Source of the DNA: Methylococcales bacterium
GTDB taxonomy: Bacteria > Pseudomonadota > Gammaproteobacteria > Methylococcales > Methylomonadaceae
Assembly (NCBI GenBank): GCA_023145835.1
Contig: JAGLDH010000039.1
Span: 1 to 43,460, forward strand
DNA length: 43,460 nt
Direction: 5' to 3'
Of this stretch, positions 1-43,460 are shown piece after piece; position 1 is the stretch's first letter; each line of letters begins with the position of its first letter. Both the position numbers and the translations under genes were made by a program. The notes under the pieces were generated by a model. The model ran no database searches and was not told the origin of the DNA. It saw only the letters and a program-made list of their open reading frames with translations.

Positions 1-86
1 TCGTGGAAAATATCGGTCGTTTTAGTTTGCTAAAAATAATTGGACTTGATCAGAGGTTCCTTAAGGAATCGATAAAAAGTATCTAG

Positions 87-92
87 TATAAT
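87..92 (+). promoter_or_regulatory. possible -10 box upstream of hrpA
   Basis: A perfect TATAAT lies about 150 bases before hrpA. I found no convincing -35 at the usual spacing, so this is only a weak promoter candidate. The rest of 1-243 is AT-rich with a short near-palindrome around 55-70 (GGTTCCTTAAGGAATC) and no gene that I can support. Confidence 0.25.
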
Positions 93-243
93 AAGAGTGT
101 CTTTATTCATTCATGACTGGCATCTGTTCACCTAAAATATTTGATAACTTCTTTGAAGATCTTATTCACAAACATTTTTAGGTGCTTTACCTGCACAGAC
201 AGAATTAATAGAAGTGCCCATTAATCCATATTTTTAATTATAA

Positions 244-3200
244 ATGCCAGCTCAAGATTTAATAAAACAGCTTTCAAAACAACTTCATTCATGTATGAAT
301 ATTGATAAATATCGATATAAACGACAATTAGATCGGTTTCTTAGTGACTATAAAAAAGGCAATAATCCTACTGATAAATTAGCAGGTTTAAAGACACAGA
401 TAGACCAATCAATTACAAACCGAAATAAACGTGAAATTAGCATTCCTGTCATCAATTACCCCGATTTACCTGTTACAGAAAAAAAAGACCAAATTGCTAA
501 GTTAATTAAAGAAAATCAAGTGCTTATTCTTTGTGGAGAAACTGGATCTGGTAAAACCACACAAATACCAAAAATTTGTTTAGAGATTGGCCGTGGTGTG
601 AGTGGTTTTATTGGTCATACTCAGCCTCGACGTATTGCTGCACGTACTGTTGCTGATAGAATTGCAGAAGAACTAGGTCAAAAAATAGGTCAATCTGTTG
701 GTTATAAAGTACGTTTTCACGATAAAACTCACGGTCAGTCTTTAGTTAAATTAATGACAGATGGTATTTTATTAGCAGAATCTCAAAATGATCCCTTCTT
801 AAATCAATATGACACGATTATTATTGATGAGGCGCATGAACGAAGCTTAAATATTGACTTTTTATTAGGCTATATGCGTTGGTTGTTGCCCAAGCGACCA
901 GATTTAAAATTAATTATTACTTCGGCAACGATTGATCCTGAACGATTTTCTAAGCATTTTAATGATGCACCTATTATTAATGTATCTGGACGTACCTTCC
1001 CAGTTGAAATGCGGTATAGACCAATTGAACTCATTGAAGAGGATGATGAAACATCGGTTGATTTGCAACAGGGGATTTTGGATGCAGTGGATGAGTTGCA
1101 TCGAGATTTACCTGGAGATATTTTAATTTTTCTTAATGGTGAAAGAGAAATAAGAGAAACCACAGAATCTTTAAAAAAACATCATCCCGCTAAGTGTGAA
1201 ATACTTCCTTTATATTCAAAATTAAGTGTTAGCGAACAAGAGAGGGTTTTTAAACCTAAAGGGGGTAAGTTGCGTATAGTTTTAGCAACGAATGTTGCAG
1301 AAACATCTTTAACAGTTCCCGGAATTAGAAGTGTGATTGATACAGGACATGCACGCATTAGTCGTTATAGTCACCGTAGTAAAATCCAAAGGCTACCGAT
1401 AGAAAAAATATCCCAAGCGAGTGCAAATCAACGAGCAGGGCGTTGTGGTCGAGTAGCAGATGGAATTTGTATTCGTCTGTATTCTGAAGAGGATTATTTA
1501 TCTCGGCCAGAATTTACTGAGCCAGAAATTTTGCGGACTAATTTGTCATCAGTCATTTTGCAAATGACATCACTCAAACTAGGCGACATAGAAGACTTTC
1601 CATTTGTAGAGCCACCTGAAGATAAAATGATAAGGGATGGTAAAAGCTCTTTGCACGAGGTGAATGCCTTAGACAAAGAGGGAAAAATCACAGCGATGGG
1701 GCGACAATTAGCAAAAATTCCTACAGATCCTAAATTGGCTAGAATGTTGTTGGCTGCTGACAAACTTAATTGTTTATCTGAAGTTGCTATTATCGTTTCG
1801 GCATTAAGCATACAAGACCCGCGAGAAAAACCAGCAGATAAAATGCAGCAAGCAGATAGTAAACATGCAGAATTTAAAGTTGATGATTCTGACTTTTTAA
1901 CTATTTTAAATATCTGGAATGTCTTTGAAATCCAGAAAAAAGCACTATCAAACAATAAATTAAGAAAATACTGTAAAGAACATTTTTTGTCTTATATTCG
2001 TATGAGAGAATGGTTCGATATACATGCGCAAATTATGCAAGTGGTTAAGGGGGAACTAAAATTAAAGCCTAATACGAGTGATGCAGGGTATGAAGCTGTT
2101 CATTGTGCTTTGCTACCTGGCCTATTGTCTAATATTGGTTTTCGGCATGAGCAGTATGAATATGTGGGAGCTAGAAATCTCAAGTTTTTTATTTTTCCAG
2201 GGTCTGGACAACATAAAGCCAAGCCAAAATGGATTATGGCTGCTGAACAGGTAGAAACATCTAAAGTTTATGCTCGTACTGTGGCAAAAATTGAACCACA
2301 ATGGATTGAACAATGCGCTAAACATCTTGTTAAATCGAGTTATTATGAACCACATTGGGAAAAGAAAGCAGGGCGTAGTGCTGTTTATGAACGGGTTTTA
2401 TTATATGGTTTAACGATACAACCTAAAAGAAAGGTTCCTTATGAGCGTGTAGATGCAAAAGCAGCAAGAGAAATTTTTATTCGTTGTGGTTTAGTCGCCC
2501 AGGATTATCATACTAATGCGCCTTTTTTTAAAGCGAATACTAAGTTGTTAGAAGAAGTTGGATATATTCAACACAAAGGACGAAGAGTTGATTTAATTGA
2601 AGATGAAGAGTGGTTATATCAATTTTATGAAACTAAATTACCTGAAGAGGTTGTTAATGGAATTACGTTAGATAAATGGCGTAAAACGGTAGAAAAAGAA
2701 ACACCTAAATTCTTGTTTTTAACTAAAGAAGATTTAACTCGCCATGATGAAGAACACATTAGTGATTGGGATTATCCTGATCATAAAAAGGTGGGAAATT
2801 TATCAATAGAACTCCAATATCGATTTGAACCAGGGCATGATGAAGATGGTGTTACCGCTATTATTCCAGTTCATCAATTAAACCAAATATACACTGAATC
2901 TTTTGAATGGTTAGTGCCTGGTTTACTTGAAGAAAAAGTGATTGCGCTGATTAAGGCGTTGCCTAAACAACTCCGCAAATATTTTGTCCCTGTGCCCCAA
3001 ACAGCAAAATCCTGTTTGGAAATTGAACCCAATTTTAAAGGTTCATTATATGAGTGGATAAGCATGCGGTTACGTAAATTAACAGGAGAATCAATTCCTT
3101 TAACAGAATGGAATCCAGATGTCCTTAGTGATCATTTAAAAATGAACTATAGAATAGTCGATGAAAAAGGTCGGTCTATTGGCTATGGTAGAAATTTAAA

Positions 3201-4134
3201 GACGTTACAAAATAAATATACGGAGAAAGCAGGGGATAGTTTTGATCAAATTGCGGCTGACGAATTAAATTATACAGGCTATATCCAGTGGGCTTTTGAT
3301 GACCTTCCTGAAACATATGAATTTATTCAAAAAGATCAGTCATTTGTTGGATTTCCTGCGATTATAGATGAAGGCGATGCTGTTGGAGTACGCATTTTTG
3401 ATACTAGAGCAAAAGCAGAGTTAGCTCATAAAGAGGGTTTAGTCAGATTATTTCAATTACAAGCTCGTAAAGATAGTCAATATATGATTAAGAATTTACC
3501 AAGATCGCCTGCGGTAGAGTTAACTTATAATAATTTAGCTAAGCATCCCTTAATTAAAGATAAAACAGGAGGTTTATTTAAAGAAGATATGTTGTTTTCT
3601 ATTTTAGCTACCACATTTATGGAAGAAGGTAATATTCGTACATCCCAAGCTTTTGATGATAGTTTAAAAAATAACAAACAATATATGGTCAGTTTTTCCA
3701 ATGAAATTGGAAAAACTATTATTGATATAATGGAGCGTAGCAGCTTAATAAAAAAACAATTGAATCAGCCACGTATTCCAAAAGAAATGGCTAATGATAT
3801 TAATGAACAATTGAATTTTCTTGTTTATGCAGGATTTATTCGCCATCTTCCTCATAGTCAATTGAAGGCACTGCCTCGTTATTTAAAAGCGATAGAATAC
3901 CGTTTAGATAAGCAAAAAAATGAGAAGCAACAAATGCAAGAGTTAAATCGTTACTGGAAACGCTATTGGGGAGAAGTAGAAAAGAAATCTCAAAAAGAAA
4001 TAGTGGAGCCTGAAAATGATAAATTTCGATGGGATCTAGAAGAGTTTAGGATCTCTTTATTCGCTCAGCAGATTAAAACAGCTTATCCCATTTCTAGTAA
4101 GCGATTAGACAAAGCTTGGGAGGGACGATTTTAA
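244..4134 (+). CDS. hrpA: ATP-dependent RNA helicase HrpA (DEAH box)
   Basis: This is a superfamily 2 DEAH-box RNA helicase. In E. coli HrpA acts on ribosomes and mRNA, and family members unwind RNA 3' to 5' using ATP. Walker A GETGSGKT is at residues 98-105 and DEAH at 195-198. The SAT motif follows, then the QRAGRCGR motif VI, the helicase-associated region and a long HrpA-type C-terminal region (DUF3418-like). The length of 1296 residues matches the E. coli protein (about 1300). The ATG directly follows an in-frame TAA (241-243), so it is the first possible ATG of the frame; no clear Shine-Dalgarno precedes it. It stands alone on the plus strand and is followed by a terminator-like hairpin at 4228-4255. 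Nothing suggests damage; motifs I, II, III and VI are all present. Confidence 0.97.
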   Translation: MPAQDLIKQLSKQLHSCMNIDKYRYKRQLDRFLSDYKKGNNPTDKLAGLKTQIDQSITNRNKREISIPVINYPDLPVTEKKDQIAKLIKENQVLILCGETGSGKTTQIPKICLEIGRGVSGFIGHTQPRRIAARTVADRIAEELGQKIGQSVGYKVRFHDKTHGQSLVKLMTDGILLAESQNDPFLNQYDTIIIDEAHERSLNIDFLLGYMRWLLPKRPDLKLIITSATIDPERFSKHFNDAPIINVSGRTFPVEMRYRPIELIEEDDETSVDLQQGILDAVDELHRDLPGDILIFLNGEREIRETTESLKKHHPAKCEILPLYSKLSVSEQERVFKPKGGKLRIVLATNVAETSLTVPGIRSVIDTGHARISRYSHRSKIQRLPIEKISQASANQRAGRCGRVADGICIRLYSEEDYLSRPEFTEPEILRTNLSSVILQMTSLKLGDIEDFPFVEPPEDKMIRDGKSSLHEVNALDKEGKITAMGRQLAKIPTDPKLARMLLAADKLNCLSEVAIIVSALSIQDPREKPADKMQQADSKHAEFKVDDSDFLTILNIWNVFEIQKKALSNNKLRKYCKEHFLSYIRMREWFDIHAQIMQVVKGELKLKPNTSDAGYEAVHCALLPGLLSNIGFRHEQYEYVGARNLKFFIFPGSGQHKAKPKWIMAAEQVETSKVYARTVAKIEPQWIEQCAKHLVKSSYYEPHWEKKAGRSAVYERVLLYGLTIQPKRKVPYERVDAKAAREIFIRCGLVAQDYHTNAPFFKANTKLLEEVGYIQHKGRRVDLIEDEEWLYQFYETKLPEEVVNGITLDKWRKTVEKETPKFLFLTKEDLTRHDEEHISDWDYPDHKKVGNLSIELQYRFEPGHDEDGVTAIIPVHQLNQIYTESFEWLVPGLLEEKVIALIKALPKQLRKYFVPVPQTAKSCLEIEPNFKGSLYEWISMRLRKLTGESIPLTEWNPDVLSDHLKMNYRIVDEKGRSIGYGRNLKTLQNKYTEKAGDSFDQIAADELNYTGYIQWAFDDLPETYEFIQKDQSFVGFPAIIDEGDAVGVRIFDTRAKAELAHKEGLVRLFQLQARKDSQYMIKNLPRSPAVELTYNNLAKHPLIKDKTGGLFKEDMLFSILATTFMEEGNIRTSQAFDDSLKNNKQYMVSFSNEIGKTIIDIMERSSLIKKQLNQPRIPKEMANDINEQLNFLVYAGFIRHLPHSQLKALPRYLKAIEYRLDKQKNEKQQMQELNRYWKRYWGEVEKKSQKEIVEPENDKFRWDLEEFRISLFAQQIKTAYPISSKRLDKAWEGRF

Positions 4135-4149
4135 TCGCGAAGCAAAACT

Positions 4150-4165
4150 CGGAGGCTTGCCTCCG
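4150..4165. repeat. short GC-rich hairpin after hrpA
   Basis: CGGAGG and CCTCCG form a perfect 6-bp stem with a CTTG loop, 15 bases after the hrpA stop. No T tract follows, so it is not a classic terminator by itself. An 8-bp hairpin (TTGAAAAC / GTTTTCAA) follows at 4184-4204. Confidence 0.6.
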
Positions 4166-4227
4166 TCACATTAGTCGGAAAGTTTGAAAACCAATAGTTT
4201 TCAAGTCAAACCAGTCTATGCTTTGTC

Positions 4228-4255
4228 AAACTCGGTCGCTTGCGGCCGAGTTTTT
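4228..4255 (+). terminator. rho-independent terminator of hrpA
   Basis: AAACTCGG (4228-4235) pairs with CCGAGTTT (4246-4253) around a 10-base loop and runs directly into a T tract. It is placed about 95 bases after the hrpA stop on the plus strand. The A-rich start also makes it usable in the opposite direction. Confidence 0.7.
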
Positions 4256-4321
4256 GATCTAAAGAGGGTTGTTATCTTAAAAGCCAACGCTTCTTTCATT
4301 ATTAATGGCAGTAGGAAACAG

Positions 4322-4370
4322 CAGTCACCCAATAATGATAAGAATATAACTTTTCATTATTGGGTGACTG
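4322..4370. repeat. 17-bp perfect inverted repeat between convergent genes
   Basis: The arms 4322-4338 (CAGTCACCCAATAATGA) and 4354-4370 are exact reverse complements separated by 15 bases. It sits between hrpA (+) and the metalloprotease gene (-), 18 bases past the latter's stop. No T tract follows on either side, so it is either an unusual bidirectional terminator/mRNA stabiliser or the remains of a small palindromic element. I saw no second copy in the window. Confidence 0.75.
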
Positions 4371-4388
4371 TCTTACATAAACCTAGCT

Positions 4389-6035
4389 TTATGGTGTGGA
4401 TCTTTCAGCTGCGCTCATGGGTAATCTAAGTGCAAGATTTGGTTGCTGGACATAAACCCATACTGCATCGAATGGATTAAGGTTTCCTGAAGAAGGTGTT
4501 AATATATCATAGCTTGAACCATTGTATATATATGCAGTATCTGCCATTACACAATTTGGATGTACGGGGGTTTGGTCACAGGCACCAGTCCCTCCCACAA
4601 CAGGGTCTACACTTGCTAAATCAAGTAAACTGCCATCAGCAGATTTAACCACAGTAGCAGTGCTCCAGGGAATAGGAAGTCTAAAAGGTGAGCCCACCAT
4701 ATTCCATTTGCCAGTTGTAGTTCCACCTACCAAAGGAACATCAAGATTTGCATTGTATTGCCCTTCAACAGTAATAGTAACGGCGTTAAGAGACATGATC
4801 CAGTAGCCAACACCTTCCTCCAGTTCATCCAATGCTGTCAACGCTACATAACCACTATTAGGGTCATGACGATAAATATCCCATGTTGTGCCTAATCCTG
4901 TGATATTAAGTTCATCTCCAAATAATCCTTCAACTGTTGCAGGGGTAGAAATACCAACCTGACAAGGTATAGAAATCATTTTCCATTGATTAGCAGTCAG
5001 TGCAGTTGATTCTGAACAGGGGGTATCTGTATTGTAATGCCAATTTGAGTTAGTATTTAAATAGATATTAGCCGAGGTCATCCTCCAGTGATTAGTAATA
5101 TTATGAGGAGGTATAGAGCCCCCGCCAACGATACAAACTGCGAATTGTGTTTTAGTATTATCAAAACCTAAATTTATATCGCAATCAGCAGCATTTGAAA
5201 TACCTCCATCCGTTAAGTTAATCGTATAATCGTCGGCATTTCCCGCTACGGAATCAAGACCACTCATTGCCAATTGTAAAGTCGCGGTATCATCATGATT
5301 TAAAGTCCGTTGTGATTCGTTAGAATCTGTTCCTTGTTGCATAACAGCTTCAGTATTGGGCGTTGAATACAATATTGATACATCTCTGCTTGCGTTCGCA
5401 ACAAAATCATGACCAGCTGGAAGGTCTAATATATTATTAGAATACGTACTTCCATCAATCACGCTAGCAATACTAAAAGGGTTGTTATTAGAAATTCTAA
5501 ACCAGTGAAGATTTTCATCATCACCTCTTGAATCATCTGACGAGCCTATGATACCGTCTAAACCAGCGTTTCCTTGATAGAAATTATTTAGTCCATCAGT
5601 AGTAGCTGTGTAGTTAGTATCATTACCAAAGACGGATCCATTCGCGCCCAAATTAGTATGACCTAATCCGAGACAATGCCCCAGTTCATGAACTAGAACT
5701 GATTCAACATCATATAAACTATTGTTTGGAAGAACATTCAACAGATTTGAGGATGTAACCTTCTGCTCATTCCAAGTAGCAACTATATTTTTTGTAGACT
5801 GGATTAATTGGCTCGCATCAGGTGAGCCAGGACGAATACAGACCTTAAGATTAAGAACACCACCATTTCCATTATACCCAGTAGGATGAAGAATGAGATC
5901 ATTAGGAATTGGCCCTCCGGCATTATTAGTTCCCCCAGCAAATACGTATGTTCCTGCCTGAGTAGCAAAAGAAAATGACAATAGCCCTAACAGCAAAGTA
6001 CAAGAATAAAAATATTTTATTTTAAATACACTCAT
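4389..6035 (-). CDS. secreted metzincin/matrixin-like zinc metalloprotease
   Basis: This is a predicted exported zinc protease. A signal peptide covers about residues 1-27 (hydrophobic core, then ATQA-G). The zinc site HELGHCLGLGH is at residues 116-126, giving ligands H116, H120, H126 and catalytic E117, the metzincin signature. A VMQ about 115 residues further on could be the Met-turn. The catalytic region is followed by roughly 250 residues with no protease motif, rich in Gly/Ser/Thr and Trp-centred strands (for example WKMISIP, WNMVGSPF), probably beta-sandwich repeats for surface or substrate binding. Its start overlaps the stop of the upstream exported protein by four bases (ATGA), so the two are translationally coupled. 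The metzincin class is clear; the M10 subfamily and substrate are not. Confidence 0.85.
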   Translation of the reverse strand: MSVFKIKYFYSCTLLLGLLSFSFATQAGTYVFAGGTNNAGGPIPNDLILHPTGYNGNGGVLNLKVCIRPGSPDASQLIQSTKNIVATWNEQKVTSSNLLNVLPNNSLYDVESVLVHELGHCLGLGHTNLGANGSVFGNDTNYTATTDGLNNFYQGNAGLDGIIGSSDDSRGDDENLHWFRISNNNPFSIASVIDGSTYSNNILDLPAGHDFVANASRDVSILYSTPNTEAVMQQGTDSNESQRTLNHDDTATLQLAMSGLDSVAGNADDYTINLTDGGISNAADCDINLGFDNTKTQFAVCIVGGGSIPPHNITNHWRMTSANIYLNTNSNWHYNTDTPCSESTALTANQWKMISIPCQVGISTPATVEGLFGDELNITGLGTTWDIYRHDPNSGYVALTALDELEEGVGYWIMSLNAVTITVEGQYNANLDVPLVGGTTTGKWNMVGSPFRLPIPWSTATVVKSADGSLLDLASVDPVVGGTGACDQTPVHPNCVMADTAYIYNGSSYDILTPSSGNLNPFDAVWVYVQQPNLALRLPMSAAERSTP

Positions 6036-6646
6036 TCGTTATTTCCTTCAGGTTTCCAATCGGATTTTTCCAATATATTTTGTAATATCTTTTTCAAATT
6101 ATTACTGATTTGAAGAGTATTGATGTTTGGGAAGTGCTCTGCCATAACTGTTAGATCCTTTTGTACAATTTCATTGGATAAGTCCACATTGCTCATAACA
6201 ACACTTTGAGGTGACTCATATCTAATAATATACGTAGTGCTGTCAGATACTGAAAAACCACTTTGTTCTCCATTTTGAGGTTGCGTTTGTAGTTGTGCAT
6301 TCTGTGCACTGGACATTTCATCAGAGATTGTTGAAGTATTAATGTTTTGCGATAAAGCAGTTGTTATTTGTGTTTTAAGTTCTTGAAAGGAAGACGGTGG
6401 TAATTCTGCTTTAAACTTTCCTGGACGCTTCATAAATGAAGGAAATACAGCTCGCATTTTACCATTTACAAAAATAGTCAAAAGTGGCTCATTACCCATC
6501 TTAGGCAATAATTCATGTTCATAGGTATAAGTTACCATTACAGGGGATTCACTTTCAGCTTTAGCAGACATTGAGGCAAAAGCCAATAATATTCCGGCTA
6601 TCAGCCAAATAGGATAAATAGTCTTGGGTAGGGTTTTCTTAGTCAT
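6032..6646 (-). CDS. exported protein of unknown function, coupled to metalloprotease
   Basis: I do not recognise this 204-residue protein. The N-terminus has basic residues, then a hydrophobic stretch (about 12-27) ending in ASMSAKA-E, a good signal peptide. The body is hydrophilic, with a Gln/Ser-rich middle (about 100-130) and no cysteines or known catalytic motif. It is the first gene of a two-gene unit: its last codon and stop overlap the protease ATG as ATGA. That coupling suggests equimolar production, so it may be a protease inhibitor, chaperone or partner, but this is inference from position only. The 427-base AT-rich region upstream presumably holds the promoter. Confidence 0.75.
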   Translation of the reverse strand: MTKKTLPKTIYPIWLIAGILLAFASMSAKAESESPVMVTYTYEHELLPKMGNEPLLTIFVNGKMRAVFPSFMKRPGKFKAELPPSSFQELKTQITTALSQNINTSTISDEMSSAQNAQLQTQPQNGEQSGFSVSDSTTYIIRYESPQSVVMSNVDLSNEIVQKDLTVMAEHFPNINTLQISNNLKKILQNILEKSDWKPEGNNE

Positions 6647-7073
6647 AAAATATTCTCCATATAAAAAAATATAATGCTAAATGATTCTGATTACCGTTGT
6701 TTTTTATTCTTTTTGTAATAAGTGATAGTTAGTTGTGAAGCAGAGCTAACATAATAATCTTCTATATTAATGGAGAGTTAACACAGTAATAAATCTCAGA
6801 TACGCTTAATAACAATAACAAATAACCTTTAATTAAACAAGTAGTTACTAGTGCTTTTTATAAACAATGTCAATAAATAATTGTTAAACTTAAAAAAGAA
6901 GGCTATTTTTCGAAGAAAAGCTATCAGTTAGATTTATTTTTTTAATCATTAATTCACTGATTTAAACATTTAAAATACACTTATTTATTTCGGTAATTGA
7001 AAAACTGATAGTTTAAACTGAAAAAAATTCTTCAAAATGATTCTATACTTGTATAACTCGCAATAAACAGCAT
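6647..7073. other. AT-rich intergenic region, no gene seen
   Basis: This 427-base stretch separates the start of the exported-protein gene (-) from the end of the YhiN-like gene (-). It is very AT-rich, has stops in all frames, and includes a small perfect palindrome AGTTTAAACT at 7010-7019. It should contain the promoter for the protease operon, but I could not place -35/-10 boxes with confidence. Confidence 0.6.
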
Positions 7074-8255
7074 TTAAACATACTGTCCTGCACACCAACC
7101 TGAAGACCAGGCCCACTGGAAATTATACCCTCCTAACCAGCCTGTCACATCCAACACTTCACCAATGAAATATAATCCAGGCACAGAATAACACTGCATT
7201 GTTTTAGATGAAATAACGGAACAATCAACCCCACCTAATGTAACTTCAGCAGTTCTGTATCCTTCCGTAGCATTTGGCTTTATAGTCCATTGTTCAATAT
7301 GCTTAGCAATTTTATCAATTTGTTTATTTGAAATATCCTGAATTGATAATGCTAGTAAATGGGAATCTATTAACATTTCAACCAAACGTTTTGGTAACCA
7401 CTCAGATAAAATATTTTTGACCTGTAGCTTTACCTTATTTTTACGTTTTTCTTTTAATGATTGAATGACATCTTTATCAGGCAAAAAATTTATAATAATA
7501 TTTTCACCAGGCTTCCAATATGAAGATATTTGCAAAATAGCAGGGCCACTTAAACCACGATGAGTGAATAAAATATTTTCTTTAAAGCTTTGCTTTTCAT
7601 TACTAACGAGACAACGCACTGCAATGCCAGAAAGTGAAGAGTATTTTAACTTATCTTCAGGTTGTAAGGTTAATGGAACTAATCCGGCAGATATAGGCAT
7701 TATATTAATATTAAATTGTTCTGCTACTTGATAACCAAATGCAGTTGCTCCAATTTTTGGTATTGATAAGCCACCTGTTGCAACAACAATAGAAGAGCAA
7801 TGAACCGTCTCTTTATCCGTTGTAAGCTGAAATTCATTTTCTGATTTGTGTGTTATTTCTTGTATTTTACAATCTAATTGAATACTGACTTGTGACTTAT
7901 CACACTCAGCTAGCAACATATTTAAAATATCTTTAGCGCTCTTATCACAAAATAATTGACCATGACTCCGTTCATGAAAAGGTATTTTATATTTATCGAT
8001 TAATGACAGAAAGTCCCATTGTGTGTAGCGACTTAATGCTGATTTACAAAAATGAGGGTTTTGAGAAATGTAATGATCTGCCTCAATAGCATAGTTTGTA
8101 AAATTACACCGCCCTCCCCCTGACATCAAAATTTTTTTTCCAGCTTTATTAGCACTATCTAACAAGACAACTCTGCGCCCTCTCTTTCCTGCTTCTATTG
8201 CACACATTAAACCAGATGCGCCCGCTCCTATGATGACAACATCAGTTTTAATCAT
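7074..8255 (-). CDS. BaiN/YhiN/HI0933-family NAD(P)/FAD-dependent oxidoreductase
   Basis: This is a two-domain flavoprotein of the HI0933 (BaiN, YhiN) family, usual length about 390-400 residues; here 393. The N-terminal dinucleotide-binding motif GAGASG is at residues 10-15. The family-typical GKKILMSGGGRCNFTN follows at about 40-55, and the C-terminal GEVLDVTGWLGGYNFQWAWSSG closes the FAD site. The family's physiological substrate in most bacteria is unknown; BaiN of bile-acid-converting clostridia is the named member. It lies 114 bases downstream of acnB on the same strand, separated by a hairpin. No unusual residues are seen. Confidence 0.93.
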   Translation of the reverse strand: MIKTDVVIIGAGASGLMCAIEAGKRGRRVVLLDSANKAGKKILMSGGGRCNFTNYAIEADHYISQNPHFCKSALSRYTQWDFLSLIDKYKIPFHERSHGQLFCDKSAKDILNMLLAECDKSQVSIQLDCKIQEITHKSENEFQLTTDKETVHCSSIVVATGGLSIPKIGATAFGYQVAEQFNINIMPISAGLVPLTLQPEDKLKYSSLSGIAVRCLVSNEKQSFKENILFTHRGLSGPAILQISSYWKPGENIIINFLPDKDVIQSLKEKRKNKVKLQVKNILSEWLPKRLVEMLIDSHLLALSIQDISNKQIDKIAKHIEQWTIKPNATEGYRTAEVTLGGVDCSVISSKTMQCYSVPGLYFIGEVLDVTGWLGGYNFQWAWSSGWCAGQYV

Positions 8256-8290
8256 AAAGTTAGTGGTTTGAAAATTTTAATAGATAAGTT

Positions 8291-8315
8291 GAGTTGCCTT
8301 TTATATTGGCAACCC
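8291..8315 (-). terminator. hairpin between acnB and the flavoprotein gene
   Basis: Read on the minus strand, GGGTTGCC pairs with GGCAACTC (8 bp, one G-T) around a 9-base loop. It lies about 55 bases after the acnB stop. No strong T run follows, so termination is likely partial at best. A second small hairpin (ATTGATA / TATCAAT, 8343-8360) is closer to the acnB stop. Confidence 0.4.
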
Positions 8316-8369
8316 AAACATATAGCAGGATAATTTTTAGCTATTGATAGTAGTATCAATCCAACCTAA

Positions 8370-10916
8370 TTATTTTTGTTGATATTTTTCAATTTTATCA
8401 AAATTCAAATATCGGTAAGTATCATCTGCTGTTTCACTAATCTGTTCGTAATATTCCATATATTCAGAAAATGTGGGTATTTTCCCCAAAATTGAACAAA
8501 CAGAGGCAAGTTCTGCAGAACTTAAATAAACATTTGCATTATTTCCTAACCGGTTAGGAAAGTTGCGTGTTGAGGTTGAAACCACTGTCGCATTATCAGC
8601 AACTCTAGCTTGATTCCCCATACACAAAGAGCACCCTGGCATTTCCATTCGTGCACCCGATTTACCAAACGTGCTGTAATAACCTTCTTCTGTTAATTGA
8701 GCTTGATCCATTTTAGTGGGTGGAGATATCCATAATTGAGTCGGCAAACGGCCTTCATGTTTTTCCAGTAATTTTCCTGCCGCACGAAAATGACCAATGT
8801 TAGTCATACAAGACCCAAGAAATACTTCGTCAATTTTTGTTCCCGCTATATCTGATAATGTTTTCACATCATCAGGGTCATTAGGGCATGCCATTAATGG
8901 CTCTTTAATTTCATTTAAATCAATTTCTATTATTTCATAATATTCAGCATCAGTATCTGGCTCCATTAGTATAGGGCTAGATAACCATTCTTGCATTTGC
9001 TCGACTCTACGGTTAATTGTTCTAGCATCCCCATAACCTTCGGTAACCATCCAATTTAAAAGTGTGATATTTGAGTTCATATATTCACGGATAGGTTCTT
9101 CATTTAAACGAATAGTGCAGCCACCAGCTGAACGTTCAGCTGATGCATCAGATAATTCAAATGCTTGCTCTACTTTTAGGTCTGGTAAACCCTCAATTTC
9201 AAGAATACGTCCTGAAAAAACATTCTTTTTTCCTTTTTTCTCAACCGTTAACAAACCCTTTTGTATTGCTACATAGGGAATCGCATTAACTAAATCGCGT
9301 AGTGTAATCCCAGGTTGCATTTTACCTTTAAAACGGACTAAAACGGACTCTGGCATATCTAACGGCATAACGCCTGTTGCTGCAGCAAATGCAACTAAAC
9401 CGGAACCTGCCGGAAAAGAAATTCCTAACGGAAAGCGAGTATGTGAATCACCACCAGTACCCACAGTATCAGGTAGTAACATACGGTTTAACCATGAGTG
9501 GATAATGCCATCACCTGGGCGTAAGGCCACCCCACCACGATTCATAATAAAATCAGGCAATGTATGTTGCATTTCTACATCAATTGGCTTTGGATAAGCA
9601 GCTGTATGACAAAAAGATTGTAAAACTAGGTCAGCTGAAAAACCTAAACAGGCGAGATCCTTCAATTCATCGCGAGTCATTGGCCCTGTAGTATCTTGTG
9701 AACCCACTGTTGCCATTTTTGGCTCACAATAGGTATCCGGTCTGACACCAGTAATTCCACAGGCTTTACCCACAATTTTTTGAGCTAAGGTATAACCTTT
9801 ATTACTTTCAATTTTATCTTGTGGACGACGAAAAACTTCTGAAGTTTCTAAACCCAATGCTTGTCTAGCTCTATCAGTTAACCCTCGACCAATAATAAGA
9901 GGAATACGACCGCCTGCTCGAACTTCATCTAGAATAACTTCAGTTTTCAATGAAAACTCAGTTAAGAGTTCATGACTATCATGTCGTTTGACAACACCTT
10001 CGTAGGGATAAATATCAATCACATCACCCATTGCTATTTTATCTACATCACATTCAAATGGCAATGCTCCTGAGTCTTCCATTGTATTGAAAAAAATAGG
10101 GGCAATTTTTCCACCAACACAAACCCCCCCTGCCCTTTTATTAGGAACATGAGGTATATCATCACCTGTGTACCATAGAACTGAATTAGTAGCAGATTTA
10201 CGTGAAGATCCTGTACCAACTACATCTCCCACATAAGCAACAGGAAATCCTTTCTTTTTTAGATCTTCAATTTGTTGCTCAGCATTGGTAATCCCCTCTC
10301 TAGGGATTTTAAGCATTGCTTTGGCGTGCAAGGGAATATCTGGACGAGACCAAGCATCAGGAGCTGGAGATAAATCATCCGTGTTAGTTTCACCTGTTAC
10401 TTTAAAAACTGATACTGTTAATTTTTCTGGAACTTTTGGTTTACTTGTAAACCATTCAGCTTCAGCCCATGCATTGATAATTTGTGTAGCAAATGTATTC
10501 CCTGTGTCCGCTTTTTCCTTAACATCATAGAAAGCATCAAAAACCAGGAGAGTGTGAGTTAAGGCAGTAACGACAGTTGGTGCTAAAGTATTATTATCTA
10601 ACAAATCAACTAAGGGGGCTATGTTGTAGCCTCCTAGCATTGTGCCTAATAATTCAGTTGCTCTCACTGCATCTATTATAGGAGAAAGATCTTCTCCTTT
10701 TGCTAGAGCTGCAAGAAACCCCGCTTTAACATAAGCAGCCTCATCTACACCAGCCGGAACACGATTAATTAATAAATTGAGAATAAATTCTTCTTCACCT
10801 GCTGGAGGATGTTTAATTAATTCAACTAACCCTGAAACTTGTTCTGCATTTAGAGGTTTAGGAGCGATTCCATCTACGGCTCGTTCTGCAACATGTTCGC
10901 GATATTGCTCTAGCAT
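8370..10916 (-). CDS. acnB: aconitate hydratase B
   Basis: Bifunctional aconitate hydratase 2 / 2-methylisocitrate dehydratase, which interconverts citrate and isocitrate in the TCA cycle using a [4Fe-4S] cluster. Domain order is that of AcnB: N-terminal HEAT-like helical domain, then the swivel domain, then the catalytic domains. The cluster ligands are C703 (GSCMTN), C762 and C765 ([10 protein letters not shown]), with the same 59/3 spacing as E. coli C710/C769/C772. Length is 848 versus 865 in E. coli. AcnB can also bind mRNA when the cluster is lost (family knowledge). It starts after a short spacer carrying the terminator of the gene upstream, so it has its own transcript. Confidence 0.98.
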
Positions 10917-11002
10917 TATGTACCCTTTGTTAAAGACTTGAAAAAATTCCTTAATTCTATCAGATTGTACAAATCTCTTATAAAAAATCTAACCTTTATA
11001 AT

Positions 11003-11039
11003 AAAAAAAAACACCAACCAGGAATAACCCAGTTGATGT
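11003..11039 (-). terminator. rho-independent terminator of the 521-residue exported protein gene
   Basis: On the minus strand a 12-bp stem (ACATCAACTGGG with CCTGGTTGGTGT, a few G-T pairs) with a 5-base loop is followed by a run of eight or more T. It begins about 60 bases after the stop of the exported-protein gene and separates that gene from acnB. Confidence 0.88.
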
Positions 11040-11100
11040 TTTATAATTGTTTACTTTTATATTTGACTACAAAAGTTTATATATTATATTGTTAACAAAA

Positions 11101-12666
11101 CTATTGAATAAGTTCATAGTTAATGACATCAATCCATTGATCCTTACCACCACCAGCAGGGTGATATTGCATAATAACTGAATATGCATTCCCATTATTT
11201 AAATCTGTTACTCTAGGAATGATAACTTGTTTGTTTTTTGGGTTATATGTAGCTTGAAAAGCATCACTGTCTTCATCAACGCTTAATGATCGTAGGTTTG
11301 ATAAACCAAACATTAAGTTATTCTCTTTATTAGCATTTCGAGTAACTGGTTTTTCTAAGCTTAAATTAGCAGAAAATAATTGATCAACAATACGTAGTTT
11401 GGGAATCATCAGTTCACCAATATTCATCGCATAAGTAGCAGACTTTGCTTTTGCTTCTTCTGATAATAATGGATTAAGCCCAGTCCCTGTGATTTTAATA
11501 GAATATTGATCGTCACTTTTTGGAAAGACAAATGAAGACTCTTGTGTTGTCGTATATTTTTTAGGTTTAAATTGAATATTGCCATCACTGTCTTTACCAT
11601 CTGGAGCCTGTCCTATCACATTTAATCCTGGCTCATGTAAAACAACTGAGCCATTGCCACATGACTCAGAACCAGCATCTCCTTTTAATGTCGATGATAT
11701 GGCAATCAAATAATTTTTGGCTCCATCTCCAACACCTATATCAACTTTATTTGAAGTATCAAAACATGGATCAACAATACCAATAAGAGCCCCATCAAAA
11801 GCACCTGTTCTGTAATTTAAATACATGTGATTAGAACTTCCATTTGTTCCTGTAATAATCTGAGTTCCACTTTCATCTATTGTTGAACCTGTATCATCAA
11901 GCCAGCGACTAAAAATATATCTTTGTTCTTCCATTTCCTGAGTTAATTTGTCGCTATCAAATACATAAAGAACCCAGCTTTTTTTGCCAAAACAACTACT
12001 ACCCTGTGGGCACACCTCAAGTGATACTATTTCATTGCCTGAACTTGCTAGCTTATACCAGTCTTTATCTCCAGAATGGTGTAAATGACCTTTGATATTT
12101 CTACCTGAGTTTAAAGGCGTTGCTTGAGCCGAACGATTATTAAACTCAACATCAACGTTATCATAAGGTTCATCAACTGGTGCTTGAAATACTGTATTTC
12201 CATCTGCATCAACTGGATTACCAATAATTTGTACACTCAATTTTGCTGAAGCACTTTGTCCAGATATAGCAATATAGGTATACAAAAATTCATCTGTTAC
12301 AACATCTCCCACTTTAAGATCAGTAACACTAGATGAATTTGCATAAAGTGTATAAGTAAAACTCCCATCAGCATTTAGTACTAAAAAACCATATTCACTC
12401 ACAGGAGAACTTATCAACTCAACAAAATTCCCATTCAGGTCATTAGTAATAACACTTCCTTCAACGACAGAAATTTTGTTAGGAACAATCGTAATGTGGT
12501 CGTTAGCTGCAATAAGAAACTTATCTGGTTCCACCTCTTGTTCAGATACTGTTGATTGAGTTAGATCAGGTTTAGATCCCGGTTGAGTAGGAAAGCTAGC
12601 TGCCAAAACTGTTGTTGAACAGAATAAAAGTAAAGGGATTGACAAAGGTTTAATTGCTTTATGCAT
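11101..12666 (-). CDS. exported protein with VCBS/cadherin-like and PPC-like regions
   Basis: Predicted secreted or surface protein of 521 residues. A signal peptide spans about 1-22 (hydrophobic core, cleavage after VLA). Residues about 50-150 read like a VCBS/cadherin-like repeat (ADGSFTYTLYANSSSVTDLK). Residues about 165-340 carry GHLHHSGDKDWYKL, typical of bacterial pre-peptidase C-terminal (PPC) domains, with four cysteines (VCPQGSSC, PC, SCG) that could form disulfides. The rest is beta-rich and unassigned. It has no protease motif and no recognised sorting tag. It is downstream of the capsule-export genes but separated by an AT-rich region and terminator, so it probably has its own promoter. 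Function unknown; adhesion or matrix association is a guess. Confidence 0.75.
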   Translation of the reverse strand: MHKAIKPLSIPLLLFCSTTVLAASFPTQPGSKPDLTQSTVSEQEVEPDKFLIAANDHITIVPNKISVVEGSVITNDLNGNFVELISSPVSEYGFLVLNADGSFTYTLYANSSSVTDLKVGDVVTDEFLYTYIAISGQSASAKLSVQIIGNPVDADGNTVFQAPVDEPYDNVDVEFNNRSAQATPLNSGRNIKGHLHHSGDKDWYKLASSGNEIVSLEVCPQGSSCFGKKSWVLYVFDSDKLTQEMEEQRYIFSRWLDDTGSTIDESGTQIITGTNGSSNHMYLNYRTGAFDGALIGIVDPCFDTSNKVDIGVGDGAKNYLIAISSTLKGDAGSESCGNGSVVLHEPGLNVIGQAPDGKDSDGNIQFKPKKYTTTQESSFVFPKSDDQYSIKITGTGLNPLLSEEAKAKSATYAMNIGELMIPKLRIVDQLFSANLSLEKPVTRNANKENNLMFGLSNLRSLSVDEDSDAFQATYNPKNKQVIIPRVTDLNNGNAYSVIMQYHPAGGGKDQWIDVINYELIQ

Positions 12667-12960
12667 AAGACGTATTTCCTACCAATTCATTGAAATACTT
12701 ACAGCATAGTTCAAATTATTCTATGTTCAAGATATAAGGGGGGTTTAACTTCTATTAGTTAGACATAGGTTCATTTCTAAATAAATAATGAATTAAATAT
12801 CATATAAAACAAAACCAATTTTTTATTCATAACACAATCATTATTATAAAAATAAAAAAATGTTCGAAGTTATATCTCAACAAATTAATATAAAAAATAC
12901 TTATTAATTATTATAAATAGAGAATTTTTTTAAAATAAACTTGAATAGATTAAAAAATTG
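12667..12960. other. AT-rich intergenic region, no gene seen
   Basis: Between wzc and the exported-protein gene. It is more than 80 percent A+T by eye with stops in every frame. Close to the exported-protein start there is a near-direct repeat ATAGTTCAA / TATGTTCAA (about 12703-12730) that might be an operator, but this is weak. Confidence 0.5.
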
Positions 12961-13003
12961 AAAAATGAATTAAGCTTTATTTATTATATGGAGCTTAATT
13001 CAT
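12961..13003 (-). terminator. terminator after wzc
   Basis: Perfect 12-bp inverted repeat, ATGAATTAAGCT (12965-12976) and AGCTTAATTCAT (12992-13003). It is followed on the minus strand by TTTTTC and a further T run. It lies 40 bases after the wzc stop. The stem is AT-rich, so strength is uncertain. Confidence 0.7.
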
Positions 13004-13042
13004 ATATATAATTTAATAATGAATAAATCTTAATTTATATCA

Positions 13043-15286
13043 CTATTTATAATCATATTGATAAATATAATTACTATACCCAGATGTACCTAATGTTACA
13101 TCATTAAAAACGATGCCTTTGACTTCTACATTATTCTGTTTTAATCGTTTAGCACTTTGCTCTAATTCTCTTAGCGTATGTTCACCAGATTTAATAACCA
13201 TTAATGTTGCACTGGCTAAACGTCCGATTATACAAGCATCAGTTACAGCTAATACAGGAGGTGAATCAATAATAATCTGATCATATTCTTTGCTAAAGCC
13301 TTCTAACAAACTAGCAAAACGTTCGTGTAACAATAATTCCGAAGGGTTGGGAGGAAGATCCCCAGTAGGAATAAAGTCAATACTTCCCTCCGGTGTCTCA
13401 ATAGTCCGAATGGCGTCTGCAGTTTTAATCTTTTGTGTAATCAGGCCTGACAATCCATTTTCTCGCTCAACACCCAAGCTTTTATTAATAAACCCTTTAC
13501 GTAAATCAGCATCAATCAACAATATTTTTTTGTCAGAACTTGCTAAAACAAAAGCTAAGTTTGTTGATATAAATGTTTTACCAATACCAGGACTTGGTCC
13601 GGTAATCATAATAATATTATTCTTTGCTTCTAAAAATGCAAAGTGTAGCGTTGTACGTAAGCTTCGTAAGCTTTCTATAGCTAAATCTTCATTATTATCT
13701 ATTGCGAGTATAGAAAACGAATTGGTAAATTGCTTATTTTTAGATTGTAATTTATTTGATTTTTTCTGAAAACTACTATGAGGAACCGTAGCATAAACAG
13801 GTATATTAAGATGTCTCTCAATAATATCTGGATCTTCAATACCTCGTCTCATTGCTTTTCGGATAAAGGCGATGGCAACACCCAACAAAACACCTAAAAT
13901 AAATGAAACGACTACAATGAGTGGTTTTATTGGTTTTATTGGCAGTTTGGGTTCAACAGCATGATCGATAATCCTTACATCACCAACGGTACCAGCCTTA
14001 GCAACCTTTATCGTTTGCAAATGATTTAAAAGTGTCGTGTACAACTCAGAATTAACTTGAACATCTCTAGACAGTCTTAGAATCACTTGTTGTGTTTCTG
14101 GAAGCTCAGTAATTGCCTTACTATCCTTCCTCATTTGAACGTCTAGTCTATTAATTTGCTTATCGATAGCAACCACAGATGGATGTGATGAAGTAAAACT
14201 ACGGCGTAATTCATCTCTTTTTTGCTGTAGAAGTGTCATTTCAGTCCTTTTTTGAACCACTCCTTCCAATATACCTTGTGTTTCTATCTTTAAATCTACG
14301 GATCCTTTTTGTAATCTATATTCATTTAATGCGGTAGTTGCTGCATCTAATTGATTTTTTATCATTGGAAGTTGCTTATCTAAAAATTCCAATGTATTTT
14401 GAGCTTCTGCTGATTTTTGTTCAACATTCAATCGTACATAAATATTAGCAATTTCATTAAGTATCTTCATCGCCAAATCTGGAGATTCTGATTCTAGGGT
14501 GATACTAATAATTCCAGTTCCTTTTCCTTTTTCTGATACCGTAAAATTCTCATTGATTTCCTCAATTGCATCCATATGGGATCTTCTTGAAACAATAAAA
14601 GAAGTATCTGGCCTAGCTTTTAATAAGGATACAAATAATCTAAATTCAGTATCTTTTCCTTTAATTTTTTTACTGACTTGATAACCTACTCGACCATCAG
14701 CAACAAACTGATTATTCTCATCGAAAACTTTATACAGCCCTTTTTTACCCGCTATCAATATAAAGGGTTTACCTATCCAATCGAAGGGAACATTAAAAGT
14801 TTCAATTTTAATTTCTTCACCACCCCAAGCATTTTCAGAATAACCAAATAATGGAGAAGAAATTTTATCTTTATTGCGTAATTGAAAACTTCTAGCAACC
14901 GCCTGACCTAAAACAGGGAAATATTTAGCTTCAGCTGTAATTTCCATATTTAAACTTTTAACAGCTGCTCCTAAAACCTTCCTAGATTTAAGAATTGATA
15001 TTTCAGCTTCTATGGGAACTTTAGCACCTAATAATGCTTCCATTGGTTCCAAAGCACCTAAAGGCTGAGACGATTCTTCAACCTGTAACATAGCATCAGC
15101 TTTATAAATCGGAGTACTAAGTAACGCTTTAGCTAAACCGATGATGACAGCAATTATAACGACCGTAATAATTAACCATTTATTATCTAATAATACTCCA
15201 AGTAATTCCCTTACATCCACTTTTTCATTATTTTGATTCTGATAATTATCAAGTGCTTGATCGTTATTATTTAGTTGGTCTGTCAT
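13043..15286 (-). CDS. wzc: Wzc-like polysaccharide co-polymerase / BY-type tyrosine autokinase
   Basis: Inner-membrane bacterial tyrosine kinase that controls polymerisation and export of capsule or exopolysaccharide with Wza and Wzb. A Wzz-type periplasmic domain lies between two membrane segments (about 36-56, and about 445-465 before the cytosolic part), with long coiled-coil segments in the periplasm. The cytosolic kinase has Walker A GPSPGIGKT at 563-571, Walker A' LLIDADLRKG and Walker B IIIDSPP. The last eleven residues hold five tyrosines (737, 740, 742, 744, 746), the autophosphorylation cluster. The length of 747 is normal. It is the last gene of wzb-wza-wzc; a 287-base spacer with strong inverted repeats separates it from wza. 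Confidence 0.94.
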   Translation of the reverse strand: MTDQLNNNDQALDNYQNQNNEKVDVRELLGVLLDNKWLIITVVIIAVIIGLAKALLSTPIYKADAMLQVEESSQPLGALEPMEALLGAKVPIEAEISILKSRKVLGAAVKSLNMEITAEAKYFPVLGQAVARSFQLRNKDKISSPLFGYSENAWGGEEIKIETFNVPFDWIGKPFILIAGKKGLYKVFDENNQFVADGRVGYQVSKKIKGKDTEFRLFVSLLKARPDTSFIVSRRSHMDAIEEINENFTVSEKGKGTGIISITLESESPDLAMKILNEIANIYVRLNVEQKSAEAQNTLEFLDKQLPMIKNQLDAATTALNEYRLQKGSVDLKIETQGILEGVVQKRTEMTLLQQKRDELRRSFTSSHPSVVAIDKQINRLDVQMRKDSKAITELPETQQVILRLSRDVQVNSELYTTLLNHLQTIKVAKAGTVGDVRIIDHAVEPKLPIKPIKPLIVVVSFILGVLLGVAIAFIRKAMRRGIEDPDIIERHLNIPVYATVPHSSFQKKSNKLQSKNKQFTNSFSILAIDNNEDLAIESLRSLRTTLHFAFLEAKNNIIMITGPSPGIGKTFISTNLAFVLASSDKKILLIDADLRKGFINKSLGVERENGLSGLITQKIKTADAIRTIETPEGSIDFIPTGDLPPNPSELLLHERFASLLEGFSKEYDQIIIDSPPVLAVTDACIIGRLASATLMVIKSGEHTLRELEQSAKRLKQNNVEVKGIVFNDVTLGTSGYSNYIYQYDYK

Positions 15287-15419
15287 TAGCTTGGTTAATT
15301 GTAGAAGTTTATATTAAAAATATAAATATAATATAAATCAAATAAATATAGATTTATACCTTTCGAACAAGATGGGTCTCTTAATGTATAAAATTCAATT
15401 TAAAGAGAGTTATTATTAG

Positions 15420-15443
15420 AGCATTATTAGTTTCAATAATGCT
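15420..15443. repeat. 9-bp inverted repeat in the wza-wzc spacer
   Basis: AGCATTATT (15420-15428) and AATAATGCT (15435-15443) are perfect reverse complements around a 6-base loop. It lies in the mRNA leader of wzc, about 135 bases before the start codon. There is no T tract after it on the minus strand. Confidence 0.6.
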
Positions 15444-15477
15444 TGTAAAGATAAGAATAGCTTTAGATTTTAAAAAT

Positions 15478-15556
15478 GCAACCACTCAATTTTAAGTTTT
15501 GTAAAATAAGACAAACTATTCCTATTCTACAAAACTTAATTATATTGAGTAGTTGC
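15478..15556 (-). terminator. long two-part hairpin between wza and wzc (terminator or attenuator)
   Basis: The outer arms GCAACCACTCAA and TTGAGTAGTTGC (one mismatch) flank inner arms AAGTTTTGTA / TACAAAACTT, together a roughly 79-base interrupted inverted repeat. Read on the minus strand it starts 18 bases after the wza stop and is followed by ATTTTTA. It could lower wzc expression relative to wza-wzb by partial termination, or stabilise the upstream mRNA. Confidence 0.65.
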
Positions 15557-15573
15557 TTAACGCTTTAATATTA

Positions 15574-16773
15574 CTATTTAACAATAGGGTTAAAAGATGG
15601 AGATGAGTCAAATACATTTAACAAATCAACTGTAGGTTTAACTTGTTGGATGATTTGATTCCAGCGTCTTCCTTCAGCACGGTTTATATAAACAACATCA
15701 CGCGGATGTAAAGGAAATCTATCTGCTAATAATAATGCGTCGGGTGATTTAGCATCTAAAAGAAAAATCTCAGACTTACCAAGACCATTTCTAAAAACAA
15801 AAATTCTAGCAGGGTCTGATTCTTCTTGATCTGCGCCACCACCCTCACTAATTGCTTCAGTTAAAGTCATACGTCCTTTATTCATATACACGCTACGTGA
15901 TCTAGCAGAACCTGTCCCGGATCCTGCTGTATCCCCTAATACAAAGACTTTATTAAATTCTCTATCAGGCACATTCAGCACATCACCACTTTGAAGTAAA
16001 ACATTTTGACTTGTATCACCACCTTCATATAGAGCTAATAAATTAATACTATATGTTTTATCATCTCTTGTTAAGGTAATATTTCGTCGATCAGACTCTT
16101 TTGTTACACCACCGGCTTGATTGATTGCCTCTAATACCGTTAATGGTATATCTTTAACAAGTTGAACACCAGGAACTTTAACTTCTCCAACCACAAAAAC
16201 GCGTTGACTACGATAATCTGCTACTCGTACATCAAGTTGAACTCGTTCAATATATTTAGCTAACTTACGTGTTAATTCTGCACGTATTTCCTCTACAGTT
16301 CGACCTGCAGCCTTTATTACACCCGCATATGGAAAAAAGATATTTCCATCTTCTCCAACAATATTACCATTACCTGAACTTGTTGCAGAACGAAACTCTC
16401 CAGCAGGGATAGTCAGTTCAGGGTGATCCCAGACTGTAATCGTCAAAACATCACGGGGTCCAACTAAATACTGTGTCTGTCTTTTTTTCTCAGGAACACC
16501 TTTAATAGTATTTGAGCCTATTCGATAATTAAAATAATGATTAGCTACATTATCAGGCCCTAAGCTTCGGTTATTAAAGTTTTTTTCTATATCAATGACA
16601 ACTTGAGCTGTTATCTCTTTAATATTAAGTTTTTTCATGACAGCTTTGTTGTTTTTAACAACCGGCATGTCAACACTTGATTCATCAGATGTACCCTGAT
16701 GCATACCAGGTACAACAGAGCAACCTGACAACCCCAGAGAAATAAATAATAATGTTAGTATTTTAATTCGCAT
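15574..16773 (-). CDS. wza: Wza-like outer-membrane polysaccharide export lipoprotein
   Basis: Outer-membrane channel for capsule or exopolysaccharide. The N-terminus is a lipoprotein signal with lipobox LSGC, acylated at C18. A Poly_export region (LVGPRDVLTITVWDHPEL, about 105-122) and then SLBB repeats follow (VFVVGEVKVPGVQLV, about 194-208; a second near FNKVFVLGD). Length is 399 versus about 379 for E. coli Wza. It follows wzb by 142 bases and precedes wzc, forming the classical export trio although in a different order from E. coli. No glycosyltransferase or Wzx/Wzy gene is in the window, so the polymer is unknown. Confidence 0.94.
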   Translation of the reverse strand: MRIKILTLLFISLGLSGCSVVPGMHQGTSDESSVDMPVVKNNKAVMKKLNIKEITAQVVIDIEKNFNNRSLGPDNVANHYFNYRIGSNTIKGVPEKKRQTQYLVGPRDVLTITVWDHPELTIPAGEFRSATSSGNGNIVGEDGNIFFPYAGVIKAAGRTVEEIRAELTRKLAKYIERVQLDVRVADYRSQRVFVVGEVKVPGVQLVKDIPLTVLEAINQAGGVTKESDRRNITLTRDDKTYSINLLALYEGGDTSQNVLLQSGDVLNVPDREFNKVFVLGDTAGSGTGSARSRSVYMNKGRMTLTEAISEGGGADQEESDPARIFVFRNGLGKSEIFLLDAKSPDALLLADRFPLHPRDVVYINRAEGRRWNQIIQQVKPTVDLLNVFDSSPSFNPIVK

Positions 16774-16915
16774 TTCTTATCCTAAATTTAATAAAAAAAC
16801 TATTGTTTTGGTAACTATTTCAATTACTTTAAAAAAATGTAGTCTAAAGCACAAGCATTTAGATGGTAATTAATACTAAACCATCTAAATTCAACCAGTA
16901 AGAAAGAACCTTCAA

Positions 16916-17356
16916 TCAGATTCTTTTCTGCCAATCAGCAACACCTTGATCAATTAATTGCAATGCATATTCAAAAGCATCTCTTTCTTTTTTATAGGGG
17001 TCTGGAATATCAAACCCACCCCATTCACCTAACTTAAAAACTTTCCCTTTTGCACTATTTTCCTTATTTTCTATATGTGTTTTATGCCCAGACTCCATGA
17101 CTAAAATTAAATCTGACTTCCTAATTATAGTTGAATTCATCTGTGTTGCTCGATAATTAGAAATATCAATACCTCGCTCTTCCATAAGTTGTATCGCAAT
17201 TGGATCAGGCTTATGTCCAACTAAAGCACCAATTCCAACAGAACTGACAAAATAATCTTCTTTACCTGATTTCATCAAAACATCCTTTAAAATTGCCTCG
17301 CCCATTGGACTTCTACAGATATTTCCCACACAAACAACGAGTATATTGTTAAACAA
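16916..17356 (-). CDS. wzb: Wzb-like low-molecular-weight protein tyrosine phosphatase
   Basis: Dephosphorylates the tyrosine tail of Wzc-type kinases and so controls polysaccharide assembly. The P-loop CVGNICRS near the N-terminus fits C-x5-R-S, and the general-acid DPY is near residue 122. The length of 146 is typical. The start is a TTG at 17354-17356: the family begins with MFNNILVVC-like sequence exactly here, and TCCT at 17365-17368 (AGGA on the minus strand) gives an 8-base spacing. An ATG eight bases upstream is out of frame and opens only a four-codon frame (ATG AAA ATT GTT TAA) that overlaps the TTG. It is the first gene of wzb-wza-wzc. Confidence 0.92.
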   Translation of the reverse strand: MFNNILVVCVGNICRSPMGEAILKDVLMKSGKEDYFVSSVGIGALVGHKPDPIAIQLMEERGIDISNYRATQMNSTIIRKSDLILVMESGHKTHIENKENSAKGKVFKLGEWGGFDIPDPYKKERDAFEYALQLIDQGVADWQKRI

Positions 17357-17656
17357 TTTTCATTTCCTAGTCTTTAATTATATGATTTTAAACTACTTGT
17401 TTCCTTAAAAATCTTAATTTATGTATAATCACTTTCACTCAACAATCCCTATCTACAAGCAATGTGATTTCCAATTATACAAGATAAGTTATTAATATAG
17501 CATCATATTCAATTTTTTGATCATTACTTTTCATTTTTTTTATTTATTTTACATAAATTTATTTTACATAATAGGTATTATTCACTTTTCAGTTATTACA
17601 CATTTTTTATTCTTATCCTGTTACCTCTAATAGCAAAGTTGATATCAATACTTACT
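17357..17656. other. wzb upstream region, AT-rich; no gene
   Basis: This 300-base spacer lies between the PLD gene stop and wzb. On the minus strand there is a TATAAT at 17474-17479 and a TATACA nearer wzb. Neither has a good -35. I did not find a JUMPstart/ops (RfaH) element. The promoter of the polysaccharide export operon should lie here. Confidence 0.5.
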
Positions 17657-19258
17657 TTAATAATAAACACGTAACAAATCTTGAATCTCCTGAAATTCTT
17701 GCAAATATGGCTTTGCAATTTCATGATTAGCCACAATGACAATTAAATCATGTGAGAAAACTGACGTGTTATACCAATTAAAACTACCATCTATGACAAT
17801 GTGTTCGTCAATAATGCAGTATTTTGAATGAATAGGTGAATAAGGTACCGAATGATCATCTTTTCCATAAACTAATCCTACTGCAACATCAGCAGATTTC
17901 AACCTTTCGATAACAGGTAAAAGTGGGCAATTCAATTCGTCTTCCATAGATCGCTCTATACCAACTTTTCCTTGTCTAGCCAAATGCCCATTTAGTAAAA
18001 GATGTACATCTACACCTCTGTTTTTAGCATTAATTAAAGCACAAATAACACTGTCATCATGATCGCCTAACAATTCACCAATCAAAAATAAAGTAATTTT
18101 AATAGAATAAGTAGCACGCGTTATTTCTGCAAGAATAGCGTGATGAGGAAGGAAGTTATTTCCATTTTGTATTTTGTGTCTACCAAAGGTATAGAGCAAA
18201 TTAAAATGACTATAAGGGTCTACTCCATATTGTTGAATAACACCGCCTCGTTGACTTTGAAATATATTATCTAGTAATCGACAGACACCTTTTGAATGAA
18301 ATGTCATTCCAGATTCCCAGTTGGCCCACCAACGACCAAAAGTAATATTAAACGATCCCATAATACAATCTTCATCATTAAAAATAATGAATTTAGTATG
18401 CATATCAGGTTCTACTTCAATCAAATGGTGGTCTGGACTACAAATAACCCCAATTAACTCAACACCTGCACGTTTGAGACGAGCATAACTATCACTATTA
18501 GTAAGCGTCATTTTTCGCCAATCAACAATACATTGAATCCATACGCCTTGTTCACTAGCATGAATTAGATGTGATACAAAATCTTCATCATCAATACAAT
18601 CTACGCTGACTTTAATCGTACATAACCGGTCATGATTTTCATGCTTAGTTTTTATTACTTTATCTATTAAATGATGAATATAGCTTTTTGGATGATATGG
18701 ATGATCAGGCTGGCCTTTAGTAAATTTAGGGACTAATTCAAGTGATTCAAAGTGGTGATTAAACCAATCTACATCGCATTGCAATTCATGATCATTTAAT
18801 TCATACGTTCTATAATGGTTGTAAGTAGAATTATCGGCAGAAATCTCATAGTATTGAGGCTCATCAGAGTTGCTCTGTAATTGAGGCCAATCCATATAAA
18901 TATATTCTTTTTCTGAAGCAATAGAATGCTCATCAATATGGACAATAAAAGAAAATTTAACACAGTTAACTTGACCAAAGTTACTGGAAAAGGGATGGAT
19001 ATAAAAATCACGGGTACTTCTCGTATGTCTATTCCATTCGATATTGTAAGCATCTGTATCTACAACATAGGTTTCACAAATATTATTGTTGCTATAGACC
19101 TTTAAGATTACTTTTAAGTTGACATGAGCTCCCTGAAATACTTCAAAATTAATCTTCCCCCAACGAATAAAAAACTCATCATTAAAGTCATTAACTCTTG
19201 CGAAAGTGCCACCTAATTCACCTCTAACGGGTATGGCATAGTCTTCTGCTATTTGCAT
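17657..19258 (-). CDS. phospholipase D-like (HKD) protein with beta-rich N-terminal domain
   Basis: A two-HKD phospholipase D superfamily protein of 533 residues (nucleases, phospholipases, transphosphatidylases). Motif 1 is H287-x-K289 with GSFN at 301-304, but the canonical Asp of HxKx4D is Asn294. Motif 2, H477-x-K479-x4-D484 with GSFN 491-494, is complete. Residues about 25-125 form a beta-rich domain I do not recognise; no signal peptide or membrane segment is visible, so it is probably cytosolic. GAGGTGGTG just before the ATG is a good ribosome site. It is the last gene of the glucan/EEP cluster, 100 bases after the EEP gene. The spacer has three GTAAC repeats (19323-19340). Substrate unknown. 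Confidence 0.85.
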   Translation of the reverse strand: MQIAEDYAIPVRGELGGTFARVNDFNDEFFIRWGKINFEVFQGAHVNLKVILKVYSNNNICETYVVDTDAYNIEWNRHTRSTRDFYIHPFSSNFGQVNCVKFSFIVHIDEHSIASEKEYIYMDWPQLQSNSDEPQYYEISADNSTYNHYRTYELNDHELQCDVDWFNHHFESLELVPKFTKGQPDHPYHPKSYIHHLIDKVIKTKHENHDRLCTIKVSVDCIDDEDFVSHLIHASEQGVWIQCIVDWRKMTLTNSDSYARLKRAGVELIGVICSPDHHLIEVEPDMHTKFIIFNDEDCIMGSFNITFGRWWANWESGMTFHSKGVCRLLDNIFQSQRGGVIQQYGVDPYSHFNLLYTFGRHKIQNGNNFLPHHAILAEITRATYSIKITLFLIGELLGDHDDSVICALINAKNRGVDVHLLLNGHLARQGKVGIERSMEDELNCPLLPVIERLKSADVAVGLVYGKDDHSVPYSPIHSKYCIIDEHIVIDGSFNWYNTSVFSHDLIVIVANHEIAKPYLQEFQEIQDLLRVYY

Positions 19259-19358
19259 ATCACCACCTCATTTTGTGCTCTAACGTTTGTAAACCATTTT
19301 TCAACTCAATTTCAAATAAAATGTAACGTAACAACGTAACTAAGTTCTTTCTAGATTA

Positions 19359-20873
19359 TTATTTATTTTCTTTTGGTTCAAATGTCATAAAGTAACCACA
19401 ATGATCAGATACTTGCCCATAGTCATCATCAGTAAAAACTATTTTTGCCGATGTTACTTGTAGGCCACTATTTTTGTTCATAAAAACATAATCAATGCGA
19501 TAGTCTTCTGATAATAAATATTGCCAATGGCCATCATTAACTCTGAATATTTTTTCAAAAACACCTTTTTGATTTACTTCTAAATATTGATCGTCATATT
19601 CATTAGAGTTAACCACTAATTCATAGCCTTTTGAGCCTGCTGTAATATTAAAGTCACCACATAATAGTGTTGTTTTAACATCGTCAGCCTGGTTTTCTAT
19701 TGCCCATTCATGTAATCGTTGAAACTGCTCTTCAAAACCATCTTCTATCCAGCTTAAATGTGCAGAAAAGACATTAATTACGCCTAAAAAGGGAACGTGT
19801 ATACGTGTCATGATAACTTTTCTTGAGTGTATGCTATAAATATCCTGACTATTTGATACATATTTTGATTGCTGATTAGAGATTGGGAACCGACTTAAAA
19901 TAGCAACTCCTTCTCTATATTTATCAAAACCCAAATGCGCCCAATCAGTATATATGTTAAATACTTGAGGTAAGCGTTCATTTATAATTCTGGCGGAATT
20001 GGATGGCCAATCCCCTTCCCCATTATTCCAAAATTCAGCAACTTCTTGAAAACAGACTATATCAGCATCTAATTCATCTATTGCTTTCGCTATTTGTGTG
20101 AATTTACTGTCTTGATCTTTTTCTTGATAACAATGTAAATTCAGAATCAATATTTTTAACTGATCAGGTTGTAAACAATAATTATTTCCTACGTTATTAT
20201 CCCAAATAACCTTATTATCACCTTCACAACTAATAATATACTGTAATTTTAATGCATCACCTGGATCAATCTGCCCTGTCCATAATTGGATTTCATATTG
20301 ATTTGGATTACGAGCATTACTTTGCCGCTTATTATTCCAATAATTTCTGTTATATTCACAGTTTGATAAGTGCGTAGTTTTCCAATTATCAACCGTCCAA
20401 TGCAGTATTACTTTTTCTGCATTAATTGTGGAGTCAACAGCTACCGTAACGGGGATAATGGACTGACTATCATTTAAGTTAACTTGAAAATCAATATTCT
20501 GTAATTGATTAATATCGGTTAATTTAATACCAGAGTCAGCTTCACTCGAATAATTAAGTCCATTGTTGTTGTCCCAATATTCTTGCTCTAAAACTCTATA
20601 ACGCAAACCAAATTGAATATTACCTGGTAGTGAAAAATCATCGGTTAATGTTAATTTTATCTGTGCATGCCAAAATTCTTTATCATGCCCTTGCATACTA
20701 TAATATTTTGCAGACAAATCTTGCCATTTCCCCTCTTCTCCCGCCCAAACAACGTCAATTTGCTTGTCAAAGTTAAGATTCTCTACCAGCATAAAAAAAT
20801 TCAAGTTCTGCTGAACTTGATTATTTTTTCTGCTAATTAAATTTTCTACATAAAGCAGTTGAATAGCCGACAT
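19359..20873 (-). CDS. EEP-family phosphodiesterase/phosphatase with tandem CBM21-like starch-binding modules
   Basis: The C-terminal half (about 238-497) is an endonuclease/exonuclease/phosphatase domain with all signature residues: N246 (LNLHCYQ), E277 (CFQEV), H372 (SAHLSW), D407/N409 (GDFNI), D461 (RIDYVF) and D490-H491 (SDH). The N-terminal half holds two modules, each ending in a WDNN-G-NY motif (99-108 and 224-232), the hallmark of CBM21/53-type glucan-binding modules. There is no signal peptide. The gene sits 28 bases after yceI and upstream of the PLD gene, in the run that begins with the GH57 branching enzyme. EEP enzymes cut nucleic acids, lipids or inositol phosphates. The attached modules suggest the enzyme sits on a glucan (inference). 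Confidence 0.85.
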   Translation of the reverse strand: MSAIQLLYVENLISRKNNQVQQNLNFFMLVENLNFDKQIDVVWAGEEGKWQDLSAKYYSMQGHDKEFWHAQIKLTLTDDFSLPGNIQFGLRYRVLEQEYWDNNNGLNYSSEADSGIKLTDINQLQNIDFQVNLNDSQSIIPVTVAVDSTINAEKVILHWTVDNWKTTHLSNCEYNRNYWNNKRQSNARNPNQYEIQLWTGQIDPGDALKLQYIISCEGDNKVIWDNNVGNNYCLQPDQLKILILNLHCYQEKDQDSKFTQIAKAIDELDADIVCFQEVAEFWNNGEGDWPSNSARIINERLPQVFNIYTDWAHLGFDKYREGVAILSRFPISNQQSKYVSNSQDIYSIHSRKVIMTRIHVPFLGVINVFSAHLSWIEDGFEEQFQRLHEWAIENQADDVKTTLLCGDFNITAGSKGYELVVNSNEYDDQYLEVNQKGVFEKIFRVNDGHWQYLLSEDYRIDYVFMNKNSGLQVTSAKIVFTDDDYGQVSDHCGYFMTFEPKENK

Positions 20874-20901
20874 AGTATGCTCGATGAATAAAATATATTT
20901 T

Positions 20902-21489
20902 TTACTTTTTAAATATAAAATTTGCTGTCACAGGAATCACTGTACTAATTGATGGCAACTTTGCAAGTACTTGCAACATTTTAATACCTTTTTCAAATTC
21001 ATAATCACGCGCATTAATAATAATGGGTTTTATAGTAGAAACTAGCAATTTATTATCAGTTAAAGAAGTAATGCGCATATCTGCATCAATTTTTTGCTGT
21101 TGTCCATGAATAGATAGATTAAGTTCTAAATTTTGTGAAAAAGACTCACCACTTTTCAATCGATTAATCTTATCAACATCCACTTTTGTCGATACCGTTG
21201 CTTTAGGAAACTGAGCAATCTCAAACAAGACCTTTTTCATTCTATCATCGCGCTTAGGAATTTTTGTATCAACACTCGATAAAGACACGTCTACAGTGAC
21301 ATTTCCATTGTCTTTTAAAGCCCCTTCTATACTTTTAAAGGTATGAACTTCACCAATAGATTGTTTTTTTATCGAAATAAAATTAAGTGATGAATCTGCA
21401 TTATTTAAAGTCCAGTCTGCGGAAACAGAAAAAGCCATACTTGTTAACACTAAAGCACAAAAAGTTTGATTTAATCGAGTAGTTTTCAT
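20902..21489 (-). CDS. YceI-family periplasmic protein
   Basis: The YceI fold is a lipocalin-like beta barrel that binds polyisoprenoid or similar lipids; the physiological role is usually unknown. The protein begins MKTTRLNQTFCALV with a signal peptide cleaved after SVSA (about residue 24), then ADWTLNNADSSLNFISIKK, typical for YceI. I chose the ATG at 21489 because GGGAG lies 6 bases upstream and the signal peptide starts there; a longer frame to 21570 adds 27 residues in front and no better signal. Length is 195. It sits 82 bases after the GH57 gene and 28 before the EEP gene. It is the only clearly exported product in this run, which is odd. Confidence 0.92.
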   Translation of the reverse strand: MKTTRLNQTFCALVLTSMAFSVSADWTLNNADSSLNFISIKKQSIGEVHTFKSIEGALKDNGNVTVDVSLSSVDTKIPKRDDRMKKVLFEIAQFPKATVSTKVDVDKINRLKSGESFSQNLELNLSIHGQQQKIDADMRITSLTDNKLLVSTIKPIIINARDYEFEKGIKMLQVLAKLPSISTVIPVTANFIFKK

Positions 21490-21571
21490 TAATAACTCCC
21501 TAGGTTTGTTAAATTCCCCGTTAACAAAAATGCTGGCTAGGGGAAGTAATAGCCTTTTTCTAATCCTCAAT

Positions 21572-23170
21572 TTATATTACTGGCTTATAATCACGATAAT
21601 CAATATCTGGAAAAACGTTATCCATCGTTTCTAAAGCAAGTAAATAATGTTCATTTATCTTATTATTACGAATACATTCATGTAAATAATTAAATCTGGC
21701 CAAATAATCATTTATTTTTTTAGTAGCATAGTCAATCGTTGTTCCTGATTTTAGAATAAACGGCCAATCAGATGCTTGCGCGAGTAATACTGTTCTAAAA
21801 GCTTGGTTTAATGCTCTTTTCTGTACAGGTAAAACACTAACACCGGTGAAATCAACAGCAAGCTTCTCCATTTCTTCAGCCATTTCATGTAAAAAAGGAT
21901 AAATCCAGTCATTATCTTCATTAATCCAATAACTAGAGTAACCTTGATCGCCCCAGGTTGATGATGAGGGAACAGATACTTGATGATTTTTTTGCTGTTT
22001 CAAATATTCTTTACAGCTTACTAATTTTATTTGATTATCTGGTTCACTTGCTAGCCTTAGTACACTTTCTAGCCAATGTATTCCTTCTGCCCACCAATGA
22101 CCAAATAACTCAGCATCATAAGGTGAAACAATAACAGGAGGTCTATTCATTTTTCTGGATAGTATTTTTATTTGTTGCTCCCTTTTAGCAATAAAATCCT
22201 TTGCATCTTTATATGCTTTACGTTTTGCTTTTTTAGGGTCGTAAATCTTTTTTTCTTGCCCTTTTCCAGTGACTCGATGATACTTGATTCCAGTATTTAT
22301 TCTTGTTTTACCATCAAGAATATAAGGAGCAACATCTTCCAAATCCAACTCAAAACCTATATCACTATAGTATTCTCGATAATTAATATCTCCAGGGTAA
22401 CCTTCTTGAGCGCTCCAAACCTGATGAGATGATTCAGGGTCACGCGCAAACGCCATTACTTTATTTCCACAATCAAGTGGTGCGTAAATACCATTCTTAG
22501 GTAAATCACTCGCATCAACCACACCATGAGTATCAATAAAAAAGTAGTTGATTCCTGCATCGTCAAGCAATAACTCCAAACCAGGATAGTATCCACATTC
22601 TGGTAACCAAAACCCAGCAGGAGAAAACCCCATAATAGATTTAAAGGTATCAATACCAACATTTATTTGATTACGTACAGCTATTTCACTGATATTAAGT
22701 AAAGGCAAAAAACCATGGGTTGCAGCAGTTGAAATGAGTTCTAGTCGACCGGAAAAATAATGTTTTTTAAATGCCTTTAATATATCAAAATTATAATTTT
22801 GATATATCTGGCGAACATGAATAAAAAACCGACGATATAATCGAGCTAATTTTTGATATTCTTTTTGATTCTTTGTTCTAATAATTTCTTTTTCTGCAAG
22901 TTCAATCCGAGTATTTAAATAAGTCAGATAACGTGTCTTTAATAATTCATCACCTAACATCATAAGCAATGTAGGTGATAATGAGAGTGTTAACCGATAA
23001 TCGACATTATCTTTTGATAAATTATCAAGAGCATTTATTAAGGGAACATAACATTCTGTTATTGCCTCAAAAAGCCAAACTTCTTCAAAAAAACTTTCAT
23101 ATTCAGGATGTCTTACATACGGTAAATGTGCATGAAGAATAATACTGAGAAATCCTTTTTCTGTACCCAC
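21572..23170 (-). CDS. GH57 1,4-alpha-glucan branching enzyme (DUF1957 type)
   Basis: Glycoside hydrolase family 57 protein that makes alpha-1,6 branches in glycogen-like glucan. Conserved regions: HAHLPYVRHPEY (13-24), catalytic nucleophile E191 in GFWLPECGY, and general acid D352 in SPYDAELFGHWW. These match the DUF1957-type branching enzymes of Thermus and Thermococcus. Length is 532. No signal peptide, so cytosolic. It follows the DUF4912 gene by 5 bases, so the two are one unit, and leads into yceI. No glgA, glgC or phosphorylase gene is in the window. The motif assignment is strong; branching rather than amylase activity is inferred from the family. Confidence 0.93.
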   Translation of the reverse strand: MGTEKGFLSIILHAHLPYVRHPEYESFFEEVWLFEAITECYVPLINALDNLSKDNVDYRLTLSLSPTLLMMLGDELLKTRYLTYLNTRIELAEKEIIRTKNQKEYQKLARLYRRFFIHVRQIYQNYNFDILKAFKKHYFSGRLELISTAATHGFLPLLNISEIAVRNQINVGIDTFKSIMGFSPAGFWLPECGYYPGLELLLDDAGINYFFIDTHGVVDASDLPKNGIYAPLDCGNKVMAFARDPESSHQVWSAQEGYPGDINYREYYSDIGFELDLEDVAPYILDGKTRINTGIKYHRVTGKGQEKKIYDPKKAKRKAYKDAKDFIAKREQQIKILSRKMNRPPVIVSPYDAELFGHWWAEGIHWLESVLRLASEPDNQIKLVSCKEYLKQQKNHQVSVPSSSTWGDQGYSSYWINEDNDWIYPFLHEMAEEMEKLAVDFTGVSVLPVQKRALNQAFRTVLLAQASDWPFILKSGTTIDYATKKINDYLARFNYLHECIRNNKINEHYLLALETMDNVFPDIDYRDYKPVI

Positions 23171-23175
23171 TTGTG

Positions 23176-23775
23176 TTACCGTCCTTTACCAGAATAATTA
23201 GTACGCTCACGATGAGTTTTTTTTAATTTTGACTGTTCTTTAATTTTAAATTCAATATTATTGTAAGGAATAATATAATCAGTAAAACTTATTTTTTTTA
23301 ATTTTTTTTGTCTAGAGAAACAGGCTGTATTATTTGAGATTATTAATGGAATAAAGTTTTTGCTTGAATTTAATTCACCTATCTTTGCGAAATAAGTCTC
23401 TTTTCTATTGATGATAGGTAAACTAATCAGTTGCTTTGCTTGAGAACCTTGAATCTTAAATTCAACCAAAGGCTTTGATTTAACTACATCACCTCTTACT
23501 TCTTGTGAATAAATTCTAAGCATCTTGTTATCACTTGTATTAGACGAAGATGGTGTTTTATTTTGACTTTCATCGTCATCAAAATTCCAATAGGCATACA
23601 AATGCTGAGGATCTATAGATAGAAGAACAAGTTTTTTATTATTACTTGATATTCTAGGAGCAAAATACAGACTAATGTTCTGACTTACTTCAAGTAACTC
23701 TTGTCTAGAAAGCGCAGGAGTTACTGATTTAGAAGATGTAAACCTTTTAACACTGTCATACGTAGTTTCAGGCAT
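23176..23775 (-). CDS. DUF4912 domain protein
   Basis: A 199-residue cytosolic protein. Residues about 45-165 match the DUF4912 pattern (LLSIDPQHLYAYWNFDDDE near 57-75, then a beta-rich region with YFAKIGEL). The domain's function is not established. It is the first gene of the run and ends only 5 bases before the GH57 start, and I recall DUF4912 genes beside GH57 genes elsewhere, so a role in glucan binding or regulation is likely (inference). The tail is very Lys/Arg-rich. It is divergent from the TIGR03790 gene across a 152-base spacer that must hold both promoters. Confidence 0.85.
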   Translation of the reverse strand: MPETTYDSVKRFTSSKSVTPALSRQELLEVSQNISLYFAPRISSNNKKLVLLSIDPQHLYAYWNFDDDESQNKTPSSSNTSDNKMLRIYSQEVRGDVVKSKPLVEFKIQGSQAKQLISLPIINRKETYFAKIGELNSSKNFIPLIISNNTACFSRQKKLKKISFTDYIIPYNNIEFKIKEQSKLKKTHRERTNYSGKGR

Positions 23776-23927
23776 AGGTATGTTGTTTAAATCTTTTTTA
23801 AAAACTTGATAAAAGCTAAGATAGAATCTACTACTAAGCTTGAAGTATTTAATTGTACTAGACTTAAACCAAAAATCATGACTTTAATAGTCAGTTACTT
23901 ATAATTATTTTCAAATCACTCACCAAA
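23776..23927. promoter_or_regulatory. divergent promoter region
   Basis: This spacer lies between the start of the DUF4912-GH57-yceI-EEP-PLD run (-) and the TIGR03790 gene (+). On the plus strand ACTTATAAT at about 23895-23903 is a plausible -10. A small hairpin GACT-TTAAT-AGTC (23880-23892) precedes it. The -35 boxes are not clear. Confidence 0.35.
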
Positions 23928-24983
23928 ATGCCCGTATTTTGTTTTAAAAAACTTCTGTTAATCATTATATTTATTACATTTTATTCATCCACATCGACTG
24001 CACAGATTAATCCATTGTACACCCCATTACCTGCTATAGATGCTCGTCAGTTAGGCATTATTGTGAATGATTTTGATCCTATAAGTATCCAAATAGCCAA
24101 CTATTATCAACAACAACGAAAAATACCCACACAGAATATTATACGTATCAGCTTTAATCCTATGTTTCAAGTCCTTCCTGTTGCAGACTTTCAACATATA
24201 AAAAAACAAGTTGATAAATTAACACCCCCTCATGTTCAAGCTTATGCCTTAACATGGTCAGTCCCTTTTCGAGTCGGTTGTATGTCCATCACAACTGCTT
24301 TTGCAGCTGGTTTTAATGAGAAATTTTGTGCAACAGGTTGCAATAAAACATTTCCTTCACCCTATTTTAATACTAAAAGTAGACAACCTTATACTGATTT
24401 TAAATGGCGACCTACGATGGCACTTGCAGGAAAAACCTTTAAAGAAGTTAAGCAACTTATAGATCGTGGTATAGCATCTGATTATAGCTACCCAACTGGT
24501 ACTGCCTATTTATTAGAAACCTCAGATAAACAACGAAGTGCTCGAGCTGTATTTCATCCTCAAATTACGGAAGTATTTAATGGTTTATGGGAAACAGTCT
24601 CCATTGAACAAGATTTTATTGAAGATAAGCAGGATGTAATGTTCTATTTCACAGGTAAAATTCACATCGATAAAATATCATCAAATCATTATTTACCTGG
24701 AGCCGTTGCAGATCATTTAACATCAACAGGAGGTATTTTATTTGGAAGCACACAAATGAGTAGTTTGAAATGGTTAGAGGCTGGAGCTACAGGTAGTTAT
24801 GGGGCTGTTATAGAGCCTTGTAATTTTGTTCAAAAATTCCCAAACCCTGGTGTTATGATGCATTATTATATTAAAGGAAATAGCTTAATTGAAGCTTATT
24901 GGAAAAGTGTTGCCTGGCCCGGACAAGGCCTTTTTATTGGGGAGCCATTAGCCAAGCCTTTCGCATACCCTCAACAGTTATAA
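23928..24983 (+). CDS. TIGR03790 family exported protein
   Basis: Member of the uncharacterised TIGR03790 family. A signal peptide covers about residues 1-25 (KKLLLIIIFITFY, cleavage near STA-Q). Then comes the family start LGIIVNDFDPISIQIANYYQQQRKIP (positions about 41-66, key words LGIIVND and YYQQQR). The C-terminal half has VADHLTSTGG, TGSYGAVIEPC and a final WPGQGLFIGEPLAKPF, which looks like a conserved catalytic or ligand-binding core similar to caspase-like or peptidase folds, though that is a guess. It contains several cysteines (GCMS, CATGC). Length is 351. It is followed 51 bases later by thiD on the same strand. Function unknown. Confidence 0.85.
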   Translation: MPVFCFKKLLLIIIFITFYSSTSTAQINPLYTPLPAIDARQLGIIVNDFDPISIQIANYYQQQRKIPTQNIIRISFNPMFQVLPVADFQHIKKQVDKLTPPHVQAYALTWSVPFRVGCMSITTAFAAGFNEKFCATGCNKTFPSPYFNTKSRQPYTDFKWRPTMALAGKTFKEVKQLIDRGIASDYSYPTGTAYLLETSDKQRSARAVFHPQITEVFNGLWETVSIEQDFIEDKQDVMFYFTGKIHIDKISSNHYLPGAVADHLTSTGGILFGSTQMSSLKWLEAGATGSYGAVIEPCNFVQKFPNPGVMMHYYIKGNSLIEAYWKSVAWPGQGLFIGEPLAKPFAYPQQL

Positions 24984-25034
24984 AGTACATTTATGATACT
25001 CTACCCTTTTGACTGATAATTTCTTCCTAAAACA

Positions 25035-25826
25035 ATGCAATCTGATCGCCCCGTCGTTTTATCTTTTTCTGGCCATGACCCTAGCGGTGGAGCTGGTGTT
25101 CAAGCAGATATTGAAACAATAATCAGCCATCAATGTCATGCTTGTAGTGTTATCACTGCATTAACAGAACAAGATAGTCATAATGTAAAAAAAATAATTC
25201 CGCAAAAGCCTCAAGAAATTATTTACCAAGCAAAGACCATCCTAAAAGACGTTCCAGTCAAGGTCATTAAAATAGGTTTAATTGGCAGTCATGAAACCGC
25301 CATTGCTATTCAATCTATTTTATTACAAAACCCACATATTCCAGTTGTTTTAGACCCTATTTTAGCAGCAGGAGGAGGAACTTCATTAGCAAATGAACAA
25401 TTAATCAATAGTATTACTGAGAAACTTATACCCTGCACAAGCATTTTAACACCTAATAGTGAAGAAGCTCGACTCTTGACACAACAAAGTGACTTAACAG
25501 TATGCGGTCAGAGCTTGTTAGATAAAGGCTGTCGCTATGTATTAATAACAGGGACTCACGAACAATCTACAACTGTCAATAATCTATTATTTCAACATGA
25601 TAATAAAATTGAGACTTTTAGCTGGGGTAGATTAAAAGGAAGTTACCATGGTTCAGGTTGCACCTTAGCAAGCTCTATTGCAGCCCTTATTGCACATGAT
25701 CTTGACCCTTTTACCGCCATTTCAGAAGCTCAAGAATATACATGGAACTCACTAGGTGCTGCTTATAAAGTTGGACAAGGACAATACAACCCAAATCGAC
25801 TGTTTTGGATGGAGCAACACTCATGA
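25035..25826 (+). CDS. thiD: hydroxymethylpyrimidine/phosphomethylpyrimidine kinase
   Basis: Phosphorylates HMP and HMP-P to HMP-PP for thiamine synthesis. It has a ribokinase-like fold with GHDPSGGAGVQAD at residues 13-25 and the active-site GSGCT with C209 near the C-terminus. The length of 263 agrees with E. coli ThiD (266). Its stop overlaps the thiE ATG as ATGA (25823-25826), so the pair is translationally coupled. No TPP riboswitch (THI box) is visible upstream. Located between a TIGR03790 gene and thiE-soxYZ. Confidence 0.97.
   Translation: MQSDRPVVLSFSGHDPSGGAGVQADIETIISHQCHACSVITALTEQDSHNVKKIIPQKPQEIIYQAKTILKDVPVKVIKIGLIGSHETAIAIQSILLQNPHIPVVLDPILAAGGGTSLANEQLINSITEKLIPCTSILTPNSEEARLLTQQSDLTVCGQSLLDKGCRYVLITGTHEQSTTVNNLLFQHDNKIETFSWGRLKGSYHGSGCTLASSIAALIAHDLDPFTAISEAQEYTWNSLGAAYKVGQGQYNPNRLFWMEQHS
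25811..25814 (+). promoter_or_regulatory. ribosome binding site that sets the thiE start
   Basis: GGAG eight bases before the ATG at 25823, inside the thiD 3' end. It favours that ATG over the in-frame TTG at 25805. Confidence 0.65.
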
Positions 25827-26437
25827 AATTTCCATCAAGTGGTCTGTATGCAATTACTCAAACAGAAGATAAAAGTTGTGACACTATTATCCAAGAAGTA
25901 TTATCAGTATTAAAAGGCGGGGCTTCCGTCATTCAATATCGTGATAAAACCCCAAAAAATGCCACTTATTTAGCTAAAGAACTCCTATTACTTTGTCGTC
26001 AATATAATGTCCCTCTTCTTATTAATGATAATACTGAATTGGCAGACTACATCGGTGCAGATGGAGTTCATTTAGGTAAGAACGATGGTGATATTGTTTC
26101 TGCAAGAATGAAGCTTGGTTCAAAGGCGATTATAGGTGTATCTTGCTACAACAATCTTTCCAGTGCACTGCAAGCAGAAAAACAAGGAGCAGATTATGTT
26201 GCTTTTGGTCGTTTTTTTCCATCAATATCTAAGCCTTTAGCGGCACCAGCACATATAGAAACACTGCACCAAGCCCACAATAAAATACACATTCCAATTG
26301 TTGCAATCGGGGGGATTTTACCCAGTAATGGCGATCAACTTTTAAAAGCTGGAGCAGATGTATTAGCAGTTATTGGAGGAGTATTTACTCACAACCCAAA
26401 ACAATCAGCCCAAACTTATCTAAAATTATTTTCATAG
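25823..26437 (+). CDS. thiE: thiamine-phosphate synthase
   Basis: Couples HMP-PP with thiazole phosphate to give thiamine phosphate. TIM-barrel features: QYRDKTPKN near residue 34, LLINDNTELADYIGADGVHLG (about 68-88), AFGRFFPS and VAIGGI for phosphate binding. Length is 204. I start it at the ATG overlapping the thiD stop (ATGA); an upstream in-frame TTG at 25805 would add six residues but lacks a better ribosome site. The family's phosphate loop is GPIFPT-like; here it reads GRFFPSIS, a modest deviation. Confidence 0.95.
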   Translation: MKFPSSGLYAITQTEDKSCDTIIQEVLSVLKGGASVIQYRDKTPKNATYLAKELLLLCRQYNVPLLINDNTELADYIGADGVHLGKNDGDIVSARMKLGSKAIIGVSCYNNLSSALQAEKQGADYVAFGRFFPSISKPLAAPAHIETLHQAHNKIHIPIVAIGGILPSNGDQLLKAGADVLAVIGGVFTHNPKQSAQTYLKLFS

Positions 26438-26453
26438 AAATAAACTGCAATTA

Positions 26454-26924
26454 ATGTTAAAAAACAGACGACAATTCATAAAAAAAATCTTGAGCATAGC
26501 TGCATATAGCTTAGCACTACCCAGTGGTTTTCTCCGTCCATCTTTAGCTAATGCAGAATGGCAAAAAGAAAAGTTTCAACCAAAAGATTATGCAAAAATA
26601 ATAGAACATTTATATGGAAATACTCAATTTATAGAAAGCAAGAAAATCAAATTTAGTCGTTTACCAAAAGTTGCAGAGAATGGTGCTGTTGTGCCCATTT
26701 CAATTTCTAGCACCTTAAAAAAGGTTACCAAAATTTCTATTCTAGTAGAAAACAACCCTCACCCTTTAATCGCAGAATTTTATTTATCCCCAGCCGTTGC
26801 TCCTCATGTCTCTGCCCGCATAAAAATGGCAAAGACAAGTGATGTTATTGTGATTGTTGAAGCAGAGGGGAAGCTTTATAGAAAAACTCAATTCGTTAAA
26901 GTCACAAAAGGAGGTTGCGGCTAA
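26454..26924 (+). CDS. soxY: SoxY sulfur-carrier protein of the Sox pathway
   Basis: Periplasmic carrier that holds sulfur intermediates on a C-terminal cysteine during thiosulfate oxidation, working as a SoxYZ dimer. The N-terminus has a twin-arginine signal (NRRQFIKK, residues 4-11, then a hydrophobic segment to about A33). The C-terminus is KGGCG with the carrier Cys155 second to last. The classic motif is GGCGG, so one terminal glycine is missing here. Length is 156. The stop overlaps the soxZ start (TAATG). The codons for K-G-G also form the soxZ ribosome site. The gene follows thiE by 16 bases. SoxXA, SoxB and SoxCD are not in this window. Confidence 0.95.
   Translation: MLKNRRQFIKKILSIAAYSLALPSGFLRPSLANAEWQKEKFQPKDYAKIIEHLYGNTQFIESKKIKFSRLPKVAENGAVVPISISSTLKKVTKISILVENNPHPLIAEFYLSPAVAPHVSARIKMAKTSDVIVIVEAEGKLYRKTQFVKVTKGGCG
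26908..26915 (+). promoter_or_regulatory. strong Shine-Dalgarno of soxZ inside the soxY carrier motif
   Basis: AAGGAGGT is a full match to the 16S anti-Shine-Dalgarno, with 8 bases to the soxZ ATG at 26924. The same bases encode Lys152-Gly153-Gly154 of the SoxY swinging-arm motif. Confidence 0.9.
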
Positions 26925-27232
26925 TGTCCAGTATTAAAATAAGAACAAAACGATTAGAAAAAACCACTCAAATTAGATCATTGATAACTCATCCTATGGA
27001 TAATGGTCGAAAAAAAGACAAACAAGGCAAGCTAATTCCATCACATCACATTCAAGAACTTACAGTTAAACATAACAATCTACAAATTATCAAATGCCAA
27101 ATGGGTGGTAGTATTTCAAAAAACCCTTACTTTGATTTTTTACTACAAGGTGGAAATATAGGAGATGAAATTACTATTTCTTGGGTAGATAATTTAGGTA
27201 AAACAGACTCTAAAACACATATCATAAAATAA
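26924..27232 (+). CDS. soxZ: SoxZ sulfur-oxidation protein
   Basis: Partner of SoxY in the thiosulfate carrier heterodimer. It has no signal of its own, consistent with co-export on the SoxY Tat signal (family knowledge). The family pattern IKIRTKRL, LITHPMDNGRKKD and HHIQELTVKHN is present, then ISKNPYFDFLLQGG and ITISWVDNLGKTD. Length is 102 from the ATG at 26924. This start is chosen because a perfect Shine-Dalgarno lies 8 bases upstream; an in-frame TTG at 26915 is less likely. It is the last gene of the thiD-thiE-soxY-soxZ unit. Confidence 0.95.
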   Translation: MSSIKIRTKRLEKTTQIRSLITHPMDNGRKKDKQGKLIPSHHIQELTVKHNNLQIIKCQMGGSISKNPYFDFLLQGGNIGDEITISWVDNLGKTDSKTHIIK

Positions 27233-27792
27233 AATCGAGTATTCTATTCTTAATAGTTTATTGCTTACATTTTTAGCTTGTACTCTTTTAAATTATACAT
27301 TTAAAACTATATTTACAGCAGAATAAAAACACATTAAATCATCCAGTTAAAACCAGATTCCTTTTCGCCTTTGTTTCTGCTCCAAATCTATTCACCAAAA
27401 ATCCTTACCGCGTTATGAATTAAGTTTTTGACTAAAAGAAAGGCTGGCATATTCTATTGCAACTTATCCAGCATCCTGTTTTTCAGACCAGAACAGTGTG
27501 TTAACTATAGGATAGGATGTAGACAATGGAGCACAGGACAATAGGTAAAGCCCTAATACAAAATAACTTCTGATTTTTAACTCTTAATTTACATTTAAAC
27601 TAATGAGTCTTAAGTGTTTTTGTCATTATTATATCAATAAATATGTTATAAAGTTAAGTTGAGTTTGCTTTTCAATAAGAACGAACTACATTCTATAGTT
27701 AGGGTTATTTCTTTTATGTAGACTCCAAACATATTGGCACCAGGCACTAGTCTGCATAGTTTATTTCCAAATTAGTATTTTAAATATTCAAA
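27233..27792. other. 560-base intergenic region with a structured leader, no intact gene
   Basis: The longest gene-free stretch. I see no tRNA or intact ORF; the only short frame of note is a 15-codon one at about 27525. On the minus strand, about 27340-27490 reads as amino-acid-like sequence (for example EYASLSFSQKLNS, IDLEQKQRRKGIWF) broken by several stops, so it may be a decayed or repeated element. Near the TolC gene, ATGTAGACT (27716-27724) pairs with AGTCTGCAT (27749-27757), with an inner CCAA-CATA-TTGG, a possible folded leader. Confidence 0.55.
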
Positions 27793-29112
27793 ATGATCAA
27801 AGTAAAATATAAACTTATAATTTTTCTATCTTTTTTTGCATTAAGCCATCAAGTGAATGCACAAGACTTAGTTGAAACCTATCAACTTGCTTTTAAGAAT
27901 GATCCGAAACTCAAAAAGTCTTACTACACTCAATTTTCAGTTGCAGAAAGTAAATCTCAGAGTATTGCACAGATGCTCCCTAATCTTTCTTTTTCGGCAA
28001 GAAGTAGCCGCAATCGATTGTCTAATAAAAAACCAACATTTCAAGCTATTGGTGTTCAGAATTATTGGGATCACGGCCTTTTGATTAATTTTTCCCAACC
28101 AGTTTTTCACTGGGATCATTGGGTACAGTTGAGCCAGTCAGATAATAAAATAGCCAAGGCTGAAGCTGACTATAAATCAGACCAGCAAAGCTTAATGGTG
28201 TTAACGACAGAAGCTTATTTTGATATTTTATCTTCCAAGGATAACTTAGCATTTACATTGTCTGAACAAAAAGCGATTGAACGTCAATTAGAACAAGCAA
28301 AACAACGTTATGATGTTGGTTTAATCGCAATTACCGATGTTTACGAAGCTCAAGCCGGTTATGATGAAGCAATAGCCAATCAAATTGAGGCTGAAAATGA
28401 GCTGGATGATAGTAAGGAAGCATTAAGAGAAATTATTGGAGATAATGATGAAAATATTGTGGGTCTTAACAAACCAATAGACTTTACTCATCCAACACCT
28501 AACAATATATCTGAATGGACAAAAAATGCTGAAGTAAATAATTTTTCAATTATTGCAGCATTAAATGAAGCTGAAGATAAAAGAAAAAATGTTTCCATTA
28601 AACAAGCAGGCCATCTACCAACTTTAGATATTGTTGCCGATTATAGTCTACAAGATGTAAACAGTTCTTTTGGTATTCGTGGAGATACACAGAAGGTTGG
28701 TTTAGAATTAAATATTCCAATATTTCAAGGGGGTGCAACTAGCTCTCAAGCTAAACAAGCTCATTTTGATTATCAAGCTGCTAAAGAAGAGTTATTAGGT
28801 ACAAAAAGGCAAGTTAAACGTCAAATTAGAAACGCTTTTCGAGATGTTGTTTCCAGTCTAAGCCGTGTTAATGCTTTAAAGGCCACTGTTACATCTGCAG
28901 AAAATGCTTTAGAAGCGACAGAAGCCGGTTTTGAGGTGGGTACTCGTACGATGGTTGATGTTTTATCTGAACAAAGAAACTTATATAGAACAAAGAGAGA
29001 TTATTCGCGAAGCCGTTATGACTATTTAATAAATGGTATTAAATTAAAACAGACTGCAAGTAGTTTAACAGAGCAAGACTTAGTCGTTGTAAATCAATAT
29101 CTAGGTAATTAA
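27793..29112 (+). CDS. TolC-family outer-membrane efflux/secretion channel
   Basis: Outer-membrane factor for type I secretion or drug efflux. A signal peptide is at about residues 1-23 (IIFLSFFALSHQVNA-Q). The TolC pattern is typical: LVETYQLAFKNDPKLK at the start of mature protein, two long helical repeats (LEQAKQRYDVGLIAITDVYEAQA and LEATEAGFEVGTRTMVDVLSEQ in parts), and a central GLELNIPIFQGG strand. Length is 439, as usual. No inner-membrane pump or adaptor gene is adjacent, as often seen for tolC itself. It is preceded by the 560-base spacer, so it has its own promoter. Confidence 0.95.
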   Translation: MIKVKYKLIIFLSFFALSHQVNAQDLVETYQLAFKNDPKLKKSYYTQFSVAESKSQSIAQMLPNLSFSARSSRNRLSNKKPTFQAIGVQNYWDHGLLINFSQPVFHWDHWVQLSQSDNKIAKAEADYKSDQQSLMVLTTEAYFDILSSKDNLAFTLSEQKAIERQLEQAKQRYDVGLIAITDVYEAQAGYDEAIANQIEAENELDDSKEALREIIGDNDENIVGLNKPIDFTHPTPNNISEWTKNAEVNNFSIIAALNEAEDKRKNVSIKQAGHLPTLDIVADYSLQDVNSSFGIRGDTQKVGLELNIPIFQGGATSSQAKQAHFDYQAAKEELLGTKRQVKRQIRNAFRDVVSSLSRVNALKATVTSAENALEATEAGFEVGTRTMVDVLSEQRNLYRTKRDYSRSRYDYLINGIKLKQTASSLTEQDLVVVNQYLGN

Positions 29113-29199
29113 TATAAACTTAATTTTGTATGGCAGTCTTTAGTTCGCTATGAAAGAATTAAATTCAGTGTTACACAACATGCTCTTTCTAGTTATACA

Positions 29200-30246
29200 A
29201 TGGATGTAGACTATTTAATTATAGGGCAAGGGTTAGCCGGTAGTTTGCTTGCTTGGGAACTGATCCAGCGAGATAAAAAAGTCATCGTTGTTGATAATAA
29301 TAAAGAAAATGCATCCTTAATTGCTGCAGGATTGATCAACCCAGTCACAGGAATGCGTTTTGTAAAGTCTACTGATGTTGATCATTATCTTCCTTTTGCA
29401 TTACATTATTACCAACAACTCTCCCTTTATTTTCAACAAACATTTTATGTTGAAAAGCCCATGTTACGCGTTATTCGTAATGATAAAGAATTAATTGCCT
29501 GTCAAAAACGACTTATACAAGCTGGCTATCAAGATTATTTATCTAAAATTACGCCATCCTTTCCATTGGTTAATACTTCTTATGGATTATTAGAACAAAA
29601 ACAAACAGGCTATTTATTAACGCAACCGTTACTCAAAAGATTAAAGAAATATTTTATTTCTAAAAATGCATATATAAAAACTGATTGTCTCTACGATGAT
29701 ATTAAGCTAGTTCCCAACTTAATATGGAAACATATTAGACCTAAGCACATTATATTTTGTGAAGGATATCTTGCGATACAGAACCCTTGGTTTTCATGGC
29801 TACCTTTCCAGCCCGTCAAAGGAGAAATTATTACCGCAAGTTCTCCAAAGAAAATTATAGATAGTATTCTTAATTATGGGCAGTGGTTTATTCCGTTAAA
29901 TTCACATCAATTTCGTACCGGAGCATCTTTTGATAGAAATATTTCCGATACGAAGACAACATCTTCTTCAAAAAGTATGCTTCTTAAATCACTTAACCAA
30001 GTTTATCCTGATTTAATACTTGATCACATCATCAATCAACAAGCTGGAATCAGGCCTACTACATTAGATAAACATCCATTTATAGGATCTCATCCCCACT
30101 ATAAAAATTTAGTTTTTTTTAATGGGTTTGGAGCAAAAGGAAGTTTACAAATTCCTTTAAGTTGCCAAAATTTAGTAGACCATTTGATTAATAATCAGCC
30201 GATTATCCTAACGAATGATATTTCAAGATATTATGAAAAAACGTAA
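29200..30246 (+). CDS. FAD-dependent oxidase (DAO family), candidate MnmC1-like tRNA-modifying oxidase
   Basis: A DAO-fold flavoenzyme of 348 residues. GQGLAG at 9-14 is the dinucleotide-binding turn, followed by VIVVDNN and SLIAAGLINPVTGMRF. Near the C-terminus there is GIRPTTLDKHPFIG and NGFGAKGSLQIP, the FAD-contacting DAO pattern. The next gene, which overlaps it, is MnmM/YtqB-like. In E. coli MnmC one domain of this oxidase type converts cmnm5U34 to nm5U34 and a methyltransferase domain finishes mnm5U34. A role as the oxidase half is therefore attractive but inferred. Otherwise it could be a glycine/D-amino-acid oxidase-like enzyme. No signal peptide. Confidence 0.85.
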   Translation: MDVDYLIIGQGLAGSLLAWELIQRDKKVIVVDNNKENASLIAAGLINPVTGMRFVKSTDVDHYLPFALHYYQQLSLYFQQTFYVEKPMLRVIRNDKELIACQKRLIQAGYQDYLSKITPSFPLVNTSYGLLEQKQTGYLLTQPLLKRLKKYFISKNAYIKTDCLYDDIKLVPNLIWKHIRPKHIIFCEGYLAIQNPWFSWLPFQPVKGEIITASSPKKIIDSILNYGQWFIPLNSHQFRTGASFDRNISDTKTTSSSKSMLLKSLNQVYPDLILDHIINQQAGIRPTTLDKHPFIGSHPHYKNLVFFNGFGAKGSLQIPLSCQNLVDHLINNQPIILTNDISRYYEKT

Positions 30247-30805
30247 CTCATTAACTGAACAAGCTCATCAATTAATCTTAAATCATTTAAAAGCAGGTGA
30301 GTTTGCAATTGATGCAACAGTGGGGAATGGACATGACACAGTATTTCTTGCTAAACAAGTCAGTGACCAAGGATTGGTTTTTGGTTTTGATATTCAACTA
30401 CAAGCAATTGAATCTGCACAGACTAATTTATCTAATGAGTTGAATTTTAAAAACACCAAGTTGTTTAATACTAGTCATGAAAACTTAAGTGACTTTATAC
30501 CGAGTCAGTACCATGGAAGAATCAAGGCCATTATGTTTAATTTAGGTTATCTGCCTGGGGGTCATAAAACAATCATTACTCAATCAGATTCTACATTACT
30601 TGCACTTAACCAAGCGATAGAATTATTAGCTACTCATGGAGTTCTTACTATTATGGCTTATCCTGGACACTCAGGTGGTAAAGAAGAAACACAACAAATA
30701 AAGCAATGGTGTAAGCAGCTTAATATGAATGAGTTTGATATAGAACAAATTAATAGTTCAGAAAAAGAAACAGCTCCAGTACTATTTTTTATTATAAAAC
30801 ATTAG
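30233..30805 (+). CDS. MnmM/YtqB-like SAM-dependent tRNA methyltransferase
   Basis: A class I methyltransferase of 190 residues. IDATVGNGHDTVFLAK is the SAM-binding motif I, and NLGYLPGGHKTI is characteristic of the YtqB/MnmM family. MnmM methylates nm5s2U34 to mnm5s2U34 in tRNA (established for the family). I place the start at the ATG at 30233, overlapping the oxidase gene by 14 bases; an ATG at 30215 would add six residues. Its stop overlaps the convergent lpxB stop by four bases, so the two genes share TTAG. The pairing with a DAO-type oxidase supports a role in U34 modification. E. coli MnmC's own methyltransferase domain is a different family. Confidence 0.87.
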   Translation: MKKRNSLTEQAHQLILNHLKAGEFAIDATVGNGHDTVFLAKQVSDQGLVFGFDIQLQAIESAQTNLSNELNFKNTKLFNTSHENLSDFIPSQYHGRIKAIMFNLGYLPGGHKTIITQSDSTLLALNQAIELLATHGVLTIMAYPGHSGGKEETQQIKQWCKQLNMNEFDIEQINSSEKETAPVLFFIIKH

Positions 30806-31950
30806 TCTCGTAACATTTTGACAGCTAAATCAGCCATATTTTTAGATCCACCACCCTGCCCTAGCTTTTTCTTTATGATAGTCAACTCATTCATCATCTT
30901 TTCTCTATAGACAGTACTGTCTAGAATTTCACTAATTTCTTTAGCTAAATTTTCTGCGGTAGCTTCATGCTGTATCAACTCTTTAACAATACCTTTACCT
31001 GCAATAATATTCGGTAAACCAATATATTTTATATTCACAATATATTGAGCTAAAAAATAAGTGACGGCTGATAATTTATAAGCAATCACCATCGGCACCT
31101 TTAATAATGAAACTTCTAATGTCGCAGTACCTGATGTAGTCATAATAACATCACAACATTGAATAACGTCATAAGGCTGGTCTTTAATGACATTAATATC
31201 AATATCTACATTTTTTAAAAATGACTGTAAAAGCTCATCAGTAATTGAATCTGCTTGGGGTAATAAAAATTGTACTCCCTTATATGATTGTGCTAATTTT
31301 TCAGCAGCACCCAGCATAACGGGTAACATTCTATTAATCTCATTGATCCGACTACCAGGAAGGATGCCAATAATAAATTTATTGTCTTGTAATGAAAATT
31401 GAATTAAGTCATCTGCTTTATTCCGAATGGGAGTGACTTTATCAACTGAAGGATGCCCTACGTACTTAACAGGGACACTTTCAGCTTCATAATAAGCAAC
31501 TTCAAAAGGAAAGATGACAGCCATCATATCAATAGCTTTACCATATGTAACGACTCTACCTGGGCGCGATGCCCATACTTGAGGACTGACATAAAATAAT
31601 ACTTTCACACTCTGTTGTTTTGCAAATTGTGCTAATTTTAAATTGAATTCTTTATAATCTACACAAACTAACAAATCTGGTTTTTCAGATGCCACAAGCT
31701 GTTTCATTTGCTTTAAAGCACGGCGAATTTCCCCGTAATGCTTTATCACTTCGAATATCCCAATGACACCAATTCCTGCCGAATCGTATGATATATCAAT
31801 CCCTGCTTGTTGCATTTTTGCCCCGCCCATCCCAATTCCTTTTATCTTAGGCATCTGTTTTTTTAGTTCTAAAAACATATTGGCGGCATGTTGATCACCG
31901 GAGGACTCACCGGCACTAAACATAATTGTTTTGTTGGAAGATTCAGTCAA
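30802..31950 (-). CDS. lpxB: lipid-A-disaccharide synthase
   Basis: Glycosyltransferase family 19 enzyme that joins UDP-2,3-diacyl-glucosamine and lipid X into the lipid A disaccharide at the inner membrane. GESSGDQHAANMF near the N-terminus and VSPQVWASRPGRV are family signatures; ILPGSRINEI and TTSGTATLE mark the sugar-nucleotide site. The length of 382 equals E. coli LpxB. It follows gnnB by 78 bases, which contain a hairpin, and reads as the third gene of gnnA-gnnB-lpxB. The usual lpxA/lpxD/fabZ neighbours are not in the window. Confidence 0.97.
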   Translation of the reverse strand: MTESSNKTIMFSAGESSGDQHAANMFLELKKQMPKIKGIGMGGAKMQQAGIDISYDSAGIGVIGIFEVIKHYGEIRRALKQMKQLVASEKPDLLVCVDYKEFNLKLAQFAKQQSVKVLFYVSPQVWASRPGRVVTYGKAIDMMAVIFPFEVAYYEAESVPVKYVGHPSVDKVTPIRNKADDLIQFSLQDNKFIIGILPGSRINEINRMLPVMLGAAEKLAQSYKGVQFLLPQADSITDELLQSFLKNVDIDINVIKDQPYDVIQCCDVIMTTSGTATLEVSLLKVPMVIAYKLSAVTYFLAQYIVNIKYIGLPNIIAGKGIVKELIQHEATAENLAKEISEILDSTVYREKMMNELTIIKKKLGQGGGSKNMADLAVKMLRD

Positions 31951-31986
31951 AAGAAAGACCTTATATTAAATGTTTGCCTATAACTA

Positions 31987-32002
31987 GCGGACTAAAGCCC
32001 GC
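31987..32002. repeat. short GC-rich palindrome between gnnB and lpxB
   Basis: GCGG-ACTAAAG-CCCGC can fold as a 6-bp stem (GCGGGC / GTCCGC on the minus strand, one G-T) with a 4-base loop. It is much GC-richer than its surroundings. It may be a small REP-like element or a minor terminator. Confidence 0.45.
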
Positions 32003-32028
32003 CCTAAAATTTATATTTTAATACAATA

Positions 32029-33129
32029 CTATTTTGTTAGAACCTTACGAATAACAGCAACAATTTCTTTTATTGATTCGTCTGATAATGAAGGACAAAT
32101 GGGCAAAGAAAAACATTTTTCAGCCACTAATTCTGTGACAGGTAAAGACAGTTCAGCACACTCTTCTTTAAAAACATTTTGTTGGTGTAAAGGAACAGGG
32201 TAATAAACAGCACAAGCAATTTGTTTATCTTGTAATGCTTGCATAACTTCATCACGGCGGTCACATAATAATGTGTACTGATGATAAACGTGCTCCCCTA
32301 CTTCATCTTCATAAGGAGTGGTTAAGGGTAAATCTGCCATTAATTCTGAATACAGGTGCGCAACATGTCTTCGTGATTGATTATATTGATCAATACGTTT
32401 TAATTTTGCTCTTAAAACAACAGCTTGAATTTCATCTAGTCGACTGTTATAGCCAATAACATCATGATAATAGCGAACATCTGAACCATGATTGCGCAAC
32501 ATTTTTAGCATTTTTGCAGTATCATCAGAATTAGTTACGACTAATCCGCCATCACCAAAAGCACCTAAGTTTTTACTAGGGAAAAAACTATAGCCTGAAG
32601 CGTGTCCAATTGATCCCGTCTGTTTTTTATCTATTCTTGCACCGAATGACTGAGCACAATCTTCAATTAATTTTAAATTATGTTTATCACATAATGTTTT
32701 TATTTTAAATAATTCAGCTGGTTGACCAAATAAATGTACTGGCATTACAGCCTTAGTTTTTGGAGTGATCGCTTTTTCTATATTTTCAGCCGTAATATTG
32801 AATGTTTGTTTATCAATATCAACAAATACAGGTTTTGCACCGACATAACAAATAGCTTCTGCAGTCGCAATAAAGGTGAATGCACTGGTAATAACCTCAT
32901 CATCTTTGCTTATTCCTTCAGCCTTTAATGCTAGATGTAGAGCATCGGTACCGGATGCACACCCTATTGCATGCTTAACTCCAAGGTAATCAGCAGCTTC
33001 CTTTTCAAACGCGTGAACATTAGGTCCTAAAATAAAAGAACACTTATTGATTGTTTCAGTCATACTTTGCTCAATTTCATCTTTAATATCAATATATTGA
33101 GCTTGTAAATCTACCATTGGTATCATCAT
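32029..33129 (-). CDS. gnnB: PLP-dependent sugar aminotransferase, GnnB-like (DegT/DnrJ/EryC1/StrS)
   Basis: A DegT-family aminotransferase of 366 residues. The start MVDLQAQY and the PLP lysine K186 in FFPSKNLGAFGDGG are typical, and GCASGTDALHLAL (56-68) binds the cofactor phosphate. GnnB converts UDP-3-keto-GlcNAc to UDP-GlcNAc3N using glutamate. The gene lies 7 bases after the Gfo/Idh/MocA gene and upstream of lpxB, as in bacteria that make 2,3-diamino-glucose lipid A such as Acidithiobacillus. The start could be the first, second or fifth Met; there is no strong ribosome site. WbpE/PglE-like roles in other sugar pathways remain possible, but the lpxB neighbour favours GnnB. Confidence 0.85.
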   Translation of the reverse strand: MMIPMVDLQAQYIDIKDEIEQSMTETINKCSFILGPNVHAFEKEAADYLGVKHAIGCASGTDALHLALKAEGISKDDEVITSAFTFIATAEAICYVGAKPVFVDIDKQTFNITAENIEKAITPKTKAVMPVHLFGQPAELFKIKTLCDKHNLKLIEDCAQSFGARIDKKQTGSIGHASGYSFFPSKNLGAFGDGGLVVTNSDDTAKMLKMLRNHGSDVRYYHDVIGYNSRLDEIQAVVLRAKLKRIDQYNQSRRHVAHLYSELMADLPLTTPYEDEVGEHVYHQYTLLCDRRDEVMQALQDKQIACAVYYPVPLHQQNVFKEECAELSLPVTELVAEKCFSLPICPSLSDESIKEIVAVIRKVLTK

Positions 33130-33136
33130 TAATCTT

Positions 33137-34072
33137 TTACCCGTGCTTTAACAGTTTGGTTATTTCAATTGCAGCTTGTAAAGCGCGTTTACCTGCTTCA
33201 CCAGAGACCAATGGATTATTACCTGTTTGAATACAATTAACAAAATGCTTTATTTCTTCCAAAAGAGCGTCACCATCTTCAAAGACAGATTCTTCACTGA
33301 TAATTTCAGGTATACCTGGAAACATTTCTTTGTCCCCTGTTTTGTGTTTAGTTAACACTTTATTTTGAAAATCAACAGCAATATAAGATGAGGGTCTAAA
33401 CATTCTCATTTTGCGTTCCATTTTCATACTAATTCGGCTGGCTGTTACATTAGCAACACATCCGTTAGCAAAGGTGAGTCGTGCATTGGCAATATCTGTT
33501 CCATTAGTTAAAACAGCTGTTCCGCTAGCATCTATACGAGATATATCAGAATCAATCATTGCTAATATGATATCAATATCGTGGATCATCAAATCTAGAA
33601 CAACACTGACATCGTTTGCGCGGGGGTTGAATGGAGAGAGACGATGTGCCTCAATAAACAAGGGTTTTTCTTCTTTATCTAACCCCGTAATGGCAGGGTT
33701 AAAACGTTCTAAATGACCCACTTGCAAAATGACATTTTTTTCTTTAGCAATTGCAATGAGTTCTTCAGCTTCTTCTACAGTCACTGTTATTGGTTTTTCT
33801 ACTAAAACATGAGTTCCAGCATTTAAAAAATCGCGAGAAACAATATGATGGACTTGAGTGGGTACAACTACACTAACAGCATCAACACTACCTAATAAGG
33901 ATTCATAATTTGTTAAAGCTTGTATGCCATATTTTTCTGCAACATCTTTAGCCGCTTGTTCATTTATATCTACAACAGCGACTAATTCACAATCTTCTAA
34001 AGAGGCATATTTTTCAGCATGAAACTTACCTAAATAACCCGTGCCAATAACTGCACATTTTAGTTTACTCAT
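33137..34072 (-). CDS. gnnA: Gfo/Idh/MocA oxidoreductase, GnnA-like UDP-GlcNAc 3-dehydrogenase
   Basis: NAD(P)-dependent sugar dehydrogenase of 311 residues. The Rossmann motif GTGYLG is at 10-15 and the catalytic EKP at 92-94; HDIDIILAM follows in the C-terminal domain. GnnA oxidises the 3-OH of UDP-GlcNAc so that GnnB can install an amine. The size matches GnnA (about 310). It is the first gene of the gnnA-gnnB-lpxB run, 59 bases after the copper ATPase stop, so it probably has its own weak promoter or reads from the copper genes. The family is certain, and the specific role is inferred from the three-gene context. Confidence 0.85.
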   Translation of the reverse strand: MSKLKCAVIGTGYLGKFHAEKYASLEDCELVAVVDINEQAAKDVAEKYGIQALTNYESLLGSVDAVSVVVPTQVHHIVSRDFLNAGTHVLVEKPITVTVEEAEELIAIAKEKNVILQVGHLERFNPAITGLDKEEKPLFIEAHRLSPFNPRANDVSVVLDLMIHDIDIILAMIDSDISRIDASGTAVLTNGTDIANARLTFANGCVANVTASRISMKMERKMRMFRPSSYIAVDFQNKVLTKHKTGDKEMFPGIPEIISEESVFEDGDALLEEIKHFVNCIQTGNNPLVSGEAGKRALQAAIEITKLLKHG

Positions 34073-34131
34073 CTTTCACTCACAACAGTTTAACCCTCTT
34101 CTTCGATGGGGTTTTAAAACCATCTAGTATA

Positions 34132-36381
34132 TCATTTATTTAATTCTACCCACCGTAAGCGATTAGCATTTGTTACAACAGTCACTGAAGACATTGCCAT
34201 TGCTGCACCCGCAATCATAGGACTTAATAGAATGCCAAAGACAGGAAAAAGCACACCTGCAGCAACAGGAATTCCAATAGTGTTATAAAAGAAAGCACCC
34301 AATAAATTTTGTTTAATATTTTTGACTGTTTCCTTTGATAAAGCTATCGCTTCAGGTACTTTTAGTAATGAGCCTTGGAGAATAACAATATCTGCGCTTT
34401 CAATTGCAACATCTGTTCCAGTGCCGATAGCAAAGCCAACATTAGCTTGGGCTAAAGCAGGTGCATCATTAATTCCATCACCTACCATTCCAACAACTTC
34501 TCCAGCGAGTTGTAGTTTCCTTACTATTTCTGCCTTTTCTTCAGGTAATACCTGAGCTTTAACTTCTGATATTCCGGCTTGTTTAGCAATTGCTTTCGCT
34601 GTAATTTCATTATCGCCTGTCACCATGATAATACGCATCCCTCTACTTTTTAACTGGTGTACTGCGATAGCTGAATCTGTTTTTATAGGATCCGATACAG
34701 CAATAATGCCTGCAATTTTTTTATCAACAGCTAGCATCATTGCAGTTTGTCCTTGAGCAGATAACTCTTCTATCCTTTTAATATGACGAGCATATTTAAC
34801 CCCATTTTCATCCATTAAGGCTTGATTACCAAAGAATATTTTTTGATCAGCTATCATAGCAGTAATGCCGTGGCCTGCAATCGCTTCAAAAGCCGTTGTT
34901 TTATCCAACTTGATTTGTTTTTCTTCAGCTTCGGCTAAAATTGCGGCTGCTAAAGGATGTTCTGAACCTGACTCAATACTCGCTGCTAAACGCAAAACAG
35001 TGTCTTGATCATAATCCTCTGCCGTTTCTATTGCTGACACAACAGGTTTCCCTTCTGTAACTGTGCCTGTTTTATCTAAAATTAAACACGTTACTTTTCC
35101 TGTACTTTGCAATGCATCTCCATTACGTATCAAAATTCCCATTTGAGCAGCTCGTCCAACAGAAACCATAACAGAGATGGGTGTCGCTAATCCTAATGCA
35201 CATGGACAAGCAATAACGAGGACCGTCATTGATGTAACAAAGGCATAGCCTAATGAAGGGTCTGGCCCAAAGTTATACCAGATAAGAAAAGTTAAGGCGG
35301 CTATTGCAACCACGACAGGAACAAATACACTTGCTATTTTATCAGCTAATTTTGCAATTGCTGGCTTACTGCCCTGGGCAGTCCTGACACTATTGATTAT
35401 TTGAGCTAATGCTGTATCTCGACCAATACGCGTGGCATTAAACAAAAAGCTGCCTTGTACATTTATTGTTCCAGCAACGACTTCGGAGTCTTTAGTTTTT
35501 TCTACAGGAATGGACTCACCTGTCAACATTGATTCATCAACAGTTGAATGACCATCAATTAATACACCATCAACAGCAATTTTTTCACCCGGTCTTACTC
35601 TTAATGTTTCACCTAACCCTACATCTTCAATTGCAATATCTTGTTCTTTACCATCACGAACGACTCGTGCAGTACGAGGTTGAAGACCAATAAGTTCTCT
35701 GATTGCAGAGGATGTTCTTCCTCTCGCTTTTGTTTCTAAGGCCGAGCCAAAATTAATAAAAGCTAAAATAATAACGGATGCTTCAAAATAAGCATGTGGA
35801 GCCATCTGGGTTAAATGACTTGAATAATCAATCACTACACAAGAATAAAACCAAGCAGAACCGGTCCCTAATGCAATTAAGGTATCCATGTTCGCCTGTC
35901 CTTTCTTTATTAATTTTAAGGCTCCAGAAAAAAAGTGTCCACCTGAGTATCGCAATATGCCTAAAGTGATGATTGCAATTATAGGCCAAAACCAACGCCC
36001 AAAATCAGATCCAATGGTTGGTAATACTTCTAAGTGACTAAGCACCATTAATGGCACACCAAAAAACGCAGCGACTTTAGCTTTCAACATTAATTTTTGA
36101 TAACGTTGTAATTCACGTTCTTCTTGTTCACTAGGATCTTCAAACCCCTCCATGACAGCAGCATCGTAACCGGCATCTTGTAGAGCCCTTTTCATTAATT
36201 CTGGATCAGCATCTCCTTTGACTATTGCAGAATGATCAGCAAAATTAACACTCACCTCGACTACTCCTGCTACTGATGCAAGTGCTTCTTCTGCAGCACT
36301 AACACAACCAGCACAGCTCATACCTAAAATGGATAATCTTAATTTATTATCTTTTGAACTTGCTCGTTCGTTCGTACTCAT
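34132..36381 (-). CDS. copA: copper-exporting P1B-type ATPase
   Basis: Cu(I) efflux pump in the inner membrane. One heavy-metal-binding domain GMSCAGC (20-26, ligands C23/C26), then membrane helices with the ion-site C392-P393-C394 in [10 protein letters not shown]. The phosphorylation site is D436 in DKTGT, followed by SEHPLA (the HP motif) and [10 protein letters not shown]. Length is 749 with a single metal-binding domain. It follows the small CopZ-like gene by about 40 bases on the same strand, forming a copper detoxification unit. No CueR- or CsoR-type regulator gene and no clear operator are visible. Confidence 0.96.
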
Positions 36382-36422
36382 AAAAATACCTTTAATAAAT
36401 AACCACTTAATGATACATTGCT

Positions 36423-36659
36423 TTATTCAACAACAAAACCAGCATCAGCGATAGCTTGCGAGATGGTTTCTATCGTAGTTTTTTCGGCATCAAATTCAAC
36501 ATCTACTTTTTTTTCTTTATTCATAGCTTCTACTGATATGACACCATCAATAGCATTTAGTTTTGTTTTAACATTCGTTTCACAACCACCACATTTCATG
36601 CCTGTTACTACTAATGAAACTGATTCTGACATTTTTTTCTCCACATTGGTTATCTGCAA
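36423..36659 (-). CDS. CopZ-like heavy-metal-associated (HMA) protein
   Basis: A 78-residue ferredoxin-fold copper chaperone. The metal motif MKCGGC (M-x-C-x-x-C) sits in [14 protein letters not shown]. It is cytosolic, with no signal. GGAG lies about 7 bases before the ATG. It is the first gene of the copper unit and would deliver Cu(I) to CopA. The C-G-G-C spacing is normal for CopZ/Atx1 types. Whether it handles copper or another soft metal is inferred from the CopA neighbour. Confidence 0.92.
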
Positions 36660-36888
36660 TTTAAATGAGTATCATACTGTGTAAATTAAATAAAGACGAT
36701 TAAATCATGATTAATTATAGTATTTTAATATTCTTAACTGATAAATAAAACTATAAACTTAATTTAGACTAAATATACTTTATTCTATGCCTAGTTTTAA
36801 TTTATGTTGATATATTGCAACATTCTTATATAGATTAGATTTCAATAACTAACAACCTTTCCTTTTACAAATTAAAAGAATACTTCTT

Positions 36889-37302
36889 ATGAAAATAAAA
36901 CTCACTTTTATTCTATTATTCTCTCTTTTTTCATCAATAATTTCTGCAGAAGCACTGATAGACTTATCTACAAAGCAACTTATTAACATGCAGAAAAATA
37001 AAAATGCTTTAGTCATAGATATTCGTACAGAAAAAGAATGGCAATCAACCGGAACTATTCCAGGTAGTCATAAACTACAATTCTTTTCATCGGAAGGTAA
37101 ATATAATGCTGAAAAATGGTTAGCCGAATTAAACCAACTAAAGTCTTCCGAAGACCAGTCTATTATTTTGGTCTGTAGATCTGGTGGTAGAAGTGGTATG
37201 GTAGGCAAATTGTTAATTAAACAACAGAAAATGAAAAATATCCACCATTTATCTAGCGGTATTACCTCTTGGATTAAAGCTGGAAATAAAGTAACTAAAT
37301 AA
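36889..37302 (+). CDS. exported rhodanese-like domain protein
   Basis: A single-domain rhodanese of 137 residues with a signal peptide (residues about 1-20, FSLFSSIISA-E). The active-site loop CRSGGR begins at C96, and LVIDIRTEKEW with GTIPGSHKL are family signatures. It is predicted periplasmic; in a sulfur oxidiser it might move sulfane sulfur or help redox balance (inference). It is divergent from the copper genes across a 229-base spacer and 26 bases ahead of hflD. No second rhodanese domain is present. Confidence 0.9.
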   Translation: MKIKLTFILLFSLFSSIISAEALIDLSTKQLINMQKNKNALVIDIRTEKEWQSTGTIPGSHKLQFFSSEGKYNAEKWLAELNQLKSSEDQSIILVCRSGGRSGMVGKLLIKQQKMKNIHHLSSGITSWIKAGNKVTK

Positions 37303-37328
37303 GTTTATTTTTAAAAATCACTCTATCT

Positions 37329-37958
37329 ATGACCTTAAATACCATAACTAATCAAACTATTGCTCTAGCCGGAATTTCACAATCTTGCCTTCTCGTTCAA
37401 CAATTAGCTAATACAGGAACCTCAGATAGTTCAGCTGTTGAAACAAGTATTAATAGTATTTTAAAAATAGATTCAGAAGGTGTAATTGATATTTATGGTA
37501 GTTTAGAGCAACTTAAACCTGGTTTACTGCAGTTGAAAAGCCAACTATCTGCACGTACTATTGCTGATCCAGAGCAAGCACGTTATGCGGCTTCCTTAGT
37601 CTTTTTAGAAGGACAGCTTTCCAACAGACCTGAAATGCTTAATAAAATTCTTACTGGTATAAAAACAGCACAAGCACAATCCGAATCTTTTGGTAGTTCT
37701 ACGCATGAAAATGTGTTAGCAAAGCTAGGAGATCTTTACCATAATACGATTAGTACATTACAACCTCGTATTATGGTAAATGGCAAAGAAGAGTTTCTTG
37801 CCCAACCTAATATCGTTAATAAAATCAGGGCATTATTGTTAGCAGGCATCCGTTCCACAATGTTATGGAAGCAATGTGGAGGAGCTCGATGGAAGTTTTT
37901 ATTTTTTCGTAAAAAATTACAAGATGAAACAGCTTTTCTTCTTTCTGAAATTAATTAA
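37329..37958 (+). CDS. hflD: HflD-like protein
   Basis: HflD (YcfC) is a membrane-associated helical protein of 213 residues in E. coli, named for its effect on phage lambda lysogeny. Here 209 residues. The start NQTIALAGISQSCLLVQQLAN and the late AQPNIVNKIRALLLAGIRSTMLWKQ region (key words NKIRALLLAGIR, LWKQCGG) match the family. In E. coli it lies by mnmA and purB; here it precedes mutM by 8 bases. The function outside lambda biology is unclear. The match is by family pattern only. Confidence 0.92.
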   Translation: MTLNTITNQTIALAGISQSCLLVQQLANTGTSDSSAVETSINSILKIDSEGVIDIYGSLEQLKPGLLQLKSQLSARTIADPEQARYAASLVFLEGQLSNRPEMLNKILTGIKTAQAQSESFGSSTHENVLAKLGDLYHNTISTLQPRIMVNGKEEFLAQPNIVNKIRALLLAGIRSTMLWKQCGGARWKFLFFRKKLQDETAFLLSEIN

Positions 37959-37966
37959 ACAAATAA

Positions 37967-38785
37967 ATGCCAGAGTTACCTGAGGTAGAAACAACTTGTC
38001 GAGGGATTAGCCCACATATCACAGGAAAAAAAATAGCTGAAGTTATTGTTCGTCAAAGACAACTTCGTTGGCCAATTCCTGAGAATATTAATGAAATATT
38101 ACGAAATCTTGTTATTAATAAAGTAAGCAGACGAGCAAAATATTTATTATTAGAAACAAATAAAGTAAGCACAGTTCTTTTGCATCTTGGTATGTCCGGC
38201 AGTTTACGTATTGTAGATTCAAAACAAGTTCCAGGAAAACATGATCATGTTGATTTTGTCTTTACTGATGGAACTGTTCTTCGTTTTAATGACACCCGAA
38301 AGTTTGGCGCTATTTTATATACAACCGAGCCTATTAATCAGCATAAACTCATCAGTCAATTAGGTTCAGAACCTTTATCTGAAAAATTTACGGGCAACCA
38401 TTTACACCAACTTTCCAGAAATAAAAAAGTATCTATAAAAGCATTTATTATGGATGGTCATCATGTCGTTGGAGTTGGAAATATTTATGCCAGTGAATCT
38501 CTATTTATGGCAGGAATACTCCCAACAAGGCAAGCAGGAAGAGTCTCTCTTAAACGTTATCAAAAATTAGCTCAATGCATAAAGGTTGTTTTGCAACAAG
38601 CAATTAATCAAGGAGGAACAACATTGAGGGACTTTGTTAATGAACAAGGGAAACCAGGTTATTTTCAACAATCTTTATCAGTTTACGGCAGATCTGAACA
38701 AAAGTGCTTGCTCTGTTCATCACCTATAAAACAAATAAAAATAGCTCAAAGAGCGAGTTATTATTGTAATCAGTGTCAGAGTTAG
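37967..38785 (+). CDS. mutM: formamidopyrimidine-DNA glycosylase
   Basis: Base-excision repair enzyme (Fpg) that removes 8-oxoguanine and formamidopyrimidines. MPELPEVE at the N-terminus supplies the catalytic proline and glutamate after Met removal. LGMSGSLRI follows. The C-terminal zinc finger has C247, C250, C267 and C270. Length is 272, versus 269 in E. coli. It starts 8 bases after the hflD stop, so it is probably in one transcript with rhodanese and hflD. No truncation. Confidence 0.98.
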   Translation: MPELPEVETTCRGISPHITGKKIAEVIVRQRQLRWPIPENINEILRNLVINKVSRRAKYLLLETNKVSTVLLHLGMSGSLRIVDSKQVPGKHDHVDFVFTDGTVLRFNDTRKFGAILYTTEPINQHKLISQLGSEPLSEKFTGNHLHQLSRNKKVSIKAFIMDGHHVVGVGNIYASESLFMAGILPTRQAGRVSLKRYQKLAQCIKVVLQQAINQGGTTLRDFVNEQGKPGYFQQSLSVYGRSEQKCLLCSSPIKQIKIAQRASYYCNQCQS

Positions 38786-38819
38786 GTTTGTGAATATTAT
38801 TTAATTTAGTTAACTGACC

Positions 38820-39398
38820 TTAATATAAGTATTTATATACCACTCCACCAATGACAACTAAACCAACCACTACCCAGCCTATTAAATCCATATATTGACG
38901 TAACTTTGATTCAAGTTTCTCCCCACCCGCTGCGATTAACATAGCAACCAGAAAAAAACGTGCTCCACGCCCAACTAAAGAAGCTAAAACAAAAGGTATA
39001 AAAAGCATATTTAAGGCGCCAGCAGCAATTGTGAATACCTTATAAGGTATGGGTGAAAAACCAGCAATAAATACAGCCCAAAAACCCCAATCATTAAACC
39101 ACTTTTCTGCAACCAGATATTTATCCCAATAACGCGACTCTTGCAACCAAGGAGAAATTGAGTCAAACATAAAAAAGCCTATAGCATAGCCTAACATACC
39201 GCCTAAAATAGAAAATATAGTTGTAAGTAAAGCGAGTCTGAAAGCTTTGTTTGGCTGAGCTAATGCCATGGGTGCAAGCATAACATCCGGTGGTATAGGG
39301 AAAAATGATGATTCTGCAAAACTTAATGCACATAAATATTTTTCTGCATGTCGGTGTTTAGCCCACACTAACGCCTTATCATATAACTTTTGAAACAT
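38820..39398 (-). CDS. YqaA-family inner-membrane protein (VTT/DedA-like)
   Basis: A DedA-related membrane protein of 192 residues with about four to five hydrophobic segments. FAESSFFPIPPDVMLAPM near residue 27 is the re-entrant loop pattern shared by the VTT/SNARE-associated family; some relatives move undecaprenyl phosphate or lipids. Its ATG overlaps the pcm stop by one base (TAATG), so it is coupled to pcm. It is third in surE-pcm-yqaA. The precise substrate is unknown. Confidence 0.9.
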   Translation of the reverse strand: MFQKLYDKALVWAKHRHAEKYLCALSFAESSFFPIPPDVMLAPMALAQPNKAFRLALLTTIFSILGGMLGYAIGFFMFDSISPWLQESRYWDKYLVAEKWFNDWGFWAVFIAGFSPIPYKVFTIAAGALNMLFIPFVLASLVGRGARFFLVAMLIAAGGEKLESKLRQYMDLIGWVVVGLVVIGGVVYKYLY

Positions 39399-40081
39399 TA
39401 ACTTTTTCCTGTTAAAAAAGGGACAAAACTAACTGGATCCAGAACTTTATCATCAAACCCTTCTAATGTCCGAGTGATTTTATGTAGCTTTTGCTTATTT
39501 TTTTGCCCAACTGGGATAATCATAACGCCACCAATACTTAATTGTTGCAATAATACATCTGGGACTTTATCGGGTGCAGCAGCAACTAATATACCATCAT
39601 AAGATGAATATTCTGGCCACCCACACCCACCATCATTATGTTGAAATTTTACTTTTTTAAAATTTAAATCCCATAGGTTATCTTTCGCCTTTTTAAGTAG
39701 AGCTGAAATTCTTTCTACTGAATAAACTTTATCAACTAATTGTGACAATATGGCTGTCTGATACCCACACCCTGTCCCAATTTCCAATACTTTAGTTAAT
39801 TGTTCATGCTCTAACAATAACTCTGTCATTTTAGCGACTATATAAGGCTGTGAAATTGTTTGGTTATAACCAATAGGTAATGCTGTATCTTCATAAGATC
39901 GGCTCGCTAATGCTTCATCTACAAAAATATGTCTTGGAACAGCTCTCATTGCCTCAAGTACTTTGGAATCAGATATACCTTGCTGTTGTAAACGATCAAC
40001 CATTCGGCTACGAGTTCTATGCGATGTCATGCCCACACCCTGAATACGCTGTGTCACAGCTTGTTGAGCTAAACTAACCAC
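39398..40081 (-). CDS. pcm: protein-L-isoaspartate O-methyltransferase
   Basis: Repairs isoaspartyl residues with [18 protein letters not shown] is the SAM motif and [12 protein letters not shown] the substrate-side loop; an invariant FVPFLTG-like end is present. The length of 227 is slightly longer than E. coli (208), with a short extra N-terminus. It overlaps surE by 13 bases at its start and yqaA by one at its end. An alternative Met 19 residues in ([11 protein letters not shown]) would shorten it; the longer start is only weakly supported. Confidence 0.97.
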
Positions 40082-40809
40082 TGTTTTATTTCATCCATTC
40101 TTTCATATCGTGTTAAATCCAGTTGTAAGGGGGTAACAGAAACATAATTATTTTTAATCGCAAAAAAATCAGTTCCTGGCCCCGCATCTTGTTCACGTCC
40201 CGGTGGCCCAACCCAATAAATTTCTCTTCCACGCGGATCTTTTGATTTAATGACGGGTTCTGCTCTATGTCTTTGACCTAAGCGAGTTGATTGATACCCT
40301 TCTATTTCAGGAATAGGAAGATCAGGTACATTTACATTTAACAAGGTGTCTTTTGGCAAAGGGTTTTTTATAATTTTTTTAAATAAATAAGCTGCAACAT
40401 GAGCTGCTGTTTCAAAATGTTTAGGGTCATGAGAAGCCAAAGAGATGGCAACGGCTGGTAAACCTAAAAAGCGTCCTTCAGTTGCTGCAGCTACAGTTCC
40501 CGAATAAAGTACATCATCACCAAGGTTAGACCCATGATTTATTCCTGCAAACACCATATCAGGTTCTTGTTCTAATAAACCTGTAATAGCTAAATGAACA
40601 CAGTCAGTAGGTGTTCCATCAACACGAATAAAACCATTTTCTGATTGATAAGTTCTAAGTGGCATTTCTAAAGTTAATGAGTTACTTGCGGCACTGCGGT
40701 TTTTATCTGGTGCAACAACAGAAACTGTGGCGTGGTGCTTTAATGATGCGACAAGGGAGCAAAGTCCTGTTGCTAGATAGCCATCATCATTACTAATTAA
40801 AATATGCAT
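40069..40809 (-). CDS. surE: 5'/3'-nucleotidase SurE
   Basis: Metal-dependent nucleotidase with NMP and polyphosphate activity, a stationary-phase survival factor. ISNDDGY (residues 6-11 include the catalytic D8 and D9), ASNSLTL and [22 protein letters not shown] carry the metal- and phosphate-binding residues. The length of 246 agrees with E. coli (253). It leads the surE-pcm-yqaA run. In E. coli surE-pcm is followed by nlpD-rpoS, which are absent here. The smrA-like gene starts divergently 263 bases away. Confidence 0.97.
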
Positions 40810-41072
40810 ATCATGAATTCAATTTTCCTCTATTCAATGAAATAAGTGATATTAAAAAAGTGTTAACATCCTTTTTAACCTTCTTCAACTATTGATGAAA
40901 ATCATTTACAAACTAAACTTCAGTTTGCTATAAATAGCATGTAACAAATAACCACCTTCACTATAACAAGAATGTGAGGTAAATATTATTCATATTAAAG
41001 AAATAAAATTTTAGATTAAAATGCTATAAAATCAACTACGCTAAAGAAAATAAAATTAAGTACTTAATTATC

Positions 41073-41642
41073 GTGACAAAAAAAAAACTATCTTCAGAAG
41101 ATTCAGCCTTATTTAGGCAATCAATAGGAAAAGTCAAAAAGTTAAAATCAGATACATTAATAATTTCTTCTAAAAGCAAGCCGAAACCTTATCCTCAACA
41201 AAAACCTCATCAAATTAAAAATAACTTTGAAAGTTTTTTTGAAACCGAAATTGAAAAGCTTTATCAAGAAGATAGTTTTAGTTTTCTTGCACCAGGATTA
41301 CAAAAAAATATTTTGAAAAAATTACGTAAAGGCTATTTTGGATTAGATGCATCCATAGATTTACACGGCTTAACGAGTCAAGAAGCAAAGTATCAGTTGT
41401 CTCGATTCTTACATTTTAGTATAGAAGATGGTTTTCGTTGTGTACATATAATTCATGGAAAAGGCTATCGCTCAACTGATAATCATCCTGTATTAAAAAA
41501 TGATGTAAATCTTTGGTTGCGCCAACATAAAGAGGTTCAGGCCTTTTGTTCCACACCACTTAAACAGGGTGGAACCGGTGCAGTTTTCGTTTTATTAAAA
41601 CTCTCCGACAAATATGTAGGCGAGGATAGCTCCCAGGGCTAG
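41073..41642 (+). CDS. smrA: Smr-domain endonuclease, SmrA/YdaL-like
   Basis: A small MutS-related (Smr) domain protein. N-terminal SALFRQSIGKVKKLK resembles the YdaL (SmrA) start. The Smr domain has DLHGLT and the HGKG motif (IIHGKGYRS), then a GGTGAVFVLLK end. SmrA is described as a DNA-nicking nuclease; the related SmrB cuts mRNA at collided ribosomes. The residues favour SmrA over SmrB but do not prove it. The start is GTG at 41073 with no strong ribosome site. The last 48 bases overlap the convergent uppP gene. Confidence 0.88.
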   Translation: MTKKKLSSEDSALFRQSIGKVKKLKSDTLIISSKSKPKPYPQQKPHQIKNNFESFFETEIEKLYQEDSFSFLAPGLQKNILKKLRKGYFGLDASIDLHGLTSQEAKYQLSRFLHFSIEDGFRCVHIIHGKGYRSTDNHPVLKNDVNLWLRQHKEVQAFCSTPLKQGGTGAVFVLLKLSDKYVGEDSSQG

Positions 41643-42395
41643 TCGATAATAGACAAAAGGCATTAAACCGATTCTATCCAATAGCCTTAAAAACCATCCA
41701 ATAGAAAAATAAGCTACGACAGCTGACACTGCAGCACCAATAATGATTAAATCCCAAGAAACAGGGTCAGAAGTTTCATAAAGGTCAAACCCTTTGAGCA
41801 TACCTGCTAAAGCAATAACAGGAATCGATAATAAAAATGAAAAACGTGCAGCATATTCACGCTTTAGCCCCATTAATAAACCGGCTGTTATTGTGATACC
41901 AGAACGTGAAGTACCAGGTATCAGAGCTATAGCCTGGAACAGACCAATAACGATTGCTGCCGCTAATGTTACATGTATCCGATTTTCTGCAGCACGACTT
42001 TCAGAATACCAAAGTAAAATTCCAAATAAGACAGTTGATACAGCAATAACAGGAGGAAATCTTAGCGTTGTCTCAACCACCTCAGGTAAAGAGATACCGA
42101 CTAACCCAACAGGAATTGTACCTAATATTACATACCAAGCTAATCTAGAATCATCAGTAGGGTCTTTTCCAATGAGAGAAGCCCCCCATGCCTTAATTAT
42201 TTGGTAAATATCTTTTCGATAAAAAACAACGACTGCTGTTAGTGTACCAATATGAACGGCAACATCAAATGCAAGCCCTTGGTCTTCCCACCCAAGAAGA
42301 ATAGGTAGTAATATTAAATGGGCTGAACTAGAAATGGGTAAAAACTCAGTTAACCCTTGTAATAAAGCAAGAGAAAGTGCTTGGATAATATCCAT
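41595..42395 (-). CDS. uppP: undecaprenyl-diphosphatase UppP (BacA)
   Basis: Inner-membrane phosphatase that recycles undecaprenyl pyrophosphate for peptidoglycan and polysaccharide synthesis; confers bacitracin resistance when overproduced. It has multiple hydrophobic segments. The motif LLQGLTEFLPISSSAH (about 11-26, catalytic E17) and PGTSRSG are complete. Length is 266, versus 273 in E. coli. It overlaps the smrA-like gene tail to tail by 48 bases, so the reading frames share sequence on opposite strands. UppP would supply lipid carrier for the export of any polysaccharide made with wza-wzc. Confidence 0.97.
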   Translation of the reverse strand: MDIIQALSLALLQGLTEFLPISSSAHLILLPILLGWEDQGLAFDVAVHIGTLTAVVVFYRKDIYQIIKAWGASLIGKDPTDDSRLAWYVILGTIPVGLVGISLPEVVETTLRFPPVIAVSTVLFGILLWYSESRAAENRIHVTLAAAIVIGLFQAIALIPGTSRSGITITAGLLMGLKREYAARFSFLLSIPVIALAGMLKGFDLYETSDPVSWDLIIIGAAVSAVVAYFSIGWFLRLLDRIGLMPFVYYRLALGAILAYIFVGEF

Positions 42396-42711
42396 TTTTT
42401 AATATTTTAACTGTTTATATGTGAGTGAAAAGAATTGAGGTTTGATTCTTATAAGAAACAATACACTATAAAGTATTCTACTAAAATAATTTAGATAATA
42501 TAAATAAAAATAGAGAAAAAAACAACACTGTAAATATAATCGCAATATTTCTTACAAAGTAATGCGTAATCTAAGCAATACAATTAGTTCAAGAAAACAA
42601 TTAAACTGGTTCTTAATTATAGGCTAATTATTAAAAAAGGCAGGAGTTTTAAAATCCAAAAGCCATTCCCTATTTTAAAAATAGAGAATGGTTAGAATTT
42701 AGATATATTAC
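42396..42711. other. intergenic region upstream of uppP
   Basis: 316 bases, AT-rich, no gene seen. It contains the terminator of the OmpA-like gene at its right end and should contain the uppP promoter near 42400-42470, which I could not localise. Confidence 0.5.
42651..42691 (-). terminator. terminator of the OmpA-like gene
   Basis: On the minus strand CCATTCTCTA pairs with TAGGGAATGG (10 bp, one G-T) with a T/A-rich loop, followed by CTTTTGGATTTT. It lies about 20 bases after the stop. Confidence 0.72.
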
Positions 42712-43460
42712 CTATTTGATATATAACTCTACACGACGATTCAAAGCTTGCCCTGCTTTAGTTGAGTTATCCGCAATAGGAGATTGATCGCCATATCCTT
42801 TAGCACTAAGACGATTTGTATCTACTCCATTTGAAACAAAATATTTCAAAACTGCGTTAGCTCTGCTTTGAGATAAAGTTTCGTTTGAGCTACTTGAACC
42901 AATATTATCAGTAAACCCAGCAACTTCAATATTACCCGTTAATTCATTTATTTTACTAATTGCTGTATTTAAAATTGAAAAAGAACGGCTATCTAATTCA
43001 CTTGAATTATATCTAAATACAACTCCTTTTAGATCTATACCTGAATTAGTCATATTATTACCTAATGTCGAGTCTACGGCGTTTCCAGCAGCATCTTTAG
43101 CAGATCCTGCAACATCACCCACAGCAGACCCTGCGTTTCCAACTGCATTACCTGCTGAGTCTACGGCGTTTCCAGCAGCATCTTTAGCTGATCCTGCAAC
43201 ATCACCCACAGCAGACCCTACGTTTCCAACTGCATTATCTGTTGAATCTACAGCGTTTCCGGCAGCATCTTTAGCAGATCCTGCAACATCACCCACAGCA
43301 GACCCTACGTTTCCAACTGCATTACCTGCTGTGTCTACAGCGTTTCCGGCAGCATCTTTAGCAGAACCAGCAACATCACCCACAGCAGATCCTGCGTTTC
43401 CAACTGCATTACCTGCTGTGTCTACAGCGTTTCCGGCAGCATCTTTAGCTGATCCTGCAA
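42712..43460 (-). CDS. OmpA-family protein with tandem 29-residue repeats (5' end beyond window)
   Basis: Partial gene; the frame is open to the window edge and its start is not seen (a GTG at 43381 is only a repeat-internal Val). The C-terminus is an OmpA-like peptidoglycan-binding domain: GVVFRYNSSELD, IEVAGFTDNIGSS with the diaminopimelate-binding Asp, SRANAVLKYF, and NRRVELYIK with the Arg. Before it lie about 4.5 copies of a 29-residue unit built from short AGSAKDA / AGNAVDS / AGNAVGN / GSAVGDV heptads. These are low-complexity and Ala/Gly-rich, somewhat like LEA or YtxH-type helical repeats. It may span the periplasm as a flexible linker (inference). Confidence 0.9.
   Translation of the reverse strand, partial: AGSAKDAAGNAVDTAGNAVGNAGSAVGDVAGSAKDAAGNAVDTAGNAVGNVGSAVGDVAGSAKDAAGNAVDSTDNAVGNVGSAVGDVAGSAKDAAGNAVDSAGNAVGNAGSAVGDVAGSAKDAAGNAVDSTLGNNMTNSGIDLKGVVFRYNSSELDSRSFSILNTAISKINELTGNIEVAGFTDNIGSSSSNETLSQSRANAVLKYFVSNGVDTNRLSAKGYGDQSPIADNSTKAGQALNRRVELYIK
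43070..43460. repeat. 87-bp tandem repeat in the OmpA-like gene
   Basis: The motif ATCACCC recurs at 43114, 43201, 43288 and 43375, exactly 87 bases apart. About 4.5 copies lie within the window, and the array continues beyond the edge. Units differ at only a few positions, mostly silent or Ser/Thr/Ala changes. The array keeps the reading frame (29 codons), so unit gain or loss would change length without disrupting the protein. Confidence 0.95.

Follow-up and report, generated by a model that had tools for sequence, protein, structure and literature searches.

The conserved core of the gene run described here is a pair, formed by an EEP-family phosphoesterase-type protein with two CBM21 modules followed by a PLD-superfamily protein with HKD motifs. 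The two are very probably a phosphoesterase pair dedicated to glycogen. As an explanation of the whole, we tentatively propose a glycogen-bound pair of Methylomonadaceae methanotrophs whose most likely role would be the editing of phosphate esters on glycogen, and it is quite possible, though held with reserve, that glycogen phosphate is the substrate.

The window, i.e., the whole stretch of DNA analysed, spans positions 1 to 43,460 (43,460 nucleotides) of contig JAGLDH010000039.1 from a Methylococcales bacterium of the family Methylomonadaceae (assembly GCA_023145835.1). The original prediction placed five genes on one strand, and all five open reading frames were indeed recovered on the minus strand:

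23176 to 23775, minus strand: DUF4912 protein, 199 aa, first in the run (open reading frame; PF16258, 49.2 bits against a cut-off of 29.4)
21572 to 23170, minus strand: GH57 alpha-1,4-glucan branching enzyme, 532 aa, GTG start (PF03065 and PF09210 above cut-off)
20902 to 21489, minus strand: YceI-family protein, 195 aa from an internal ATG (PF04264)
19359 to 20873, minus strand: EEP-family phosphoesterase-type protein, two N-terminal CBM21 modules, 504 aa (PF03370 and PF03372)
17657 to 19258, minus strand: PLD-superfamily protein, 533 aa (PF13091 and PF00614 above cut-off)

The predicted gaps of 5, 82, 28 and 100 bases are exact when YceI is taken to start at the internal ATG at 21489, and the domain calls agree with Pfam, which gives DUF4912, GH57 plus BE_C, YceI, two CBM21 plus Exo_endo_phos, and PLDc_2/PLDc. 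A consensus scan of the run counted 30 promoter-like sites against 36.5 in shuffles, and 4 terminator-like sites against 2.3, one of them within the EEP frame. The branching enzyme reached 126.5 bits for GH57 and 106.4 bits for BE_C, both above the Pfam cut-offs, and stayed under those of two lineage-specific NCBIfam models (311 of 1000 and 303.9 of 920); its motifs PEC at 190 and YDAELFGHWW at 351 presumably hold the catalytic Glu and Asp. The DUF4912 gene lies immediately 5′ of GH57 in many relatives, and DUF4912 was detected in 1 of 299 phylum genomes, that of the window, as well as, among 14 controls, in Synechococcus elongatus and Thermotoga maritima; the open-licence PMC literature yielded only unrelated work on it. 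The notion of the five genes as a single conserved unit had to be given up, as YceI is a local feature, and in other loci the pair can follow GlgB-GlgA or stand apart from any glycogen gene. YceI, whose N-terminus resembles a signal peptide by eye, found no match in any of 80 loci (the best 80 of at least 115), 35 of which carry GH57 no more than 800 bp upstream of the EEP gene, nor in another 23 loci, seven of them showing GH57. It was set aside as a working part and probably stands outside the system, present among the loci examined in the window genome only.

Conservation of the pair was followed in the best 80 of at least 115 confirmed loci, mostly from one order and obtained by contig scan, where genes were called from open reading frames and blastp against reference proteins. 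In 70 of the 76 loci whose contig continues (among these best 80 of at least 115), PLD lies 3′ of EEP on the same strand at no more than 713 bp; 66 of the 70 are full PLD genes and L078, L055, L057 and L058 were recognised by tblastn, whereas the contig ends past EEP at L061, L101, L108 and L113, which were left out of the 76. PLD sits elsewhere in the genome, apart from EEP, at L109, L114 and L077, and in the genome of L094, where EEP is present, PLD found no match. In a survey of 121 genomes from the window's family, both genes are present in 73, EEP alone in two, PLD alone (partial) in one, and neither in 45. Of the 73 with both, 66 have them as neighbours on the same strand, and G117 and G121 retain both genes at distances of 17 kb and 1.48 Mb, respectively. 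Within the Methylomonadaceae, 22 of the 29 genera sampled keep the EEP-CBM21 protein together with PLD, and EEP was found in 0 of 24 genomes from other families of the order. The full PLD profile at 1e-20 matched 1 of 369 class genomes and CBM21 1 of 299 phylum genomes, in both cases the window's own, with CBM21 in 0 of 14 control genomes; CBM21 as such thus seems uncommon in the phylum. A search for plasmid or phage cargo, by tblastn of the PLD protein, gave no match in the plasmid or phage collection.

In the EEP protein the CBM21 modules occupy residues of about 1-116 and 120-236, and the catalytic part about 238-501. The starch-binding-like modules of the original prediction can thus be named: CBM21 (PF03370) scores 70.8 bits over two stretches against a cut-off of 28.9, and each module alone exceeds that cut-off (20547-20819 and 20172-20483, with 44.1 and 40.9 bits). 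Both match each other by hhalign with 95% probability; the first resembles the CBM21 of Rhizopus glucoamylase and the second PP1 regulatory subunits 3B/3C. The WxNxGxNY motif is present twice, as WDNN at 100 and 224, with W224 in 45 and W100 in 40 of 46 EEP sequences. As described in work on PTG, the Trp of this motif matters for maltoheptaose binding, the mutant being also less stable (PMC9287172). The motif suggests that EEP may bind alpha-glucan through its CBM21 modules. The catalytic part scores 64.2 bits for PF03372 against 24.5, and N245, E277, H372, D407, N409, D461, D490 and H491, which we take to be the catalytic set, are invariant in 46 of 46 sequences. The predicted model (pLDDT 88.5) shares the fold of bacterial EEP proteins including 3teb (Z 31.1, rmsd 2.7, 239 aligned), 3mpr and 4c1r (BT3783 mannosyl-6-phosphatase, identified by its PDB title as a sugar phosphatase; Z 25.2, rmsd 2.9, 226 aligned), with Z between 25 and 31; these match the catalytic part only (about 234-502), at 19-29% identity, and their substrates are other or unassigned. 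No signal peptide was seen by eye in either EEP or PLD. The open-licence PMC literature held no paper on CBM21 together with endonuclease/exonuclease/phosphatase, nor on BT3783 or mannosyl-6-phosphatase. A short EEP paralogue of about 284 aa also exists; the one scanned gave no CBM21 match, and in G035 the genes surrounding it have no match to the glycogen reference set.

The PLD protein has a mostly beta N-terminal part (about 1-150) followed by two PLD-like domains, which score 121.4 bits for PF13091 against 27 over two stretches. Its motifs H287/K289/GSxN301-304 and H477/K479/GSxN491-494 are invariant in 41 of 41 sequences, and in all 41 Asn replaces Asp in the first motif. The predicted model (pLDDT 78.8) takes the two-domain PLD fold of 7e0m (Z 21.0, rmsd 3.6, 321 aligned). 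For its N-terminal part, Pfam searches of four sequences relaxed to E 10 gave no match, PDB sequences gave none at E 5, and hhalign saw no relation to the profiles of the CBM21 modules or of DUF4912 (probabilities of 0.0-0.1%); its identity as a known starch-binding module was rejected for want of Pfam, PDB-sequence or hhalign support, fold searches having barely covered this part. An assignment to DISARM was discarded because the DrmC equivalog of NCBIfam scores 31.8 bits, far under its cut-off of 133, and bacterial cardiolipin synthase was likewise rejected (TIGR04265 equivalog, 17.8 bits against 290).

The original prediction linked glucan genes with two phosphoesterase-type genes, and this link proved real. 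EEP and PLD were sought near GH57/DUF4912 in other genomes and found there, which speaks against an accidental unit. Among the 73 loci where 600 bp or more of upstream sequence is available (from the best 80 of at least 115), 50 have a gene for the GH57 branching enzyme (33) or GlgA (17) within 400 bp upstream of EEP on the same strand, and co-occurrence in the 121 genomes points the same way. The GH57 branching enzyme is present in 63 of 75 EEP-positive against 8 of 46 EEP-negative family genomes; EEP is present in 73 of 112 GlgA-positive against 2 of 9 GlgA-negative ones, an association that is weak alone (Fisher p 0.026, with independence overstated by shared ancestry). Since 39 of the 112 GlgA-positive genomes lack EEP, the pair is accessory. 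According to one report, glucan phosphate lowers the affinity of branching enzyme (PMC13011383), which would give the pair a reason to adjoin it.

In the mechanism we propose, EEP and PLD would be co-inherited and serve intracellular glycogen. EEP would be anchored to the glycogen particle through its pair of CBM21 modules, whose motif is seen, and may hydrolyse a phosphate ester there through the metal-dependent active site suggested by its invariant residues. PLD, by its conserved motifs, may use the covalent-His mechanism of its superfamily to attack the same phosphodiester or a linked one. A full division of labour, in which PLD would open phosphodiesters and EEP remove from the granule phosphomonoesters left by glycogen synthase errors, is a more doubtful proposal; it would amount to two-enzyme glycogen phosphate editing in bacteria by folds unrelated to laforin/SEX4, with phosphate removal letting branching enzyme and phosphorylase work. 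Of the two guesses originally offered, glucan dephosphorylation appears the better, and nothing was found in support of a stress system. The open-licence PMC literature gave no paper on phosphate on methanotroph glycogen, and CBM21, phosphodiesterase and DUF4912 are absent from the first 300,000 characters of one review (PMC11046441).

The closest parallels are laforin (CBM20 plus dual-specificity phosphatase) and SEX4 (dual-specificity phosphatase plus a CBM, termed CBM21 type in PMC2714694), which like EEP fuse a glucan-binding module to a phosphatase-type domain in a setting of storage glucan metabolism. In contrast to them, EEP has an unrelated catalytic fold, two N-terminal CBM21 modules, a bacterial host, a PLD partner and a putative activity. 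Neither EEP nor PLD has a Pfam match to the dual-specificity phosphatase domain; the pair is therefore no member of the laforin/SEX4 type, only possibly a functional analogue and not a homologue. The glycogen-targeting subunits PPP1R3B/3C share with EEP a CBM21 with a WDNNxGxNY-type motif, but theirs brings a separate protein phosphatase to glycogen, whereas in the window CBM21 is fused to EEP. As for gene order, E. coli ybhP-clsB sets an EEP gene beside that of a PLD-superfamily cardiolipin synthase in a membrane-lipid setting. The EEP gene of the window similarly adjoins a PLD-superfamily gene, although, unlike clsB, its product falls far below the cardiolipin synthase cut-off. A 2009 study of laforin and SEX4 reported each domain in bacteria and archaea and no protein with both, and judged a bacterial glucan phosphatase unlikely (PMC2714694). 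In EEP-CBM21, a starch-binding module is fused to a domain of the phosphoesterase type whose fold is a different one. If the proposal is true, a bacterial glucan phosphatase would exist with folds unrelated to laforin/SEX4, against that published expectation. The pair turns glycogen phosphate metabolism in bacteria into a directly testable question in culturable Methylomonas, and the genome of Methylomonas LW13 carries it at L120.

Other substrates have to be weighed against glycogen phosphate. Hydrolysis of a soluble phospho-metabolite at the granule, such as ADP-glucose or another sugar nucleotide, in which EEP or PLD would serve as the phosphodiesterase and which would throttle synthesis, is unlikely but keeps some plausibility: GlgA lies directly upstream in 17 of the 73 loci (among the best 80 of at least 115), and the EEP fold has nocturnin with bound NADPH and PDE12 among its neighbours, yet a substrate that diffuses would hardly seem to call for glycogen-binding modules in tandem and the joint retention of two enzymes would be left unexplained. 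Nucleases parked on glycogen, degrading or repairing DNA or RNA, seem less likely still. The nucleic-acid phosphodiesterase Tdp2 ties with BT3783 as a fold neighbour of EEP (Z 25.1), the neighbours of the PLD part include the nucleases PLD3/PLD4/Nuc, its DrmC profile matches are weak ones, and DNA-repair-type genes lie beside the pair in a few loci (RadA-like at L023 and L116, SbcD at L037, MgsA at L029). On the other hand, the catalytic part of EEP is acidic, its net charge in 46 sequences ranging from -24 to 0 with a median of -14, the DrmC score is far under its cut-off, and 20 scanned same-strand, mostly non-glycogen neighbours have mixed functions, with one RadA-like and two without match, most other neighbours being unannotated (the names GlgC-like, Wzc, SoxYZ, ThiDE and RadA-like are our own assignments).

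A third alternative, in which PLD would be a transferase that couples glycogen (or the glycogen primer) to some phosphate carrier, lipid or other, from which EEP would release it, is improbable. Phosphatidylserine synthase and polyphosphate kinase, which catalyse transfer and not hydrolysis, are among the fold neighbours of PLD, but the cardiolipin synthase profile fails; among the gene neighbours scanned, the one at L050 is MGDG-synthase-like. Finally, a neighbourhood due to shared descent alone, in which the functions of the glycogen genes and of the pair would be unrelated, is very improbable: adjacency could be inherited because the loci (best 80 of at least 115) come mostly from one order, and 16 of the 73 (among these best 80) show no gene of the glycogen reference set in the fetched stretch, but two different glycogen contexts, GH57 branching enzyme or GlgA, lie upstream on the EEP tree (a quick tree with many weak branches), CBM21 is inside EEP itself, and EEP and PLD are retained together almost completely. 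Pseudomaricurvus alcaniphilus has the pair and no GT5 GlgA at 1e-40, yet it carries seven GH13 matches.

The five genes of the original prediction are borne out as open reading frames, at the proposed positions and all on the minus strand, and the gaps of 5, 82, 28 and 100 bases are reproduced when an internal ATG is taken as the start of the YceI gene. Moreover, the domain calls agree with Pfam, which returned DUF4912, GH57 with BE_C, YceI, CBM21 (two stretches) with Exo_endo_phos, and PLDc_2/PLDc. The run and its surroundings in the window are as follows.

23928-24983, divergent TIGR03790-family gene (249 bits vs 67)
23176-23775, minus strand, DUF4912 gene
21572-23170, minus strand, GH57 branching enzyme (GH57BE)
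20902-21489, minus strand, YceI-family gene between GH57 and EEP, N-terminus signal-peptide-like
19359-20873, minus strand, EEP, an Exo_endo_phos-family protein with two CBM21 modules (504 aa)
17657-19258, minus strand, PLD, a PLD-superfamily (HKD) protein (533 aa)
13043-17356, same strand as the PLD gene and starting 300 bases after it, Wzb and Wza genes, with what we take to be a Wzc-like gene
11101-12666, 521-aa open reading frame, no Pfam match at 1e-5

The window is an entire contig (C179), and the 3.92 Mb assembly to which it belongs also holds relatives of GlgA, GlgB and GH77 and, presumably, a GlgC-like gene on another contig; the GH57 protein is therefore a second branching enzyme. 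An inverted repeat that carries a T run and resembles a terminator (20801-20820, minus strand) falls in the first codons of EEP and may be there by chance, terminator-like sites numbering 4 observed vs 2.3 in shuffles.

A first search, run on the window's genome and 60 relatives (61 in all), found EEP in 24. All of these belong to the window's family; the 24 genomes from other families of the order had no EEP. PLD followed EEP in 20 of the 23 neighbourhoods of relatives, the contig ending in the remaining three. A contig scan with the EEP alignment then gave 115 confirmed loci (L numbers), the best 80 of which were retained; among these, PLD lies after EEP on the same strand, 1-713 bp away, in 70 of 76, four more being contig ends. 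An adjacent PLD is absent at L077, L087, L094, L104, L109 and L114, and the genomes of L077, L109 and L114 carry a full PLD elsewhere, that of L104 a fragment, and that of L094 no match. Record titles of the best 80 loci are mostly Methylococcales or methanotroph genera, and those titled just 'Gammaproteobacteria' or 'bacterium' are placed among methanotroph loci by the EEP tree. Three titles deviate: Piscirickettsiaceae (L094), Rhodoferax (L121) and Pseudomaricurvus alcaniphilus (L112). The L121 contig, from a metagenome-assembled genome, has the pair on a long branch and could be mis-binned or transferred; the pair at L112:8001-11133, with no gene of our glycogen reference set beside it, was perhaps acquired horizontally.

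Both genes are also, with few exceptions, kept or missing together. Taking each of 121 genomes of the family (G numbers) as separate, although they share ancestry, EEP occurs in 75, PLD in 74, both in 73 and neither in 45. EEP stands without PLD in only two genomes: G062, where some 110 bases separate the end of EEP from that of the contig, and G104, which is 73% complete; the only PLD without EEP (G097) is partial, with one internal stop. The two are same-strand neighbours in 66 of the 73 genomes with both, the others having them on separate contigs (five), 17 kb apart (G117, probably also the genome of L087) or 1.48 Mb apart (G121).

Elsewhere, too, EEP and PLD are found near GH57, as the original prediction requires. 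Among the 79 EEP rows from the best 80 of 115 loci (L101 was dropped, its EEP being cut), 73 had at least 600 bp upstream, and in 50 of these EEP has GH57BE (33) or GlgA (17) upstream on the same strand, no more than 400 bp away. What recurs is the EEP-PLD pair, mostly with a glycogen neighbour, and not the whole five-gene unit: YceI had no matches in the best 80 loci or the 23 neighbourhoods, leaving the window alone among the loci read. At loci with GlgA as neighbour, the gene before it is usually GlgB, often with GH77, a further GH57 and a GlgC-like gene close by. On a quick EEP tree the upstream states GH57BE, GlgA and none call for 10 changes, GH57BE being found on either side of deep splits and 15 of the 17 GlgA loci falling in one starred clade; we therefore infer that the pair persisted while the glycogen gene next to it was exchanged or re-established. 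In family genomes counted, as above, without regard to shared ancestry, GH57BE occurs in 63 of 75 EEP-positive vs 8 of 46 EEP-negative ones, and EEP in 73 of 112 GlgA-positive vs two of nine GlgA-negative ones (G004, G101).

Other counts speak against a glycogen role. Any reference-set glycogen gene is found in 57 of the 73 loci (best 80 of 115), leaving 16 with none, and 39 of the 112 GlgA-positive family genomes (of 121) lack EEP. In Pseudomaricurvus alcaniphilus, which has the pair, a GT5 GlgA was sought and none was detected; seven GH13 matches were found.

CBM21 module 1 of EEP matches the Rhizopus glucoamylase module, module 2 matches PP1 subunits 3B/3C, and the two match each other. A Trp of PTG is reported to matter for maltoheptaose binding (PMC9287172), and its motif equivalents are W100 in 40 and W224 in 45 of 46 EEP sequences; eight active-site residues are invariant in all 46. 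In PLD, the His/Lys pair and the GSxN of each of the two motifs are unchanged across all 41 sequences aligned, every one of which has Asn for Asp in the first HKD motif (window codon 18377-18379). In the AlphaFold models (pLDDT 88.5 for EEP; 78.8 for PLD, with loops near both motifs below 50), the EEP part best matches 3teb (Z 31.1, rmsd 2.7, 239 aligned), followed by a tied group including the mannosyl-6-phosphatase 4c1r (25.2, 2.9, 226) and Tdp2 (25.1, 2.8, 216), and the PLD part matches F13 (22.1, 3.6, 310), 7e0m (21.0, 3.6, 321), PLD3 (19.9, 3.4, 321) and PPK1 (18.4, 3.2, 286). The N-terminal 150 residues of PLD are modelled mainly as strands and have no sequence match in Pfam or PDB, and no signal peptide was seen by eye in either protein.

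Conserved order, co-retention, the CBM21 motif and intact active-site residues are established for the pair, which is very probably a phosphoesterase pair dedicated to glycogen: EEP would bind the polymer, the pair would have phosphoesterase activity, and both proteins would cooperate. The fold neighbours do not decide among substrates. The acidic catalytic part of EEP (median net charge -14) argues mildly against nucleic acid, and the two CBM21 modules and genomic setting favour, on thin evidence, the glucan itself. Glucan phosphate reduces branching-enzyme affinity, according to PMC13011383, which would explain the place of the pair beside a branching enzyme. Hence glycogen phosphate editing is our preferred role, held tentatively and at somewhat under an even chance. 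PMC2714694 gives laforin and SEX4 as absent from bacteria and deems a bacterial glucan phosphatase unlikely; these enzymes have a DSP domain, whereas the pair has none and hence is no member, though by analogy it could work in a laforin/SEX4-like way. The single domain types are all known, but the bacterial CBM21 and Exo_endo_phos fusion in one protein and its pairing with PLD were not met in the open-licence papers searched.

DNA-repair-type genes adjoin the pair in some lineages, which also speaks against the preferred reading: SbcD (L037:12683-13912), MgsA (L029:3358-4671) and genes that we take to be RadA-like (L023:12249-13616, L116:11229-12596). The functions in a set of 20 scanned neighbours are otherwise mixed (TerD, LytB, HemN-type, peptidases, cation transport, others). 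In G001, a cas2 gene (L028:5757-6086) lies ~4 kb from the pair.
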